A stretch of DNA of 64,000 nucleotides from Phycisphaerales bacterium (GTDB taxonomy: Bacteria > Planctomycetota > Phycisphaerae > Phycisphaerales > UBA1924): positions 1 to 64,000 of the forward strand of contig JADZER010000034.1 in NCBI GenBank assembly GCA_020850415.1, written 5' to 3'. Positions within the stretch are counted from its first letter, which is position 1. Each line of letters starts with the position of its first letter. The notes below the pieces were generated by a model that saw nothing but the letters and a program-made list of their open reading frames with translations, made no database searches and had not been told where the DNA came from. This document shows, piece by piece, positions 1-64,000 of the stretch. The position numbers were made by a program, and so were the translations under genes.

Positions 1-44
1 CCGCACCCCCCGGGGGGGGGTGTGTTGGGGGTTGGGGGGGGGGG

Positions 45-80
45 CACTGGTCAGCTGCGCAGGGCCTCCGCTGACCAGTG
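45..80 (-). terminator. Hairpin downstream of the DUF1552 gene
   Basis: A perfect 11-bp inverted repeat (45-55 with 70-80) and a 14-base loop lie just past the stop of the minus-strand gene ending at 99. No T-run follows; the minus strand continues into C-tracts (G-runs at 11-44 on plus). It could be a terminator or an inverted-repeat element. Confidence 0.35.
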
Positions 81-98
81 GCACGAAGCGGGAGGTGA

Positions 99-1496
99 TC
101 AGGTGAGGCCGGGGAGGGGGCCGGTGGCGTCGCCGAAGGTGGCGACATCGCAGCCCATGCGCTGGAGGATGGACATGTAGAGGTTGCACATGGGGGTTTC
201 GGGTTCGAGGGCGATGTGGCTGCCGGTGTCGATGGTGTTTCCGGCGCGGCCTGCGAGGAGGATGGGGAGGTTCTCGTGGTTGTGGGTGTTGCCGTCGGAG
301 ATGCCGCTGCCGTGGAGGATGAGGCAGTTGTCGAGGAGCGAGCCGTGGCCTTCGGGGGTGTCGGCGAGGCGTTGGAGGAAGGCGGCGAAGCGTTCGGCGT
401 AGAAGCGGTCGATGCGGCGGATCTTGTCGATCATGTCCTGGTTGTTCTGGTGGTGGCTGAGCTCGTGGTGTCCTTCGCGGATGTCGATGTCGGGCATGGA
501 GCGGTTGCTGCCGCCGGTGCCGAGCATGCAGGTGGCGATTCGTGTGGTGTCGGTCTGGAAGGCGAGGAGCATCATGTCGTACATGAGGTCGATGTGGTCG
601 CCGAGCTTTCGGGGGATGCCGGCGGGGGCGGGGCGGTCGGGGAGGGGCTCGTCGGCGGACTGGTCCATGGCGATCTGGACGCGGCGTTCGATCTCGCGGA
701 CGGAGGTCTGGAACTCGTCGAGCTTGCGCTGGTCTGCTTTGCCGAGTCGTTTGCCGAGGGTGTCGGCGTCGTCGCGGACATAGTCGAGGATGCTGGCTCG
801 GCGGCGGATGCGGTCTCGGCGGGCGCTGGCGCCGGCGGCGTCGCCGAAGAGGCGCTCGAAGACGGCCGCGGGATCGACCATCTTGGGGACGGGGGTGTCT
901 TCGTCGGCCCAGGAGATGTTGGAGGTGTAGGCGCAGGAGTAGCCCGAGTCGCAGTTGCCGGCGGGGCGGGTGTGTTCGCAGCCGATCTCGAGGGAGGGGA
1001 GGCGGGTGAGGTGGCCGACCTGGCGGGCGGCGAATTGGTCGACGGAGATGCCGACATTGATGTCGTTGCCGGAGGTCTTGCGGGCCTGGCAGCCGGTGAG
1101 GAAGGTGGCGGAGGAGCGGGCGTGGTCGCCGGGGCCGTCGCCGTTGGCGCGGGCCTTGTCGAGGGTGAGGCCGGTGAGGATGTTGAGGTGACGGCGGACG
1201 GGGGCGAGGGGCTCGAGTGTGGGGGAGAGGGTGTAGTTGGGGCCCTCGCCGGTGGGGAGCCAGGCGGGGTAGTGGACGCCGTTGGGGGTGAAGATGAAGG
1301 CGACGCGGAGGGGGGCCTTGGCGGGCTCGGCGAGGAGGGCGCCGGCGGCGCGGGCGACCGAGCCGGTGGCGGTGAGGCCGGTCATGGCTTCGAGATAGGG
1401 GAGGGCCATGGAGACGCCGAGGCCGCGGAGGAGGGCGCGGCGGGGGATGCCCCCGGCGCGGCCTGTGACGAAGTGCGGTCGTGGGGCGTTATTCAC
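99..1496 (-). CDS. DUF1552 family secreted protein
   Basis: This is a 465-residue protein of the DUF1552 family, which is found mainly in planctomycetes and relatives, has no established biochemical role and is usually paired with a DUF1592 cytochrome-like partner, as here. Near the N-terminus a twin-arginine motif (PRRALLRGLG) and a short hydrophobic stretch suggest Tat export. Typical features include FTPNGVHYPAWLPTGEGP, a CEHTRPAGNCDSGYSC segment that may form disulfides, and a C-terminal HHELSHH histidine cluster. The GTG start at 1496 was chosen because it overlaps the stop of the upstream gene (GTGAATAA), implying translational coupling. The open frame runs further upstream, but there it is only low-complexity shadow of the partner gene. 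Function is unknown. Confidence 0.9.
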   Translation of the reverse strand: MNNAPRPHFVTGRAGGIPRRALLRGLGVSMALPYLEAMTGLTATGSVARAAGALLAEPAKAPLRVAFIFTPNGVHYPAWLPTGEGPNYTLSPTLEPLAPVRRHLNILTGLTLDKARANGDGPGDHARSSATFLTGCQARKTSGNDINVGISVDQFAARQVGHLTRLPSLEIGCEHTRPAGNCDSGYSCAYTSNISWADEDTPVPKMVDPAAVFERLFGDAAGASARRDRIRRRASILDYVRDDADTLGKRLGKADQRKLDEFQTSVREIERRVQIAMDQSADEPLPDRPAPAGIPRKLGDHIDLMYDMMLLAFQTDTTRIATCMLGTGGSNRSMPDIDIREGHHELSHHQNNQDMIDKIRRIDRFYAERFAAFLQRLADTPEGHGSLLDNCLILHGSGISDGNTHNHENLPILLAGRAGNTIDTGSHIALEPETPMCNLYMSILQRMGCDVATFGDATGPLPGLT

Positions 1497-3873
1497 TGGT
1501 GACCTCCCTGCCGCGGCAGGTTCGGAAGGCGGGGCTGGAGACGACGGCCTCGACGAGGGCGCCGAAGGTGTCGCCTTCGGCTCGGACTCGGTCGGTGATC
1601 TGCCTGACGGTGGGTCGGTCGAAGGGCTCGAGGCCCCGGCCGAGGGCGTAGGTGAGGACCTTGCGGCTGAGGTTCTCGATGAAGTCGTCGGCGCGGGTGA
1701 GGAGGATGTGCTTGAGCTCGATGGGGCCGTCGAAGGCGATGCCGCCGGGGAGTTCGCCGGAGGCGTCGATGGGTCGGGCGCCGTCGTCGTCGCGCCATCG
1801 GCCGATGGCGTCGAAGTTCTCCATGGCCAGGCCGATGGGGTCCATGCGTCGGTGGCAGGTGATGCAGGTTGGGTCGAGGAGGTGTGCGGCGAGCTTGTCG
1901 CGGAGTGGTGCGTCGTCGGGGAGGGCGGCCTCGGAGGCGGACTGTTCGAGGCGCGGGATGTTGGGGGGCGGGGGCGGCGGCGGGGCGCCGAGGAGTTCGT
2001 CGAGGACATAGAGGCCCCGTTTGACGGGGCTGGTGCGGGTGGGGTTGCTGGTGACGGTGAGGACGGCGCCCATGGTGAGGATGCCGCCGCGGGGGGAGTC
2101 GGGGGGGAGGGGGACGCGTCGGAAGTCGTTTCCGGCGACGCCGGGGATGGCGTAGTGGCGTGCGAGTCGTTCGTTGAGGAAGGACTCGCGGCTGTCGAGG
2201 AGGTCGAGGAGTGGTCGGTCGGAGCGGACGATGTCGGCGAAGAACATCGTGGCCTCGGTGATCATGTCGGCGCGGAGTTCGGTGGTGTAGTCGGCGTAGG
2301 TGGTGGTGTCGATCTCGAGGCGGTCGAGGTTCCGGAGGAGGAGCCACTGGCCGGCGAAGTTGTCGATGAAGGCGTCGGCGCGGGGGTCGGCGAGCATGCG
2401 CCGGGCCTGGGCGCGGAGGGTGGCCTGGTCGCGGAGCTTGCCCTCGGCGGCGGCGGCGAGAAGCTCGGCGTCGGGCATGGTGCTCCAGAGGAAGTAGCTC
2501 AGGCGGCTGGCGAGCTCGTGGTCGGTGAGCTCGTAGGTGTGGGCGGGGTCGTTGCTGTGGCGGTTGGCCAGGGAGCGGTAGAGGAAGTGCGGCGAGACGA
2601 GCGTGGCGGCGAGGGTGACGCGGGCGGCCTGCTCGTAGGTGTCGCCGGCGGCGCGGGAGGCCTCGTAGACCTTCATGAGTCGGCGGAACTCGTCGTCTCG
2701 GAGTGGGCGGCGGAAGGCGCGCTCGGCGAAGCGGGCGATGACCTTGCGGGCGGTGGTGCGCTGGGCGGGTTCGCCGGCGCCGGGCGCGGGCTGGGTGAAG
2801 AAGATCTCGCGGTAGGCGGCGGGGCGGTCGAGGGTGTCGGCGTCGAGCGGGCCGGCGAGGCAGATGGACTCGATGGCGAGGTTGCGGTCGGCGGTGTCGG
2901 GGATGTAGAAGTCGTTGGTGAAGGCGCCGGCGATCTTGTGGCGGCCGGCGGGGAGGCGGAGGCGGGCGCGGGCCTCTTCGATCTCGCCGCGTTGGGCCTC
3001 GACGGACCGCTCGCCGACCTCGCGGTCGTCGACGCGGATGCTGAGGCGGGGGAGCTCGTCGCCGGCGCGCTGGCCCCAGGTCTCGATGACGATCTCGTAG
3101 TCGCCGGCGGCGGGGACCTCGGCCCAGCCGTAGACCTCGCCGTTGGCGTACATGGCGAAGCCGGAGCCGAGGGGGGAGCCGTTGGCCGGGGCTTCGAGGT
3201 TGCCGATGGGTTTGGGCTCGGTGCTGACCTCGACGATGGGGCCGAGGCCGAGGCTGACGGCGCGCTCGGCGGCGTCGAGGTAGAGCTCGACCTGGAGGGG
3301 GGACATGCTCAGGACATCGGCGATGTTGTCGAAGCCGTAGCCGGTGTCGTCGGGCGGGAGGTCGGCGGCGAGGTCGGCGGCGGCGGGGTCGATGCCGAGC
3401 AGGTCGCGGAGGGTGTTCCGGTACTCGGCCTTGTTGAGGCGGTGGATGGTGAACCAGCCGGGGTCGATGGCGCCGTCGGTCGGCGTGTAGGCGAGGGCGT
3501 CGTCGATCCACTGGATGAGGATGAGGCGCTGGAGGTCGGAGGGGGCGGGCTCGTCCTCGGGGGGCATCTCGCCGGTCTGGATGAGCTCGCGGGCGGTCTT
3601 CCAGGTGTCGGCGGTGGCGAGGATGTCGTCGAGGGTGGCGAGGCCCTGGAAGCGGACATCGCCCTTGGTCTTGGTGTCGCCGTGGCAGGCGTAGCAGAAC
3701 TCCTGCATGATGGGGACGAGGTTCTCGGCGAGGCGCTGCTCGAGCTGGAGGGCGAGGGTGTCGGGGGGCGGGGCGAGCGGGTCGGCGTCCTGGGCGGGCG
3801 CGGGGGCGCCCGGCGCGCAGACGACGACCAATGCCACGAGTGATATCCGGAGATCCCGCACCATGGCCGGCAT
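1489..3873 (-). CDS. DUF1592 planctomycete cytochrome-type protein
   Basis: A 794-residue secreted protein with the usual order of this planctomycete family: signal peptide (residues about 4-28), an N-terminal c-type heme motif CYACH (60-64, PSCyt1-like), then DUF1587, a carbohydrate-binding-like beta region, DUF1595, DUF1592, DUF1588 with a second CxxCH (CITCH near residue 670) and DUF1585. The two heme motifs imply periplasmic electron transfer, but no substrate is established for the family. The start at 3873 (MPAMVRDLR) or nine bases later gives a clean signal peptide; the longer frame adds an implausible Pro/Arg-rich leader. It is the first gene of a two-gene operon with the DUF1552 gene, overlapping by 8 bp. 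Confidence 0.9.
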   Translation of the reverse strand: MPAMVRDLRISLVALVVVCAPGAPAPAQDADPLAPPPDTLALQLEQRLAENLVPIMQEFCYACHGDTKTKGDVRFQGLATLDDILATADTWKTARELIQTGEMPPEDEPAPSDLQRLILIQWIDDALAYTPTDGAIDPGWFTIHRLNKAEYRNTLRDLLGIDPAAADLAADLPPDDTGYGFDNIADVLSMSPLQVELYLDAAERAVSLGLGPIVEVSTEPKPIGNLEAPANGSPLGSGFAMYANGEVYGWAEVPAAGDYEIVIETWGQRAGDELPRLSIRVDDREVGERSVEAQRGEIEEARARLRLPAGRHKIAGAFTNDFYIPDTADRNLAIESICLAGPLDADTLDRPAAYREIFFTQPAPGAGEPAQRTTARKVIARFAERAFRRPLRDDEFRRLMKVYEASRAAGDTYEQAARVTLAATLVSPHFLYRSLANRHSNDPAHTYELTDHELASRLSYFLWSTMPDAELLAAAAEGKLRDQATLRAQARRMLADPRADAFIDNFAGQWLLLRNLDRLEIDTTTYADYTTELRADMITEATMFFADIVRSDRPLLDLLDSRESFLNERLARHYAIPGVAGNDFRRVPLPPDSPRGGILTMGAVLTVTSNPTRTSPVKRGLYVLDELLGAPPPPPPPNIPRLEQSASEAALPDDAPLRDKLAAHLLDPTCITCHRRMDPIGLAMENFDAIGRWRDDDGARPIDASGELPGGIAFDGPIELKHILLTRADDFIENLSRKVLTYALGRGLEPFDRPTVRQITDRVRAEGDTFGALVEAVVSSPAFRTCRGREVTSE

Positions 3874-4097
3874 GGTACCGGAACCTGGCTGAGAGCCCAA
3901 GCCGATCGTCGCTCCCGCGCGCCGACCGGGCTCGGGTAGCGCCCCGGGGCGGGGAGGCTGGGGCGCGGACCGGGCGTGTTCGGACGGACGCACCTCCCCC
4001 GGTCGCTGACGCGACCACCCCCTCCGCGTTGCGGAGGGGGACCGGAGCTGGGCTCGCGAGACCTGTCGGCGGTCGTCCTTCAGCCTTGCTCCTTTCC

Positions 4098-4103
4098 TAC
4101 GCT
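4098..4103 (+). promoter_or_regulatory. Leaderless -10 element of prfA
   Basis: TACGCT ends six bases before the ATG at 4110, so transcription should start on the initiation codon. No Shine-Dalgarno is present. Three CCTTnnn heptads (4077-4097) abut it directly. Confidence 0.65.
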
Positions 4104-4109
4104 CCCGTC

Positions 4110-5210
4110 ATGCCCGACTTTGGTTCCATGTTGCCCGCCGCCGTGCTGGAGAAGCTTGCCGCGCTGGACGGGCAGTTCTCGGCTCTTGAGCGCGACCTGA
4201 ACGATCCGAGCATCGTGGCGGACCACCGGAAGGTGCGTGACCTGTCGATCAAGCGGGCGGCGCTGGAGCCGACGGTGTCGGGGTACCGGCGGTTTGCGCG
4301 GCTGTGCGCGGAGGCCGACGAGCTGCGGGGGGTGATCGATTCGGGGGAGGACGCGGAGCTGGCGGCGCTGGCGCGGGAGGCGTTGCCGGGGGTGGAGCGG
4401 AGGGCGGCGGAGCTGGCCGAGGCGGTGAAGGCGGGGCTGGTGAACGCCGACGACCGGAAGGTCGGCTCGGTGATGCTGGAGGTGCGGGCGGGGACGGGTG
4501 GCGACGAGGCGGGGTTGTGGGCGCGGGACCTGCTCGGGGTGTACGAGCGGTACGCGGCGGGCAAGGGGTGGAAGGTCGAGCCGCTGGAGTTGGTGGAGGA
4601 TGGGTCGGTCGGGGGCGTGCGGTATGCGCTGGTGAACATCCAGGGGGACGGGGTGTGGAGCGAGCTGAGCTTCGAGGCGGGGGTGCACTCGGTGAAGCGG
4701 GTGCCGGCGACGGAGGCGCAGGGGCGGGTGCATACTTCGACGGCGACGGTGGCGGTGCTGCCCGAGCCCGAGGAGGTCGATGTCAAGATCGACTGGGGGA
4801 ACGATGTGGTGGAGCATGTGACGACGGCGCAGGGGCCGGGCGGGCAGAATGTGAACAAGGTGGCGACGGCGGTGCACATGGTGCACAAGCCGACGGGGAT
4901 CGAGGTGCGGATGCAGGAGACCAAGAGCCAGGTGCAGAACCGGGAGAAGGCCAAGCGGCTGCTGCTGGCGCGGGTGTATGAGTACGAGCGGGCGAAGGTG
5001 GAGGCGGAGCGGTCGGCGGCGCGGAAGAGCCAGATCGGGAGCGGGGAGCGGAGCGAGAAGATCCGGGTGTACCGGTACCAGGACGGGATCGTGGCGGACC
5101 AGCGGCTGGAGGAGAAGTTCCAGTTGCGGGAGATTCTGGCGGGGGAGCTGGGGGGGATGTTCGCGCGGTTGATCGAGCAGGAGACGGCGCGGCGGTTGGC
5201 GGAGCTTTGA
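4110..5210 (+). CDS. prfA: Peptide chain release factor 1
   Basis: RF1 reads UAA and UAG in the ribosomal A site and triggers peptidyl-tRNA hydrolysis. The 366-residue length is normal. The catalytic GGQ loop is at 244-246 (GPGGQNVNK), where the Gln is the target of N5-methylation by PrmC, itself encoded at 13.6-14.6 kb. The stop-codon recognition tripeptide is P-A-T at 199-201 within RVPATEAQGRVHTS, which separates RF1 (PxT) from RF2 (SPF). The start at 4110 fits both family alignment and the leaderless -10 element; the longer upstream frame is not supported. It is monocistronic and convergent with the ankyrin gene. Confidence 0.98.
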   Translation: MPDFGSMLPAAVLEKLAALDGQFSALERDLNDPSIVADHRKVRDLSIKRAALEPTVSGYRRFARLCAEADELRGVIDSGEDAELAALAREALPGVERRAAELAEAVKAGLVNADDRKVGSVMLEVRAGTGGDEAGLWARDLLGVYERYAAGKGWKVEPLELVEDGSVGGVRYALVNIQGDGVWSELSFEAGVHSVKRVPATEAQGRVHTSTATVAVLPEPEEVDVKIDWGNDVVEHVTTAQGPGGQNVNKVATAVHMVHKPTGIEVRMQETKSQVQNREKAKRLLLARVYEYERAKVEAERSAARKSQIGSGERSEKIRVYRYQDGIVADQRLEEKFQLREILAGELGGMFARLIEQETARRLAEL

Positions 5211-5251
5211 AGGCTTGAGGCTTGAGGGGGCAGGAGGGGGAGCCTGATCGG

Positions 5252-6379
5252 TCAGGCGCGGGCGCTGAGGAGTGTGTGGATGCGCTGCCAGTGGGTGAGG
5301 GGGAGGTTGCGTTTGAATTGGCGGAAGTGGCCTTGGGCGCCGGCGGCGGCGTCGGGGGGCATGTGGGGGAGGATGGCGGCGCCGCGGGTGAGGAGGCGTT
5401 CGACGGCGTCGGCGGAGCCTCCGACGATCGCCCAGCCGAGCGGGGTGTTGTGGTGGATGTGGCCGGACCGGGCCTCGATGTGGGCGCCGGCGTCGAGGAG
5501 GGCGTCGATCGCGTCGGGGCGGTCGTGCCAGGCCGCGAGGTGGAGCGGGGCGGCGTCGTCGTAGCCGCCCCGGGCTTCGGGGTCGGCGCCGGCGGCGGCG
5601 AGTGCGGCGATGGCCTCGGCGCGCCCGCCCAGGGCGGCGGCGTGGAGGAGGGTGGCGTTGGTCCCGATGGTGTAGTGGTAGATGCCGAGGGCCTGGGAGC
5701 CGGGGGCGGGGAAGCGCTGCGGGGTGATGCGTGCGCGGACGCCGTCGGGGTCGGCGGGGAGGAGGCGCTCGAGCGTCGCGGTGTCGCCGAGCACGACGGC
5801 GAGGAAGATGTCCGCCCGCGCGCCGCGGGTGAGGAGGTAGGCCGCGACGACCGGGCGGTCGGTCGCGGCCCACTGGGCGGCGGTGCTGGCGTGGTCGATG
5901 TCGGTGGCGTCGATCTCGGCGCCGCGGTCGAGGAGGATCGCGGCGATCTCGGGGGTGCGGGCGAAGTGGAGGGGGAGCTGGCCGTCGCCGCCGCGGGCGT
6001 GGACCAGGGAGGGGTCGGCGTCGAGGATGGTGACGAGTTCGCGGACCATCCCGAGTCGTGCGGCGGCGTGGGGGGTGAGGGTCGCGCCGCGGGAGAGCAG
6101 GTAGGCGGCGGTCTGGTCGTCGGCGGAGTCGAGGACGCCGAAGCTGCCGGCCCACCAGTCGCTCCGGGCGTCGATGTCGGCGCCGCGGTCGAGCAGGAGG
6201 TCGATCATGGGGCGGTCCGTGCGGTTGACGGCGGTGATGAGCGCGGTCGCGCCGAACGCGTCCGGCGCGGTCGCGTGCAGCAGGGCGGGCTGGGCGCGGG
6301 TCAGCACCGCGACGCGGGCGGTATCGCCCCGACGCAGGGCGGCCCAGAACTCGTTGCGGACGCTCTGATCATCGCTCAT
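5252..6379 (-). CDS. Ankyrin-repeat protein
   Basis: A 375-residue protein built almost entirely of ankyrin repeats. Recognisable units include GATALITAVNR..MIDLLLDRGADID, GQLPLHFA..AAILLDRGAEID, ATLLHAAALGG..ALAAAGADPEA, APLHLAAWHD..ALLDAGAHIEA and TPLGWAIVGG..RLLTRGA. No signal peptide, membrane span or catalytic domain is visible, so it is probably a cytoplasmic protein-binding scaffold whose partner cannot be predicted. It ends in a short basic tail (HFRQFKRNLPLTHWQRIHTLL). It converges on prfA with 41 bp between the stops. Confidence 0.9.
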   Translation of the reverse strand: MSDDQSVRNEFWAALRRGDTARVAVLTRAQPALLHATAPDAFGATALITAVNRTDRPMIDLLLDRGADIDARSDWWAGSFGVLDSADDQTAAYLLSRGATLTPHAAARLGMVRELVTILDADPSLVHARGGDGQLPLHFARTPEIAAILLDRGAEIDATDIDHASTAAQWAATDRPVVAAYLLTRGARADIFLAVVLGDTATLERLLPADPDGVRARITPQRFPAPGSQALGIYHYTIGTNATLLHAAALGGRAEAIAALAAAGADPEARGGYDDAAPLHLAAWHDRPDAIDALLDAGAHIEARSGHIHHNTPLGWAIVGGSADAVERLLTRGAAILPHMPPDAAAGAQGHFRQFKRNLPLTHWQRIHTLLSARA

Positions 6380-6385
6380 CGGCGC

Positions 6386-6391
6386 AGCCTA
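6386..6391 (-). promoter_or_regulatory. Leaderless -10 element of the ankyrin gene
   Basis: On the minus strand TAGGCT ends six bases before the ATG at 6379, with no Shine-Dalgarno between them. Confidence 0.6.
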
Positions 6392-6424
6392 CACGATCGG
6401 CTTGGAGCGGCCGCTGGGGGTTGC

Positions 6425-6430
6425 TATGCT
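6425..6430 (+). promoter_or_regulatory. -10 element of the dockerin gene (leadered)
   Basis: TATGCT predicts a start near 6437 and a leader of about 15 bases carrying the ribosome-binding site GAGAGGTGAT. It contrasts with the leaderless class. Confidence 0.45.
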
Positions 6431-6451
6431 CCCGGCGAGAGAGGTGATCCC

Positions 6452-7501
6452 ATGAAGCGATACGCGGCCCCGGTTCTCGGACTGTCGGTTCTCTGCCTCG
6501 GCGCGGGCGTCTGCCACGCGCAGACCTACTCGCTGGCCATCACGCCCGACTCGGGGCTGGCGGCGGACATCGGGTTTGATGTCGATACCGCCGGGACGCT
6601 GATCGGGGACTGGACCGCCGACGCGAACCCGACCGGGACCCGGACCAAGCCGGGGCTGTTCGGGTCGTTCGGGTCGACGGAGAACCTGCCGGTGGGGGTG
6701 GCGCTGGGGGTCGCGCTGGCGGGGCGGATCGAGACTGTCACTGCCGGGTCTCTGGAACTGACGCTCGACATCCCTAACGGTCTTGTGTCGGTGGACAGCC
6801 TGCTCGCGGACCTGCTGGCGAGCGGGCCTGCGGCGATCCCGGCGACGATCAGCCTCGCGCCCGAGAGCTTCCGGACGCGCCAGCCGGACTCGGTCTATAT
6901 CGGCATCCCCATCGACCTGCCGATCGGCGAGCTGGCGATCGCGACGCTCACGATCACGCAGACGGCGCAGGCGGTCGGCGTGCTCACAGAGATCGAGCCG
7001 GGCCGGTACAGCTTCGCGGTGGTGGGCGCGGCGGAGATCGCCGGGACCGTCGAGGTGCTGGGCACCCCGACCGATATCCCCCCCACCCCGACCGCGCTGA
7101 CGCTCGCGGGCGAGATCACGGTCGTCGGCAGCACGGCGACGCTGACGAGCCTGCAGAGCTTTGACCTGAGTGAGACGCAGAACCCGGGCGTGGAGATCCC
7201 CGAGTTCCCGGTTGACCTGCCGACCATCCTGCCGCCCGGCGAGACGGCGCACACGCTGATGAACCTGGTGCTAGAGCAGGTCGCGACGAGCTTCGTGGGC
7301 GACCTGGTGCTGAACGCGACGGGCGAGGCGGCCGGGTGCGTCGGCGACTTCAACGGCGACGGGGCGGTGAACACGCTCGATGTGCTGGCGTACCTGAACG
7401 CGTGGGCGGCGGGCGACCCGTCGGCGGATATCAACGGCGATGGGGCTGTGAACACTCTGGATGTGCTGGCGTTCTTGAACGCGTGGGCGCAGGGGTGTTG
7501 A
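6452..7501 (+). CDS. Secreted protein with C-terminal GC-type dockerin
   Basis: A 349-residue exported protein. A signal peptide (MKRYAAPVLGLSVLCLGAGVCHA) is followed by a beta-rich region of unknown function (about 25-290) and a C-terminal dockerin with two calcium-loop repeats, DFNGDGAVNTLDVLAYLNAW and DINGDGAVNTLDVLAFLNAW, ending in Gly-Cys. This Gly-Cys-terminated dockerin is known from Phycisphaerae and is thought to serve in surface sorting rather than cellulosome assembly; that role is inference. The ATG at 6452 has a good Shine-Dalgarno, and the long frame upstream is antisense to the ankyrin gene. A decayed copy of its last 91 bases lies 230 bp downstream. Confidence 0.88.
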   Translation: MKRYAAPVLGLSVLCLGAGVCHAQTYSLAITPDSGLAADIGFDVDTAGTLIGDWTADANPTGTRTKPGLFGSFGSTENLPVGVALGVALAGRIETVTAGSLELTLDIPNGLVSVDSLLADLLASGPAAIPATISLAPESFRTRQPDSVYIGIPIDLPIGELAIATLTITQTAQAVGVLTEIEPGRYSFAVVGAAEIAGTVEVLGTPTDIPPTPTALTLAGEITVVGSTATLTSLQSFDLSETQNPGVEIPEFPVDLPTILPPGETAHTLMNLVLEQVATSFVGDLVLNATGEAAGCVGDFNGDGAVNTLDVLAYLNAWAAGDPSADINGDGAVNTLDVLAFLNAWAQGC

Positions 7502-7576
7502 GCTGAGGCGCGGCCTTCGGCGCGGCTTGACCGTTCAAGCATTGGAGTTGGAGGAGGAGAGAAGCCCTCTCCCCAG

Positions 7577-7603
7577 CCCTCTCCCGCCGGGGGCGGGAGA
7601 GGG
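7577..7603. repeat. 12-bp stem inverted repeat
   Basis: A perfect inverted repeat (7577-7588 with 7592-7603, three-base loop) rich in CCCTCTCCCGCC lies 75 bp past the dockerin gene. No T-tract follows. It may end transcription or be a dispersed palindrome. Confidence 0.6.
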
Positions 7604-7640
7604 GGTGGCTGTCGCTCCGTGCGCACGCCGTTGCTGCCGC

Positions 7641-7731
7641 GGGCGACCCGTCGGCGGATATCAACGGCGACGGGAGCGTGAACACGCTGGATGTGCTGGC
7701 GTTCTTGAACGCGTGGGCGCAGGCGTGTTGA
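7641..7731 (+). pseudogene. Relict second dockerin C-terminus
   Basis: These 91 bases repeat the 3-prime end of the upstream dockerin gene (7411-7501) at a constant offset of 230 bp with six mismatches. The frame is still open, reading GDPSADINGDGSVNTLDVLAF and then ending Ala-Cys at the stop, but no start codon, signal peptide or upstream body remains. It is most simply a leftover of a tandem duplication. Together with the hairpin and the palindromic array it fills the 370-bp gap 7502-7871, which holds no other gene. Confidence 0.7.
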
Positions 7732-7750
7732 GCGTGGGGTGAGGCTGGTG

Positions 7751-7861
7751 TGTGCCACGGCCATCTTGGCCGTGGGCGGGCGCCCGGTCTCCGATCGCAC
7801 GGCCGACACGGCCGTGGCACACATTCGCGCACGGCCGATACGGCCGTGGCACACATTCGCG
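7751..7861. repeat. Palindromic repeat array (GGCCGTGGCAC type)
   Basis: Two tandem 32-bp units (7798-7829 and 7830-7861) differ at one base. Each has an internal palindrome (CACGGCCG..CGGCCGTG) followed by GCACACATTCGCG. An inverted, diverged element (GCCACGGCC..GGCCGTGG) lies at 7754-7775. It sits between two convergent genes and looks like a REP-type intergenic repeat. Confidence 0.75.
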
Positions 7862-7871
7862 TCGGGTGTTG

Positions 7872-9998
7872 CTAGCCGCGGGCGACTCGCCAGGCGATGC
7901 CGAGGATGAGGGTCGCGAGGGGGAGTCCGGCGACGAGCGCCCAGCGGACGGCGGCGAGTGTGCCGGGGTCGATGTCGCCGACGAGCGGGGTGGCCCGCGC
8001 GCCGGCGGACTGGGCGACCAGTTCGTCCTCGCCGGCGAGCCAGAGCACCGCGGCCTCGAAGAGCTCGGCGTTGCCGGGGTTGACGGGCACGACGCGCCCG
8101 TCCTGCACGCGGCGCTCGAAGGCGATGGGGTCGGCGAACCACGAGTTTGAGCCGACGACGACGATGCGCCCGTCCCGGGCGCCGGCGGGTTGATCGACGC
8201 GCTCGTAGGCGCCGGCGACGGTCCAGGGGCCGTCGCGCCGGTCGGCGCCCTGGTCGAACACGGGCGCGTCGGGGAGGAGCCCACGCTGGTCGCGCGGCGT
8301 GCGCCAGAGGCCGTGCCACTGGCTCTCGCCCCAGGCGGCGCGGTCGTCGATGGTCAGGAGCGCGGTGGCGCGGACGGCGGCGTTCTCGGCGGGCGCCAGC
8401 GCGACCGGCCAGGAGAGCACGACCCGCAGGTTGCGCACGGCCGCGAGGATCGGGTGGTCGCCCTCGGGGCCTCGGAGGGCGATATCGGTCTGCACCTGAC
8501 GGGATCGGGTGTCGGCGGTCTCGCGGAGGAGGGGCGTGCCGGTGGCGGCGTGGATGCCAAGGGCGGCGAGCGGGGCCGCGACCGGGTCGGTCTCGCCGTA
8601 GGAGGGCAGGATGGAGGGGTTGAGGTTGACGAAGACTGGCCGGCGTCGCTCGAGGAGGAGGGCGAGGGCCCTGCCGAGAGCGGCGGCTTTTTCCGGGCCG
8701 GCCTTGTCGCCCTCGGTGCGGGCGCCGGCGGCGGAGTCGGGGCTGAGCGTGACGAAGACCACGGGGCGCACGCCGTCGGGGTCGAGTTCGGTGAGGGTCG
8801 GGGGCTCGTCGTCGCGACCTGCGACCCACTCGGCCAGGTCGATGCCGCGGCGGGTGAGGCGTTCGCGGATGCCCGCGAAGATCGGGGCCTCGAGGATGGG
8901 CGCGGACTCGGCGTGGACGAGGACGAGGACGGGGCGGGAGGTGTCGAGGACGGCGGCGACGGCGCTGCCGAGGAGTTCCTCGGCCTGGAATCGCACATCT
9001 CCGGTGATGTTCGAGCCGTCGGTCGCGACGACGGAGGGCTCGTAGAGGGCGCCGATGTCGATGCCGGTGACGCCGGCGCCGGGGGGCCCGATGACGAGGG
9101 CGACCTCGGCGGCGCCGAGGGCGCGGGCGACACGGAGGACATCGAGCCTGGGCAGGCGGGCGACGGCGTCGCTCTGTCGGGCGAGGCGGTCGCGGAGGGC
9201 GCGGGCCGCCTTGGCGATGGAGTCGGCCGCGGGGCCGGTGGTGGCGTCGCCGAGCCCGGCGTCGGCGAGGGGCAGGAGTTCGGCGGCGAGGGCCTCGAGC
9301 TCGTCGGCGCGCTGGTCGAGGTTGGCGCGGAGGGCGGCCTCGTGCTCGGCCAGGGGGGGGATGGGGAGCGTGGGATCGGGCTGGGAGAGGGCGGCGAGGG
9401 CGCGGGCGCCGGCGTCGGCGAGCTGTCGGGCGGCGACGCCGAGCAGGGCGGCCCACTGGTCGACGCCGGCCTTGGCGGCTCGGGTGGTCTGGTCGGGGGC
9501 GGTGAGGGTGGAGGCCAGGGTGGTGAGGGCGGGGGCGAGCTGCTGCTGCATGGCTTCGGCGACAGCCCGGGACTCGGCGGCGCTCTGCTGGACGACCGCG
9601 ACATGCTGATCGATGCCCGGGCGGTCGCGCTCCATGAGCCGGTCGAGCAGTCGGCCGAACTCGGCCTGGCCGGAGGCAGAGCCGACATCGATCTCGCTGG
9701 TGCGCACGCGTCCGGTGTGGGCGAAGAGGTCGAGGACATCGTTGACGGTGCGGCGCGACCAGGGCTGGATGGAGGCGGCGTCGACGGCGACGACGATCTC
9801 GACCTCGCCGAGGGGGGCGGCGGCGTCGAGGATGGCGCGGGTGCGGGGTGCGAGGCGCTGCTCGCCGGTGGTGGTGACATCGACGCGTGCGTGGTAGCGG
9901 TCGGCGACGGCGACGAGGACGCCGGCCGCGCCGAGCGCGAGGGCCAGCAGCAGGGCCGCGGAGGCGAGCCCGCGGAGGCGCTTTCGGGCGGCGGTCAT
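7872..9998 (-). CDS. GldG-like ABC-associated substrate/auxiliary protein
   Basis: A 708-residue membrane protein like the GldG/ABC-type_uncharacterised family that accompanies GldA/GldF transporters. It has an N-terminal membrane helix (about residues 10-30), a large extracytoplasmic region with a helical insertion (about 130-260), and a C-terminal helix (ALVAGLPLATLILGIAWRV). The ATG at 9998 was chosen over the GTG two codons upstream because AGGAGG lies five bases before it and it overlaps the permease stop as ATGA. Third gene of an ATPase-permease-GldG operon. In Bacteroidetes such systems serve gliding; elsewhere the substrate is unknown and no gliding genes are present here. Confidence 0.82.
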   Translation of the reverse strand: MTAARKRLRGLASAALLLALALGAAGVLVAVADRYHARVDVTTTGEQRLAPRTRAILDAAAPLGEVEIVVAVDAASIQPWSRRTVNDVLDLFAHTGRVRTSEIDVGSASGQAEFGRLLDRLMERDRPGIDQHVAVVQQSAAESRAVAEAMQQQLAPALTTLASTLTAPDQTTRAAKAGVDQWAALLGVAARQLADAGARALAALSQPDPTLPIPPLAEHEAALRANLDQRADELEALAAELLPLADAGLGDATTGPAADSIAKAARALRDRLARQSDAVARLPRLDVLRVARALGAAEVALVIGPPGAGVTGIDIGALYEPSVVATDGSNITGDVRFQAEELLGSAVAAVLDTSRPVLVLVHAESAPILEAPIFAGIRERLTRRGIDLAEWVAGRDDEPPTLTELDPDGVRPVVFVTLSPDSAAGARTEGDKAGPEKAAALGRALALLLERRRPVFVNLNPSILPSYGETDPVAAPLAALGIHAATGTPLLRETADTRSRQVQTDIALRGPEGDHPILAAVRNLRVVLSWPVALAPAENAAVRATALLTIDDRAAWGESQWHGLWRTPRDQRGLLPDAPVFDQGADRRDGPWTVAGAYERVDQPAGARDGRIVVVGSNSWFADPIAFERRVQDGRVVPVNPGNAELFEAAVLWLAGEDELVAQSAGARATPLVGDIDPGTLAAVRWALVAGLPLATLILGIAWRVARG

Positions 9999-10714
9999 CG
10001 CCACCTCCTCGAGCCGAGGGCGGTGTGGGCGAGCCCGAGGAACCAGGCGCAGCCGACGAGGAAGTAGGCGATGTGGGCGGTGTCGATGATGCCGCGGGCG
10101 AAGTCGGCGGCGCGGGCCTGGACCGAGAGTGCGGCGCCCGCGGCCCGCGCCCAGGCCGGGAGGGTGTCGGGTGCGACGGCGCCGAGCAGCAGCAGCCCGA
10201 GGATGGGGAAGAGGGTGGCGAGGTAGGCGAGCGTCTGGCTGCTGGTCATGGCGCTGACGGCGGCGCCGATGGCGAGGTAGAGCGAGCCCTGGAGCAGGAG
10301 GCTGGCGTAGCCGGCGAGCACGGGGCCGGGGTCGGGCTTGGGGTCGGCGACGGCCCAGAGGACGGCGGGGAAGAGGAGGGTGGGCGCGAGCATGCAGGCC
10401 ATGAAGAGCCAGGCGCCCAGGTACTTGCCGAGCACGACGACGGTGTCGGAGACCGGGGCGGTGAGGAGCGGCTCGTCGGAGCCGGTGCGGCGCTCCTCGG
10501 CGAGCAGGCGCATGGAGATGGCGGGGGCGACCGGCATGAGCAGCCAGGCCGAGACGCCGAAGAAGTCCCGCAGGCTGGCGGGCGCGCCGGGCACGAGCGC
10601 GACCGCGAAGACCGAGCCGGTGAGCAGGAGGAACAGCGCGATCACCACCCAGCCGACCGGCAGGCGGAACATCGAGGCGAGCTCGCGCCGGGCGATGGTC
10701 CAGGCCTGGTTCAT
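9995..10714 (-). CDS. ABC-2 type transporter permease (GldF-like)
   Basis: A 239-residue integral membrane protein with about six hydrophobic segments, beginning ARRELASMFRLPVGWVVIALFLLLTG. It carries the ABC-2 permease hallmark EERRTGSDEPLLTAPVSDTVVVLGKY before the second membrane pair. It should form the membrane channel with the ATPase encoded immediately upstream. Start and stop overlap both neighbours by four bases (ATGA), so the three genes are translationally coupled. The closest family is GldF/NosY-like; the exported substrate is not predictable. Confidence 0.88.
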   Translation of the reverse strand: MNQAWTIARRELASMFRLPVGWVVIALFLLLTGSVFAVALVPGAPASLRDFFGVSAWLLMPVAPAISMRLLAEERRTGSDEPLLTAPVSDTVVVLGKYLGAWLFMACMLAPTLLFPAVLWAVADPKPDPGPVLAGYASLLLQGSLYLAIGAAVSAMTSSQTLAYLATLFPILGLLLLGAVAPDTLPAWARAAGAALSVQARAADFARGIIDTAHIAYFLVGCAWFLGLAHTALGSRRWR

Positions 10715-11667
10715 GCGGGCCCCGCCTGGCCGTCGCCGGACTCGACCAGTTCGAGGAACAGGCGCTCGATCGAGGGGCGCTCCTCGCGCAGCTCCCGCAG
10801 GGCGACGCCCGCGGCGGCGGCCTGGCGGGCGATCTCGGGGCGCGGGTCGGGGGCGCTGGGCAGGACCTCGATCGTGAGCCTGACCCAGCCGGGTGCGTCG
10901 GCGTCGGACCGCCCGACGCGCTGCACGCCGCGGGTCGCCCCGACGGTCGTGGTGAAGGCGCCGGTGTGATCCTGCACCTCCGCGACGAGGGTGCGGGTGG
11001 TCTGGCGGCTGAGCAGGTCGCGGAGGTCGCCGTCGGCGCGCTTGCGTCCGCCGGCGATCACGACGAGGCGGGTGGCGAGGCGTTCGACCTCGGGGAGGAT
11101 GTGGGAGCTGACGATCATGGTCCGCTTCTCGGCGAGGTCCTTGACGAGCGATCGGGTCTCCCGGATCTGGGAGGGGTCGAGGCCGTTGGAGGGTTCGTCG
11201 AGGATGAGCACGGGGGGGTCGTGGAGCAGGGCGGAGGCGAGGCCGACCCGCTGCTTGTAGCCCTTGGAGAGGTCCCCGACTCGCCGGCGGGCGACATCGG
11301 CGATGCGGCAGCGGTCGAGGGCGGTGCCCAGGGCCTTCCGCCGGGCGGCCCGGTCGAGCCCGAAGAGCCGGGCGCGGTAGTCGAGGTAGCCGGCGACGGA
11401 CATCTCGGGGTAGACGGGGGCCGATTCTGGGAGGTAGCCGATCCGGCGGCGGGCCTGGAGCGAATGGGTCTGCGTGTCAAAGCCGTCGATCTGGACGGCC
11501 CCCCCGTCGGGGGTGAGGTATCCGGCGATAACTCGGATGGTGGTGCTCTTTCCGGCCCCGTTTGGGCCGAGGAGGCCGACGATCTCCCCTGGCTCGACCG
11601 CAAAGCTCACGCCCCGCACCGCTTCTACCCGACCAAAGGACTTCCGGATTTCTCGGACGAAGATCAT
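10711..11667 (-). CDS. ABC transporter ATP-binding protein (GldA-like)
   Basis: The 318-residue ATPase subunit of the exporter. Walker A is GPNGAGKST, the signature is LSKGYKQRVGLA, and Walker B is VLILDEPSNGLDP with a following SSHILPEV switch histidine. A C-terminal extension of about 100 residues after the nucleotide-binding domain is typical of ABC-2 ATPases. The ATG at 11667 starts at the conserved first strand (MIFVREIRKSFGRVEAVRGV). First gene of the operon; a TACTGT hexamer lies nine bases upstream of the ATG. The divergent sensory gene starts 132 bp away. Confidence 0.93.
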   Translation of the reverse strand: MIFVREIRKSFGRVEAVRGVSFAVEPGEIVGLLGPNGAGKSTTIRVIAGYLTPDGGAVQIDGFDTQTHSLQARRRIGYLPESAPVYPEMSVAGYLDYRARLFGLDRAARRKALGTALDRCRIADVARRRVGDLSKGYKQRVGLASALLHDPPVLILDEPSNGLDPSQIRETRSLVKDLAEKRTMIVSSHILPEVERLATRLVVIAGGRKRADGDLRDLLSRQTTRTLVAEVQDHTGAFTTTVGATRGVQRVGRSDADAPGWVRLTIEVLPSAPDPRPEIARQAAAAGVALRELREERPSIERLFLELVESGDGQAGPA

Positions 11668-11799
11668 GGATGGTTCACAGTACCAAGCCGGGCGGGTCCG
11701 ATGTTGAGGACATGCGAGGCAGACCCCGGCCGCCCGCGGGGTGGCGTGGGGGGTGAGGCTAGAGTACTCCCGGAGGACGCGACGCGCGTTGCGGGTGAT

Positions 11800-13449
11800 A
11801 TGTCCGAGCCCAAGCCGAAACTGCTGATCGTGGGTGGACCTGGGGTTCGGGCCGAAGAGGTCAGCCGCCGGCTGGGTGGTCAGTTCGATGTGGTCGTGCG
11901 ACCTTCGATCCCCAACGGGGGCTTCGGGGGGGCCGATGATGCGGACCGACACCCGGCGGAGCTGCTTCTGAATGCGACCGGCGAGGGGGTCTGTCTGATC
12001 GAGGCGGACGGGACCGAGTCGTGGGCGAACGACCGGTTCCGGGCGCTGCACCCGGCGCTTCACGAGCGGGTCCGGGCGTGTGTGCTTGAGGCGGGGGCGG
12101 CCCTGACCGGGCCCGGCAGCCTGCTTCGGGCCGGTGGAACCACCTGTAAATTCGAGCTTGCGGACCCGAAGGACCAGTCCGCCCACGAGGTGTACATCGT
12201 TCCCGTTGGCGGCACGGACATTCCGACTGAAGGTTCTGCCGCCAAGCCCCGCTTGGCGGTTGTCGTCAAGGACATCTCTACCGAGCGGCGGCTGGAGCTT
12301 CGGATGGCGGCGATCGATCGGGCCGGTTCGGAGCTGGTGGGGATGGAGGCCGAGGCGGTCCGTCGGCACAACTCGGCGGAGCGTCTGGGGTCGTTGCAGA
12401 CGCGGATCGCGCGGATCGCGCACGACCTGCTGCAGTTCGACCACTTCCTGATCCGGTTGATCTCGGGGCCCGACCGCAAGCTCGAGCCCATCATCTCGGT
12501 CGGCCTGCCGCAGGAGGCGGCGGACCTCGAGCTGTACGCGAAGGAGGAGGGCAACGGGATCAGCGGCCTGGTGGCAGCGACCGGTCGGAGCGTGATCTGC
12601 CCGGATGTGCAGGCGGACGACCGGTTCATGCCCGGGCTGACGGACGCGGGGAGCTCGCTGACGGTCCCTCTTCGGCTCCACGACAAGGTGCTGGGGATCA
12701 TCAATGTGGAGAGCCAGGAGCCCAACGCGTTCGACGACGAGGACCGTCAGTTCTGCGAGATCCTTGCGCGGTACATCGCGATCTCGCTGCACATGCTCGA
12801 CCTGCTGGTGGTCGAGCGGAGCACGACGAATCTGTCGGTGAGCGGTCGGGTGGAGGGCGAGCTGAAGGAGTGCCTGGAGGACATCCTGAGCCAGACCGAC
12901 TGGCTGAACGGTTTCGGGACAAGCGACCCGGAGACGGTCCGTCACATCGCCCGGATCCGGGCGGATGTGGAGAGCATCCGCGCCCGGGTGCGCAACATGG
13001 CCGCCGGGCCGCAGACGCTGCTGGGGGTGGAGCGGGCGCTGGCGAACCGTGCTGAGGACCCGGTGCTGAAGGGGCGGCGTGTGCTGGTGGCGGACGACGA
13101 GGACAAGATCCGGCGGATCATCCGGGATGTGCTCCGCAGCCGCGGGTGCGTGGTGGACATCTGCACGAACGGGGCGGAGGCGATCCAGCTGCTGGAGGCT
13201 CCGGGCGGTGGCGGGTACGACATCGTGATCTCGGACATCAAGATGCCGGACCGGAACGGGTACGAGGTGTTCAGCGCGGCGAGGAAGACCGACCCGGCGG
13301 TGCCCGTGATCCTGATGACGGGCTTCGGGTACGACCCGCACCACTCGATCGTGCGGGCGAGCCAGGAGGGTCTGCAGAGCGTGCTGTTCAAGCCGTTCCA
13401 GATCGAGCGGCTGATCGACGAGACGCGCAAGGCGTTGTCGGCGGGGTAA
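11800..13449 (+). CDS. PAS-GAF-receiver signalling protein
   Basis: A 549-residue cytoplasmic sensory protein. A PAS-like domain (about 53-160, ELLLNATGEGVCLIEADG) is followed by a GAF domain (about 200-345, with SVICPDVQADDRF and LTVPLRLHDKVLGIINVES), a helical linker (about 350-415) and a C-terminal receiver domain (427-549). The receiver has acidic pocket DDED and phosphoacceptor Asp479 in VISDIKMPD, with Lys in LFKPF. It has no kinase catalytic domain and no DNA-binding domain, so it must take phosphate from another kinase, possibly the one at 14.6-16.3 kb, and act by protein contact. The start at 11800 follows GGTGAT; the longer frame is antisense to the ABC ATPase. Confidence 0.85.
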   Translation: MSEPKPKLLIVGGPGVRAEEVSRRLGGQFDVVVRPSIPNGGFGGADDADRHPAELLLNATGEGVCLIEADGTESWANDRFRALHPALHERVRACVLEAGAALTGPGSLLRAGGTTCKFELADPKDQSAHEVYIVPVGGTDIPTEGSAAKPRLAVVVKDISTERRLELRMAAIDRAGSELVGMEAEAVRRHNSAERLGSLQTRIARIAHDLLQFDHFLIRLISGPDRKLEPIISVGLPQEAADLELYAKEEGNGISGLVAATGRSVICPDVQADDRFMPGLTDAGSSLTVPLRLHDKVLGIINVESQEPNAFDDEDRQFCEILARYIAISLHMLDLLVVERSTTNLSVSGRVEGELKECLEDILSQTDWLNGFGTSDPETVRHIARIRADVESIRARVRNMAAGPQTLLGVERALANRAEDPVLKGRRVLVADDEDKIRRIIRDVLRSRGCVVDICTNGAEAIQLLEAPGGGGYDIVISDIKMPDRNGYEVFSAARKTDPAVPVILMTGFGYDPHHSIVRASQEGLQSVLFKPFQIERLIDETRKALSAG

Positions 13450-13470
13450 CCTGCGGACGGTCGGTTTGGC

Positions 13471-13500
13471 CGCGGATGGACGCGGATGGACGCGGATGGA
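13471..13500. repeat. Three tandem 10-bp repeats
   Basis: The decamer CGCGGATGGA occurs three times in a row, plus a three-base partial copy, in the gap between two convergent genes. Nothing else is seen in 13450-13630. Confidence 0.7.
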
Positions 13501-13630
13501 CGCACGGGTGATTTGTGCTGCGCGCCGGGAATCTCTGGCTTGATCCGCGTCGCTCTGCGCTCATCTGCGGAAAGTCCGTCCTCGCCTGTGCCCGCATGAC
13601 GCCGCCGACGAGGGGTTGGCTGCGTTGGGT

Positions 13631-14584
13631 TCAGGCCTTGCGTCTGGCGACCACGGTCCGGGGCAGGCCTTCGTAGTCCTTGAGCACGCGGATGGCCTCC
13701 AGCTGGGGATTCGCTTCGGCGATGGCTTTGGCCTCGGCGGCCCGGCTGGCGGCGATCTCGATGAGGATGAGGCCGCCGGGGCGGAGGTAGGCCGGGCCGT
13801 CGGTCAGCAGGGGGCGGACGGCGTCGAGGCCGTCGGCCCCGCCGCGGAGGGCGAGGGCGGGCTCGAAGGCCTTGACATTGGCCTGGACGCCGGTCTCGGG
13901 GTCGCGGGACTCCCACTCGTCGTCGGGGATGTAGGGCGGGTTGCTGACGAGGTAGTGCAGGGAGCCCTTGCCCTTGGCGACGGGGTGCGAGTCGAGGGGT
14001 CCGAGCAGGTCGCCCCGGAGGAGGTCGACGCGGTCGGCGACCTTGTGGCGTTCGGCGTTGCGAGCGGCGACCTCGAGGGCGTCGGCGGAGAGATCCGTGG
14101 CGACGACATGTGCGCCGGGCATGTTCTTGGCCAGCGCGACGGCAACGCAGCCGGACCCGGTGCAGATGTCGGCGATGACGACCCCGTCGCCGAAGCGGCC
14201 GTCGGGCCCGGCGCCGAAGCCGGGGGTCGCGCGGGCGTGCTGGAGGACATGCTCGACGATCGTGCCCGTTGCGGGGCGGGGGATGAGGACGCGCTTGTCC
14301 ACGAGGAAGGGAAGGCTGAAGAACCAGCCCTCGCCGATGAGGTACTGCACGGGCTCGTCCTTGAGCGCCCGGGCGGTGAGGTCGCGGAGGGTCTGGCGCT
14401 CGAGGGGGGACGCGGGTCGGTCTGGATCGGTGTAGAGCTTGAGCCGCTCGCAGCCGAGCACATGGGCGACGAGCATCTCGGCGCAGAGCTGGGGCGAGTC
14501 GATGGCGGCCTTGGCGAAGGCCTCCTTCATCCAGGCGAGGAGCTTGCGGGTGGTCCAGGCGGGGGACGCCTCGCGGGTGGGCAT
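13631..14584 (-). CDS. prmC: Release factor glutamine methyltransferase PrmC
   Basis: PrmC methylates the Gln of the GGQ loop in release factors using S-adenosylmethionine; its likely target RF1 is encoded at 4.1 kb. The 317-residue protein has the helical N-terminal domain (about 1-90), a Rossmann fold with SAM motif ADICTGSGCVAVALA, the acidic ribose-binding ATDLS, and the catalytic NPPYIPDDEW. Length and motif order fit the family. A TACACT hexamer lies five bases before the ATG (minus strand), so the transcript is probably leaderless or nearly so. It is transcribed in line with the sensor kinase gene upstream (48 bp gap). Confidence 0.95.
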   Translation of the reverse strand: MPTREASPAWTTRKLLAWMKEAFAKAAIDSPQLCAEMLVAHVLGCERLKLYTDPDRPASPLERQTLRDLTARALKDEPVQYLIGEGWFFSLPFLVDKRVLIPRPATGTIVEHVLQHARATPGFGAGPDGRFGDGVVIADICTGSGCVAVALAKNMPGAHVVATDLSADALEVAARNAERHKVADRVDLLRGDLLGPLDSHPVAKGKGSLHYLVSNPPYIPDDEWESRDPETGVQANVKAFEPALALRGGADGLDAVRPLLTDGPAYLRPGGLILIEIAASRAAEAKAIAEANPQLEAIRVLKDYEGLPRTVVARRKA

Positions 14585-14589
14585 GGGGG

Positions 14590-14595
14590 AGTGTA
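14590..14595 (-). promoter_or_regulatory. Near-leaderless -10 element of prmC
   Basis: TACACT on the minus strand ends five bases before the ATG. It is preceded by CCCTCAA heptads, similar in period to the CCTTnnn tracts at other leaderless starts. Confidence 0.5.
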
Positions 14596-14632
14596 TGGGA
14601 GGCTTGAGGGTTGAGGGTTGGGGGGTGGGGTG

Positions 14633-16261
14633 CTAGGCCCAGCGGCGTCGGCCGGCGAGTGCGCCTCGGAAGCGGCCTTCGAGGAGCTGCTCGGCGGAGA
14701 GGGCGTGGTCGAAGGAGACGGGGAGGATGAAGCTGAACATGGCGCCGTTGCCGACATCGCTGACGAGCTGGATCTCGCCTTGGAGGAGGAAGGCGAGCTC
14801 CTTGGCGATGGCGAGGCCCAGGCCCGTGCCGCCGTACTGGCGGGTCGGGCCCTCGCCGAGCTGTCGGAACTTCTCGAAGATGCGGTCGTGCTCCTCGGGG
14901 GGGATGCCGGGGCCGTTGTCGATGACGCTGACGCGGACGCGTTCGCGGTCTTCCTCGCCGTGGCCGGGGGCGAGGCGCTCGGCGCGGAGGATGACCTCGC
15001 CCTGGCGTCCCTCGCTCTGGGCGGAGAACTTCACGGCGTTGCTGAGGAAGTTGAAGATGACCTGCTGGAATCGGCGCGGGTCGGTCTCGACGGCGGGGAG
15101 TTCGCCGACGATCTCGCCGCGGACGAGCACGCCGGTGCGGTCGGCCTGCGGCTGGATGAGGGCGACGAGCCCCTCGCAGGCGTCGCGGATGCTGAGCTTC
15201 TCGATGTGGAGGTCGACCTTGCCGGCCTCGAGCCGGGCCATGGTGAGGAGGTCCTCGATGAGGCTGAGGAGGTTCTTGCTGGCGGCGACGATGTTCTGCA
15301 GGTACCGCGTTCTCTTCACCAGGTCTGGGTTCGGGGGCCCGTCGGCCTTCTGCTCGCTCTCGGCGATGGCCAGGAGCAGGTCGGCGAAGCCGATGATCGA
15401 GTTCAGCGGCGTGCGGAGCTCGTGGCTGACATTGGCGAGGAACTCACTCTTGAGGGTGTTGGTCTCGAAGAGCACGCTGTTGGCCTCGGCCAGCTCGCTG
15501 AGCTTGACATCCATCGCGGCGTTGATGGAGCGGAGCTGGCTGTTGGTCTCCGAGAGGTGCTCGAGCATCCCGTTGAAGGTCTCGGCCAGCTCCTGGAACT
15601 CGTCGCCGGTCTCGATGTCGCTCCGGATATCCAGCTCGCCGGAGCGGACGCGCTCGGCGGTCTCGCGGAGGCTGCGCACGGGGCTGAGGATGATCCGGTG
15701 GGTGATCTGGTAGAAGACGACCACCGCGAGGCCGAGCACCAGCGAGCCGGCGCTGAGCAGGTACGCCGTGTTGACCACCAGCTGCCCCGCGGCGTCGGTC
15801 GAGCGCCGGGAGAGGTGGACGACGGAGACCAGCTGCCCCTCGGGGTCGCGTTCGGCGGCGAGGTAGCGGTAGACGCGCGTGGCCCCGTCCCACCGGGCGT
15901 GCTGGGCCTCCATGCGGTCGGGGCGTGACTCCAGGCGGCGGAGCATGCGGCGGAGTGCCCGGTCTTCGTCGGCGCGGGCGCGGGCGTCGGCGAGCTGCAG
16001 GCGGTCGGCCTCGAAGCCGGCCTTGTCGGCGACGGCGTCGGCCGGGGCGCGGCTGCCGGTCGCGGTCTGGGCCTCGGTCCAGACGGTCGCGAGGTTGCGG
16101 CTCAGCTCGAGTTGCCCGCCGTCGACCAGCGCCCCCATCCGCAGCCAGGGCACGCTGAGGGCGACGAGTACGATGAGGACCACCGCGCCCCCGAAGAGGA
16201 TGAGGCACTTGTCCGCCAGCGAGACCCGGCGCAGCCAGGATGTGACCAGGTCCTTCCGCAC
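14633..16261 (-). CDS. Membrane sensor histidine kinase
   Basis: A 542-residue kinase: membrane helix about 19-40, periplasmic sensor region 41-165, second helix about 166-185, HAMP (about 186-240, PVRSLRETAERVRSGELD), coiled coil, then H-box with phospho-acceptor His280 (FLANVSHELRTPLNSIIGFADLL), N-box NFLSNAVKFS, G1 DNGPGIPPE, F-box RIFEKFRQ and G2 GGTGLGLAI. The GTG start at 16261 is preferred to the longer frame because GGGGAGG lies nine bases upstream and the first helix follows directly. No partner response regulator is adjacent; the receiver-only protein at 11.8 kb is a candidate. It is divergent from the 16.4-kb cassette. Confidence 0.92.
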   Translation of the reverse strand: MRKDLVTSWLRRVSLADKCLILFGGAVVLIVLVALSVPWLRMGALVDGGQLELSRNLATVWTEAQTATGSRAPADAVADKAGFEADRLQLADARARADEDRALRRMLRRLESRPDRMEAQHARWDGATRVYRYLAAERDPEGQLVSVVHLSRRSTDAAGQLVVNTAYLLSAGSLVLGLAVVVFYQITHRIILSPVRSLRETAERVRSGELDIRSDIETGDEFQELAETFNGMLEHLSETNSQLRSINAAMDVKLSELAEANSVLFETNTLKSEFLANVSHELRTPLNSIIGFADLLLAIAESEQKADGPPNPDLVKRTRYLQNIVAASKNLLSLIEDLLTMARLEAGKVDLHIEKLSIRDACEGLVALIQPQADRTGVLVRGEIVGELPAVETDPRRFQQVIFNFLSNAVKFSAQSEGRQGEVILRAERLAPGHGEEDRERVRVSVIDNGPGIPPEEHDRIFEKFRQLGEGPTRQYGGTGLGLAIAKELAFLLQGEIQLVSDVGNGAMFSFILPVSFDHALSAEQLLEGRFRGALAGRRRWA

Positions 16262-16370
16262 GCCCGAAACCTCCCCGACGCTCGCGTCCGCAAACCGGGC
16301 AGATCGTATCTGGTTCGTGGTTGGGGGCGGCGCTCGGGGCCTGTCCGGAGCCGAATCTCCGGGGCGGGCC

Positions 16371-16413
16371 TTGACAGGCGGGCCGGCACCAACATAATGA
16401 GAACGCGTTCGCA
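16371..16413 (+). promoter_or_regulatory. Strong sigma-70 promoter with dyad operator
   Basis: TTGACA (16371-16376) and CATAAT (16393-16398), 16 bases apart, form a near-consensus promoter; I saw no other TTGACA-type -35 paired with a -10 at this spacing in the promoters I examined. Overlapping the -10 and start region is a dyad, TGaGAACGCGTTCgCA (16398-16413), with a perfect 10-bp core. The position suits a repressor, and the shape recalls Fur/Zur-type sites. That last point is inference. Confidence 0.6.
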
Positions 16414-16424
16414 GGAGAGGCACC

Positions 16425-16841
16425 GTGCGTGTTCGCCCGACATTCCGTGACAGCCGGCTGGGCTTGGTGCTCGCGGTGGTTGCGGCGTGCCTGGGGGCGC
16501 TGGCGCCTGTCCTGGGGGCGTTGCACGCGGCGTCGCACGAGACGCCGGGGGGCTCTGGGACGGCGCTGTGTGCGCACGAAGCCGAGAGTGCCCCGGCGAC
16601 GGTCGATCCGGGTGATCCGGGCGATCCGAGTCATCCGAGCCCCGACCGGCGGGCCCCCCACCACGAGTGCCCGGTGTGCGTGCTGCTGACGACGGCGTTC
16701 CGTCAGGCGATGCCGGCCGAGCCGGGCCAGTTTGAGATCGCGCCCGCTCCTGAGGCCGGCGCGGTCGTGCTGACGGCGGGCGAGTCCCCCTCGCGCCCCG
16801 TCCGGCTGTCGTCCCGTCCGCGCGCCCCACCGTGCGCGTGA
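16425..16841 (+). CDS. Small exported HHxCPxC protein, DUF2946-like
   Basis: A 138-residue protein with an N-terminal signal or membrane segment (LGLVLAVVAACLGALAPVLGALHA), a low-complexity linker, a HHECPVC cluster (about 78-84) and a C-terminus ending RAPPCA. The HxCPxC motif and RaPP ending resemble DUF2946, a small exported family often found near metal-handling genes; I judge this by motif only. The GTG start at 16425 has AGGAGAGG four bases upstream. First gene of the cassette behind the dyad promoter. The cysteines and histidines could bind a metal ion, but no function is established. Confidence 0.7.
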   Translation: MRVRPTFRDSRLGLVLAVVAACLGALAPVLGALHAASHETPGGSGTALCAHEAESAPATVDPGDPGDPSHPSPDRRAPHHECPVCVLLTTAFRQAMPAEPGQFEIAPAPEAGAVVLTAGESPSRPVRLSSRPRAPPCA

Positions 16842-16910
16842 CCGACGCGAGCCCGACGAGTCCCACGACATCCTGAACCCCCAACGGCGCTCCGGCGCCG
16901 GAGGTCCGCC

Positions 16911-17738
16911 ATGCGACGACAGGGCTTCACCCTGATCGAGCTTCTGGTGGTGATCGCGATCATCGCCCTGCTCATCGGGATCCTGCTGCCCGCGCTGGGG
17001 AAGGCCCGTGCCGCCTCCCGCGCGATGGTCTGCACCAGCCAGGTGCGACAGCTCGAGCTCGCCCAGATGCTCTATATGGACGAGCACCGGGGCGTCTTCA
17101 TCGACGCCGGCCTGCCCCACGGCGGGGGCAGCGACGCGCCCAAGACAAGCTGGGTCAACGACCTGGCCCCCTACGCCGAGGGCCCGCTCATCCTCCGCTC
17201 GCCGGTGGACCGGAGCATGTACTGGTCGGTGGAGGAGGGAGGCTCTGATACGGGCTACACCCTCGCGCAGGCCCTGGTGCTGTTCGCCGACGACGACGAC
17301 GGCAACGACCCGGAGAGCGGCGAGATCGCCCGCTGGTCGAGCTACGGCCTGAACGACTACCTGACCACCAAGGGCCCGTCCTACTCCGACCCGACCATCG
17401 GGCGCAAGATCAGACCCTGGCGTGATCTCAACGGGATCGGGTGGCCCAGCTCCACCGTGCAGTTTCTCTGCATGACCTGGGGCGAGCCGCCCGGGGAGGC
17501 GGCGTACGCCAAGTCGGACCATGTCCATGTCGCGGACTGGTTCGGCGACACGCCGGAGGACTCCGCGGGGCTCGCGGCGCAGGAGATGCAGCTCAACGCC
17601 CACGGGGGCGGCCCGGACAGCCCGCAGGGGCGGGCGACATACGGGTTCCTCGACGGACACGCGGAGATCGCCGCCTTCGGCGACCTGTACCGCGGGTATT
17701 ACGACAACGACTTTTTCCCCCCGGTCGCCCATCGCTGA
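16911..17738 (+). CDS. Prepilin-like H-X9-DG protein
   Basis: A 275-residue type II pseudopilin-like protein. It starts with the prepilin peptidase site and hydrophobic helix ([21 protein letters not shown]) and ends with the planctomycete H-X9-DG region around [19 protein letters not shown]. Such proteins are exported, cleaved and N-methylated and are numerous in planctomycetes, where their cargo or pilus role is unclear. The mid-region has an acidic patch ([14 protein letters not shown]). GGAGGTCC lies close before the ATG. It follows the DUF2946-like gene by 69 bp and precedes the HEGD-dockerin gene by 23 bp, probably in one operon. Confidence 0.88.
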
Positions 17739-17761
17739 GCGCCCGGACAGGAACCACACCC

Positions 17762-18538
17762 ATGCAACGGTATTTCACGCAGGCGGCCCTGCTCGCCGGC
17801 GCGCTCGGCGCCGGGCAGGCAACGGCCCAGCACGAGGGGGACATCCTCCTCCTCGTGGAGCAAGGGCAGATCACCACCAACTCGTTCGTCGGCGGCGTCG
17901 CCACGCCCGAGTGCTCGTTCCTTGCGGCGCTTGGCGCCGGCGACCAGACCAACGACCCGGGGTTCGACTCGCCGGCGGGGACCTTCCCGACGGGGTCGAG
18001 CCTGGGGTTCACGCTGACCCACGCGCTGCGCGTGTGGCAGGACGGCTCGTTTGACACGATCCCCGCGGAGCGGGTCGAGCTGTCCTGGGGGCCGCTGGGC
18101 CCGGTCTCGACACCCGCGACCGACACCCCGGTGGACGGCTTCACCCTCGGCGTGTCGAGCGGGGGCGAGTTCCACTATCACTACAAGATCGCGCTGAAGG
18201 GGCCCAACGCCCCCGGCGTGTATCTGCTGACCATGACGATGTGGTCGACCTCGGGCTCGGTCGCCGAGAGCGGGCCGGTCTATCTGCTCCTGAACAACGA
18301 CATGGACCAGGCGACGGTGGAGACGGCCGCGCAGTGGTGGCACGACCACGGCGCCTGGTGCTCGGCCTCGTCCTGCATCGCCGACTTCAACGGCGACGGG
18401 ACCGTCAATACGCAGGACTTCCTTGCGTACCTCAACGCGTGGAGCGCGCAGGACCCCCGGGCGGATGTCAACGGCGACGGCGTCGTGAACACCCAGGACT
18501 TCCTCGCGTTCCTCAACCTCTGGACCGCGGGGTGCTGA
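17762..18538 (+). CDS. Secreted HEGD-domain protein with GC-type dockerin
   Basis: A 258-residue exported protein. A signal peptide ending ATAQ is followed at once by HEGDILLLVEQGQI, so a histidine lies at or next to the mature N-terminus. The domain (about 23-190) carries GAGDQTNDPGFDS and a histidine motif GEFHYHYKIAL before PGVYLLTMTMWSTSGSV, whose H-x-H then Gly-Val-Tyr pattern recalls the choice-of-anchor M / surface-anchored domains. The C-terminus is a two-repeat dockerin (DFNGDGTVNTQDFLAYLNAW, DVNGDGVVNTQDFLAFLNLW) ending Gly-Cys. It is paralogous to the next gene. A metal-binding surface role is inference. Confidence 0.85.
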   Translation: MQRYFTQAALLAGALGAGQATAQHEGDILLLVEQGQITTNSFVGGVATPECSFLAALGAGDQTNDPGFDSPAGTFPTGSSLGFTLTHALRVWQDGSFDTIPAERVELSWGPLGPVSTPATDTPVDGFTLGVSSGGEFHYHYKIALKGPNAPGVYLLTMTMWSTSGSVAESGPVYLLLNNDMDQATVETAAQWWHDHGAWCSASSCIADFNGDGTVNTQDFLAYLNAWSAQDPRADVNGDGVVNTQDFLAFLNLWTAGC

Positions 18539-18600
18539 GCTTGCACCCCCGCGCCAGTGTTTCGGATCCGTTTGTTCCCCTGAAGAAAGAGAGACCCATC

Positions 18601-19188
18601 ATGCACAGCATGCGCAATACCACGATCGTGCTCGCTACCGCCGGCCTGACCCTTCCCTCACTCGCCCAGACCCGTCACGAGGGCGACTTCTTCATCGGCG
18701 TCAACGGCGCCGGGCGGCTCGCCGTCGAGGGCGACTTCGACGAGGCCCACCAGCTTCCCGCGTTCGACAGCGGGGGCGTCCGCGGCTGGTTCGGCGATGA
18801 GCCGGGCTTCGCCAGCCTCGATGTGGACGAGCCGGACGAGGGCTTCTACATGCTCGCGCCGGGTGCCGACATCTGGTTCGAGCTCCTCAGCATCGACCCG
18901 GCGTTCAAGGTGTACGACCCCTTCTTCACGCCGGTCGGGGCGGGGGATGGCTTCGGCCTCGGCGGGCACGAGTTTGACGAGCACGCGTTCTGGCACATAG
19001 ACAGCGATGATCCGGCGTTCGACCCCGGCCAGAGCGTGTGGACCATCACCTGGCGCGTGACCGACATGGGGGCGACCGGGTACGACGCCAGCGGCGTGTA
19101 CACCTCCCAGTTCACCAATATCCCCGCGCCCGGCGGGCTCGCGGGTGCGGGCGTCGCGGCCCTCGCGTTCCTGCGTCGCCGCCGCTAA
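18601..19188 (+). CDS. Secreted HEGD-domain protein with PEP-CTERM-like tail
   Basis: A 195-residue exported paralogue of the preceding protein without a dockerin. After the signal peptide comes TRHEGDFFIGVNGAGRLAV, then GDEPGFASLDV and a His/Asp-rich stretch (GGHEFDEHAFWHIDSDDPAF), matching the HEGD, DPGF and HxH landmarks of the neighbour. The C-terminus, IPAPGG followed by a short hydrophobic stretch and RRRR, resembles PEP-CTERM exosortase signals. AAAGAGAGA lies upstream of the ATG. I recall a cyanobacterial family called Zur-repressed PEP-CTERM (all3515 type) of similar layout; relationship to it is unverified. Likely metal-associated surface protein. Confidence 0.8.
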   Translation: MHSMRNTTIVLATAGLTLPSLAQTRHEGDFFIGVNGAGRLAVEGDFDEAHQLPAFDSGGVRGWFGDEPGFASLDVDEPDEGFYMLAPGADIWFELLSIDPAFKVYDPFFTPVGAGDGFGLGGHEFDEHAFWHIDSDDPAFDPGQSVWTITWRVTDMGATGYDASGVYTSQFTNIPAPGGLAGAGVAALAFLRRRR

Positions 19189-19199
19189 CCCCCCCGGGG

Positions 19200-19223
19200 C
19201 GCGGCCGGGGAGACCCGGCCGCG
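19200..19223 (+). terminator. Hairpin after the HEGD cassette genes
   Basis: A perfect 10-bp GC stem (19200-19209 with 19214-19223) with a GAGA loop begins 11 bases past the stop. A second, weaker stem follows at about 19225-19253 and leads into CCCCTTT. Plausible terminator for the four-gene unit. Confidence 0.55.
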
Positions 19224-19271
19224 TGCTCCGCCCGCTGGAGGAGTGGGCGGGGCTCCCCTTTCCGCGTGGGG

Positions 19272-19277
19272 TACACT
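19272..19277 (+). promoter_or_regulatory. -10 element of the second prepilin-like gene
   Basis: TACACT predicts a start near 19284 and a 15-base leader with TAGGAG before the ATG at 19299. The gene can therefore be expressed apart from the upstream cassette. Confidence 0.5.
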
Positions 19278-19298
19278 CACGCGGGCTAGGAGTTCCAC

Positions 19299-20183
19299 AT
19301 GCGCCGTCACACCGCCTTCACGCTGATCGAGTTGCTCGTCGTTATCGCGATCATCGCGCTGCTCGTGGGGATCCTCCTTCCCGCGCTGGGGAGCGCCCGC
19401 GCGTCTTCGAAGCTGCAGCTGTGCCAGAGCAACCTGCGGGGGCAGGCGTCGATCGTGGCGATGTACACGCTGGACTTCAACGACGCGCTGCCGCCGCGCC
19501 GTTACGACTGGACGGGGACCGACGGCGACGGCAACCCGCTGGGCGGGATCTGGTCGATGAACCGGTTCCTCGCGCGGTACGCCGGCGACCCGTTCCCCGA
19601 TGTGGAGTTCGGGTACCCGTCGCCGACGGGCGTGTGGCGTTGCCCCAATGTCGACGCCGATGACGACCAGACCACGCGGCTGACGCACGCCGGCGTGCTG
19701 CACCACGCCCCCAACCGCTGGCTTTTCACCTACGCGGTGGTCAACGAGGACGAGGGGACGGCGGGGATCTATTCGGACATCCTGGACGGTTGGCACCGGC
19801 GCTGGCCGATGCGCCAGTGGCGCCGGCTCGATGTCGTCGACCGGCCGACCGAGATTGTGACGCTGATGGACGATGTTCTCTACTACAACCAGTCGCACGG
19901 CCACGCGGACGCCCGCGAGTACTTCGGGCTGCGCAATGAGATCGTCGATCACGCCTCCAACGCGGTTGACAACCTGAGCTCGCACGACGCGGTCAAGCGG
20001 CTCTCGGCGGTGTTCGCGGACGGCCACGGCGAGCCGCTGGCGCAGACCGCGGCGTACTGGGACCAGGACATCCGGTCCTTTTCCTCGAACGGCCCGGCCT
20101 ACCAGCTGTCGGACCCGGAGGTCCGTCACCTCGCGTGGTTCGTGAGGCGCACGGATGAGGGCGGGGGTGGCGGCGACGACTAG
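19299..20183 (+). CDS. Prepilin-like H-X9-DG protein
   Basis: A 294-residue pseudopilin-like protein with [20 protein letters not shown] at the N-terminus. Its central region has [12 protein letters not shown] and the ending carries [13 protein letters not shown], equivalent to the planctomycete H-X9-DG signature. It is histidine-rich in the middle ([25 protein letters not shown]) and has a Gly/Asp-rich tail. It has its own promoter and Shine-Dalgarno, but its position right after the HEGD genes suggests a related role. The long open frame into miaB stops at 20183. Confidence 0.87.
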
Positions 20184-20205
20184 CGGCCGGGTGCCCGCGC
20201 CCCCC

Positions 20206-20211
20206 TACACT
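20206..20211 (+). promoter_or_regulatory. Leaderless -10 element of miaB
   Basis: TACACT, then exactly six bases (CCGGCC), then the ATG at 20218. No Shine-Dalgarno. Confidence 0.65.
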
Positions 20212-20217
20212 CCGGCC

Positions 20218-21954
20218 ATGCCCGGACGGACGGTGTATCTCGAGACCTTCGGCTGCCAGATGAACGAGCTCGACTCCGAGTTGGTCGCGGGGGAGCTTGC
20301 GCGTCTGGGCTACTCGTTCACCTCGAGGCCGGAGGAGGCGCAGGTCATCCTCTACAACACCTGCTCGGTCCGCGAGCAGGCCGAGCAGAAGGTGTGGAGC
20401 CGGCTGGGCGAGATGACCGGCCGCAAGAAGGCCGACCCGGCGCTGGTCGTCGGCGTGCTCGGCTGCATGGCCGAGCGGGACGGGGCTGACCTGATGCACC
20501 GCATGCCGGTGGTGGATGTGATGTGCGGCCCGGGCGAGCTGGACAAGCTGCCCGCGCTGCTGGATAACGCCGTGCGGACCAAGGAGAGCCTCGCGGGCGA
20601 GGCAGGCGCGGGGGCGCTGCGCTCGGCCCGGCAGAGCGCCCTGCAGGGCAACACGAGCCGGCGGAGCGCGACGCTCGGCGCGGCGGAGGACTCGCTGGAG
20701 CTGCTGGACCTCTCGCGCTCGGTCTCCCCGGTCGATCCGGTGTCGGGCGCGGCCAAGCGGTCGGCCTATGTCCGCATCACACGGGGGTGCAACAAGTTCT
20801 GCACCTACTGCGTGGTGCCGTTCACGCGCGGCGCCGAGATCCACCGCCCGCCCGAGCACATCCTCGACGAGTGCAAGCGGCTCGCCGACGCGGGGGTCAT
20901 CGAGGTCACCCTGCTCGGCCAGACGGTCAACCACTACCGCTTCGAGCACGGGGCGGCCGTCGCCGTGGGCGGCGTGACCCAGCCGCAGAAGGGCCGGACC
21001 TACAAGGGCAGCCACGACGCGGACGCGGGGTCGGGGGTTCCGTCCCGCGGCCGGCGGGACGCGTTCGCGGGCGAGCACACGACCACCTTCGCGGACCTGC
21101 TGGCCCGCATCCACGAGGAGGTGCCGGCGATCCAGCGTCTGCGCTTCGTCACCAGCTACCCGAGGGACTTCGGCGACGATGTGCTGGAGGTCATCCGCGA
21201 CCACCCCCGCATCTGCCGGTACCTGCATGTCCCGGCCCAGAGCGGGTCCGACCGCATCCTGGCCAAGATGAACCGGGGCTACACGATCGGGGAGTACGAC
21301 GAGTTTCTCGGGCGGGCCCGGAGCTATCTCGATCAGCCGGAGCTCGGGCGCCCGCTGATGCTCTCGGGCGACATCATCGTCGGGTTCCCCACCGAGACCG
21401 ACGAGGACTTCGACGCGACAGTGGCGCTGCTGCGGCGCGCCCGCTACAAGAACTGCTTCATCTTCAAGTACTCGCCCCGGCCGGGGACGGTGGCGTTCGA
21501 CCGCATCGCCGACGATGTGCCCGACGGGGTGAAGCGGCGCCGGAATAACGAGCTGCTGGCGGTCCAGAGCGAGATCTCCGACGCGATCGCCCGGGAGCAG
21601 ATCGGGCGGGAGGTCGAGGTGTTCGTCGAGGGCGTGAGCAAGCAGCAGCTCAAGCGCGAGGGGCTGAGCCACGGGCAGATCCGCAGGGCCGGGGGCGCGG
21701 TCGCCCTGACGGTCGGCGGGCGCGACCCGGGCGCGGACCCCGACCCGGGACACGCGAAGATCGCCCTCGCCGAACCGGGCGGGTCGCCGACCGTCCAGCT
21801 GTCGGGGCGCACGGACACGGATCTGATCGTGTTCTTCGATGTGCCCGCGGCGTCGCGTGACGGGCTGACCGGGCGGCTCGCGCGCGTGCGGATCACCGGC
21901 GCCGACCGGCTGAGCCTGCAGGGCGAGCTGGCGGACCGAGGGGGCGGGGGGTAG
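20218..21954 (+). CDS. miaB: tRNA-2-methylthio-N6-dimethylallyladenosine synthase MiaB
   Basis: MiaB is a radical-SAM methylthiotransferase acting on A37 of tRNAs that read UNN codons. The N-terminal UPF0004 domain has the three auxiliary-cluster cysteines (TFGCQMNELDSE, NTCSVREQAE, LGCMAERDG), the radical-SAM core has RITRGCNKFCTYCVVPFTRG (CxxxCxxC), and a TRAM-like domain ends the protein. At 578 residues it is about 100 longer than usual. Three low-complexity insertions explain this: about residues 125-170 after the first domain, about 245-290 inside the radical-SAM core, and about 485-525 in the C-terminal domain. Core motifs are intact, so activity is expected. Confidence 0.95.
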   Translation: MPGRTVYLETFGCQMNELDSELVAGELARLGYSFTSRPEEAQVILYNTCSVREQAEQKVWSRLGEMTGRKKADPALVVGVLGCMAERDGADLMHRMPVVDVMCGPGELDKLPALLDNAVRTKESLAGEAGAGALRSARQSALQGNTSRRSATLGAAEDSLELLDLSRSVSPVDPVSGAAKRSAYVRITRGCNKFCTYCVVPFTRGAEIHRPPEHILDECKRLADAGVIEVTLLGQTVNHYRFEHGAAVAVGGVTQPQKGRTYKGSHDADAGSGVPSRGRRDAFAGEHTTTFADLLARIHEEVPAIQRLRFVTSYPRDFGDDVLEVIRDHPRICRYLHVPAQSGSDRILAKMNRGYTIGEYDEFLGRARSYLDQPELGRPLMLSGDIIVGFPTETDEDFDATVALLRRARYKNCFIFKYSPRPGTVAFDRIADDVPDGVKRRRNNELLAVQSEISDAIAREQIGREVEVFVEGVSKQQLKREGLSHGQIRRAGGAVALTVGGRDPGADPDPGHAKIALAEPGGSPTVQLSGRTDTDLIVFFDVPAASRDGLTGRLARVRITGADRLSLQGELADRGGGG

Positions 21955-21961
21955 GCGACGG

Positions 21962-23470
21962 TTACGCGGCGGCGCGGGGCTGGAAGACCCTGACGCTCGC
22001 GCCGCCGGCGGCCTGGGTGGCCCGCATGGCCTTCGCGCAGGCCATGACCAGCTTGCCGGGCTCGGTGAAGATCGCCTTGGTATCGGGGTCGAGCGCCGCG
22101 ATGCCGATGCTGGTCGACACGCGCAGCGGCTGGTTGGTGGCCGGCGAGGTCCAGGAGGGGGCCAGTCTTCGGAGATCCTCGAGGAAGGACTCGGCGAGGC
22201 CGGTGGCGGTGAGGCGGCCCATGCATGGCAGGACCACGGCGAACGCGCCCGGCGCGACGCGGCAGACCACGCCGCCGTGCCCCTCGTACTCGCGCTTGAG
22301 CAGGCCGCAGACCCCCATCACGGCCTCGATCTCGGCGCCCTCGCCCTGCTCTGCGGCGATGTGCTGGTAGCCGTCGATCACCACCTGAACGATCGCGAGC
22401 GACTCATCGGCCTCGGTGGCGAGCCGGAAGCCCTCTCGGATGGCGGTGTCGAAGCCGACGGGGCCGAGGGCGCCGGTGAGCGCGTCGTGGTCGCTGCCGG
22501 CGAGGACGGAGCCCTCCTGGGTGCTCGACATCACGCTCGAGCCGTCGGGGGCCTCGCGGACCATGGCGACCGACCTGGTGCCGGCCTCGGCCAGCACCTC
22601 GCCGGCGCTGGTGTAGGGCCCGATGTCGAGGCTGAACAGCGTGGCCGTCTCGCGGGCCGCGTCGGACGCGGCGCTCACGATCCGATCCACCGCGCTGACA
22701 TCCAGCCGGTACCAGGCCTTGGCCTTCTCGTAGAGCGAGCGGAGTGCCGGGGACGCGTCCTCGTTGGTGAGGACATCGTGCACGAGGTTGCCCAGCCCGA
22801 CGAACCGCACATGGTCGACGCACTTGGCCGGGGCCGCGCCGGGACGCTCATGGTACTTAACCGGCATCACCAGCTCTTCGGGGAGGCGCCAGCGTGAGGC
22901 GAGCATCGCGCCGACATCCGGGTGCTGGAGGTCGAGGAGCTGGAGTTCCCACTTCACGAGCGCGCGGTGGTCCTTCGCGGACGCGACCATCACCTGGGTG
23001 TACTCGTCGCCGAGCGCCCTGTGCATGGCGATCATGCCGACATCCTGCAGCAGCCCGCCGAGGAAGACCTCGTCGCCGATCTCGAATCCGGCGGTCTCGG
23101 CGCCGATCCGGCCCCCGATGGCGGTGTAGAGCCCTCGGCGCCAGTAGGACACATAGTCGAACCCGTCGCTGCCGTGCGGGTCGTGGATCGAGTCCACCAG
23201 CGAGAAGCCCAGCGCCAGGCTCTTCACCGGGCTGAGCCCGAGCATGACCAGGGCCTTGTCGATCGATGCGCACCGCTGGCGCAGGCCGTAGAAGCTCGAG
23301 TTGACGGTCTTTAGGATCTTGGCCGCCAGCCCCTGATCGTTCTGGATCGTCCGGGACAGTTCTTTGAGGGAGACATTGACATCGCTGGTCAGCTCGATGA
23401 CCTGGAGCGCCACGGCCGGCAGCGAGGGCAGGTTCGTGCACGCCAGGATCTTTTCAAGCACCGGGTTCAT
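21962..23470 (-). CDS. HDOD protein with degenerate GGDEF-like domain
   Basis: A 502-residue signalling protein. The N-terminal HDOD domain (about 10-210: LPSLPAVALQVIELTSDVN, AAKILKTVNSSFYG, GGLLQDVGMIAMH) lacks the HD-GYP catalytic motif, as HDOD domains do. A linker leads to a C-terminal GGDEF fold (about 325-490) beginning DHDALTGALGPVGFD, where the active-site loop reads GGVVCRVAPGAFAVVLP instead of GG[DE]EF, so cyclase activity is unlikely. It may bind partners or nucleotides. It converges on miaB with seven bases between the stops. The start at 23470 has only a weak AGGG upstream. Confidence 0.82.
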   Translation of the reverse strand: MNPVLEKILACTNLPSLPAVALQVIELTSDVNVSLKELSRTIQNDQGLAAKILKTVNSSFYGLRQRCASIDKALVMLGLSPVKSLALGFSLVDSIHDPHGSDGFDYVSYWRRGLYTAIGGRIGAETAGFEIGDEVFLGGLLQDVGMIAMHRALGDEYTQVMVASAKDHRALVKWELQLLDLQHPDVGAMLASRWRLPEELVMPVKYHERPGAAPAKCVDHVRFVGLGNLVHDVLTNEDASPALRSLYEKAKAWYRLDVSAVDRIVSAASDAARETATLFSLDIGPYTSAGEVLAEAGTRSVAMVREAPDGSSVMSSTQEGSVLAGSDHDALTGALGPVGFDTAIREGFRLATEADESLAIVQVVIDGYQHIAAEQGEGAEIEAVMGVCGLLKREYEGHGGVVCRVAPGAFAVVLPCMGRLTATGLAESFLEDLRRLAPSWTSPATNQPLRVSTSIGIAALDPDTKAIFTEPGKLVMACAKAMRATQAAGGASVRVFQPRAAA

Positions 23471-23636
23471 CCGTGACCCTGCGGTGGGTATGGGGGGCCG
23501 CGTCGTGCGGCTCCGACGAGTCGTTCTATCGGCCCGAGCACCTGCGCAACGCAGCCGCCGAGCGCGAATCCGCAGCGATTCGGGACAATCCGAGACAGGT
23601 CTGGGTAGTTCTCAAGAGCCCATAACTTCGCCAGTC

Positions 23637-24356
23637 TCAGTTCACGAGGCCTCTTTCCCCGAACACCGGCAGAGCGCTTGGGACCTCCCGGCCGAGCACA
23701 AACCGAAGGTATGACCCGAGCAGCCGGCTCGCGCGATCGAGGGTGGTCGGGTCGGCGTCGAGTTTTACCCACGGTGAACAGCCGATGAGGCCAAGGAATT
23801 CCACGGTTTCTCGCCGGACGCGCCAGCCGTCCGGTGCGGGGGCGCCGGTCTGGAATACCCCCTCCCGGGCGGAGAACCAGAGCCGCGGCCCTGGTGGCGC
23901 GAGCGGCGTGGGGGCGTAGCCGGTCTCGGCGAGCACGGCCCACTGGCCCCGGACCAGCGCTTCCTCGGGGCTGTTGGCGAGCAGGGTGAACACGGCGCAG
24001 ATGGCATCGAAGAGCCCCTGGTGGGGGTCGGCGTCGGTGACGGCGTGGTGGACCAGGTCGAGCAGGTAGGTCCCCACATAGAACGCCCGGAGCGACCGGC
24101 GGGCGCCGGTGTACGAGTCGGTCAGGTCCCAGGCGGTCAGCGTGGCGAGGGCCCCGCTGGGGCGCACGATCGCCACGAGCTCGCCGCGGGTGAGCAGCTC
24201 GATGCCGCCGGAAAACGGGGCTTTATCGCGTTTGGAGCCCTTGGCCAGACCCCGGACGACGCCGTGCTCGCGGGTGAACAGGGAGACGGTCTGGCTGGTC
24301 TCGGACCAGTCCCAGTGTCGGATGCAGATCGCGTCGTCGCAGATGGTCGTGCCCAC
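23637..24356 (-). CDS. recO: DNA repair protein RecO
   Basis: RecO loads RecA onto SSB-coated gaps with RecR. The 239-residue protein has the N-terminal OB fold (ICIRHWDWSETSQTVSLFTREHGVVRGLAKG) and the helical C-terminal domain (FYVGTYLLDLVHHAVTDADPHQGLFDAI). The GTG start at 24356 is the first that gives a family-like N-terminus; the longer frame is antisense to the dehydratase gene. The zinc-finger cysteines found in some RecO proteins are absent. Divergent from the dehydratase gene with only 42 bases between start codons. Nothing recognisable is seen between its stop and the HDOD start (23471-23636). Confidence 0.88.
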   Translation of the reverse strand: MGTTICDDAICIRHWDWSETSQTVSLFTREHGVVRGLAKGSKRDKAPFSGGIELLTRGELVAIVRPSGALATLTAWDLTDSYTGARRSLRAFYVGTYLLDLVHHAVTDADPHQGLFDAICAVFTLLANSPEEALVRGQWAVLAETGYAPTPLAPPGPRLWFSAREGVFQTGAPAPDGWRVRRETVEFLGLIGCSPWVKLDADPTTLDRASRLLGSYLRFVLGREVPSALPVFGERGLVN

Positions 24357-24364
24357 AGCCCGGG

Positions 24365-24370
24365 AGCATA
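24365..24370 (-). promoter_or_regulatory. Near-leaderless -10 element of recO
   Basis: TATGCT on the minus strand ends eight bases before the GTG at 24356, predicting a leader of about two bases. It lies back to back with the plus-strand TACCCT at 24387. Confidence 0.45.
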
Positions 24371-24386
24371 CGGGCCCGGGTCGGGC

Positions 24387-24392
24387 TACCCT
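24387..24392 (+). promoter_or_regulatory. Leaderless -10 element of the dehydratase gene
   Basis: TACCCT, six bases (CCGGCC), then the ATG at 24399. The spacer is identical to that of miaB. Confidence 0.62.
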
Positions 24393-24398
24393 CCGGCC

Positions 24399-24839
24399 AT
24401 GCACTTCGTGCTGGTTGATCAGGTCATCGAGGCGACCCCCGAGCGGGCGGTCACCCTCAAGGCGGTGTCGCTCGCCGAGGAATACCTCCAGGACCACTTC
24501 CCTTCCTACCCGGTGCTGCCGGGGGTGATGATGCTCGAGGCGATGATCCAGGCCGGGCGGGTGGTCGGGGAGCGGCGCGGCGTTGCTAAGCCCTTGGTGC
24601 TCAACGAGGTGCGGGCGCTCAAGTACAACCGGTTTGTCCCCCCGGGCAGCACCCTCCGGGCGGTGGTCGAGCTTGGGAACGCAGATGACGACGCCGGGGT
24701 GCTCGACTTCCGTGGCCGGGTCGAGCTGCTGGAATCCGAGGGCGGGCCGGTCACCGCCGCCTCGGGCCGTTTCACGCTGAGGCCGGTCCGCATGGGGGTT
24801 GACCGCCCGGGCCTGTGCTCGGGGCTCCCTGGGGCGTAG
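24399..24839 (+). CDS. FabZ-like 3-hydroxyacyl-ACP dehydratase
   Basis: A 146-residue hot-dog dehydratase. The FabZ active-site pair is present with normal spacing: His33 in DHFPSYPVLPG and Glu47 in MMLEAMIQAGR. It removes water from 3-hydroxyacyl-ACP. It is the first gene of a dehydratase-ACP-dehydratase cassette. A second, divergent dehydratase sits two genes on, so a paired or specialised acyl chain is likely rather than bulk fatty-acid synthesis (inference). The start at 24399 agrees with both the family N-terminus and the leaderless promoter. Confidence 0.88.
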   Translation: MHFVLVDQVIEATPERAVTLKAVSLAEEYLQDHFPSYPVLPGVMMLEAMIQAGRVVGERRGVAKPLVLNEVRALKYNRFVPPGSTLRAVVELGNADDDAGVLDFRGRVELLESEGGPVTAASGRFTLRPVRMGVDRPGLCSGLPGA

Positions 24840-24911
24840 CATGGCGGCTCTTAGTCCGGCCCGGGTCCGGGCCGGGTCCCGGCCGCAAGAGCGCAGCAGG
24901 AATCGAGACCG

Positions 24912-25298
24912 ATGACACGAGACGAGATCTTCGAGAAGGTGCAGGGGGTGCTGGTGGAGGCTCTGGGCGTCGACGACGACGAGGTCACCCCCGACGCCTC
25001 CCTGGCCGCCGACCTGGGGGCCGAGTCGATCGATTTCCTCGACATCGTCTTCCAGCTGGAGCAGGCGTTCGGGTTCAAGATCCAGCAGGGTGAGCTGTTC
25101 CCGGAGAATGTGACGCAGGACCCCGAGTTCGTGCAGGAGGGGAAGGTGACGGCGAAGGGGATCGCGGCGCTCAAGGAGCGGCTGCCGCACATCAACTTCG
25201 CGTCGCTCGAGGCCGACCCGCAGATCTCGCGTGTGGCGAAGGTGTTCACGGTGGACGCGCTGGTGAACTTCTGCGAGCGCAAGCTCGCGGCCGCCTGA
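24912..25298 (+). CDS. Acyl carrier protein with C-terminal extension
   Basis: A 128-residue acyl carrier protein. The phosphopantetheine attachment site is Ser39 in ADLGAESIDFLDIV, with the usual acidic helices around it. General ACPs have about 75-80 residues; here the second half continues (EFVQEGKVTAKGIAALKERLPHINF) to an extra helical region ending ALVNFCERKLAAA. This suggests a dedicated carrier that docks on specific partners, presumably the two flanking dehydratases. The upstream gap is 72 bases, the downstream gap 18. Confidence 0.9.
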   Translation: MTRDEIFEKVQGVLVEALGVDDDEVTPDASLAADLGAESIDFLDIVFQLEQAFGFKIQQGELFPENVTQDPEFVQEGKVTAKGIAALKERLPHINFASLEADPQISRVAKVFTVDALVNFCERKLAAA

Positions 25299-25316
25299 GC
25301 CCGGAGGCGTCGGCCG

Positions 25317-25853
25317 ATGCGTTGGATGTGGATCGATCGCGTGGTCGAGCTTGTTCCCCGCGAGCGGCTGGTGGCGGTGAAGAACATCTCACTGGCCGAG
25401 GACCACCTGCACGATCACTTCCCCGAGGTGCGAGACGGGGCGGGCGTGCTCGTCCGCGCCGCGCTGCCGGTGATGCCCGGGTCGCTGATTATCGAGGGGA
25501 TGGCCCAGACGGCGGGGATCCTGGTCGGCCACGCGGAGGGGTTCCGCGAGAAGGTGATCCTCGCCAAGGTGACCCGCGCGACGCTCGACCGCGACGCCGG
25601 CCCGGGCATGACGCTGCGGTACACGGCCACGCTCGTGCAGCAGAGCCCCCAGGGCGCGTCCACCAACGGTCTGGTCGAGCTTCTCGATCACGCGGCCCCG
25701 GACGCCGGGTGGGCCGAGATCGGGCGCGTCGACCTGATGTTCAGCCACCTGGACCAGAACATGGCCGGGATGGAGTTCCCCGAGCACAACTTCGTCTTCA
25801 GCGAGTCGTTCCGCACGCTGCTGCGGACGAGCGGGATCCCCTGCGAGTTCTGA
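25317..25853 (+). CDS. Hot-dog 3-hydroxyacyl-ACP dehydratase with insertion
   Basis: A 178-residue FabZ/FabA-type hot-dog protein. His34 lies in HDHFPEVRDG and Glu60 in MPGSLIIEGMAQTAGILVG. The spacing between them is 26 residues instead of 14, because of a 12-residue insertion (EVRDGAGVLVRAALP) in the loop between the catalytic residues. The C-terminal half (MTLRYTATLVQQSPQGA, ELLDHAAPDAGWAEIGRVDLMF) completes the fold, with a 30-residue tail. Third gene of the cassette; it starts 18 bases after the ACP stop. Substrate unknown. A thioesterase or ketoreductase function is less likely given the His/Glu pair. Confidence 0.85.
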   Translation: MRWMWIDRVVELVPRERLVAVKNISLAEDHLHDHFPEVRDGAGVLVRAALPVMPGSLIIEGMAQTAGILVGHAEGFREKVILAKVTRATLDRDAGPGMTLRYTATLVQQSPQGASTNGLVELLDHAAPDAGWAEIGRVDLMFSHLDQNMAGMEFPEHNFVFSESFRTLLRTSGIPCEF

Positions 25854-25900
25854 CCGAGACAGGCCCAGCGGGCCCCGCTCCCGGTCGTTGAGGGGCCCGG

Positions 25901-27880
25901 TCAATCCACCCCGACGAGGTTCACCCTGCCCTCGACCACCGGGTGCGCCCCGCGCCCGGACTCGTCGAAGAGCCACGGCCCGACCGCGCCGTCCATGTTG
26001 AGCAGGAGCATGGTGTCGGCGGTCGGCGCGGGCCGTCGGGGCGGGTCGAAGCTCGGGCCCGAGTAGACCGCCGCCTTGCTCAGGCGCACGCCGTCGATCT
26101 CGCCGTCGAAGAAGGACACCGGCTCGGCCCGGCCGTTGACATCGGCGCCGATCATGAGCGGCAGGTTGTTGGTCTTGCGCTTGCCGGAGCTCTTGGTGGT
26201 GGAGATCAGCTTGCCGTCGATATAGAGCCGGACCTCGGCGCCGTCGAACACGCCGGCCACATGGTGCCACTGCCCGACCTTGAGCGCGGGACCCTCGCTG
26301 CGGGCGGTCGCGTACTTGGCGTCGAGAAAGACCGAGAAGTGGGCCTCGCCCTTGTTGACGAAGATGCCGTAGTCGGAGCTCTCGGTCTTAGCGATCAGCC
26401 CCACGCGGTCGCCGAACGATCGGGCTCGCATCCAGCACTCGAGGGTCAGCGGCCCGTCGGGCAGCGGGACCGAGGCGTTCTCGACCCGGATGAAGTCGTC
26501 GACGCCGTCCAGGTCCGCGGCCACTTCGCGCCCCGGGGGCACCGGCGCGGCGATGTCCACGCTCAGCGGCACCGCCGCGCGGACCTCGGGGATGCCGAAC
26601 CGCGCCTGCTCGGCCAGGTAGTCCATCCCGACGACGACCTCGAGGGGGCGGAAGGCGGCGTCGAGGCCCTCCGCCCGGCCGGCGGCGATCTCGAAAGTCT
26701 TGCTCTGGCCCGGGGCGATCGTGGCGTGGGCGTGGTCGGGCGCGGAGGCCCAGCGGCTGTCCGTGCTCTCCAGGCGGACCTCGACCTCGACCGGGCGGCT
26801 GACGGGGTTGGCGACCTCGACGCGGACCATCCCATCGGCGAGGCCGGAGCTGGAGACCTGGAGCGGCTGGGCGATGGAGGGCTTCACATCGGCCAGGCGC
26901 CCGCACTCATCGCTGACCTGGCCGGTGATGGCCCGGACATCCTGGACGGCGCCGACGGGGATGGACGCGAGGGCGATGTGCTCCGCCCGGACGGTGACGA
27001 TGTCGAAGTGGTGGAGGTAGCCGGCCTCGGGCGCCTTGCCGGACTGCTCGCCGCCGACGGTCGCGAGGGTGACATACTGGATGTTGTCTCGCTGGTCGAA
27101 GCGGGCCCGGTGGATGTGGCCGGCGAACACGGCGGTGACATTGCCGGCCTGGACGAGCAGCTCGTGGACCTTGTCCCAGTCGTCCCCGTACCCGCCACGG
27201 AGCCAGCGGGGGTGGTGGAGGAACAGGAAGATGTGCTCGGCGTCGCGCGACTCCTGGAGCGTCTTGCGCAGCCACTCGAACTGCTCGGGGCTCATTTTCT
27301 GGCAGTCGGGCTTGTTGATGGCCTTCTCGCCGGTCTCGGGGTTGCCCTCGTCGGAGTAGAGGGCGATGAACACGCTGTTCTTGTGTTCGAAGGCGTACCA
27401 GAGCGGGCCGAAGTTGGCCTCGTAGTCGCTCTCGTGCTCGCCGGCGGGCTTGCCCGTGCCGCGCCAGTAGATGTCATGGTTTCCCGAGACCGGGAACCAC
27501 GGGCAGAGCAGCGCGTCCATGACCCCCTTGAACTCGCGCATCTGGATCGTCCACTGCTCGGTGGTGTTGTACCCCTGCACGAGGTCCCCCACCGTCATCA
27601 CCAGGTCCGGCTCGAGCAGGTTGGTGTCGCGGACGGCGTCCTTGAGCACCTCGATCCCCTCGGCCGGGCCGCCGGTCCGGTCGCCGTAGACGACGAAGAA
27701 GAACGAGTCCTCCTCGCCGGGGACCGGGAGGATGGGCACGGCGCGCGAGGTCTGGAACCGGCTCTGGTCCAGGACCTCGGGGTGTTCGAGCTGGCAGAAG
27801 GCCGGGGGAGCCCATGCTGCGATCGACGCCGCGGCGGAGAGTGCGAGGGCGACGGCGTGGGGTCTGGGGTGGTGCGTCAT
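25901..27880 (-). CDS. Secreted metallophosphoesterase with LamG/ConA-like domain
   Basis: A 659-residue exported protein. A signal peptide (about 1-29) is followed by a calcineurin-like metallophosphoesterase (about 60-300) with its metal motifs YGDRTGG, VGDLVQG, SGNHDIYW, FLHHPRW and FAGHIHRARF, then a beta region (about 350-460) and a C-terminal concanavalin/LamG-like domain (about 470-640: DGVDDFIRVENAS, LTLECWMRARSF, WHHVAGVFDGAEVRLYIDGKL). It should hydrolyse phosphoester substrates outside the cytoplasm, with the lectin-like domain binding glycan; the substrate is not predictable. It converges on the dehydratase cassette. Confidence 0.9.
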   Translation of the reverse strand: MTHHPRPHAVALALSAAASIAAWAPPAFCQLEHPEVLDQSRFQTSRAVPILPVPGEEDSFFFVVYGDRTGGPAEGIEVLKDAVRDTNLLEPDLVMTVGDLVQGYNTTEQWTIQMREFKGVMDALLCPWFPVSGNHDIYWRGTGKPAGEHESDYEANFGPLWYAFEHKNSVFIALYSDEGNPETGEKAINKPDCQKMSPEQFEWLRKTLQESRDAEHIFLFLHHPRWLRGGYGDDWDKVHELLVQAGNVTAVFAGHIHRARFDQRDNIQYVTLATVGGEQSGKAPEAGYLHHFDIVTVRAEHIALASIPVGAVQDVRAITGQVSDECGRLADVKPSIAQPLQVSSSGLADGMVRVEVANPVSRPVEVEVRLESTDSRWASAPDHAHATIAPGQSKTFEIAAGRAEGLDAAFRPLEVVVGMDYLAEQARFGIPEVRAAVPLSVDIAAPVPPGREVAADLDGVDDFIRVENASVPLPDGPLTLECWMRARSFGDRVGLIAKTESSDYGIFVNKGEAHFSVFLDAKYATARSEGPALKVGQWHHVAGVFDGAEVRLYIDGKLISTTKSSGKRKTNNLPLMIGADVNGRAEPVSFFDGEIDGVRLSKAAVYSGPSFDPPRRPAPTADTMLLLNMDGAVGPWLFDESGRGAHPVVEGRVNLVGVD

Positions 27881-27887
27881 CGGCCAG

Positions 27888-27893
27888 ACGGTA
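27888..27893 (-). promoter_or_regulatory. Leaderless -10 element of the phosphoesterase gene
   Basis: TACCGT on the minus strand ends seven bases before the ATG at 27880; no Shine-Dalgarno. Confidence 0.5.
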
Positions 27894-27941
27894 CAGCGGC
27901 CGTCGCGCGTCGTCGGTCAAGGCAGGATAAAACTCTCGCGC

Positions 27942-28712
27942 ATGCCCGCCGCCCCGGTCACAACCCCGGCCGCCGGATACCTGCCGCCCTACGACTGGTC
28001 GGCGGAGTTCCACGCCTTCACGCCCCAGCACTGGCTCACGCTGGCGGTGTTCTTCGGGCTCATGGCCGGGTCGTGCTGGCTGGGCCGGAGGTGGCGTGGG
28101 CAGCGGCGCGAGAGGATCCTGCGTCAGGCGTGGATCTGGACGACCTTCGCGTGGCAGAGCGCGGCGGTGGTGTGGTACTTCCTGCCGGCCAACTTCGAGC
28201 CCTACGAGAGCTGGCCGCTGCACCTGTGCGACCTCGCGGCGTGGGTCGCGCCGTTCGCCCTGCTCACGCAGCGGCGGTGGCTGCGCAGCCTGCTCTACTT
28301 CTGGGGTCTGGGGCTGTGCACCCAGGCGTTCTTCACCCCGGTCGTGGAGGGCGGGTTCGGGACCGTCCGGTACTGGCTGTTCTTCGTCGGGCACACGCAC
28401 ATCGTGGGCTCGGCGCTCTACGACATGATCGCGCTGGGCTACCGGCCGACGCTCCGCGACTGGGGCGTCGTCACACTCATCACCGTCGCCTGGCTGGCGG
28501 CGGTCACGGCGATCAACATCGGGTTCGATGTCAACTACGGCTACAGCGGCAACACCAAGCCGGGTGGCAGGACGCTCATCGACTTCCTCGGCCCGTGGCC
28601 CTGGCGCATCGGCACGCTGTTCCTGGCGGGGCAGGTGGCGCTGGGGCTGGTGTACCTGCCGTGGGCGGTGGTCAGAGGGCTCAAATCTCAAGAAAGCTCA
28701 AAGCTCAAATAA
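27942..28712 (+). CDS. TIGR02206/YwaF-type integral membrane protein
   Basis: A 256-residue protein with about seven membrane helices and the YwaF/TP0381 family landmarks: FHAFTPQHWLTLAVFFG at the N-terminus, ESWPLHLCDLAAWVAPFALL, RYWLFFVGHTHIVGSALYDM and FDVNYGYSGNTKPGGRTLIDFLGPWPWRI near the end. The function of the family is unknown. The ATG at 27942 lies after TAAAAC but without a clear Shine-Dalgarno. Its last codons lie in CTCAA heptads (28680-28710), giving a polar tail SQESSKLK that may be recent. Confidence 0.85.
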   Translation: MPAAPVTTPAAGYLPPYDWSAEFHAFTPQHWLTLAVFFGLMAGSCWLGRRWRGQRRERILRQAWIWTTFAWQSAAVVWYFLPANFEPYESWPLHLCDLAAWVAPFALLTQRRWLRSLLYFWGLGLCTQAFFTPVVEGGFGTVRYWLFFVGHTHIVGSALYDMIALGYRPTLRDWGVVTLITVAWLAAVTAINIGFDVNYGYSGNTKPGGRTLIDFLGPWPWRIGTLFLAGQVALGLVYLPWAVVRGLKSQESSKLK

Positions 28713-28773
28713 AGCCCTAGCGGCCGGCTCCGGCTTGTCCTTCAGCCTTCAGCCTTCCTCCTTCGGCCTCCCG

Positions 28774-28779
28774 TACACT
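28774..28779 (+). promoter_or_regulatory. Leaderless -10 element with heptads (glycosyl-1-phosphate transferase gene)
   Basis: TACACT ends seven bases before the ATG at 28787. It is immediately preceded by heptads CCTTCAG, CCTTCAG, CCTTCCT, CCTTCGG and CCTCCCG (28739-28773). Confidence 0.58.
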
Positions 28780-28786
28780 CTCCCCC

Positions 28787-29905
28787 ATGCTCTGGCTCTG
28801 CCTCTTGCTCATCGTGGTCGCGGTTGGGATCTCTCTGCCCCTGACGGGCCTGCTGGTGAGGCTCGGGCACCGGTTCGCGACCTACGACTCGGCGGGGGCG
28901 GCGGGGCATGTCAAGGAGCTCCGCCGGGTGCCCAACACCGGCGGCATCGCGGTTTTCGCGGCGGTCGCGCTCCCCCTGGCGGCGGGGCTGCTGGTGGTCA
29001 AGCTGGGCCTGACGGACCTGTTCACCTCGCGCGTGCCGGCGCTGGCCGAGCACCTGCCGGGGATCCAGAGCCAGACCCCGGCCGCGTTGTCGCTGCTGGC
29101 CTGCCTGGTGATCCTCCACCTGCTCGGCGTCATCGACGACCGCCGGGCGCTGGGGCCGTGGGTGAAGCTGGTGGTCATGCTCGGCTGCGCGACGGCGATG
29201 ACGCTGATCACCCGGTCCCGGCTGTTCACCTTCTTTGACCCGCTCGTCGGCGGGCCCTGGCTCTCGGTCGTGCTGACGATCCTGTGGGTCGGTCTGGTCA
29301 CGAACGCGCTGAACTTTATCGACAACATGGACGGGCTGTGCGCCGGCGTGACGACGATCGCGGCCGCGTGCTTCCTGGCGGCCACGCTGTTGCACGGGCA
29401 GTGGTTCATCGCGGCGATGCTGGCGCTGCTGCTGGGGGCGTGCCTGGGGTTCCTGGCGTTTAACATCCCGCCGGCGCGGATTTTCATGGGCGACGGCGGG
29501 TCGCTGGTGGTGGGGTTCACACTGGCGTTCCTTACGGTGCGCACGACCTACTACGACCCCGGGGCCGCGGGCGGGTGGTACGGTGTGTTCATGCCGCTGG
29601 CCGTGCTCGCCGTGCCCCTGTACGACTTCACGACGGTCTCGGTGCTGCGCGTGAGCCAGGGCAAGAGCCCGTTCGTGGGCGACCAGCAGCACCTCTCGCA
29701 CCGGCTGGTGAGGCGGGGGTTCACCAAGCCGGCGGCGGTGGGTCTGATGTGCAGCCTCGGGGCGATCACTGGGGTGTCGGGGATCGTCCTGGGCTCGCTC
29801 GAGCCGTGGCAGGCGATCCTGGTGGGGCTGCAGATCGTCCTCACACTGCTCGCGCTGGCCTTCGCCGAGCACGCGACCAGCGGGCGGAACGGAGCGGGGC
29901 ACTAG
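28787..29905 (+). CDS. Undecaprenyl-phosphate glycosyl-1-phosphate transferase (WecA/TagO/MraY family)
   Basis: A 372-residue polytopic enzyme (about 10-11 helices) that transfers a sugar-1-phosphate, probably HexNAc-1-P, to undecaprenyl phosphate, the first step of a surface glycan. Family motifs are present: GHVKELRRVPNTGGIA, VIDDRRALGP (magnesium-binding Asp pair), TNALNFIDNMDGLCAG, IFMGDGGSLVVGF, and the cytosolic histidine loop DQQHLSHRLVRRGF. WecA-like enzymes have this His-rich loop and MraY does not, so WecA/TagO is the better fit. The O-antigen ligase-like gene follows 18 bases on, consistent with surface polysaccharide assembly. Confidence 0.92.
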   Translation: MLWLCLLLIVVAVGISLPLTGLLVRLGHRFATYDSAGAAGHVKELRRVPNTGGIAVFAAVALPLAAGLLVVKLGLTDLFTSRVPALAEHLPGIQSQTPAALSLLACLVILHLLGVIDDRRALGPWVKLVVMLGCATAMTLITRSRLFTFFDPLVGGPWLSVVLTILWVGLVTNALNFIDNMDGLCAGVTTIAAACFLAATLLHGQWFIAAMLALLLGACLGFLAFNIPPARIFMGDGGSLVVGFTLAFLTVRTTYYDPGAAGGWYGVFMPLAVLAVPLYDFTTVSVLRVSQGKSPFVGDQQHLSHRLVRRGFTKPAAVGLMCSLGAITGVSGIVLGSLEPWQAILVGLQIVLTLLALAFAEHATSGRNGAGH

Positions 29906-29923
29906 CGCCTCATTGTCCGACCC

Positions 29924-32425
29924 ATGACCCCAACCATCCCCAACCCCTCCCCCGTGCTCCGCCGCCTGGGCCTGGCGTGCGTGCTGGTGTCGGTGTGCGT
30001 GCGCGTGCTGACCACCTACGACCCGCTGCCCGGGTGGAGCATGGACCCGTTCAGCAGCGCGGCCCCGCAGAACGGGCTGGGGCCGGCGCAGTCGATCATG
30101 CTGTCGGGGCTGAGCCTGCTCGGGCTGGCGTTGGCGCTCGCCGCGGCGTGGCGGGAGAGAGAACGCGTCCCCGCCGCGCTGCTCACGCTCGCGGGCCTGG
30201 GCCTCGTGCCCGTGGCGTGGCACGGGTGGTTCGGCCCTGGCGCGTGCGTGGAGAACCAGGCGGTGGGCCTGGCGTGGGCGGGGGCGATCGCCTCGGCGTT
30301 GGCGGCCTCGATCGCCTGCCGCCACCCCGCCGAGCGGGCGCTCGCCGTCGCGTGCTGCGCCGGGCTGGCGGGGCCGATGGTGATCCGTGCGGCGGTGCAG
30401 GTGTATGTCGAGCACCCGGTGCTCGTCGAGGACTTCCGGGCCAACCGAGAGGCGCTGCTCGCCTCGCACGGCTGGTCGCCCGAGTCGGCGATGGCCCGCT
30501 CGTTTGAGCGCCGTCTCCACCAGCCCGACGCCTCGGCCTGGTTCGCGATGTCGAATGTGTACGCGTCGGTCATGGCCGGGTGCGTGGCGGTGTTCGGGGC
30601 CGGGTGTCTCGACGCGGTGCGGGCGAGGCTCTGGCGGACCGGCGAGCGGAGCGACCTCTACCGCGCCCTCGGCCTGGGGCTCGGGCTCGCCTGCTCGCTG
30701 GGCGGGTTGTTTCTCGCGCTGCCCGCGGGGGGTTCGCTCCCCAAGGGCGCGGCGGCGGCGATGGTGCTGGGGCTCGGCCTGCTCGGTCTGGGTGTGTGGC
30801 ATGCGAGGCTCACCGAGAGGGAGCTGCACGAACCCGGCAGCGGGGTGAGCTTTCCAGCCCGCCTTGCCTCGGGCGCCCGCAAGGCCGCCCCGTTCTTCGG
30901 CCCCGGGCTTGTTGTCCTGGCACTGTGGGCGGTGGGCCTGCGGGGCCTTGTCGGCGAGCGCGTGGGCGAGCTGAGCCTGCTGTTCCGGTTCTACTACGCT
31001 CAGGCGGCCCTGCGGATCTTCGGCGAGTTCCCGGTGTGGGGGGTGGGTCCCGACGGTTTCCAGGCGGCGTACCTGCTGGCCAAGAACCCTCTCAATCCCG
31101 AGGAGGTATCGAGCCCGCACTCGGTGCTTCTGGAGTACCTGTCCATCCTCGGCGTGCTGGGGGCCGCGTGGGTCGGGCTGGTGTTCGGGCTCGCCTCGCG
31201 GGCGGGGGCGTCCCTGCTCGGGGGCGGCCGGGAGGTCGGCCCGGCGCCCGCGCCGGAAGCGCCGTCGGCGCCAGCCGGGAGGAGCCCCGGCAGGTGGTTC
31301 CTCGCGGTGGTGCTGCTCTGCATCGCGGCCTCGTTTCGTTACGAGGTGCTGCCGTTCGCCCAGTCGGCGCCGGACGCGTTCGGGCTGCTCCTGATCGACG
31401 GCGCGACGAAGCTGGGCGCGGGCGGGCTGCTGTGGCTGGGGCTGGGCGCCGCGCTGCTGCGGGTCCCGCCCCGGACGCTCGCGGTCGGCGTGGCGGCCGG
31501 CGCGCTGGCCGTCCTCACCCACGCCCAGATCGAGCTGATCGGGACGGACCCCGCGGCGTGCGGGTGGTTCTTCACCCTGCTGGGCTGCGCCGCGTCCCGC
31601 CCGCTCGGGGAGGTCGCCGAGCGTGGGCCCCGGCCGGTTGGTCGCCTGGCCCCGGCGTTCGCGGGGGCTTCGTGCGCGGTTCTCGCCGCGGCGGCGCTGG
31701 TGGCCTCGGTGCCGGTCCGGGCGTGGCAGGCCGAGCTGCGGACGACCGCGGTGCGGGCCGCGGAGCCCACCGCCCTGGGGCAGCGGGCCCGGGACCTCGG
31801 CTCCGGCCGGAGCGACGAGACGCCGGCGGCGTTGGTCGCGGACCTGTCGGCGTTGCTCGGGCGTCCGGTCGCGCCGACCCCGGAGGCGTTCAACGCCGGG
31901 CTCGACGAGCTGCGCCTGGCCCGGGCGGGTGAGGCGGCGGGGAGACTCGACGCGCTGGCCCGGGCCCGGGCGACGCCAAGCCGGTCGGTCGCCGATGCCG
32001 CGATCGGCGCCCGGATTGCCCACTGCGCCCTGACTGCCCGTCTCGGGTGGGACCCGGCGAAGGAGGCGGGCGCGGTCGTGGAACTGGCGTCATGGAGCAC
32101 GGCCCGCTGGCCGGGCGACTCACGGCTGTGGCGGGACCGGGCGCAGGCCATCCGGCTGGCCGGGGAAGTGGCGCCCCAGCTGGCCGAGGCGGGCGAGGAC
32201 GGGGCCGATATCGACCCCCTGCTCATGGCCGCTCGGCTTGACCCGTTGAGCCCGCAGCTTGCGTCGCAGCTCTCGCACCGGCTAGCGGAGGCCGGGCGGG
32301 GTCCTGAAGCCCGGGAATGGGCCGGGCGGGCTCTGGCGAACCACGCCTGGCGCCGGCTGGATCCCCTGGCCGGATTGTCCGAGAACCAGGTGCGAAGCCT
32401 GCGCGAACTTCTGGGGTATCCTTGA
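29924..32425 (+). CDS. O-antigen ligase/polymerase-like membrane protein
   Basis: An 833-residue membrane protein with about twelve hydrophobic segments in the first 560 residues. The Wzy_C/O-antigen ligase signature is in the middle: ALRIFGEFPVWGVGPDGFQAAY and EVSSPHSVLLEYLSILGVLG, with the conserved GxGPxxF and the periplasmic His. The last 270 residues are soluble, helical and TPR-like (VADAAIGARIAHCALTARLG, LSHRLAEAGRGPEAREWAGRAL). It probably joins or polymerises glycans on undecaprenyl carriers, working after the upstream transferase. Ligase versus polymerase cannot be told from sequence. A TATCCT lies at its very 3-prime end (32417). Confidence 0.82.
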   Translation: MTPTIPNPSPVLRRLGLACVLVSVCVRVLTTYDPLPGWSMDPFSSAAPQNGLGPAQSIMLSGLSLLGLALALAAAWRERERVPAALLTLAGLGLVPVAWHGWFGPGACVENQAVGLAWAGAIASALAASIACRHPAERALAVACCAGLAGPMVIRAAVQVYVEHPVLVEDFRANREALLASHGWSPESAMARSFERRLHQPDASAWFAMSNVYASVMAGCVAVFGAGCLDAVRARLWRTGERSDLYRALGLGLGLACSLGGLFLALPAGGSLPKGAAAAMVLGLGLLGLGVWHARLTERELHEPGSGVSFPARLASGARKAAPFFGPGLVVLALWAVGLRGLVGERVGELSLLFRFYYAQAALRIFGEFPVWGVGPDGFQAAYLLAKNPLNPEEVSSPHSVLLEYLSILGVLGAAWVGLVFGLASRAGASLLGGGREVGPAPAPEAPSAPAGRSPGRWFLAVVLLCIAASFRYEVLPFAQSAPDAFGLLLIDGATKLGAGGLLWLGLGAALLRVPPRTLAVGVAAGALAVLTHAQIELIGTDPAACGWFFTLLGCAASRPLGEVAERGPRPVGRLAPAFAGASCAVLAAAALVASVPVRAWQAELRTTAVRAAEPTALGQRARDLGSGRSDETPAALVADLSALLGRPVAPTPEAFNAGLDELRLARAGEAAGRLDALARARATPSRSVADAAIGARIAHCALTARLGWDPAKEAGAVVELASWSTARWPGDSRLWRDRAQAIRLAGEVAPQLAEAGEDGADIDPLLMAARLDPLSPQLASQLSHRLAEAGRGPEAREWAGRALANHAWRRLDPLAGLSENQVRSLRELLGYP

Positions 32426-32754
32426 TTCCCCCCCGGCCCGGGCCAACCATTCCGCATGCCCTGGCGCGACCGCGCCGCAGGGTATCCGTTTAGGCAGCCG
32501 GACCGCGTCCATGGAAGATGAACCTGAAAGATTGACCGCCGGCGGGTGGGACTGAACGCGACGACGCGCCTTCTCCCGGGCGGCACAAGGCCCCAGGCCG
32601 CGGCCCCCGACTCGATCACCACGACGACGAAACCGACCCCGCCCGGCGCGGCGAGGGGGGTCTGACCAGTAGCAGCACCCGCGGACCGGGCCCCGCCCCG
32701 GCGACCGAACCGAGAGACACGCTCGCACACGAGGAACGCACAAGGACGACGACC
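32426..32754 (+). other. Long upstream region of fusA
   Basis: A 329-base gap with no convincing reading frame. A TATCCT at 32417-32422 could start a leader of about 325 bases for fusA, but no known ribosomal-protein leader or riboswitch was recognised. The last bases before the ATG (AAGGACGACGACC) give a weak ribosome-binding site. Confidence 0.4.
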
Positions 32755-34869
32755 ATGGCCACCGACCTCAGGCATACCCGGAACATCGGCATCTGCGCCC
32801 ATATCGACGCGGGCAAGACCACCGTCACCGAGCGCATCCTCTACTACACCGGGAAGAACTACAAGATGGGCGAGGTGCACGAGGGCACCGCGACGATGGA
32901 CTTCCTGCAGGAGGAGCAGGAGCGCGGGATCACGATCCAGTCGGCGGCGACGACCTGCCCGTGGGTCCGCAACGGCGAGGACTACAAGATCAACCTGATC
33001 GACACGCCGGGGCATGTGGACTTCACGATCGAGGTGGAGCGGTCGCTGCGCGTCCTGGACGGCGCGGTGGCGGTGTTCGACGGCAAGGAGGGCGTCGAGG
33101 CCCAGTCCGAGACCGTCTGGCGTCAGGCCGACCGGTACAAGGTCCCCCGCATCTGTTTCATCAACAAGATGGACAAGCTGGGCGCGGACTTTGAGTACAG
33201 CTTCAACTCGATCCGGGCCCGGCTGGGCGCCAACCCCATCGCGGTGCAGTACCCGATCGGCTCGGGCAACGAGCTGGAGGGCATCATCGACCTGCTGGGC
33301 ATGAAGGCGTACTACTTCGACGCCGACGAGAAGGGCGCGGTCGTCACCGAGAAGGAGATCCCCCCCCACCTGATGGACAAGGCGAGGGCGTGGCACCACG
33401 CGCTGGTCGAGCTGGCCGTCGAGCTCGATGACTCCCTCATGGAGAAGTACCTCGAGGACGAGACGACGGTCACCCCCGACGAGATCCGCGCGTCCATCCG
33501 CAAGGGCACGATCGATCGGCGCTGCAACCCGGTCTTCTGCGGCGCCGCCCTCCGGAATGTCGGCGTCCAGCGCCTTCTCGACGGCGTCATCGACTACCTG
33601 CCCGCGCCCGACGAGGTCCCGGAGGTCGAGGGCACCGACCCCCGCGACTCCGAGAAGAAGCTCACCCGGCCCCACGCCGAGGACGCCTCCCTCTCCGCCC
33701 TGGTCTTCAAGGTCGTCAACGACGCCCACGGCGACCTCACCTACATGCGCATCTACTCCGGCACGCTCAAGAAGGGCAGCCGCCTGCTCAACCCCGTCAA
33801 CGGCAAGAAGGAGAACATCAGCCGCATCTTCGAGATGCACGCCCAGAACCGCGACCCGCTCGAGGAGGCCGGCTGCGGCTCGATCGTCGCGGTCATCGGC
33901 GTCAAGGACTCCTACACCGGCGACACCCTCTGCGACGCCGACGACCCCATCGTCCTGGAGCGCATGACCTTCCCCGAGCCGGTCATCAGCATGTCCATCG
34001 AGCCCAACGGCTCGGACGACAAGCGCCGCCTCTCCGAGGGGCTCGCCACCATCCGGCGCGAGGACCCCTCGTTCCGCTCGCACTTCGACGAGGAGACGGG
34101 CCAGACCATCATCGCCGGCATGGGCGAGCTGCACCTCGAGATCATCAAGAACAAGCTCACCCGCGACATGAAGATCGGCTGCACCGTCGGCAAGCCCCGC
34201 GTCTCGTACCGCGAGACCATCCAGGGCCCCGCCAAGGATGTCCGCGGCAAGTTCGTCAAGCAGACCGGCGGACGCGGTCAGTACGGCGACTGCACCGTCA
34301 ACATCGAGCCCTACACCGAGGAGCAGGCCAAGGCCGACGGCGTCAAGTTCGTCGAGAGCGTCGCGTTCGTCAACGGCATCGTGGGCGGCTCGATCCCCAA
34401 GGAGTTCATCCCGTCGGTCGAGGCCGGCGTCCGCCAGACCGCCCTCGCCGGGGTCACCGCCGGGTACCCGCTCATCAATGTCAAGGTCACCCTGATCGAC
34501 GGGTCGAGCCACGCCGTCGACTCGTCGCAGATCGCGTTCGAGCAGGCCGGGCGGCTCGCGCTCCAGATGGCCGTCGCCAAGGCCGGCAGCGTCCTCCTCG
34601 AGCCCATCATGAAGGTCGTCATCACCAGCCCCGAGGACTACATCGGCAATGTCACCGGCGACCTCAACAGCCGGCGCGGCATGATCGTCGACTCCGAGGA
34701 CCGCGGGCCCGTCAAGCTCATCACCGCCGAGGTGCCGCTCTCGGAGATGTTCGGCTACACCACCACCCTCCGCGGCATGAGCCAGGGGCGCGCGACCTCC
34801 ACCATGGAGTTCCTCGAGTACCGCGCCATGCCCGCCAGCATGGCCAAGGAAGTCATCGCCGCCGGCTGA
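32755..34869 (+). CDS. fusA: Elongation factor G
   Basis: EF-G is the GTPase that drives ribosomal translocation. At 704 residues it has normal length. G1 is AHIDAGKTTVTERILYYTG, G2 region RGITIQSAATT, G3 DTPGH and G4 NKMD, followed by domains II-V including GMGELHLEII and GQYGDCTVNIEP. It lacks a linked rpsL-rpsG-tuf operon, so this copy stands alone between the ligase gene and adk. Codon use shifts to strong C at third positions from about residue 200, as expected for a highly expressed gene. Whether it is the main translational EF-G or a second paralogue cannot be decided from this window. Confidence 0.96.
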   Translation: MATDLRHTRNIGICAHIDAGKTTVTERILYYTGKNYKMGEVHEGTATMDFLQEEQERGITIQSAATTCPWVRNGEDYKINLIDTPGHVDFTIEVERSLRVLDGAVAVFDGKEGVEAQSETVWRQADRYKVPRICFINKMDKLGADFEYSFNSIRARLGANPIAVQYPIGSGNELEGIIDLLGMKAYYFDADEKGAVVTEKEIPPHLMDKARAWHHALVELAVELDDSLMEKYLEDETTVTPDEIRASIRKGTIDRRCNPVFCGAALRNVGVQRLLDGVIDYLPAPDEVPEVEGTDPRDSEKKLTRPHAEDASLSALVFKVVNDAHGDLTYMRIYSGTLKKGSRLLNPVNGKKENISRIFEMHAQNRDPLEEAGCGSIVAVIGVKDSYTGDTLCDADDPIVLERMTFPEPVISMSIEPNGSDDKRRLSEGLATIRREDPSFRSHFDEETGQTIIAGMGELHLEIIKNKLTRDMKIGCTVGKPRVSYRETIQGPAKDVRGKFVKQTGGRGQYGDCTVNIEPYTEEQAKADGVKFVESVAFVNGIVGGSIPKEFIPSVEAGVRQTALAGVTAGYPLINVKVTLIDGSSHAVDSSQIAFEQAGRLALQMAVAKAGSVLLEPIMKVVITSPEDYIGNVTGDLNSRRGMIVDSEDRGPVKLITAEVPLSEMFGYTTTLRGMSQGRATSTMEFLEYRAMPASMAKEVIAAG

Positions 34870-34902
34870 TCCGGCCCCCGTTACCACCCCCCGGGATCCC
34901 CC

Positions 34903-34935
34903 GCGCCCCGCCCCTCCCGGCGGGGCGCTTTGTTT
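34903..34935 (+). terminator. Intrinsic terminator of fusA
   Basis: A perfect 10-bp stem (34903-34912 with 34919-34928), six-base loop, then TTTGTTT. It begins 33 bases past the stop. Confidence 0.9.
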
Positions 34936-34992
34936 GTCGGCCAAACCCCCCGTGCGGGCCTCAACGACCGGGTGAACCGGCCGATAGAGGTC

Positions 34993-34998
34993 TACACT
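34993..34998 (+). promoter_or_regulatory. -10 element of adk (leadered)
   Basis: TACACT predicts a start near 35005 and a leader of about 49 bases with GGAG before the GTG at 35054. Confidence 0.4.
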
Positions 34999-35053
34999 GG
35001 GGATCCCGCCCCCGATGTCACCGCGGGACGGGCAAGTCACTCGGAGAACGGCC

Positions 35054-35671
35054 GTGACAGACAAGTATCGGACCGTCCTGCTCTTCGGCGCCCCGGGCGC
35101 CGGCAAGGGCACCCAGGGCAAGATGCTCGGCAGTATCCCCGGCTTCCACCACTTCTCGACCGGGGATATGTTCCGCAACCTCGACCCGCACTCGCAGATC
35201 GGGCAGACCTTCCTCGGCTACTCCACCAAGGGCGAGCTGGTGCCCGACGAGCTCACCGTCGAACTCTGGCGCAAGAACATCGAGGCCCAGCACACGCTCG
35301 GCCTGTTCCGCCCGCACCACGACATGCTGGTGCTCGACGGGATCCCCCGCAGCGCACACCAGACCTCGCTCATGGACGAGCACATCCGGGTGCTCGGCAT
35401 CATCGTGCTCGAGGCCGCCGACCCGCAGCAGATGCTCACGCGGCTCCGGCGCCGGGCCCAGCGCGAAGGCCGGCCCGACGACGGGAAGGAGAGCGTGATC
35501 CGCCGACGGCTGGAGGTGTACGCCGCCGAGACCCAGCCGGTGCTCGACTGCTACCCGAAGGAACTGGTGCACCGGATCGACGCGATCGGCTCGCCGGCGC
35601 GGGTGCTCGAGCGTGTGCTCGACATCCTCGCCCCGATCCAGGAGTCGTCCTTCCCCAACGCTCTCGCCTAG
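35054..35671 (+). CDS. adk: Adenylate kinase
   Basis: Adenylate kinase interconverts ATP, ADP and AMP. The 205-residue protein has P-loop GAPGAGKGTQ, AMP-binding FHHFSTGDMFR and LDGIPRSAHQ, and LID arginines in TRLRRRAQREGRPDD. The LID is the short type, without zinc cysteines. DGIPRS replaces the common DGFPR. The GTG at 35054 is chosen because GGAG lies close upstream and it fits the family start; an ATG 13 codons earlier adds an unlikely leader. The stop is seven bases from the stop of the convergent prepilin-like gene. Confidence 0.92.
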   Translation: MTDKYRTVLLFGAPGAGKGTQGKMLGSIPGFHHFSTGDMFRNLDPHSQIGQTFLGYSTKGELVPDELTVELWRKNIEAQHTLGLFRPHHDMLVLDGIPRSAHQTSLMDEHIRVLGIIVLEAADPQQMLTRLRRRAQREGRPDDGKESVIRRRLEVYAAETQPVLDCYPKELVHRIDAIGSPARVLERVLDILAPIQESSFPNALA

Positions 35672-35678
35672 ACACGGT

Positions 35679-36608
35679 TCAGCGGTAGACTCGCGGGACA
35701 TCGCGGTCCACGCGGAGCCCGGTCCAGAGCGAGTTGTTCGCCTTGGGGTCGAAGGCCGTCACGACGCCGTCGCCCTGCACCACATAGCCCATGTCCTCCA
35801 GGGTCATCGGCACGACATGGCCGTCGCAGAAGGAGACATTGGCCTTGCCGCCGTGGCGAGGGTGGGCCGCCGACCGGTGCTCGGCGCCTGGGTTCTGCGG
35901 GTCTGCGAAATCACCCTCGCCGGTGAGGCGGGGCGGGTCGATCGAGTACCCGTGCCCGCCGAGGGCCTTGAGCGCGGGGTCGCGGCTGCCGTCCTCGTGG
36001 TTGTCGGTCCGCTCGGCCTCGGGCTTGCCGGCGGCCGTGCCCATCGAGTCGGCGCTCATGATCGTCCCCGAGCCGTCGACGCTGCTGGTCCGCACCGGGA
36101 AGCGGACGAACCCCATGGCCTCGGTGTCGTTGCGGAAGCGGCTGTTGCCCAGGAACTGGTAGTTGTACCCGTAGGGGCTGTTGCGGGTGCTCGTCCAGTT
36201 CTTGGCTTCGGTGCAGAGGAAGACCTCGTTGTTGACCTGGGCGGAGTGCTCATACGCACGGTCGGGGAGGGGGTTGGCCAGGGCGTAGAACCCCGCCGCG
36301 GCGCCCATCTGCACATACCAGCGCGGGCGGTACTGGTAGCCGTTGCCGACGAAGTAGACATTCTTGTCCTCGTCGGCGTACCGGCCGACCTGGCCGGGGA
36401 CGGCGATATCGTCGTTCTCGTTGGCGTAGATGGTCCATCCGATCGCGACCTGTCGCATGTTGTTGGCGCAGACCGTGCCGCGGGCGGTCCGACGCGCGGC
36501 GCCCAGCGCCGGGAGCAGGATGCCGATGAGCAGCGCGATGATCGCGATGACCACCAAGAGCTCGATGAGGGTGAACCCCCGTCCGATTCGGCTGTGCGTC
36601 CGCACCAT
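35679..36608 (-). CDS. Prepilin-like H-X9-DG protein
   Basis: A 309-residue pseudopilin-like protein. The prepilin cleavage/methylation segment is [21 protein letters not shown], and the C-terminal part has the planctomycete pattern [26 protein letters not shown]. It is the third such gene in the window, here not linked to HEGD proteins. GGAGAGGAC lies before the ATG at 36608 on the minus strand. No secretion machinery or prepilin peptidase is encoded in the window. Divergent from metF, with 166 bases between starts. Confidence 0.9.
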
Positions 36609-36732
36609 GTGTCCTCTCCCTCTCCCGCACGAGCGCTGCCAGCCCCGCGGTCGATACACATTTACCGGCCCGTCGGGCTCCTGGCAAGAGCGTACCGACA
36701 GAATACTCGATCCATTCAGCCGGCCCAACGGA

Positions 36733-36738
36733 TATAGT
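36733..36738 (+). promoter_or_regulatory. -10 element of metF (leadered)
   Basis: TATAGT predicts a start near 36745 and a leader of about 30 bases before the ATG at 36775. Confidence 0.4.
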
Positions 36739-36774
36739 CGCACGGCCACCCCCCGGAGCCCCGAGAGCCCGCAG

Positions 36775-37689
36775 ATGCACATCCGCGACATCTTCAAACG
36801 CCAGCGGACGACTTTCTCCTTTGAGTTCTTCCCGCCCAAGGGTCCTGAAGCCGCGGACTCCCTGTTCGAGACCATCGCCGACCTCGAGCGCCTCCGGCCG
36901 ACCTTCGTCAGCGTGACCTACGGGGCCGGCGGGTCCACCCGGGATCTGACCAACGACCTGGTCGTCCGCCTCCAGGATCAGACGAACCTCAACCCGATGC
37001 CCCACCTCACCTGCCTTGGGCACAGCGAGGCTCAGGTCCACGCGATCCTGGAGCGGTACGCCCGGCACTCGATCAGCAATATCCTCGCGCTGCGGGGCGA
37101 CCCGCCGGCCAATCAGCGGGACTACGACCGCTCCGCCGACTCGTTCAAGCGGGCGGTCGAGCTGGTCGGCCTGCTCCGACGCTTCAACGACTCGGGCGGG
37201 CACCCCGACCGGAACGGCTTCGGCGTGGGCATCGCCGGCTTCCCCGAGGGACACCCCGAGACCCCCAACCGCCTGCTCGAGCTGGACCACCTGAAGGCCA
37301 AGGTCGACGCGGGGGCGGACTTCATCATCACGCAGATGTTCTTCGACAACCGGGATTTCTACGACTTCCGCGACCGCTGCCGCCTGGCGGGGATCGATAT
37401 CCCCATCCTCGCGGGCATCATGCCGATCACCTCGCTGCCCGGCATGCGCAAGATGGCCGAGCTGGCCCTGGGGTCGCGGTTCCCGGCGTCGCTGATCCGC
37501 GCCATCAACCGCACCGGCGGCGACCCCGACGCGGTGCGCCGCGTGGGCGCCCACTGGGCGACCGAGCAATGCCGCGACCTGCTGGACCACGATGTCGCGG
37601 GCATCCACTTCTACACCCTCAACCGCTCCAAGGCGACGCAGGACATCTACGCCACCCTCGGCGTCCGCGACTCGACGGGCCTGCAGTAG
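36775..37689 (+). CDS. metF: 5,10-methylenetetrahydrofolate reductase
   Basis: MetF reduces methylene-THF to methyl-THF, the methyl donor for methionine synthesis. The 304-residue flavoprotein has the family landmarks [13 protein letters not shown] (catalytic Glu), [35 protein letters not shown] and [17 protein letters not shown]. The length is typical for a bacterial enzyme. The start at 36775 aligns with the family, and the longer frame runs into prepilin antisense. A tRNA-Leu gene and a homocysteine methyltransferase follow on the same strand, joining two adjacent steps of methionine metabolism. Confidence 0.96.
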
Positions 37690-37738
37690 CCGGCACGCCC
37701 GGCGGCCCACGCGCCGGTCCTCTACCCTTCCCGCACCC

Positions 37739-37823
37739 GGGCCCGTGGCGGAACGGCAGACGCAGCGGACTTAAAATCCGCGTCCCCGAGAGGGGAGTGT
37801 GGGTTCAAATCCCACCGGGCCCA
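37739..37823 (+). tRNA. tRNA-Leu (anticodon TAA)
   Basis: An 85-base class II tRNA. The acceptor stem GGGCCCG pairs with CGGGCCC (37816-37822) with discriminator A at 37823. The anticodon loop CTTAAAA gives anticodon TAA at 37772-37774 between stem GCGGA/TCCGC. A long variable arm (about 37782-37798) and a T-arm GTGGG-TTCAAAT-CCCAC complete it. CCA is not encoded. It lies between metF and the methyltransferase gene on the same strand. Confidence 0.97.
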
Positions 37824-37857
37824 TTGCGAAACCAAGAGGCCAGGAGGAACTCGCGCC

Positions 37858-38697
37858 GTGGCTCTGGTCATCCTCGACGGCCCCATGGGCACCGAGCTGC
37901 TCGCCCGCGGCGTGCCCACCCCGCTGCCGGGGTGGAGCGCCCACGCCCTCGATACCGCCCCCGGGGTCGTCGGCCGGATCCACGCCGACTACGCCGCCGC
38001 CGGGGCGACGGTGCACACCACCAACACCTTCCGCACCACGGCGCGGGTGTTTCCGGAGCGCTGGCGCGATCTGACCCGGCGGGCGGTGCGGCTTGCCAGG
38101 GAGGCGGTCCCCGCCGGGCACCTGATCGCAGGCTCCATCGCCCCCGCGGAGGACTGCTACCGCCCCGACCTCAGCCCGCCCGATGCCCGCGAGCACCACG
38201 ACCTGCTCGCCGCGGCCCTCGCCGAGGAGGGGTGCGACCTGTTGCTCTGCGAGACCTTCCCCCACCCCGGCGAGGCCTTCGTCGCGCTCGACGCCGCCCT
38301 CGCCACCGGCCTGCCGGTCTGGCTCAGCCTGACCCCGGGGTACAAGGCCGACCTGCTCACCCCGGCCCAGCTCGCCGAGGCCGGTTGCCGGGCGGCCCGG
38401 GCCGGAGCCGCGGCGGTGCTTGTCAACTGCGTCCCCGCCGGGCGGGCCCTCGCGTATGTGTGCGCCCTGCGCGTAGCGGTCCCCTCCCCCACCCCTGTCG
38501 GCGTGTACGCCAACGCCGGGGCCGCCGAGCCGAACCAGGGCTGGCGGACCGCCCCGATCGCCCCGGAGGCGTACGCCGACCTGGCCCAGGCCTGGGCGGA
38601 CGCCGGGGCGACGGTAGTCGGGGGGTGCTGCGGCACTGGGGTCCCGCATGTCCGGGTTCTGGGGGCCCGGTTCGGCCGGCCGGAAGGCGGGGGTTGA
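37858..38697 (+). CDS. Homocysteine S-methyltransferase family protein
   Basis: A 279-residue zinc-dependent methyltransferase of the homocysteine methyltransferase/BHMT family. The N-terminal LDGPMGTELLARG is diagnostic, and the zinc cysteines are present in VLVNCVPAG and GGCCGTG. It transfers a methyl group to homocysteine to give methionine. It lacks the B12 and folate domains of MetH, so the donor is likely S-methylmethionine or another methylated compound. The pairing with metF upstream could also mean that it acts as the N-terminal domain of a split MetH (inference). The GTG start has AGGAGGA nine bases upstream. Confidence 0.85.
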   Translation: MALVILDGPMGTELLARGVPTPLPGWSAHALDTAPGVVGRIHADYAAAGATVHTTNTFRTTARVFPERWRDLTRRAVRLAREAVPAGHLIAGSIAPAEDCYRPDLSPPDAREHHDLLAAALAEEGCDLLLCETFPHPGEAFVALDAALATGLPVWLSLTPGYKADLLTPAQLAEAGCRAARAGAAAVLVNCVPAGRALAYVCALRVAVPSPTPVGVYANAGAAEPNQGWRTAPIAPEAYADLAQAWADAGATVVGGCCGTGVPHVRVLGARFGRPEGGG

Positions 38698-38718
38698 ATC
38701 GGGGGCCGCGGGGGGTCC

Positions 38719-38757
38719 GCGTGGCCTTCCCTGCGCTGCGGTCAGACCACGGCACCC
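38719..38757 (-). repeat. 44-bp intergenic repeat family, copy A
   Basis: Read on the minus strand it starts GGGTGCCGTGGTCTGACC and ends GGAAGGCCACGC. It matches copy B (40059-40102) apart from a five-base deletion and a few substitutions. It lies 21 bases past the methyltransferase stop. Confidence 0.7.
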
Positions 38758-38828
38758 ATTGGCAACGGACCACGGCGCCGGTGGACAGCACACCACTCCC
38801 TCGTCCTTCATCCTCCGACCACCCCGCC

Positions 38829-38834
38829 TACACT
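38829..38834 (+). promoter_or_regulatory. -10 element of rpsP
   Basis: TACACT, preceded by CCTTCAT-type heptads (38805-38825), predicts a start near 38841 and a leader of about 140 bases before rpsP. Unlike the leaderless class, rpsP has AAGGAG before its ATG. Confidence 0.5.
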
Positions 38835-38980
38835 TGCCGGCTCGGAACCGGCCGGGGAAGTCCCTCGGGCGGCAGAAGATTCCCAGCTACGAGCCCCGCC
38901 GCACGGCGTGGAATGGACCCCAGGCGGGCCGCGGCCCGCGAGGAGCGTGCAGGCACCGGCCTGCGAAGGAGTTTGGAAGC

Positions 38981-39439
38981 ATGGTTCGTCTCCGTCTCGC
39001 CCGTCTCGGCCGGCGCAACCGTCCGTTCTACCGTCTTCACGCGATTGAGAAGCGCAACCGGCGCAACGGCGCGGTGCTGGAGCAGTTGGGGTGGTATGAC
39101 CCGGTAGCCAGCGATCCGGAGAAGCAGCTCCAACTGAACGCCGAGCGGATCACCCATTGGCTCAGCCAGGGCGCCCAGCCCTCCGAGACCGTGGCCGACT
39201 TGCTGGCGAAGCACGATCTGCTGCCCCCGAAGATGAAGGCCAAGTGGGAGGCCGACCGCAAGGCCGCGTCCGAGCGCACCGCCGCGATCAAGGTCGCCAA
39301 GGAGGCCGAGGCGAAGGCCGCTGAGGAGGCCGCCCGGGCCGCGGCTGAGGCCAAGGCCAGGGCGGAGGCCGAGAAGGCCGCCGCGGCAGCCAAGGCCGCG
39401 GAAGAGAAGGCCGCCGCCGCGCAAACCCCCGCCGGGTAA
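38981..39439 (+). CDS. rpsP: 30S ribosomal protein S16 with long Ala/Lys/Glu tail
   Basis: S16 binds 16S rRNA during 30S assembly. The conserved domain is the first 85 or so residues (VRLRLARLGRRNRPFYRLHAI, GAVLEQLGWYDPVA, WLSQGAQPSETVADLL). The remaining 65 residues are almost only Ala, Lys, Glu and Arg and should form a charged single helix. At 152 residues it is nearly twice the usual length. AAGGAG lies nine bases before the ATG. It heads a broken rpsP-trmD-rplS cluster; rimM, which often lies between rpsP and trmD, is absent from the window. Confidence 0.95.
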   Translation: MVRLRLARLGRRNRPFYRLHAIEKRNRRNGAVLEQLGWYDPVASDPEKQLQLNAERITHWLSQGAQPSETVADLLAKHDLLPPKMKAKWEADRKAASERTAAIKVAKEAEAKAAEEAARAAAEAKARAEAEKAAAAAKAAEEKAAAAQTPAG

Positions 39440-39466
39440 CCCGGCAACTCCCACGCGTACAACCAC

Positions 39467-39499
39467 ACGAGCCCGGCCGATCGGCCGGGCTTGTTCTTT
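39467..39499 (+). terminator. Intrinsic terminator of rpsP
   Basis: A 9-bp stem AGCCCGGCC/GGCCGGGCT (39470-39478 with 39483-39491) with a GATC loop, followed by TGTTCTTTG. It separates rpsP from the following genes. Confidence 0.85.
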
Positions 39500-39539
39500 G
39501 TGTGACAAGCGCGCGATCGGGGCGGCGTCGCTCGCCGGG

Positions 39540-39545
39540 TATCAT
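39540..39545 (+). promoter_or_regulatory. Leaderless -10 element of the acetyltransferase gene
   Basis: TATCAT, six bases (CGCCCT), then the ATG at 39552; this fixes the start codon. No Shine-Dalgarno. Confidence 0.6.
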
Positions 39546-39551
39546 CGCCCT

Positions 39552-40037
39552 ATGCCCACCGGCGACCGCACCATGCCGACCGTTCGTCTCCGGCGCATCG
39601 AGCCGGCCGACCTCCCCATCCTCTGCGCCTTCCAGCAGGACGCCGATTCGTGCGCGCTGGCGGCGGTCAAGCCCCGCGACACGGACAGCTACATGGCCCA
39701 CTGGGGCACGGTCCTCACCGACGAAGCGGTCGTGCCGCGAGCCATCCTCGCCGATGAGGTCCTGGTCGGCAGCATCAACAAGTTCCGTCGCGAGGGGGAG
39801 GACTTCGTCGGGTACTGGATCGCCCGCGAGCACTGGGGCAGGGGCATCGCGTCCCGTGCGCTGGCCCTTCTGCTGGAGGAGGTCGATGCCCGCCCCCTCC
39901 GGGCCCAGGTCGCGGCCCACAACGGCGCGTCGCTCCGCGTGCTCGAACGCTGCGGCTTTGTCATCACCGGTCGGCGCCACGAGCCGGCGACCGACCGATA
40001 CATCGAGTCCGAGGTGATCTCGCTGATCCTGCGATAG
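39552..40037 (+). CDS. GNAT family N-acetyltransferase
   Basis: A 161-residue acetyltransferase of the RimJ/RimL type. Fold landmarks are VRLRRIEPADLPILCAFQ, VGSINKFRREGEDFVGYWI, the acetyl-CoA loop EHWGRGIASRALALLLEE (Q/RxxGxG/A variant) and HNGASLRVLERCGFVITGRR. It uses acetyl-CoA to modify an amine, perhaps a ribosomal protein or small molecule; its place between rpsP and trmD hints at translation, but this is inference. A start at 39552 is chosen from the leaderless promoter; a downstream ATG at 39573 is possible. Confidence 0.88.
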   Translation: MPTGDRTMPTVRLRRIEPADLPILCAFQQDADSCALAAVKPRDTDSYMAHWGTVLTDEAVVPRAILADEVLVGSINKFRREGEDFVGYWIAREHWGRGIASRALALLLEEVDARPLRAQVAAHNGASLRVLERCGFVITGRRHEPATDRYIESEVISLILR

Positions 40038-40058
40038 GGCCCGGGCAGTGGGACCGAC

Positions 40059-40102
40059 GCGTGGCCTTCCCTCCACTGCGTTCCGGTCAGACCACGGCAC
40101 CC
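40059..40102 (-). repeat. 44-bp intergenic repeat family, copy B
   Basis: On the minus strand it reads GGGTGCCGTGGTCTGACC then GGAACGCAGTGGAGGG. Aligned without gaps it matches copy C (40960-41003) at 36 of 44 positions. It is in the trmD upstream gap. Confidence 0.72.
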
Positions 40103-40166
40103 CCCCGGTTCGTCCGCTGCCTCCTGCGTTCCGCCTTCATCCTTCATCCTTCATCCTTCCGCCTTC

Positions 40167-40172
40167 TAGACT
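40167..40172 (+). promoter_or_regulatory. Leaderless -10 element with heptads (trmD)
   Basis: TAGACT, six C residues, then the GTG at 40179. Heptads CCTTCAT three times, CCTTCCG and a partial CCTTC (40134-40166) abut it. Confidence 0.65.
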
Positions 40173-40178
40173 CCCCCC

Positions 40179-40952
40179 GTGGCCACCCGCTTTGACATCC
40201 TGACCACCTTCCCCGAGATGTTCTCGAACGACGCCCCGGGCTCGCTGGGCGTTTCCATCCCGTCCCGGGCCCGTGGCGCGGGCCTGGCCGAGTGGCACGC
40301 CCACGACATCCGCGCCTTCACCACCGACAAGCACCAGAAGACCGACGACCGGCCCTACGGCGGCGGCCCCGGCATGGTCATGATGGCCCAGCCGGTCTGG
40401 GACGCGGTCCGCGCCGTGGAGGCCCTGGACCCGCGCCCCGCCACGCGCATCCTGCTCACCCCTCAGGGCACGCCCCTCACCCAGCCGCTGGTCGAGGAAC
40501 TCGCCCGCCTCCCGCGCATGCTCCTCATCGCGGGGCACTACGAGGGCCTCGACGAGCGGGTCATCCAGAAGCTCGCCCCGCGCGAGGTCTCCCTCGGCGA
40601 CTTTGTCCTTTCCGGGGGCGAACTCGCGGCGATGGTCCTCATGGACGCGGTCATCCGCCTTATCCCCGGCGTCCTCGGGGATGAGGACTCGGCGGCCCAG
40701 GACTCCTTCAGCACCACCCCGACCACCGACCCCAACGGCTCGCCCCTGCCCCCCAAGCTCCTGCGCGAGCTGGGTCTCTCCGAGCACACCCGCCTGCTCG
40801 ACTGCCCCCACTACACCAAGCCTCGCGTGTGGGAGGGGCTAGAGGTCCCTGAGGTCCTTTTCTCCGGCGACCACCGCGCGGTGGCGAAGTGGCGGCTGGA
40901 GCAGATGCTGGAGCGGACCCGCCATCGAAGACCCGATCTCCTCGCCGAGTAA
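40179..40952 (+). CDS. trmD: tRNA (guanine-N1)-methyltransferase TrmD
   Basis: TrmD methylates G37 of tRNAs with a G at position 36, preventing +1 frameshifts. The 257-residue SPOUT enzyme has [38 protein letters not shown], the trefoil-knot motif [14 protein letters not shown] and [29 protein letters not shown], and the C-terminal [20 protein letters not shown]. The GTG start is fixed by the leaderless promoter. It lies in the rpsP-rplS neighbourhood but as its own transcription unit. Confidence 0.97.
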
Positions 40953-40959
40953 TCAGACG

Positions 40960-41007
40960 GGTGCCGGGGTCAGTGCGGAACGCCGTGGAGCGATGGCCCC
41001 GCGGCTC
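40960..41007 (+). repeat. 44-bp intergenic repeat family, copy C
   Basis: It reads GGGTGCCGGGGTCAG then AACGCCGTGGAGCGATGG, ending CCCCGCGGC. It begins eight bases after the trmD stop and is closest to copy D at 52058-52104. Confidence 0.72.
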
Positions 41008-41146
41008 GCCATCCGCGTCCGGGTGTGGCCTGGTGCCCGACTCGACCGGCCGAGCCCGTGAACGCCGCTAACCCCCCGAAGCGACCCCGGAGTAACGGCG
41101 GCCCAACCCATTCCGCCGGCGCCTTCTGCGAAACCCAGCCTCCCCG

Positions 41147-41152
41147 TAAACT
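41147..41152 (+). promoter_or_regulatory. Leaderless -10 element of the first zinc-ribbon gene
   Basis: TAAACT, six bases (GCCACC), then the ATG at 41159. Confidence 0.62.
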
Positions 41153-41158
41153 GCCACC

Positions 41159-42772
41159 ATGAGCTTGGCAGTCGCCCCCCTCATCTTCATCCTCCTCGTC
41201 GTCGCGATTGTCGGCGTCTGCCTGTTCGAGGTGGGGCGCGGCGGGCGGCCCAAGGGCACCGCCCCCCACTGCCGCGAGTGCGGGTTCGATCTGACGGGAC
41301 TCCTCACTCCCACCCCCGTCGATGGAGAACCGGTCACGCGCTGCCCCGAGTGCGGCGGCGATCTTACCGGGCGCGGCGCGGTCACCATTGGCCGACACCG
41401 ACGACGCCCACGCCTGATGGTCGCAGGCCTCCTGCTCATCCTCGCGTCCGTCGGTTTGTGCGCCGTTGCGGCGATCGCGTCCTCGATCGACCCTCTGAGC
41501 CTCAAACCCACCTGGATGCTCCTCTCGCAGTGCCGATCAAACAACGCGTGGCGCGCCGGCGAGGCGGCCCAGGAACTCGCCCGGCGCCACGCCGGCGGCG
41601 GGCTCAGTGACGCCCAGCTCCTTCGGACCTTCGACGCGTTCCTCTCGCAGGCCGAGCTCGCGGCACCTTCCGTCGCATCGGACTCGTGGCGCGCCCTCGC
41701 ATCCGCGGCATGGGACGCGGGCCTCGCAACGAGTGCGCACCGCGACAGGTATCTCAGGGCGCGGCTCTCGAACTTCTACCGCCTCCAACCCAGGATTCGC
41801 GACATCTACCTCGGGGACGAACCGTTCCCGTTCGAAGAGCCGCAGAGCATGCTCCACCCCGACCCAGCTACGCCATCGGGTTGGCTTATCCCCGGCCGGG
41901 TCGTCGGCATGGCCGCGTACCTCGACGGGGCCACGCTCGACGGTCAGGCCATAGAGCTCGACGAGGCGTGGCACGGGAAGGATGATGGGGAGAGAGAGGG
42001 TTGGGGGGGCTGGTGGAGAACCTTCGGCACGCCCACGGGTAACGCGTCGGGCCCGTCGCTCCTGCCTTCTCGCGTGCCCGTGATCCCCCAGCTCGCACCC
42101 GGCCCCGGTCCGCACGAGCTTGACCTGACATGGCGGGTTGATGCGTTCCTGCTCAGCCCGGCGGAAGCCGACGCCGCGGAGCACCCCTTCAGAGACCCCG
42201 ATTGCTCCTGGAGCGCGACGACCACCCACGCCTTTCAGGTCATCCGGGCCATCGAGGAGATCGTCTCGCTGGTGCACGCCGACGGCCCCGGCGCCCCGGC
42301 GCCGCCGCGATACTGCTCCCCGGGCGAGGGGCTCACGCTCACCGTGACCAGCGCCCGCAAGCTCCGGCGCGACGGCGATTGGTACTACTCCATCGAGGGG
42401 ACGCTGACCCGCCTTGCGGCGACCGCCGGCGCGGGATACGCCGTCCTCGCCCGTGTACACCTCGAGGTCGACGGGATCCCCTACCGGGTCGCGGGATTGC
42501 CGGACATCTCCGGCATCTTCTACGACAGAACCGACTGCCCGCCGGTCGACCAGTCCCCGTCGGTGCGCTCCCGAACGACCTTCGACCTGAGGATCATCGA
42601 CCTGCCCCGCGTGGACCGGGTCGACATCGTCCTCACTCCCGCGCCCGAGATGCTGGTCCGGCAACCGGACTGGTACGGCATGGACCCGATCTGGGGCGAC
42701 CCCATCGTCATCCGCGATGTCCCCATCGACTGGACGAGCATCCCCGTCCCCGACGGCGACACAGACCCGTGA
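41159..42772 (+). CDS. Zinc-ribbon membrane protein of unknown function
   Basis: I do not recognise a named family. The 537-residue protein has an N-terminal membrane helix (about 5-24), a four-cysteine zinc ribbon (Cys38, Cys41, Cys62, Cys65; HCRECGFDLTG and RCPECGGDLTG), a second helix (about 87-108), and a large domain (about 125-537) rich in beta pattern. Its end, DLRIIDLPRVDRVDIVLTPAP, is repeated in the next protein as LQVLDLPRVDRADLVITPTP, so the two are paralogues along their whole length. The next gene overlaps it by four bases, implying coupled translation. Confidence 0.8.
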   Translation: MSLAVAPLIFILLVVAIVGVCLFEVGRGGRPKGTAPHCRECGFDLTGLLTPTPVDGEPVTRCPECGGDLTGRGAVTIGRHRRRPRLMVAGLLLILASVGLCAVAAIASSIDPLSLKPTWMLLSQCRSNNAWRAGEAAQELARRHAGGGLSDAQLLRTFDAFLSQAELAAPSVASDSWRALASAAWDAGLATSAHRDRYLRARLSNFYRLQPRIRDIYLGDEPFPFEEPQSMLHPDPATPSGWLIPGRVVGMAAYLDGATLDGQAIELDEAWHGKDDGEREGWGGWWRTFGTPTGNASGPSLLPSRVPVIPQLAPGPGPHELDLTWRVDAFLLSPAEADAAEHPFRDPDCSWSATTTHAFQVIRAIEEIVSLVHADGPGAPAPPRYCSPGEGLTLTVTSARKLRRDGDWYYSIEGTLTRLAATAGAGYAVLARVHLEVDGIPYRVAGLPDISGIFYDRTDCPPVDQSPSVRSRTTFDLRIIDLPRVDRVDIVLTPAPEMLVRQPDWYGMDPIWGDPIVIRDVPIDWTSIPVPDGDTDP

Positions 42773-44436
42773 TCTCCTGGCTCACCATCCTCCCCTGCAT
42801 CACCCTCGCCTTCGGCGTCGTCCTCCTCGCCCGCGGCCTGCGGGGCACGCGATCGGGCCAGAGCCCACACTGCGCCCGCTGCGACTTTGACCTCACGGGG
42901 CTGGACGCGGCACGCGCCGGCGTCCCGGCGCGCTGCCCGGAGTGCGGCAGCCCGACCGACGCGCGGCGGGCTGTCATCCTTGGTGATCGGCGCGGGCAGC
43001 CGGGGTCCCTCTGGTCCGGGGCGGTGCTGCTCGCCTTCTCGGTCTCGGTGCCCTTCTACCTCCTCACAGGGCCGCGGATGAACTGGTTTGCGGTGGTCCC
43101 CACGGGAGCGCTCATCGGGTGGGCCGACAGCTCCGGCAACCGCACCGCGAATAGCGCGGCGACGGAGTTGCTGCGGCGCCACGCCGCCGAGCCCCTCGAC
43201 GGGTCTGAGCTCCGGCGGTTCTTCGACGCGTGTGTCGCGCGGGGCGAGCCGTTGCCCGGCCCCAGCGCGTCGCTGGTCTGGGGCCCGCTGCTCGACGCGG
43301 CGTACGACGCCGGCGTCGTGGATGCCGGGCGCCAGGAGGCGCACCTCCGGGTGCTCTTCGGCCCCGCCGAACGCACCTACGACCGCCTGCCGGCCATCAC
43401 CCTCGCGGGAGAGCCGTTCCCCGGTGCGCCTGGCCCCGGGGGCCCGGGCCTGGACCTCACCCCGATGCTCCCCTTCGAGCGGTCGTGGTCCTCCCGACGC
43501 CGGTCGTTCGGCGTGGTGGCGACGCTCGAGCACGCGGCGATGGACGGCGAGCCGCTCAGCCTCGTCGGCTCCGGGGCCGCGGACCGGCCGAGCCGATGGG
43601 TTCGCTACGGGGCCCTTCCCGGCTCGACGATGCTCGACCTGCCCGCCCCGTCTCCTTCTCTCGGGGCCTTCGCCCCGGACCCTGGCCGGCACACGCTCGA
43701 ACTCCGCTGGCGTCTGGGGATCTACCGGATCGATGAGGACGACGCCGACACCGCGCCCCTCACCCGTCCGCCGGACTTCACGCTCCATACCTCGCTGACC
43801 CACCAGTTCCTGGTCGCCTCCTCCGTCGAGGAGGTTGTCCGGATCGTCACCCCGGACCAGCCCGACGCCCCGCCCCCGCCCAGTCTGGTGCTCGACGGCC
43901 CGGATGCGGCGATCGTGGTCACCCAGCGTCGCCCCCTCGCCGACGGCCAGGGCTGGCTCTACGAGCTTTCCGTGACCCTCCGGCGCGAGCCGCGGACGAG
44001 CGAGGCGGACTACGCGGTGCTCGGCGTCGGGCACCTTGAGATCGACGGGCGGCCGTTCGAGTCGGTCGACCCCCGCGGGGTGCTGGCGCCCGGCCCCGAG
44101 GAGGCCCGTCCCCGGGGGTCGGGCCCCCGGTTCTACGACCCGGCCCCCTCGGCCGGCCCCAGCCGCAGCAGGCGCTTTGACGGCAACCCCCGCCCGGTCG
44201 TGCTGCAGGTGCTCGACCTCCCCCGCGTCGACCGGGCGGACCTGGTCATCACGCCCACGCCCCGGCTTGTGCTGGACCGGCCGACCTCCTTCCCCGAGCA
44301 GGCGTACTGGGGTGGGCGGATCGTGCTTCGTGGCGTGCCTCTGGACTGGTCCGCCATCGACCTGGCGGGCCAATCTGCCCAGCAACCTGTCCCGCAACCC
44401 GAGCCGGCGGGCCGGCGTCCCGGATCTGACCACTAG
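42769..44436 (+). CDS. Zinc-ribbon membrane protein, paralogue of the preceding gene
   Basis: A 555-residue paralogue of the upstream protein with the same plan: short membrane helix (about 3-22), zinc ribbon (Cys35, Cys38, Cys56, Cys59; HCARCDFDLTG, RCPECGSPTD), second helix (about 83-100) and a long C-terminal domain. Shared landmarks include LLRRHAAEPLDGSELRRFFDACV, LEHAAMDGEPLSL, HQFLVASSVEEVVRIV and LDLPRVDRADLVITPTP. The GTG at 42769 overlaps the preceding stop as GTGA. Function unknown; the pair probably arose by tandem duplication and may form a hetero-oligomer. Confidence 0.8.
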   Translation: MISWLTILPCITLAFGVVLLARGLRGTRSGQSPHCARCDFDLTGLDAARAGVPARCPECGSPTDARRAVILGDRRGQPGSLWSGAVLLAFSVSVPFYLLTGPRMNWFAVVPTGALIGWADSSGNRTANSAATELLRRHAAEPLDGSELRRFFDACVARGEPLPGPSASLVWGPLLDAAYDAGVVDAGRQEAHLRVLFGPAERTYDRLPAITLAGEPFPGAPGPGGPGLDLTPMLPFERSWSSRRRSFGVVATLEHAAMDGEPLSLVGSGAADRPSRWVRYGALPGSTMLDLPAPSPSLGAFAPDPGRHTLELRWRLGIYRIDEDDADTAPLTRPPDFTLHTSLTHQFLVASSVEEVVRIVTPDQPDAPPPPSLVLDGPDAAIVVTQRRPLADGQGWLYELSVTLRREPRTSEADYAVLGVGHLEIDGRPFESVDPRGVLAPGPEEARPRGSGPRFYDPAPSAGPSRSRRFDGNPRPVVLQVLDLPRVDRADLVITPTPRLVLDRPTSFPEQAYWGGRIVLRGVPLDWSAIDLAGQSAQQPVPQPEPAGRRPGSDH

Positions 44437-44456
44437 AACCCCCCCGGCGGCCCGCC

Positions 44457-44462
44457 TACTGT
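44457..44462 (+). promoter_or_regulatory. Possible -10 element of rplS
   Basis: TACTGT predicts a start near 44469 and a leader of about 68 bases before rplS. Confidence 0.3.
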
Positions 44463-44536
44463 TCGGGCCCGTCCCACGGATGGGTCTTTCCTGACAGAAA
44501 CCAACCGCCAGCCGGCGGGTGCAGACGAGGTGCCAC

Positions 44537-44926
44537 ATGGGCGCGCAGCAGATCATCGAGAGCATCAACGCCGAGAGCCTGAAGACGGACATCCCCCGCC
44601 TGGACATCGGCGACACGATCAATGTGCACGCCCGCATCGTCGAGGGTGACAAAGAGCGCATCCAGGTCTTCCAGGGCGTGCTGATCGCCCGCAAGGGGCG
44701 CGGGATCACCGAGATGATCACGGTCCGTCGCGTGGTCGACAACGAGGGCATCGAGCGCACCTGGCCGATCAACAGCCCGATGATCGCGAAGTTCGAGGTG
44801 GTGCGTCGCGGCGACGCCCGGCGCAGCAAGCTCTACTACCTGCGCGACCGCGTGGGCAAGAGCCGTCGCCTCCGCGATCGCCGTCGCGGGCTCAAGCATG
44901 TCGAGGGCGAGAAGACCTCCGGCTGA
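44537..44926 (+). CDS. rplS: 50S ribosomal protein L19
   Basis: L19 lies at the 30S-50S interface. The 129-residue protein has the SH3-like core (IPRLDIGDTINVHARIVEGDKERIQVFQGVLIARKGRGI, EMITVRRVVDNEGIERTWPINSP) and the basic C-terminus (RRSKLYYLRDRVGKSRRLRDRRRG). GAGGTG precedes the ATG at 44537. It is separated from trmD by the zinc-ribbon pair, an unusual split of a normally tight cluster. Confidence 0.97.
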   Translation: MGAQQIIESINAESLKTDIPRLDIGDTINVHARIVEGDKERIQVFQGVLIARKGRGITEMITVRRVVDNEGIERTWPINSPMIAKFEVVRRGDARRSKLYYLRDRVGKSRRLRDRRRGLKHVEGEKTSG

Positions 44927-44954
44927 GCGGGGGGACGACAACCAACGCATCCAC

Positions 44955-44988
44955 GCCGCCCCGCGCACTGCGGGGCGGCTTTGTTTTT
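44955..44988 (+). terminator. Intrinsic terminator of rplS
   Basis: A perfect 10-bp stem GCCGCCCCGC/GCGGGGCGGC (44955-44964 with 44970-44979), five-base loop, then TTTGTTTTT. Confidence 0.92.
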
Positions 44989-45028
44989 GAGCCGGGCCGG
45001 CGCCGGGCGGGCCCCCGCGCGCACCGGC

Positions 45029-46525
<1,497 letters not shown>

Positions 46526-46577
46526 TGGTGCATTCCCAAACCGGCGTGCGTCACGCCGCCTTCCACACGGGCCGTGT

Positions 46578-49500
46578 TCACTTCTTCACGATCGTCGCAT
46601 CGCTGGAGAGCACCGCGCTCGCCACCATCGTCCACGCCGCGAGTTCCGGGGCATCGAGGCCCTCCGGCGCGGGCGACTCGCCCACCCCCACCAGCGCAGC
46701 GGCATCGGCCGAGCCGTCGCGGTACCGCTCGCGGAACGCCGCGAGCGCCTCGGAGAGCGACGCCATGCGTCCCTCGTCGAGCGTCCCCCCGGTGCACAGG
46801 CGGTACAGGAGCGCCAGCCGGTCACGGTCCCCCTCCGCGCCGAGCATGACCCGGCCGGCCGTCGCCCGCGCGGCCTCGACGAACTGCTCATCGTTCCACA
46901 ACACCAGCGCCTGCAGGGGCGTGTTAGTGCTCATCCGGCGCACGGTGCAGAACTCCCGGGTCGGGGCGTCGAAGGTCAGCATGGCCGGCGGCGGGGCCGC
47001 ACGCTTCCAGTAGGTGTACACGCTGCGTCGCCAGAGATCGTCACCCATCCCCCGCTCGTAGGCCCTGGTGTTGGACTGGATCATGGCGACCTCGCGCCAG
47101 AGCCCCTCGGGCTGGTACGGCTTGACGCTCGGGCCGCCGAGTTTCTCGACGAGCAGCCCGCCGACATACAACGCCTGGTCGCGCACCTGCTCGGCGGTCA
47201 GTCGCTGGCGCGGGTAGTAGGCCAGCAGCCGGTTGTCCGGGTCCACCCGGCGGGCCTCCTCGCGGACCCGCGCCGCTTGGCGGTAGGTCGCGCTCGTCAC
47301 CATCAGACGCTGCATGTGGCGCACATCCCAGCCGCTCTCCCGGAACTCCACCGCGAGCCAGTCGAGCAGCTCCGGGTGGCTCGGCCATTCCCCCTGGTAG
47401 CCGAAGTCCCCCGTCGTCCGCACGATCCCCGTCCCGAAGAGCAGCTCCCACTGCCGGTTCACCGTCACCCTCGCCACCAGCGGGTTCTCGTCGCTCAGCA
47501 TCCACTGGGCGAGCCCGAGCCGGTTGCTCGGCGATCCCTGCGGCAGCATCCCGAGCGCCGCCGGCGGCCCGCGCTCGACCGGACGCTCCGGATCGGGGTG
47601 GTCGTACTGCCCCCGGGCCAGCACGAAGGTCTCCCTCGCCTCGGGCAGCTCCTTCATCACCATCGCCTGGGGGATCTGCGCTTCGAGCGCCGCGATCTCC
47701 GCGCCCAGCGCGGTGATCTGCGCCGAGAGCTCGCGGTAGCGCGGGCTGAACCGCGTCCGCCAGGCGTCGACCGCTCGCGACATGAGCTCCGGGCGCTGCG
47801 CCCCCTGCGCCAGCACCGCCGGCACTATGTCGTGCGCCAGAACCTCGCCCGGCTCGATCGACCGCGTGTACACCCCGGAGGGCCCGCCGGTGTTGACGAT
47901 CTTGTAGACCAGCGTGTTCACGCCGCGGCGCAGGCGGACCGTCGCCCGGTCCTGATCCGGCGCGACGCCCCTGTCGATCCGCTTTGCGAAGGCTTCCTCG
48001 CCGTTCACGAACAGCCGGATGCCGTCGTCGCTCCCGAGCGAGAGCTCGATCTCCCTGTCGGTCGGCGCGAACACCTCGCGGGCCACATACTCGACGCCCG
48101 GGTCGTTCGACAGCGGCGCGGGCCTGCCCTCGTCGATGCTCGGGTCGTGCCGCCACGCCTGCCCGTCCACCTGATCGGCCAGCACGAGCGCGGGCGCCGA
48201 CTCCGGCCCGAACGCCGTGTCGAAGAGCGACGCGGTGTCGCCCGCGCGGAAGGGCCCCATCCGGTAGAACCCGCCCGCGGCCACCGGCAGCAACGCAAGG
48301 CCCTGCTCCCCGACGCTCCCCAGGCTGAGCCGCACGCGTCCGAACGCGTGCTGGGCGTACACCGAGTCGTACCGCAGGCGCACGGTCACCCGCGTCCCGC
48401 CCGCGAACCCGAACGGCTCCTCGGCCAGGAAGACCGCCGTCCGGCCGAGGGGCCCGCCATCGCCATCGAAGTGCGCCCCGACCGCCCAGCCGCGCATCCC
48501 GCTGGGGTCCAGCGCGTTGGTCACGCGGTAGTCGCCGTCGCGCTGCTCCACATCGGCCCACGCCCACACGAACCGGACCGTCTGCCTCTGGCCGGGGTCC
48601 GCGACCGACACCGCCTCGGCCTCGATGGACCCCAGCACCGCGTTGCCGTTGGGCGCCCGCCCCACGCGCCCAAAGGGCAGGGTGGCGTCCGTCAGCGCCT
48701 CGAGCGCCAGCAGGCGGAGCCCAGTGGCCCCGGTCTCCAGCTCGATCGTCACCACATCGTCGTCGGGGTTCTCGCCGCTGGAGACGACCGAGCCGTCCGG
48801 CTGGACCGAGACCGTTGAGCCGGCCGCCGACGAGGCCCCCGCGACGCTCGCGCCGTCCCCCGGCGTCGCCCAGACCACGGTGGTCCGTCCGGCGAGCCCG
48901 GCGAAGAACGCCTCGCGCTGCGCGTCCTCCTCGGGGCTCGGCGCATCGCGTTCGGCCTCGACCGCCGACAGCCGCGCCCGCAAGCCCGCCATCGCCGACG
49001 CCTGCGACTCGCTCGGCGCCGCCATGAACGGCTCGTGCGCCCGGTTGGCGTCCTGCGACTGCGAGTAGATGCCCGGCTCCTCGTTCGAGTTGAAGAACGC
49101 GAACATGCTGTAGTAGTCGTCCTGCGTGATCGGGTCGAACTTGTGGTCGTGGCACCGCGCGCACGCCACCGTCAGCCCCAGGAACACCGACCCGGTCGTC
49201 TCCACGCGGTCCGCGGCGTACTCGACCCGGTATTCCTCGTCGATCGCCCCGCCCTCGTCGCTGGTCACATGGTTGCGGTGAAACCCGCTCGCGATCCGCT
49301 GCGCCTGCGTCGCCCCGGGGAGCAGGTCGCCCGCGAGCTGCTCGATCGCGAACTCATCGAACGGCATGTTCGTCCGGTACGCCTCGAGCACCCAGTCCCG
49401 CCAGGGCCACGCCGACCGGCCCGCGTCCATGTGGATCCCCGAGGTGTCCGCGTAGCGCGCCTGATCCAGCCAGGGCGTGGCCATCCGCTCGGCGTAGCGC

Positions 49501-50255
49501 GTCCGGTAGGGCTCCTCCGTCAGCAGACGATCCACCAGCCGCTCGTACCTGTCGGCCCGGGCGTCCGCCAGGTACGACGCGACCTCCGCCGGCGTCGGGG
49601 GAAGGCCGGTCAGATCCAGGAACACCCGCCGGAGGAGTACCTCGGCGTCCGCCTCGGGCGACGGCGACAGCCCAGCGTCGTCCAGCCCCCGCAGCACGAA
49701 CCGGTCGATCGGGTTGCGGCACCACGACTCCTCCCCCACCGCCGGCAGCGCCGGGCGCGCCGGAGCCTCGAACGCCCAGTGCGCTTCGTACTCGGCGCCC
49801 TCCTCGATCCAACGGCGGACGATCGTCCGCTCCTCCGCTGAGAGCGGCTTCTTCGTCGAGTCCGCCGGCGGCATGACCTCGTCGGGGTCGTGCGACTCGA
49901 TCCGACGCCACAGCTCGCTGGCCGCCGGATCCCCTGGGATAATCGCCGGCCCGCGATCCCCCCGGACCGCCACCGCCCCCTCTCGGACATCCAGGCGGAG
50001 GTCGGCCTGCTGCTTCTCCCGGTCCGGGCCGTGGCAGAGGAAACACCGGTCCGACAGGATCGGACGCACATCCCGGCCGTAGCGGACGGACCCGATGCCG
50101 CTCGGATTCGAGATTCCTGGATCCACAATGCCGGACCCCGCCGACACAAGCGAAACCCCCGCCGGCAGGGCTCCCGCCCCGGGCCGGAGGATGACAGCGA
50201 CCGACACCGACGCCGCGGCAGCGGCCGCACCAAGGAGAGCGAGGTTCCAACGCAT
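46578..50255 (-). CDS. Planctomycete cytochrome (PSCyt1-DUF1549-DUF1553) protein
   Basis: A 1225-residue exported protein. A membrane/signal segment (about 3-22) precedes a PSCyt1 heme domain with CFLCH (71-75), the DUF1549 domain (about 165-370, containing RVFLDLTGLPPTPAEV and the second heme motif CARCHDHKFDP), a long beta-rich insertion with LamG/PA14-like pattern (about 430-840) and the C-terminal DUF1553 domain (LAQWMLSDENPLVARVTVNRQWELLFGTGIV, ..TNTPLQALVLWNDEQFVEAAR). Two c-type hemes imply periplasmic redox chemistry. The start at 50255 is fixed by the leaderless promoter; the 16-residue longer frame lacks support. Operon with the DUF1501 gene. Confidence 0.93.
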   Translation of the reverse strand: MRWNLALLGAAAAAASVSVAVILRPGAGALPAGVSLVSAGSGIVDPGISNPSGIGSVRYGRDVRPILSDRCFLCHGPDREKQQADLRLDVREGAVAVRGDRGPAIIPGDPAASELWRRIESHDPDEVMPPADSTKKPLSAEERTIVRRWIEEGAEYEAHWAFEAPARPALPAVGEESWCRNPIDRFVLRGLDDAGLSPSPEADAEVLLRRVFLDLTGLPPTPAEVASYLADARADRYERLVDRLLTEEPYRTRYAERMATPWLDQARYADTSGIHMDAGRSAWPWRDWVLEAYRTNMPFDEFAIEQLAGDLLPGATQAQRIASGFHRNHVTSDEGGAIDEEYRVEYAADRVETTGSVFLGLTVACARCHDHKFDPITQDDYYSMFAFFNSNEEPGIYSQSQDANRAHEPFMAAPSESQASAMAGLRARLSAVEAERDAPSPEEDAQREAFFAGLAGRTTVVWATPGDGASVAGASSAAGSTVSVQPDGSVVSSGENPDDDVVTIELETGATGLRLLALEALTDATLPFGRVGRAPNGNAVLGSIEAEAVSVADPGQRQTVRFVWAWADVEQRDGDYRVTNALDPSGMRGWAVGAHFDGDGGPLGRTAVFLAEEPFGFAGGTRVTVRLRYDSVYAQHAFGRVRLSLGSVGEQGLALLPVAAGGFYRMGPFRAGDTASLFDTAFGPESAPALVLADQVDGQAWRHDPSIDEGRPAPLSNDPGVEYVAREVFAPTDREIELSLGSDDGIRLFVNGEEAFAKRIDRGVAPDQDRATVRLRRGVNTLVYKIVNTGGPSGVYTRSIEPGEVLAHDIVPAVLAQGAQRPELMSRAVDAWRTRFSPRYRELSAQITALGAEIAALEAQIPQAMVMKELPEARETFVLARGQYDHPDPERPVERGPPAALGMLPQGSPSNRLGLAQWMLSDENPLVARVTVNRQWELLFGTGIVRTTGDFGYQGEWPSHPELLDWLAVEFRESGWDVRHMQRLMVTSATYRQAARVREEARRVDPDNRLLAYYPRQRLTAEQVRDQALYVGGLLVEKLGGPSVKPYQPEGLWREVAMIQSNTRAYERGMGDDLWRRSVYTYWKRAAPPPAMLTFDAPTREFCTVRRMSTNTPLQALVLWNDEQFVEAARATAGRVMLGAEGDRDRLALLYRLCTGGTLDEGRMASLSEALAAFRERYRDGSADAAALVGVGESPAPEGLDAPELAAWTMVASAVLSSDATIVKK

Positions 50256-50261
50256 GGGCGC

Positions 50262-50267
50262 AGCATA
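50262..50267 (-). promoter_or_regulatory. Leaderless -10 element of the DUF1549/1553 gene
   Basis: TATGCT on the minus strand, six bases (GCGCCC), then the ATG at 50255. Confidence 0.62.
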
Positions 50268-50343
50268 ACGACACCTGAGCCGGCGACAAACGCCCATCCC
50301 CACTCGCCCGGGCCGTCACGCGGGCGGTGCGGGGTCGCCCGCG

Positions 50344-50349
50344 TACGAT
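50344..50349 (+). promoter_or_regulatory. -10 element of the DUF2721 gene (leadered)
   Basis: TACGAT predicts a start near 50356 and a leader of about 17 bases carrying GGAG. Confidence 0.4.
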
Positions 50350-50372
50350 CCCGACACCCCCCGGAGTCTCGG

Positions 50373-50873
50373 ATGCAGGCCGACAGCGCGGTCGTCATCG
50401 GGCAGCTGGCCGCCCCGGTCGTCATGATCTCGGCGTCGGGGCTCCTCAGCCTTGCCCTGTTTAACCGCCTGGCCATCCTGGTCGCCCGCTCCCGGGCGTT
50501 CGCGGCCGAGCGGGTGGAGCTTGTCCGCGCCCTGGCCGAGCCTGCCCCGGGTGTCACCGGCGCGACCCTCGACCGCATGCGCCTCGAGGCCCTGGAGGCG
50601 CACGCCAGCCGCGTCCTGAGCCGGGCTGCACTCCTCCGGGCCGCGCTCCAGTGCGTCATGGCCGGCATCCTGGCGATGCTCGCCAGCTCGGCGGCGATCG
50701 GCCTGTCCATGCTGAGCCCCCAGTTCTGGTCCGCGGGGCTGATCGCCTTCGGCATCGGCCTCCTCGCCATGGCCGCCGGAGTGGTGCTGGTCATGGTCGA
50801 GCTGTCGCAGGCGTTGCGCGATGTCAAGCTGGAGCACAGCATGCTGCACCAGCTTGAGGAGATGATGAGCTGA
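50373..50873 (+). CDS. DUF2721 family membrane protein
   Basis: A 166-residue protein with three hydrophobic segments (about 10-36, 88-112 and 116-142) and the DUF2721 pattern: LAAPVVMISASGLLSLALFNRLAILVARSR near the start, a charged helical region, then RAALLRAALQCVMAGILAMLASSA and a C-terminal VMVELSQALRDVKLEHSMLHQLEE. The family is of unknown function. GGAG precedes the ATG. Divergent from the DUF1549/1553 gene. Confidence 0.85.
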   Translation: MQADSAVVIGQLAAPVVMISASGLLSLALFNRLAILVARSRAFAAERVELVRALAEPAPGVTGATLDRMRLEALEAHASRVLSRAALLRAALQCVMAGILAMLASSAAIGLSMLSPQFWSAGLIAFGIGLLAMAAGVVLVMVELSQALRDVKLEHSMLHQLEEMMS

Positions 50874-50951
50874 GGGACGCCGGGAGCCGACGATCCGCCC
50901 CCTCCGACTCCTCGTGCATCCTTCCGCCTTCATCCTTCCGCCTTCCCCCCC

Positions 50952-50957
50952 TACCCT
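50952..50957 (+). promoter_or_regulatory. Leaderless -10 element with heptads (oxidoreductase gene)
   Basis: TACCCT, six bases (CCCGCC), then the ATG at 50964. Heptads CCTTCCG, CCTTCAT, CCTTCCG and CCTTCCC (50920-50947) precede it. Confidence 0.65.
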
Positions 50958-50963
50958 CCCGCC

Positions 50964-52007
50964 ATGCAAGCCCTCGTCGTCACCAAGCAGGGCCGCCCCG
51001 TCGCGCCCAACATCCAGTTCCGCACCGACTGGCCCGAGCCCGGGCCGCCCGCGCCAGGCTGGGCGGTTGTCCGCACACTCTGCTCGGCGTTCAACCACAT
51101 GGACCTGTGGGTCGGGCGGGGCGTCCCCGGCCTGGAACTGGCGTACCCCCGCGTATCCGGGTGCGACGCCTGCGCCGTCGTGGAGGAGGTCGGCGACAAG
51201 CGGGACGAGGCATGGGTCGGGCGCCAGGTCATCTACAACGCCGCCGTGCGCATCGGCCACACCTCGGCGCCCAATGAGGCCCCGAACACGACCCTCGCGC
51301 CGGAGTATCAGCTCATCGGCGAGCACCACCACGGGGCCCACGCCGCGAAGTTCGCCGTCCCCGTGGACAACCTCGCCTGCGTCGACGGCTGCGACCCCGT
51401 GGAGGCCGCCGCGTTCGGCCTGTGCGCGCTCACGGCCTACTCCATGATGGTCACCAAGGGCCGGCTGTGCCCCGGGCACGCGGTGCTCATCACCGGCATC
51501 GGCGGCGGGGTCGCCACCAGCGCGCTGGCCATCGCCAAGCACATCGGCTGCCCCGTCGTCGTGACGAGCCGCCACCGGTGGAAGCTCGACAAGGCCATCG
51601 CCCTCGGCGCCGACCACGCCATCCTCGACGAGGGCCAGGACTGGTCCAGGGATGTGCGCACCTGGACGAACAAGCGCGGCGTGGACATGGCCGTGGACTC
51701 GGTTGGCAAGGCCACCCACCTGGCGTGCATCAAGAGCCTGGCCCGGGGCGGGGCGTATGTCTCCCCCGGCTGCACGACCGGGCCGGACGCGACCACCGAC
51801 CTGGCCCGCCTCTTCTGGAACCAGCTCCGGCTCCTGGGCTCGACGATGGGCAGCAACGACGAGTTCCGCGAGGTGACGAGCCTATTCAAGGCGGGCGCGT
51901 TGCGCCCCGTCGTCGATAAGGTCCTGGGTCCCCATGACTGCCGCGAGGCGTACGAGCGGCTCGAGGCCGCCGACCAGTTCGGCAAGCTGGTCATGGACTG
52001 GCGGTAG
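50964..52007 (+). CDS. Zinc-type/quinone-oxidoreductase-like MDR dehydrogenase
   Basis: A 347-residue medium-chain dehydrogenase/reductase. The GroES-like domain (AFNHMDLWVGRGVPGLELAYPRVSGCDACAVVEEVG) precedes a Rossmann domain with nucleotide motif ITGIGGGVATSALAIA and SVGKATHLACIKSLARGGAYV. The GDXCAGxV-type motif reads GCDACAVV, and the structural zinc cysteine lobe of alcohol dehydrogenases is absent. It resembles Zn-binding MDR/crotonyl-CoA-like proteins, where the catalytic Asn-His-Met-Asp (NHMD) is retained. An NAD(P)H-dependent oxidoreductase; substrate unknown. Confidence 0.88.
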   Translation: MQALVVTKQGRPVAPNIQFRTDWPEPGPPAPGWAVVRTLCSAFNHMDLWVGRGVPGLELAYPRVSGCDACAVVEEVGDKRDEAWVGRQVIYNAAVRIGHTSAPNEAPNTTLAPEYQLIGEHHHGAHAAKFAVPVDNLACVDGCDPVEAAAFGLCALTAYSMMVTKGRLCPGHAVLITGIGGGVATSALAIAKHIGCPVVVTSRHRWKLDKAIALGADHAILDEGQDWSRDVRTWTNKRGVDMAVDSVGKATHLACIKSLARGGAYVSPGCTTGPDATTDLARLFWNQLRLLGSTMGSNDEFREVTSLFKAGALRPVVDKVLGPHDCREAYERLEAADQFGKLVMDWR

Positions 52008-52021
52008 ATGGCACCGCTTCA

Positions 52022-52104
52022 GGTGGCACGGCTCTCCGAGCCGTGAAGACGAACACAGGGTGCCGGGGTCAGAGCTGAACGAAGTGCAGCGATGGCCCCG
52101 CGGC
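52022..52104 (+). repeat. Palindrome plus 44-bp repeat, copy D
   Basis: 52025-52045 is a hairpin, GGCACGGCTC then GAGCCGTG, of the same type as at 57671. 52058-52104 is copy D of the 44-bp family (GGGTGCCGGGGTCAG..GCGATGGCCCCGCGGC). They occupy most of the gap between the oxidoreductase and hldE; the rest holds nothing recognised. Confidence 0.7.
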
Positions 52105-52185
52105 TGGCCCTCGGATGGCCCGCGGTTGGCCGATCACAGGACCTTCGCTCGAAGTCTCACGCAGACCCTGGCGCCCCGGCAGGTG

Positions 52186-53691
52186 TCAGCCGTTCTTCCC
52201 CGCCCGGATCCTCGCCACGGTCGAGGTTGTGCTTTTGCCCTCGACCATCGGCAATCGCACCACCTCGCCGCCGCGCTCGAGGACCGTGCTGGCCCCCGGG
52301 ATCTGCTCGACCGAGTACTCATCGCCCTTGACCAGCACATCGGGCCCGACGGCCGCGATCACCTCCGCCGGCGTCGGCTCCGCGAAGATGATCACACGGT
52401 CCACGGCCCCGAGCCCGGAGAGCACCCGCGCCCGATCGACCTCGGTGTTGACCGGCCGCCCCTCACCCTTCAGCGCCCGCACCGTTGCATCCGTGTTGAT
52501 TGCAACAACAAGCACATCCCCATGCGAGGCCGCCCGATCGAGCAGCGACACATGTCCCGCGTGCAGCACATCGAAGCAGCCGTTGGTGAAGACGATCCGC
52601 TTGCCCTCGCGCCGCCACGCCCGGACCTCGATGAGCAGCTGGTCGAGCGTCCGCAGCTTGCCGTGCTCGGCGCTCGCCTCGGCCAGCACCTGCTGGTGGA
52701 CCCGCTCGATCGGGATCGGCACGGCCCCGAAATGCTCGACCTCCAGCCCCGCGGCGACATTGGCGAGCTGCACCGCGTCGGCCCAGCTCAGGCCGTTCGC
52801 CCGCGCCGCCGCGAGCCCGGCCAGGAACACATCGCCCGCCCCGGTGACATCGTACACCTGGCGTGCGCGGGTGGGGATCGCCCGCGGCTCGGCGCCGCGC
52901 TCAAGCAACAGCGCCCCGTGCCGGTCGAGCGTCAGCACCACGGCCTCGCAGCCGAGCACCCCCGCGAGCGTCCTCGCCAGCTCGGCGTTGTGGGCGGCGC
53001 ACTCGTCGGGATCGTCGGCGTGGTGTGTCGCCAGCCCCGTCGCGTGCTCGGCCTCGGTGCGGTTGGGGGTGATGGTGGTGCACCCGCGGTAGCGGGAGTA
53101 GTCGGTGAGCTTGGCCGGGTCGACGAACACCGGCACGCCCGCCTGCCGAGCCGCGTCGATCGCCGCGGCGCACAGCTCGGGCGTGCAGACGCCCTTGGCG
53201 TAGTCCTCGATGCACAGGATGTCGGTCTCGGCGACCGCCGCCCGGATCGCGCCGAGCATCAGCCCGGCCAGCCCCGCGTCCAGCGGCTCGCGGGACTCAT
53301 AGTCCACGCGGAACATCTTCTGCGGGTGGCGCTGCTGGGCGAGGCCGACCAAGTTCCGCTTCACGGTCGTCGGGCGACCGGACTCGTCGGCGATGAGGCC
53401 GCCGGTCTCGATCCCCTCGCCGGCGAGGGCCCCCCGCAGGTGCGAGCCGGGCTCGTCGTCGCCCAGGACACCGAAGGCCGCGACCGTGCCGCCGAGGGCC
53501 GCCAGGGCCCGGCACAGGTTCGCCGCCCCGCCCGGCGTCCGCTCGACCCTGCGGACATGCAGCACCGGCACCGGCGCGTCGGCGCTCAGCCGCTCGGCGT
53601 CGCCATAGACCAGCTCGTCGAGCATGAAGTCGCCGAGGACCAGGGCGCGGAAGGGCCGCCAGTTGTCGAGGTGGGTGAGCAGCGGGTGCAC
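52186..53691 (-). CDS. hldE: Bifunctional heptose kinase/adenylyltransferase HldE
   Basis: HldE makes ADP-heptose precursor for LPS core: a ribokinase-fold kinase phosphorylates heptose-7-phosphate at C1 and a nucleotidyltransferase adenylates the bisphosphate product. The kinase spans about 1-330 (LVLGDFMLDELVYGDAERLSADAPVPVL, GGAANLCRALAALGG, VTGAGDVFLAGLAA) and the transferase about 355-501 (KRIVFTNGCFDVLHAGHVSLL, KGDEYSVEQIPGA). Fusion order and length match the E. coli type. The GTG start at 53691 is supported by a perfect TATTAT six bases upstream. It implies heptose-containing surface glycan. Confidence 0.95.
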   Translation of the reverse strand: MHPLLTHLDNWRPFRALVLGDFMLDELVYGDAERLSADAPVPVLHVRRVERTPGGAANLCRALAALGGTVAAFGVLGDDEPGSHLRGALAGEGIETGGLIADESGRPTTVKRNLVGLAQQRHPQKMFRVDYESREPLDAGLAGLMLGAIRAAVAETDILCIEDYAKGVCTPELCAAAIDAARQAGVPVFVDPAKLTDYSRYRGCTTITPNRTEAEHATGLATHHADDPDECAAHNAELARTLAGVLGCEAVVLTLDRHGALLLERGAEPRAIPTRARQVYDVTGAGDVFLAGLAAARANGLSWADAVQLANVAAGLEVEHFGAVPIPIERVHQQVLAEASAEHGKLRTLDQLLIEVRAWRREGKRIVFTNGCFDVLHAGHVSLLDRAASHGDVLVVAINTDATVRALKGEGRPVNTEVDRARVLSGLGAVDRVIIFAEPTPAEVIAAVGPDVLVKGDEYSVEQIPGASTVLERGGEVVRLPMVEGKSTTSTVARIRAGKNG

Positions 53692-53697
53692 GGGCGG

Positions 53698-53703
53698 ATA
53701 ATA
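53698..53703 (-). promoter_or_regulatory. Leaderless -10 element of hldE
   Basis: TATTAT on the minus strand, six bases (CCGCCC), then the GTG at 53691. Confidence 0.65.
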
Positions 53704-53747
53704 GGGATGCGCTCTCGTGCCCGGGACGCCCGCCGGGTGGACGCTGA

Positions 53748-53753
53748 TATCCT
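53748..53753 (+). promoter_or_regulatory. Leaderless -10 element of aroC
   Basis: TATCCT, six C residues, then the ATG at 53760. The divergent hldE promoter is 44 bases away. Confidence 0.65.
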
Positions 53754-53759
53754 CCCCCC

Positions 53760-54953
53760 ATGCCGAGACTCGACTACCAGACCGCGGGGGAATCGCACGG
53801 GCCGGGGCTGCTGGCCACTGTCACGGGGCTCCCGGCCGGCGTCGTCCTCGACGAGGGGCTGATCAATACCGAGCTCTCCCGGCGACAGGGGGGCTACGGG
53901 CGGGGCGGGCGCCAGAGGATCGAGACCGACACGGTCGAGTTCCTAACCGGGGTCAGGCGGGGCAAGTCGATCGGGTCGCCGCTCACCATGTTCATCAAGA
54001 ACAAGGACTCCCGCCTGGACGACCTCCAGAAGACCCCCCCGGTCTACCGGCCCCGCCCCGGGCACGCCGACCTGGCCGGGAGCATCAAGTGGCTGACGAC
54101 TGATTGCCGCGAGACGCTGGAGCGGGCCAGCGCCCGCGAGACCGCGGCCCGGGTCGCGGCCGGGGCGGTGGCCCGGTGCCTGCTCCGGGAGTTCGGCGTC
54201 GAGGTGTTCGGGTTCGTCCGCCAGATCGGGGTGCACGCGACCGCGCTCCAGGTGACCCCGGAGAACTGGCGGGAGATGCTCGCCGCCCGCGACGCCAGCG
54301 ACACCTACTGCCCGGACGCCCCGGTCACCGAGCGCCAGTGCGCGGTCATCCGGCAGGCGAAGATCGACAAGGACACCGTCGGCGGCATCGTCGAGGCCCA
54401 CGCCTTCGGCTGCCCGCCCGGCGTCGGCTCCTCGATGGACTGGCGCGACAAGCTCGACGCGCGGCTCGCCTACGCGGTCATGGGCATCCAGGCGTTCAAG
54501 GCCGTCGAGATCGGGCTCGGGCGCGACTGCGCCGCCCTGCCGGGCTCGCAGGTCCACGACCCGATCTTCTTCGACCGCGCCCGGCAGATGGGCCCCACCC
54601 TCGGATTCGTCCGCACCCGCAACAACGCCGGCGGCACCGAGGGCGGGATGACCAACGGCCAGCCCGTCGTCGTCCGCGGCACGATGAAACCCATCGCGAC
54701 GCTCCTCCAAGGACTCCCCAGCGTGGACCTGAACACCAAGGAGGCCCAGCAGAGCCAGTACGAGCGGAGCGATATCTGTGCGGTCAGTGCCGCGAGCGTG
54801 GTGATGGAGAACGCCGTGGCGTTCGAGATCGCCCGGGCGTTCAGCGACAAGTTCGGGGGCGACTCGGTGGTGGAGATGGGGACGAACTACGACACATTCC
54901 TGAAGCTGGCGAGGAGTCTGCCGCTGGACCCGCCGGAGATGACCATCGCGTAG
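53760..54953 (+). CDS. aroC: Chorismate synthase
   Basis: Chorismate synthase uses reduced FMN to convert EPSP to chorismate. At 397 residues it is of normal length. The signatures are ESHGPGLLATVTGLPAG, RRQGGYGRGGRQRIETD (FMN/phosphate binding), HADLAGSIKW, ERASARETAARVAAGAVAR and TRNNAGGTEGGMTNGQP. The catalytic histidines (HGP near the start; HADLAGS) are in place. The start is fixed by the leaderless promoter. It is monocistronic and divergent from hldE. Confidence 0.97.
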   Translation: MPRLDYQTAGESHGPGLLATVTGLPAGVVLDEGLINTELSRRQGGYGRGGRQRIETDTVEFLTGVRRGKSIGSPLTMFIKNKDSRLDDLQKTPPVYRPRPGHADLAGSIKWLTTDCRETLERASARETAARVAAGAVARCLLREFGVEVFGFVRQIGVHATALQVTPENWREMLAARDASDTYCPDAPVTERQCAVIRQAKIDKDTVGGIVEAHAFGCPPGVGSSMDWRDKLDARLAYAVMGIQAFKAVEIGLGRDCAALPGSQVHDPIFFDRARQMGPTLGFVRTRNNAGGTEGGMTNGQPVVVRGTMKPIATLLQGLPSVDLNTKEAQQSQYERSDICAVSAASVVMENAVAFEIARAFSDKFGGDSVVEMGTNYDTFLKLARSLPLDPPEMTIA

Positions 54954-54994
54954 ACCACAACCACCGCCGGACCGCTCCGGCCGCACGCTGCACT

Positions 54995-55041
54995 TTGCCC
55001 CAAAGGGGCTTGATAGCCGGAGCCCGGGGCAACGCCCCGGG
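54995..55041 (-). repeat. Inverted REP copy downstream of aroC
   Basis: On the minus strand it reads CCCGGGGCGTTGCCCCGGGC then CCGGCT and CCCCTTTGGGGCAA, matching the transposase-flanking REP unit in inverse orientation with small differences. It lies in the 353-base gap 54954-55306, which holds only repeats and the transposase promoter. Confidence 0.72.
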
Positions 55042-55151
55042 TACGGTGACCAACCACTCTCCCAATGTCCCAACGGGGCGCGACAGCCCCGTCTGGCGCC
55101 GCAGCACTTTCTCCACGGCTCTCCTGATAGCCGGGAGGTCAGGTTCAGTCA

Positions 55152-55243
55152 CGCCCCTTCAGGGCTCGGGTTGACCCGCTGGGCTCGAGACCCGGGGCGT
55201 TGCCCCGGGCTCCGGCTGTTCGGCCCCTTCGGGGCAACCCGCT
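55152..55243 (+). repeat. Left REP cluster flanking the transposase
   Basis: It starts CGCCCCTTCAGGGCTC and includes a 53-bp unit (55191-55243) of two adjacent palindromes (CCCGGGGCGTTGCCCCGGG and GGCCCCTTCGGGGC). The 53-bp unit is identical to 55802-55854 on the other side of the transposase. Confidence 0.85.
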
Positions 55244-55294
55244 TCGAGGGCGTAAGGCGGGGACCGGAATCCCCCCTGAAAGGGCGCGACAAGT

Positions 55295-55300
55295 TACGCT
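55295..55300 (+). promoter_or_regulatory. Leaderless -10 element of the transposase gene
   Basis: TACGCT, six bases (GACACC), then the ATG at 55307. A mobile gene thus carries the host-type leaderless start. Confidence 0.6.
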
Positions 55301-55306
55301 GACACC

Positions 55307-55759
55307 ATGCCCCAGTCCCTCGCCCGCGTCCCGCTCCACCTGATCTACAGCACCAAGAACCGCCGCCCTTTCATCACCGACGCCGTCCGCGACTCGCTCC
55401 ACCGTTACCAGGCCGGCATCCTCGCCAATCTCGGATGCGAACCCATCATCATCAACTCCGTCGAGGACCACATTCACGCCCTCTTCGAACTGTCCCGAAC
55501 TGTGACAATCGCCACCGTCGTCGAGGAGGTCAAGAAGTCGTCGTCGAAGTGGGCCAAGACCCAGGGACCAATGCTTTCCGAATTCGCCTGGCAAATCGGC
55601 TACGGCACATTCGCCGTCTCCGTCTCGAACATCGACCAGGTCCGCCGCTACATCGAGAACCAGCGCGAACATCATCGCGATCTCTCGTTCCAAGACGAGT
55701 ACCGCGAGTTCCTGCGGCGCCACAACATCCCTTTCGACGAACGCTACATCTGGGACTAG
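55307..55759 (+). CDS. IS200/REP-type HUH transposase (Y1_Tnp)
   Basis: A 150-residue single-strand DNA transposase of the Y1 HUH superfamily. The metal-binding HUH motif is His55-Ile-His57 (SVEDHIHALFEL) and the catalytic tyrosine is Tyr115 in VRRYIENQREHH. The N-terminal PLHLIYSTKNRRPFI is typical of IS200-like enzymes; the C-terminal FLRRHNIPFDERYIWD is also common. It has no accessory TnpB. Identical REP palindromes flank it, so it is better viewed as a REP-associated transposase (RAYT-like) than as a free insertion sequence; no target duplication is visible. The frame is intact. Confidence 0.92.
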   Translation: MPQSLARVPLHLIYSTKNRRPFITDAVRDSLHRYQAGILANLGCEPIIINSVEDHIHALFELSRTVTIATVVEEVKKSSSKWAKTQGPMLSEFAWQIGYGTFAVSVSNIDQVRRYIENQREHHRDLSFQDEYREFLRRHNIPFDERYIWD

Positions 55760-55765
55760 GTCCCG

Positions 55766-55854
55766 CCCCTTCAGGGCTCTCGCGCATTCGACGCCCACCC
55801 ACCCGGGGCGTTGCCCCGGGCTCCGGCTGTTCGGCCCCTTCGGGGCAACCCGCT
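55766..55854 (+). repeat. Right REP cluster flanking the transposase
   Basis: It starts with the same CGCCCCTTCAGGGCTC seven bases after the transposase stop and ends with the 53-bp unit (55802-55854) identical to 55191-55243. The rest of the gap to 56026 holds only a possible promoter (TACGAT, 55981). Confidence 0.85.
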
Positions 55855-56026
55855 CCGGGAGAACAAGGCGGCGATCAAGCTTCAAGCCCCGGACGGCGGG
55901 GCTCGTAGGCTCAAGTCAGTCCCACGGAGGTGATCGCGCCGGGCCTGACGGTGCGGCCCTGCCTGGCGATGCTCGTGCTCTACGATTCGCTGCCTCGCGA
56001 ATGGGCGAACGGGAGGGCGGGCGGCA

Positions 56027-56824
56027 TTGGAGACCAATCTCAAACGCTGGGCGGTGCTGGTGGGGTACTGGGCCGCGCAGGCGGTCGTGCTGGTGGTCGG
56101 CGGCACGCTGTTCTATGGCTCGACGGCGGGTGGACATTGGGAAGTCATGTCAGCCGCGGACTACATCGAGTTCCTGGGCGAGCACGACATCAAGGTGCTG
56201 CTGTTGATCTGGCTGCCCTTGCTAACCGGCTTGCAGTGCCTGCTGGTGCTGCCGGTCCAGCTCCGGCCGGCGGCGAGGGGCCGGGGCAAGAGCGTGTGGG
56301 TGGCGCTCGCGGCGGCGGGGGCGCTCATCGCGCTGGTAACGGTCGGCTTCGGGGCGGCGCTCTCGGAGCTGGTGGTGCTCTACGGCTTCCTCGGGCCGCG
56401 GGGCTGGTCGTGGCCGCTGCTGCTCGTGTCGCTGGCGGCGAGCTGGGCGGTGTTCACGACCCTGCTGGTGCGGTACTCGCGACGGAGCACGCTGGGGAAC
56501 GAGGACCTGCTGACCCGCGTGGCGCGGATCGTGTTCGCGGGGACGATCGTCGAGACGGCGGCGCTGATCCCGATCGATGTGCTGATCCGGCGGAAAACGG
56601 ACTGCTACTGCTGGGCGGGGAGCCTCGTGGCGCTGGTGCTCGGCGGGGCGGTGGGGATCGTGGTGGCGGGGCCGGCGGTGTTTCTGCCGCTGTTTGCGCG
56701 CCGCCCGCTCTGGCTGCGGGCCGGGCGGTGCGGGGGGTGCGGGTACGACCGGCTGGGGCTGCCGGCGGCGGCGGCGTGCCCGGAGTGCGGGGCGTCGGCT
56801 CCTGGGGACGGTTCTGCGCGATGA
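56027..56824 (+). CDS. Membrane protein with C-terminal zinc ribbon
   Basis: A 265-residue protein with about six membrane helices (near 8-27, 56-78, 90-112, 115-147, 170-190, 200-225) and a C-terminal four-cysteine ribbon (Cys235, Cys238, Cys251, Cys254: CGGCGYDRLG, CPECGAS). The ribbon resembles that of the 41.2-44.4 kb proteins but is at the other end. The TTG start at 56027 follows GGGAGGGCGG; later GTG codons are possible starts. No known family is recognised and the function is unknown. Confidence 0.7.
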   Translation: METNLKRWAVLVGYWAAQAVVLVVGGTLFYGSTAGGHWEVMSAADYIEFLGEHDIKVLLLIWLPLLTGLQCLLVLPVQLRPAARGRGKSVWVALAAAGALIALVTVGFGAALSELVVLYGFLGPRGWSWPLLLVSLAASWAVFTTLLVRYSRRSTLGNEDLLTRVARIVFAGTIVETAALIPIDVLIRRKTDCYCWAGSLVALVLGGAVGIVVAGPAVFLPLFARRPLWLRAGRCGGCGYDRLGLPAAAACPECGASAPGDGSAR

Positions 56825-56887
56825 GGCCCGGTAGGATCGGAGGGGGCCCAGAGTGCCCCGCCCCAGGGAGGGCGTGCCGCCGTGCGG

Positions 56888-57640
56888 TCAGGCGAACCCC
56901 CCCCACTCGCGGGACAGGTCGCGAAGGGCCAGCAGCAGGTCCCGGTAGTCGTCGCGGGAGATCTCCTCGCAACCGAACTTGGCGAGGTGCTCGCTCCACA
57001 TCTGGGTGTCGAGGAGGGCGAAGCCGCGGGCGGCGAGGTGCTGGATGGCGCGGGCGAGGCAGACCTTGCTGGCGTCGCGTCCGCCGAGGTCGGGGCGGCT
57101 GAACATGCTCTCGGCGCAGAAGACGGCGCCGATGCGCAGGCCGTAGAGGCCGCCGACGAGGAGGCGGTCGTGCCGGCGGTCGATCAGGTGGGCGTCTTGA
57201 GGGTTGGTCGGGTCTTGGGCAAGGAGGCTGTGTAGGTGAGGAGGGGGGCCGGGGTCCCCTGCCCCGGGCGGGGGAGCCGGGAGGGGCAGCCAGGCTTCGA
57301 CGGAGTGGGCGAGGCCGTGGGCGTGGAGGTGCTCGAAGATGGCGATGATCTCGGGGTTGATCCAGGCGCCGGGGCGGCGGGGGTCGGCGCAGGCGCGGAT
57401 GACGCGGGCGAAGGCCTCGTCGGTGGTGACGGTGAAGCGTCCCGAGCGGAGCGTGCGGGCGAGGCGCCGGGGGATGTGGTAGGCGGGCGGATCGAGATGG
57501 ATGACACCGCGGGGGTCGGACTCGTACCAGGCGAGGCGCGGTGCGCGTCGCGGCTCGACGGCCATGGGAAAGGCGCCCTCGCGGTAGCCGGCGAGGATGG
57601 CGCGGGCGAGCTCGTCGTCGTGGGCGCGCGAGGGTTCCAC
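56888..57640 (-). CDS. aat: Leucyl/phenylalanyl-tRNA-protein transferase
   Basis: Aat attaches Leu or Phe to proteins with N-terminal Arg or Lys, marking them for ClpAPS degradation. The 250-residue protein has GYREGAFPMAVE, LAWYESDPRGVIHLD, FTVTTDEAFARVIRACADPRRPGAWI, HSVEAW, LVGGLYGLRIGAVFCAESMFSR and LLDTQMWSEHLAKFGCEEISRDDY. A proline-rich insertion of about 25 residues (LPAPPPGAGDPGPPPHLHSL) follows HSVEAW, and a second short insert precedes LVGGLYG. The GTG start is fixed by the leaderless promoter. Confidence 0.95.
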   Translation of the reverse strand: MEPSRAHDDELARAILAGYREGAFPMAVEPRRAPRLAWYESDPRGVIHLDPPAYHIPRRLARTLRSGRFTVTTDEAFARVIRACADPRRPGAWINPEIIAIFEHLHAHGLAHSVEAWLPLPAPPPGAGDPGPPPHLHSLLAQDPTNPQDAHLIDRRHDRLLVGGLYGLRIGAVFCAESMFSRPDLGGRDASKVCLARAIQHLAARGFALLDTQMWSEHLAKFGCEEISRDDYRDLLLALRDLSREWGGFA

Positions 57641-57646
57641 GGCGTC

Positions 57647-57652
57647 AGGATA
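57647..57652 (-). promoter_or_regulatory. Leaderless -10 element of aat
   Basis: TATCCT on the minus strand, six bases (GACGCC), then the GTG at 57640. Confidence 0.62.
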
Positions 57653-57670
57653 GACCGCGGGGATGGGGAC

Positions 57671-57722
57671 TCACGGCTCGGAGAGCCGTGCCACCAAGAG
57701 CCGTGCCACCTAGAGCCGTGTC
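57671..57722. repeat. Hairpin and AGAGCCGTG direct repeats
   Basis: A palindrome CACGGCTC/GAGAGCCGTG is followed by three tandem copies of AGAGCCGTGCCACC-type units of about 15 bases. The same palindrome is at 52025-52045. It lies between guaB and aat. Confidence 0.7.
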
Positions 57723-57728
57723 GGCGGG

Positions 57729-59375
<1,647 letters not shown>

Positions 59376-59424
59376 TCAAGCGGGCGCGGGGCAAGATCGC
59401 GCAAGTCCCGCGCCGGCCGGCGTT

Positions 59425-59754
59425 CTAGCAGCACCCGGCGCGTGAGGACTCGCTCACCTTCGTACGGACCGACTCGGCGCCCTTGGCGAGCATCTCGCGG
59501 AGGCCGGCCTTGACCCCCTCCAGGCTGTCGGGGCCCATGGCCATGAGCTTGGCCGCGTCGTCGGCGGTGATCGATCCCTCGGCGACATAGGCGGCGATCT
59601 CGCGCCGCGTCTCCTCCCGGGCCTGGGTCTGCTGGACCTTGGCGCGTGCCTTGGTGCGCACACCCAGGTGCTCGATGAACACCCACACCGAAACAGACAG
59701 GCCCGCGATCACCGCGAGAAAGAGGTAGAACACCTGGTCGCCGCTCAGTCCCAT
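59425..59754 (-). CDS. Small membrane protein with SHOCT-like motif (1 of 3)
   Basis: A 109-residue protein with one membrane helix (FYLFLAVIAGLSVSVWVFI) and the motif REETRREIAAYVAEGSITADDAAKLMA. The motif, a helix then Gly-Ser-(I/M)-T-x-(D/E)-(D/Q)-A/G-x-(K/R) helix, looks like a SHOCT oligomerisation domain. It has an extra C-terminal part (MGPDSLEGVKAGLREMLAKG) ending Gly-Cys-Cys. AGGAG precedes the ATG. Last of three tandem paralogues on the minus strand. Confidence 0.8.
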   Translation of the reverse strand: MGLSGDQVFYLFLAVIAGLSVSVWVFIEHLGVRTKARAKVQQTQAREETRREIAAYVAEGSITADDAAKLMAMGPDSLEGVKAGLREMLAKGAESVRTKVSESSRAGCC

Positions 59755-59778
59755 GGGTGGGCTCCTGTCGGGGCGGCG

Positions 59779-60024
59779 TCAGCCGCAGGACTTCTGCTTC
59801 CAGTGCGGGATATCCGCCTTGACGATCCGCTCGGCGTCCTCCGGCGTCATCGAGCCCTCGGCGATGTAGGCGGCCAGCTCGCGCTTGGTCTCCTCCCGGG
59901 CCTTGGTCTCCATGATGCTCTTCACGACCCCGAAGATGATCGCGACGAGCGCCACGAGGAACGAAAGGCCGATGGCGAGGACTGGGACAATCAGGCTGTC
60001 GTCCATGGCGAGTATCGGTCCCAT
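59779..60024 (-). CDS. Small membrane protein with SHOCT-like motif (2 of 3)
   Basis: An 81-residue paralogue with membrane helix LIVPVLAIGLSFLVALVAIIFGVV and the motif REETKRELAAYIAEGSMTPEDAERIVKA, ending HWKQKSCG. AGGAG precedes the ATG at 60024. It starts 10 bases after the stop of copy 3. Unknown function; such short membrane proteins may tether or oligomerise partners. Confidence 0.8.
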   Translation of the reverse strand: MGPILAMDDSLIVPVLAIGLSFLVALVAIIFGVVKSIMETKAREETKRELAAYIAEGSMTPEDAERIVKADIPHWKQKSCG

Positions 60025-60034
60025 CGCGATTCTC

Positions 60035-60262
60035 CTATGCCTTCTCGTGCCCGGCCTTCATAAGCCGCTCGCCCTGCTCGGGGGTCATGGACCCCTCGGC
60101 GATGTAGGCGGCGATCTCGCGCCTCGTCCGCTCGCGAGCCATGGTCTTGACCATGCCCGTGAGCGTGCCGAGGACGATCCAGATGATGCCGGCCCCGGCG
60201 AAGAGCAACGGGACGAACGCGTCCTCGTTATTGATCAGGTTGCTGAAGAAATCCGAGCCCAT
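60035..60262 (-). CDS. Small membrane protein with SHOCT-like motif (3 of 3)
   Basis: A 75-residue paralogue: helix FVPLLFAGAGIIWIVLGTLTGMV followed by RERTRREIAAYIAEGSMTPEQGERLMKAGHEKA. First gene of the trio. The ATG at 60262 is preceded by AAGGGGAAGG. The long upstream frame (to 60775) is antisense-like Pro/Arg-rich sequence and is not used. Confidence 0.78.
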   Translation of the reverse strand: MGSDFFSNLINNEDAFVPLLFAGAGIIWIVLGTLTGMVKTMARERTRREIAAYIAEGSMTPEQGERLMKAGHEKA

Positions 60263-60377
60263 GGCCTTCCCCTTGGGAGTCTGTGCGTGCCCCAGTGATT
60301 GGGAGCCCGCCGACGCCAGTTTCGCCCATCGGCGGGGCCGGTGCAAGGGCCGTCGCGGGGTTCGGTCCGGGCCGGCG

Positions 60378-61349
60378 CTAGCGGGAGGCCAGCGCCGCGT
60401 CCTCGGCGCAGTGGGCGCACCAGGTGACCGGGTCGGCCAGGTCGAACCGGGCCGAGGCCTGGGTGGGGGCCGGCAGCTTGGCCAGGCGGTCGAGCATGCG
60501 GCGTTTGTATGGCTCGGCGAACAGGCCGTACTGCGGGTTGTTCTGCGTGTGGGCGTACTCGCCCTTGAGCATCTCGTTGATCCGGGCGACGCGGGTCTCG
60601 CTCGCGGGGTGGGTGCTGAGCCACTCGGGGGGGTGCGAGCCGCCGGACTCCCGCCCGAGGATCTCCATGACCTGGCGCTGGCCGGCGGGGTCGTAGCCGT
60701 TGGCGACCATGTACTGGATGCCCAGACCGTCGGCCTCGAGCTCCTCATTGCGCCCGTAGCTGAGCATGACGACATTCCCCCCGACGGTCATCGCGGGGAC
60801 GGCGTACCGGCCGTAGCGGCCGAAGTCGGACTCCTCATCGGCGACGCCCACAGCCACGGCGGCCCCTGTGAGCAGGAGGTTCATCCCCACCTGCTTGCTG
60901 ATGCGCTGGTTGCCGTGCCGGGCCATGACATGCCCGACCTCGTGCCCGAGCACCCCCGCGAGCTGGGCCTCGTTCTCGAGCTTCTCGGCCAGACCCCGGG
61001 AGATGTAGACCTTGCCGCCGGGCAGGGCAAAGGCGTTCAGCACCGCCGAGTCGAGCAGGGTGTAGCTCCAGTCGAGCTCGGGGACCTCGGCGTGGGCCTG
61101 CTCCAGAGCGACGCGGGTCAGCTTCGCGCCCAGCTCGTCGACATAGGCCTGGGCGGCGGCATCCGGGGTCTCGCCGCCGTATTCGTTGGTGAACTCGGGG
61201 CCGGCCTGGGCCGCCAGAGCCCGCTCCCACTCCCAGCTCTGGAGCATGAAGCTGCTCTTGCCCGTGGCCGGGTTCGTCGAGCAGCCCACCAGCCCCGACA
61301 CGACCAGCAGAGCCAATCCGATCACCATCGCCCGCAGCGGCATCGCCAT
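60378..61349 (-). CDS. M48 family metallopeptidase lipoprotein
   Basis: A 323-residue periplasmic zinc protease of the M48/BepA-LoiP type. A lipoprotein signal has the lipobox LVGC with Cys23. The catalytic motif HEVGH is at 136-140 and the third ligand Glu lies in YGRNEELEADGLGIQYM. Further typical text is LPGGKVYISRGL and HPASETRVARINEM. It likely serves envelope quality control. AGGAGGACTC precedes the ATG at 61349. The C-terminus has an odd CAHC pair (TWCAHCAEDAALASR). The SHOCT-like trio lies downstream on the same strand. Confidence 0.93.
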   Translation of the reverse strand: MAMPLRAMVIGLALLVVSGLVGCSTNPATGKSSFMLQSWEWERALAAQAGPEFTNEYGGETPDAAAQAYVDELGAKLTRVALEQAHAEVPELDWSYTLLDSAVLNAFALPGGKVYISRGLAEKLENEAQLAGVLGHEVGHVMARHGNQRISKQVGMNLLLTGAAVAVGVADEESDFGRYGRYAVPAMTVGGNVVMLSYGRNEELEADGLGIQYMVANGYDPAGQRQVMEILGRESGGSHPPEWLSTHPASETRVARINEMLKGEYAHTQNNPQYGLFAEPYKRRMLDRLAKLPAPTQASARFDLADPVTWCAHCAEDAALASR

Positions 61350-61441
61350 GTCCGAGTCCTCCTAGAGTCTCCAGCGTATGACGCCCGGAGCGGGCGTGAG
61401 TGCCCGGATTCCTACCTCCACGCCCATCCCCCCCCACCGCG

Positions 61442-62260
61442 ATGCCTGAGCCCGCGACGACACCGCCCGCGACCCCCGCGCCCCCGGCCTGGACCGAGGC
61501 CGAGCTCACCGATCCCCATGCCCGGGAGGACAAGGCCGGCCGGGTGCGGGCCATGTTCGGCGCGATCGCCCGGTCCTACGACCTCAACAACCGGGTCCAC
61601 TCCCTATGGCGGGACCAGGCGTGGCGTCGTGAGGCGGTCCGGGCGGCCGGGGTACTCCCGGGTGAGGATGTCCTGGATTGCGCGTGCGGGACTGGGGATC
61701 TGACGCTGGCCTTCTCCCGGACCGAGGCCGGCACGGTTATTGGACTGGATTTCACACCTGAAATGCTGGATTTGGCCTGGGTCAAAACCGAGCGGGCGTC
61801 CGATCGGACCCCCGGACTGGCCGGGCGGGTGCGCTACCTGCAGGGCGATGCGCAAGAACTGCCGTTCGAGGAAGGGTCGTTTGATGTGGTCTCGATCGCC
61901 TTCGGGATCCGCAATGTGCAGCGCCCCGAGCTCGCGGTGCGGGAGTTTTTCCGGGTGCTCCGACCGGGCGGGCGGCTGGTGATTCTGGAGTTTGATCGGC
62001 CCACGCTGGCGCCCGTGCGGTGGTTCAACGACTTCTACTGCGGGCAGGTGATGCCGCGCACGGCGACACTCATAAGTCGGGATCGGAGCGGGGCCTACAA
62101 GTACCTGCCACGGAGCGTGGGGTCCTTTATGGACAGCCGGGAACTGGCCGGGCTGATGGAGCGCTGCGGCTTTGCTCGGGTCGGCCGCAAGGCCCTGACG
62201 CTCGGCATATGCGTGCGGACGCTGGGGCACAAGGACACGGGGGCAAGGTCCCGCGGCTAG
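61442..62260 (+). CDS. ubiE: UbiE/MenG-type demethylmenaquinone methyltransferase
   Basis: A 272-residue SAM-dependent C-methyltransferase. Family signatures are VRAMFGAIARSYDLNNRVHSLWRDQAWRR, VLDCACGTGDLTLAFSR (SAM motif), DFTPEMLDLA, GDAQELPFEEGSFDVVSIAFGIRNV and FRVLRPGGRLVILEF. It methylates demethylmenaquinone (and, in other bacteria, a ubiquinone precursor); planctomycetes normally use menaquinone, so MenG activity is likely. The ATG at 61442 gives a short Pro-rich leader; no Shine-Dalgarno is clear. Confidence 0.93.
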   Translation: MPEPATTPPATPAPPAWTEAELTDPHAREDKAGRVRAMFGAIARSYDLNNRVHSLWRDQAWRREAVRAAGVLPGEDVLDCACGTGDLTLAFSRTEAGTVIGLDFTPEMLDLAWVKTERASDRTPGLAGRVRYLQGDAQELPFEEGSFDVVSIAFGIRNVQRPELAVREFFRVLRPGGRLVILEFDRPTLAPVRWFNDFYCGQVMPRTATLISRDRSGAYKYLPRSVGSFMDSRELAGLMERCGFARVGRKALTLGICVRTLGHKDTGARSRG

Positions 62261-62503
62261 CCCCGGCGCGGCGGAAAGTGCCGAGGCTTATCGGACAGGG
62301 GTCTTCGGACGCGCAGGCCCGGTAAAGCGCGCGCTTGACGCTGGAGGAGGTGGTTCATGGCACGGGGCGGGTGGGGCCGATCCACTGCCCAGCCCGGGAG
62401 TACCGGGCGTCGGCGGGCGGAGCCCGTGAGTGAGTCCTGGAGTCCGACGCCGCGGGGATCCGCCGTCGGGCAGGCACGCACACGGAAGTGAGAAGCCCGC
62501 ACT
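62261..62503 (+). other. Structured-looking gap before the B12-domain gene
   Basis: A 243-base gap, very GC-rich, with several short inverted repeats (CCCGGGAGTACCGGG near 62393; GGACAGGGGTC region) and no reading frame. Parts such as CCACTGCC and GAGCCCGTGAG faintly recall a cobalamin riboswitch, but the conserved core is missing, so none is called. Confidence 0.3.
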
Positions 62504-63211
62504 ATGAACCATGAATTGCTGATGGAACGCCTTTTCGAGATCCTCATCAACGGCGACCGGCCCGCGGCCCGCTCGCTGATCAGCGAGATGCGCAACTCCG
62601 GGATGACCGGCAACGAGATCTATATGACGGTCTACTGGCCAACCGCCGAGATGGTCGACCGGCTGCACCGCAACGACCAGCTCACGGCCCTGAGCTACCG
62701 GATGGCGACGCGCCTGCTGCGGGTCATGGTGGATCAGACCTCGACGACGCTCGAGTACGCCCCCCGGAACGGGCGGGCGGTCTTCGCCTCGTGCGGGCCC
62801 ACCGAGGGCGACGAGCTGGGCGCCCAGATCGCCGTCGATCTCCTCGAGGCCCGGGGGTTCCGGATGACCTTCTCCGGCGGCGGCGTGGCGGCCGACGAGA
62901 TCCTCGCCCAGGTGCAGGAGACCAAGCCCCAGGTGCTCCTGATGTTCTGCTCGGCCCCGGGCGACCTGCCGCAGATCAGGTACCTGATCGACTCGATCCG
63001 CGAGATCGGGGCGTGCCCGAACCTGCAGATCGCGGTGGGCGGCGGGGTGTTCAACCGGGCCGAGGGCCTGGCGGAGGAGATCGGGGCCGATCTGTGGGCG
63101 ACGAGCCCGCAGGAGCTGTACGACATCCTGACCGAGAACCCCGAGCACCGTTCGGAGGTCAATCTCGCGGAGGCGCCGAAGGCCCGGAAGGCCCGGCGCA
63201 AAGCCGCCTGA
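62504..63211 (+). CDS. B12-binding-domain protein lacking the axial histidine
   Basis: A 235-residue protein with a helical B12-binding cap domain (about 1-80, LFEILINGDRPAARSLISEM; LSYRMATRLLRVMVD) and a Rossmann-like B12-binding domain (about 90-212, RAVFASCGPTEGDELGAQIAVDLLEARGFRMTFSG, VAVGGGVF). The usual (D/E)xHxxG motif reads Glu101-Gly-Asp103-Glu-Leu-Gly106, so the cobalt-ligating histidine is Asp. It may bind cobalamin base-on or not at all. A basic tail (PKARKARRKAA) could contact nucleic acid. No enzyme domain is attached; a sensor or regulator role, possibly tied to the downstream sigma gene, is inference. Confidence 0.85.
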   Translation: MNHELLMERLFEILINGDRPAARSLISEMRNSGMTGNEIYMTVYWPTAEMVDRLHRNDQLTALSYRMATRLLRVMVDQTSTTLEYAPRNGRAVFASCGPTEGDELGAQIAVDLLEARGFRMTFSGGGVAADEILAQVQETKPQVLLMFCSAPGDLPQIRYLIDSIREIGACPNLQIAVGGGVFNRAEGLAEEIGADLWATSPQELYDILTENPEHRSEVNLAEAPKARKARRKAA

Positions 63212-63274
63212 AGGGACATGCCCCGGCGGGGGTAGAGCCCGCCGGTCCCCCAGTTTGCCCTTTCTGTTCCAAGG

Positions 63275-63308
63275 CCCACCCCCCTGATCTGGGGGTGGGT
63301 CTGTTTTT
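63275..63308 (+). terminator. Intrinsic terminator of the B12-domain gene
   Basis: A perfect 9-bp stem CCCACCCCC/GGGGGTGGG (63275-63283 with 63291-63299), seven-base loop, then TCTGTTTTT. Confidence 0.9.
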
Positions 63309-63357
63309 CGGAGCGCGGGGGCGAGAATGTATGGCAACCCGGGCGGGAGCCCTCCGG

Positions 63358-63363
63358 TATAGT
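63358..63363 (+). promoter_or_regulatory. -10 element of the sigma factor gene
   Basis: TATAGT predicts a start near 63370 and a leader of about ten bases that is mostly the GGGAG ribosome-binding site. Confidence 0.5.
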
Positions 63364-63379
63364 GGTCAGCGGGAGCACC

Positions 63380-63970
63380 ATGGACCGAGCCGAAGAACGC
63401 AAGCTGATCCGCAGGGCCGCCGCCGGCGACAAGCAGGCGGCGGGGGAGTGCATCCGCGCCTACCAGGGGCAGCTCTACGCGTACATCCTTCGGCTCTCCG
63501 GTCGGCCGGACATCGCCGAGGACATCGTGCAGGAGGCGTTCGTTCGGGTGCTGACGAACCTGGACCGGTTCGATGACCGGTACCGGTTCAGCACCTGGCT
63601 TTTCACGATCGCCCGCCGGCTGTATGTGAACGCGATGCAGAAGCTCAAGCCGGTGTACGAGAGCGACATCGTCGGGTCGTGGCAGGGTGACGGGTCGCTG
63701 CCCGAGCACGGGACGATCGGGGCGGAGGTGGCGACCAACGCGCGGAGCGAGCTCGAGCGTGCGCTGCAGCAGCTCCCGCCCGAGCAGCGCGAGGTGGTGG
63801 TGCTGTTCCATCAGTTTGACTGGCCGATCGCGCGGATCTCGCAGCACATGGAGATGCCGGAGGGGACGGTCAAGAGCCACCTGCACCGCGGGCGGAAGCG
63901 TCTGCGGTCGATGCTGGAGGCCAGCGAGCGCGCGACCGAACGGATTGGGGAGGTGTGGGGTGACTCCTGA
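63380..63970 (+). CDS. ECF-type RNA polymerase sigma factor
   Basis: A 196-residue sigma-70 family protein with region 2 (about 25-90: YAYILRLSGRPDIAEDIVQEAFVRVLTNLDRFDDRYRFSTWLFTIARRLYVN) and region 4 (about 125-180: ALQQLPPEQREVVVLFHQFDWPIARISQHMEMPEGTVKSHLHRGRKRLRSML). Region 3 is absent, as in ECF sigmas. FHQFDW replaces the common LRYVEGLS-type segment before the helix-turn-helix. GGGAG precedes the ATG at 63380. The following frame starts GTGA within its last codons, as an anti-sigma gene would. Confidence 0.95.
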   Translation: MDRAEERKLIRRAAAGDKQAAGECIRAYQGQLYAYILRLSGRPDIAEDIVQEAFVRVLTNLDRFDDRYRFSTWLFTIARRLYVNAMQKLKPVYESDIVGSWQGDGSLPEHGTIGAEVATNARSELERALQQLPPEQREVVVLFHQFDWPIARISQHMEMPEGTVKSHLHRGRKRLRSMLEASERATERIGEVWGDS

Positions 63971-64000
63971 TCGTGCTCACAATCAGCGCAGGGACGGGGC
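63960..64000 (+). CDS. Start of a gene after the sigma factor (cut by window end)
   Basis: A GTG at 63960 overlaps the sigma gene by 11 bases and reads VTPDRAHNQRRDG to the window edge. Overlap with an ECF sigma gene suggests an anti-sigma factor, but too little is present to tell. Confidence 0.35.
   Translation, partial: MTPDRAHNQRRDG

Follow-up and report, generated by a model that had tools for sequence, protein, structure and literature searches.

The spread of palindromic repeats in bacterial genomes and the role of domesticated transposases in it are an open question, studied almost solely with TnpAREP. A locus of a Phycisphaerales genome (4.4 Mb assembly, 84 contigs) raises this question again: next to aroC, a gene for a HUH transposase is found among clusters of palindromes. 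Which class of enzyme is encoded here, and are the palindromes its own repeats? An earlier note, made from the letters of the analysed stretch of 64,000 nt (hereafter the window), had read the locus as a REP-flanked, REPtron-like unit in a setting known from gamma-proteobacteria. The features of the locus are listed below, with half-units scored by the covariance model R1, which is described further below.

53760..54953, + strand: aroC (chorismate synthase, named from sequence), left neighbour of the unit
54995..55086, + strand: half-unit H1 (R1, 54.7 bits, E 4.8e-11), with hairpin b 54997-55009, foot GGAG 55019-55022, palindrome a 55023-55041 and hairpin c 55067-55079
55146..55237, - strand: half-unit H2, facing H1 (R1, 60.1 bits, E 2.7e-12), with c' 55153-55165, a' 55191-55209 and b' 55223-55235
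55273..55285, + strand: solo c hairpin CCCCTGAAAGGGC, immediately 5' of tnpA (R1 partial match 55221-55292, 11.4 bits, E 0.43)
55307..55759, + strand: tnpA, 150-aa HUH Y1 transposase (Pfam PF01797, E 1e-22)
55758..55848, - strand: half-unit H3, the right end (R1, 58.0 bits, E 8.3e-12), with c' 55765-55777, a' 55802-55820 and b' 55834-55846
56027..56824, + strand: hydrophobic protein, right neighbour (tblastn to locus L106 of the congener G001, 34% identity, 2e-22)

The repeats reported before are present as described. Identical 53-bp double palindromes are located at 55191-55243 and 55802-55854 with tnpA between them (91% identity over 74 nt when extended), the clusters share the same start, GCCCCTTCAGGGC, at 55153 and 55765, and a third, inverted copy is found 5' of tnpA (54995-55042; 90% complementary over 48 nt). 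The double palindrome of 45 nt was counted twice in the window, whereas 100 shuffles gave none. The 53-bp palindromes are pieces of a larger three-hairpin module and not a single GTAG palindrome. The locus has the order H1(+), H2(-), solo c, tnpA, H3(-), where H1 and H2 form a mirror pair without a gene that abuts tnpA. The composite bounded by H1 and H3 spans 854 bp, with a complete end at H3 and a left end of tnpA that is reduced to c. The solo c has the same position relative to the tnpA ATG as hairpin c in relatives; it is the left end of tnpA itself, with palindrome a missing. Because its left end lacks palindrome a, the tnpA copy of the window may be defective and have lost the ability to move itself. 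The leaderless promoter of host type proposed for the gene was not recovered: a sigma-70 scan, which covers that promoter type alone, gave none here.

The transposase itself is intact with its HUH pair and Tyr115, as had been claimed. It matches Y1_Tnp (E 1e-22), and H55, H57 and Y115 are invariant in an alignment of 54 members. The HUH motif DH[IV]H is present as DHIH (54-57; D54 likewise invariant), the W motif WQ as the nearly invariant W95 Q96, and the Y motif Y---Q--HH as YIENQREHH (115-123), with Q119, H122 and H123 invariant. A C-terminal extension, FQxExRxFLxRHGxExDERYxWD, is conserved, and the length of 150 aa is close to the 148 aa or so typical of subclass 1.2. The AlphaFold model (pLDDT 95) has its closest solved folds in the TnpA proteins of ISDra2 and IS608 (Foldseek 1.6e-10), with TnpAREP farther away, and the sequence matches structure 2xm3 with E 6e-7. 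The NCBIfam IS200 model is passed with a score of 57 (cut-off 55), and REP_Tyr_transpos scores 16.4 bits (cut-off 80). By its motifs, the protein is assigned to TnpA-Y1 subclass 1.2, which belongs to class 1 and is related to IS200. An identity as TnpAREP/RAYT (class 2) was considered and rejected, given the Y motif YIENQ instead of Y---NP and the missed REP_Tyr_transpos cut-off.

By protein similarity, the nearest named relative is encoded in a Phycisphaerales MAG. In a tree of 76 relatives, the window TnpA belongs to a clade of ten, with support of 99/92, most members of which are loci of the same order. Phyla are intermixed across the tree, which fits the expectation for horizontal spread.

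The surroundings of tnpA were compared at 58 loci found by protein similarity and at further loci from related genomes. Read towards the gene, the module begins with hairpin b, whose loop has 3 nt, and continues through a spacer to a foot with AG at its end. Palindrome a follows (in the typical case 8 bp with a 3-nt loop), then about 30 nt, and finally hairpin c, at a distance from the start or stop codon that ranges from a few nt to some tens. The centre of b lies 19-20 nt ahead of palindrome a, independent of the stem length of b. The foot ends in AG in nearly all loci; GTTG is found in four, at both ends wherever both were read, and these rare feet cluster on the tree. A survey of flank repeats covered 75 relatives from outside the Cyanobacteria with Y---Q--HH and both flanks (threshold z>6). 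Significant repeats flank the gene in 65 of them, inverted in 62 and direct in 29. A detector of the b-a-c arrangement found the module upstream in 39 of the 75, downstream in 42 and on both sides in 31, compared with 4 of 750 dinucleotide shuffles. Among plasmid controls, none of eight IS200-type loci has the module or inverted three-hairpin ends. Both subclass 1.2 plasmid loci (Persicobacter, Bernardetia) have inverted flanks, with a full module on each side in Persicobacter. The Bernardetia flanks (L254) carry an AT-rich hairpin, GCTGCGTAGCTGCG, that was missed by the module detector, so the diversity of modules is broader than the model.

The covariance model R1 was built from 14 modules chosen by the hairpin detector, so that its 100% pairing is given by construction; in one row (L031D), a single base was removed manually so that the spacing matched. 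Detection elsewhere, orientation and dispersal are the evidence relied on. The nearest module found by R1 points towards the gene at 46 loci and away from it at 7 on the upstream side, and towards it at 40 and away at 7 on the downstream side. Over all three stems, both sides of a pair are changed in 10 of 18 pairs, compared with 1-3 in slid controls, within 14 rows that had been selected for pairing. The stem sequence thus appears to vary with pairing kept. At several loci of the clade of the window (L073, L074, L076), complete mirror pairs adjoin the gene instead of single inward modules, like H1 and H2 here.

The exact double palindrome, which the earlier note proposed to count across the genome, has full-strength copies at this locus only; other sites match it at 76-80%. 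Taken by itself, this count would have pointed to an absence of dispersal. A structure-aware model was required, and it found the module at four further places with E<1e-3 (contigs C4, a mirror pair, C59, C30 and C17), as well as weaker ones. Overall, the genome holds three strong modules at the locus and about five diverged ones elsewhere. With so few full-strength modules, local activity may be low or past.

Other genomes are richer in modules. R1 found 120 half-units in G223, which belongs to the same order. Of these, 104 are arranged as 52 c-to-c pairs; the gap has a median of 18 nt, and none are divergent at that distance. Such a mirror pair without a gene (b-a-c...c'-a'-b') measures about 197 bp. 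The 35 copies that were read fall into four sequence types (16, 11, 4 and 4) with varied flanks. Units are present in every one of the 20 genomes to which loci of at least eight phyla led, with 3-92 per genome and a repeat sequence particular to each genome; some of these genomes had supplied sequences to R1. Among 250 relatives, scanned with R1 at 17 scored candidates per genome, tnpA and units occur together in 50 and neither in 155; units are absent from 28 of the 78 genomes with tnpA and present in 17 of the 172 without detected tnpA (odds ratio 16; p 2e-18, a value that ignores the relatedness of the genomes). In G258, several copies are 93-97% identical, which suggests recent spread. The 14 copies compared there have a common core from b to b', and some are alike further into the flanks. 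A joined-flank search for a clean empty site in G223 gave half matches only.

G223 also encodes three diverged tnpA genes, 60%, 45% and 36% identical to that of the window, each beside a different type of module. The repeat is NTAG|CCCGGGG next to the gene on contig C312, CCAAAG|CCCAGGG next to that on C287, and GTAG|CCACGGGT next to that on C140. Enzyme lineage and repeat type are thus paired in this one genome. For the pairs of the large type B (e.g. L169, L175, L176), no matching tnpA was found in the assembly; type B is an orphan family or its gene is missing. On C312 (L179), tnpA directly follows the left module, and 6 nt separate its last matched codon from the right module. The right half-unit of this locus (1128-1409) forms a tandem duplication that includes roughly the final 20 bases of tnpA.

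At the sequence level, members of this branch are flanked by inverted b-a-c modules, and usually lie inside them, and the same modules are dispersed as mirror pairs without a gene. The organisation is REPtron-like in that the enzyme's own palindromes flank it and are dispersed as pairs, strongly in G223 and other genomes and weakly in the genome of the window. We therefore consider the locus to be quite probably a REPtron-like unit based on a class-1 HUH transposase of subclass 1.2 that mobilises mirrored hairpin elements in trans, with cleavage and mobility being what we infer. From the earlier reading, the transposase among its own repeats, which are also dispersed as non-autonomous copies, is retained and is strong at the family level. 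The likening to REP-associated genes of gamma-proteobacteria is not, since the enzyme is not a RAYT/TnpAREP and the repeat is a mirrored three-hairpin module. Two findings named beforehand as speaking against a REPtron-like system are partly present here, the exact palindrome being local and the protein standing on the IS200 side; the comparison across genomes leaves such a system unrefuted. The module would fold in single-stranded DNA, e.g. on the lagging strand, where the enzyme may recognise palindrome a with the AG foot as guide. Tyr115 would then cleave the DNA, and mirror pairs would be excised and inserted in trans by TnpA, with the tnpA gene itself presumably remaining at low copy number. 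As a speculation, a further effect of hairpin c beside the start codon may be to hold back translation.

An ordinary autonomous IS200-like insertion sequence could account for the same picture if the hairpins were its two ends and the gene-less pairs were deletion derivatives (MITEs). The nearest folds, those of ISDra2 and IS608 TnpA, agree with this, as do genes that often lie exactly within one mirror pair (as in L179) and pairs that resemble internally deleted copies. However, a genome has few copies of tnpA, with strong divergence between them (three in G223), compared with many gene-less pairs, the eight IS200-type controls lack inverted three-hairpin ends, and some loci in the clade of the window (L073, L076/L180) have the gene bracketed by complete pairs. 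We regard this explanation as possible but rather unlikely. A domesticated transposase with a host role, acting on single-strand hairpins at forks or in mRNA and leaving the repeats as old immobile passengers, appears improbable to us. Low copy number, long coexistence across phyla and the 17 genomes with units but no tnpA would suit it, and such roles were proposed for the non-IS subclasses (PMC6006769). Yet identities of up to 97% among the G258 copies, varied insertion contexts and the presence or absence of the locus between congeners all indicate movement in evolutionary time.

Hairpins that are unrelated host signals (terminators, mRNA stabilisers) and lie near tnpA by chance were weighed as well. 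The hairpins are indeed GC-rich, stable and close to gene ends, with H1 just 3' of aroC. However, the b-a-c geometry is fixed and faces inward around tnpA across phyla, it is as rare in shuffles and IS200 controls as stated above, a terminator scan found no T-run terminator-like sites at the locus, and an Rfam scan gave no match near its gathering score. As the sole explanation, host signals are already refuted, with hardly any probability left to them; a secondary host use of individual copies is possible.

REPtrons of TnpAREP/RAYT and their REPINs (class 2; E. coli, Stenotrophomonas, Pseudomonas) likewise combine a low-copy HUH Y1 transposase with its own palindromes, and their inverted pairs are scattered as non-autonomous units. 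In REP-Sm, GTAG stands directly ahead of a palindrome of 8 bp whose loop has 3 nt (PMC8266576), which is the geometry of palindrome a with its foot; the cleavage site of TnpAREP is believed to be selected by the final two bases of GTAG (PMC8266576). In contrast, the enzyme described here is of class 1 with Y---Q--HH instead of Y---NP, the foot is NNAG (GGAG in the window, GTAG in some relatives only) or GTTG rather than GT[AG]G, hairpins b and c are added at fixed spacing, and the gene often lies within a mirror pair. IS200/IS605 elements (subclass 1.1; IS608, ISDra2) are closest in fold and sequence and share the logic of guide plus hairpin, a tetranucleotide 5' of the hairpin serving as guide (PMC8266576). 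They have their hairpins on a single strand, ends that are not inverted and, often, tnpB as a neighbour; here the ends are inverted repeats of each other, the C-terminal extension is present and no tnpB is found among the ORFs read around tnpA. The IS200-type controls also lack HH after Y---Q.

Subclass 1.2 was described by Quentin et al. (2018; PMC6006769) as occurring mostly in Cyanobacteria and Bacteroidetes, as not sharing the properties of IS, and with 'no' REPs. The members studied here agree with it in protein signatures, length and low copy number; they differ in being flanked by modules and in occurring in at least eight other phyla in addition to Bacteroidota. The REP search of that study demanded GT[AG]G feet, and it likely reported none because such feet are mostly absent from these modules. 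The published absence of REPs does not hold for this branch of subclass 1.2. In the open-access literature, searched by sequence string and name, nothing later on repeats of subclass 1.2 was found, and PMC6006769 and PMC3733652 were the only relevant papers. On balance, we lean slightly towards subclass 1.2 being a second, independent class of REPtrons, in which a trans-acting IS200-related enzyme would spread mirrored elements of three hairpins through many phyla. The recognition code would be specific to the lineage and co-vary with the protein; it would consist of the AG or TG foot, the stem of palindrome a and the fixed distances from b to a and from a to c. If this is true, an IS200-related branch thought to have no partner in DNA has an abundant one in at least eight phyla, intermediate architectures exist (gene within a pair, gene between pairs, pairs alone), and the repeats would account for many of the clusters of hairpins in Planctomycetota and in phyla close to them. 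Natural sets of enzymes and matching repeats inside single genomes make guide recognition testable.

The history of the locus was followed in congeners. In G001, about 155 bp without a module separate aroC from the homolog of the gene to the right of the unit. In G002, it is the homolog of the next gene but one, identified from sequence as aat, that comes after aroC. The unit is thus present in some genomes of the genus and absent from others, through a gain here or a loss there. Mirror pairs are absent from the aroC locus of the same-genus genomes and located elsewhere. The aroC of G001 (L106) is split into two reading frames by an in-frame TGA, which is either an assembly error or a pseudogene.

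Some pairs of G223 show further rearrangements. On contig C190 (L204), hairpin b alone is left between sequences that flank whole pairs elsewhere. At L161, L166, L178 and other loci, the outer flanks place mirror pairs inside another dispersed repeat (GAGCCGGACA...TTGCGATGC). At L263 (G223:C96:8700-10100), palindrome a' of a mirror pair is interrupted at about 516-945 by an insert of ~430 bp with 19-bp terminal inverted repeats, TCGTTGTACTACACAAGTC, and a flanking 11-bp duplication, GGGCGTTGCCC; this insert is another mobile element that has used the hairpin as its target.
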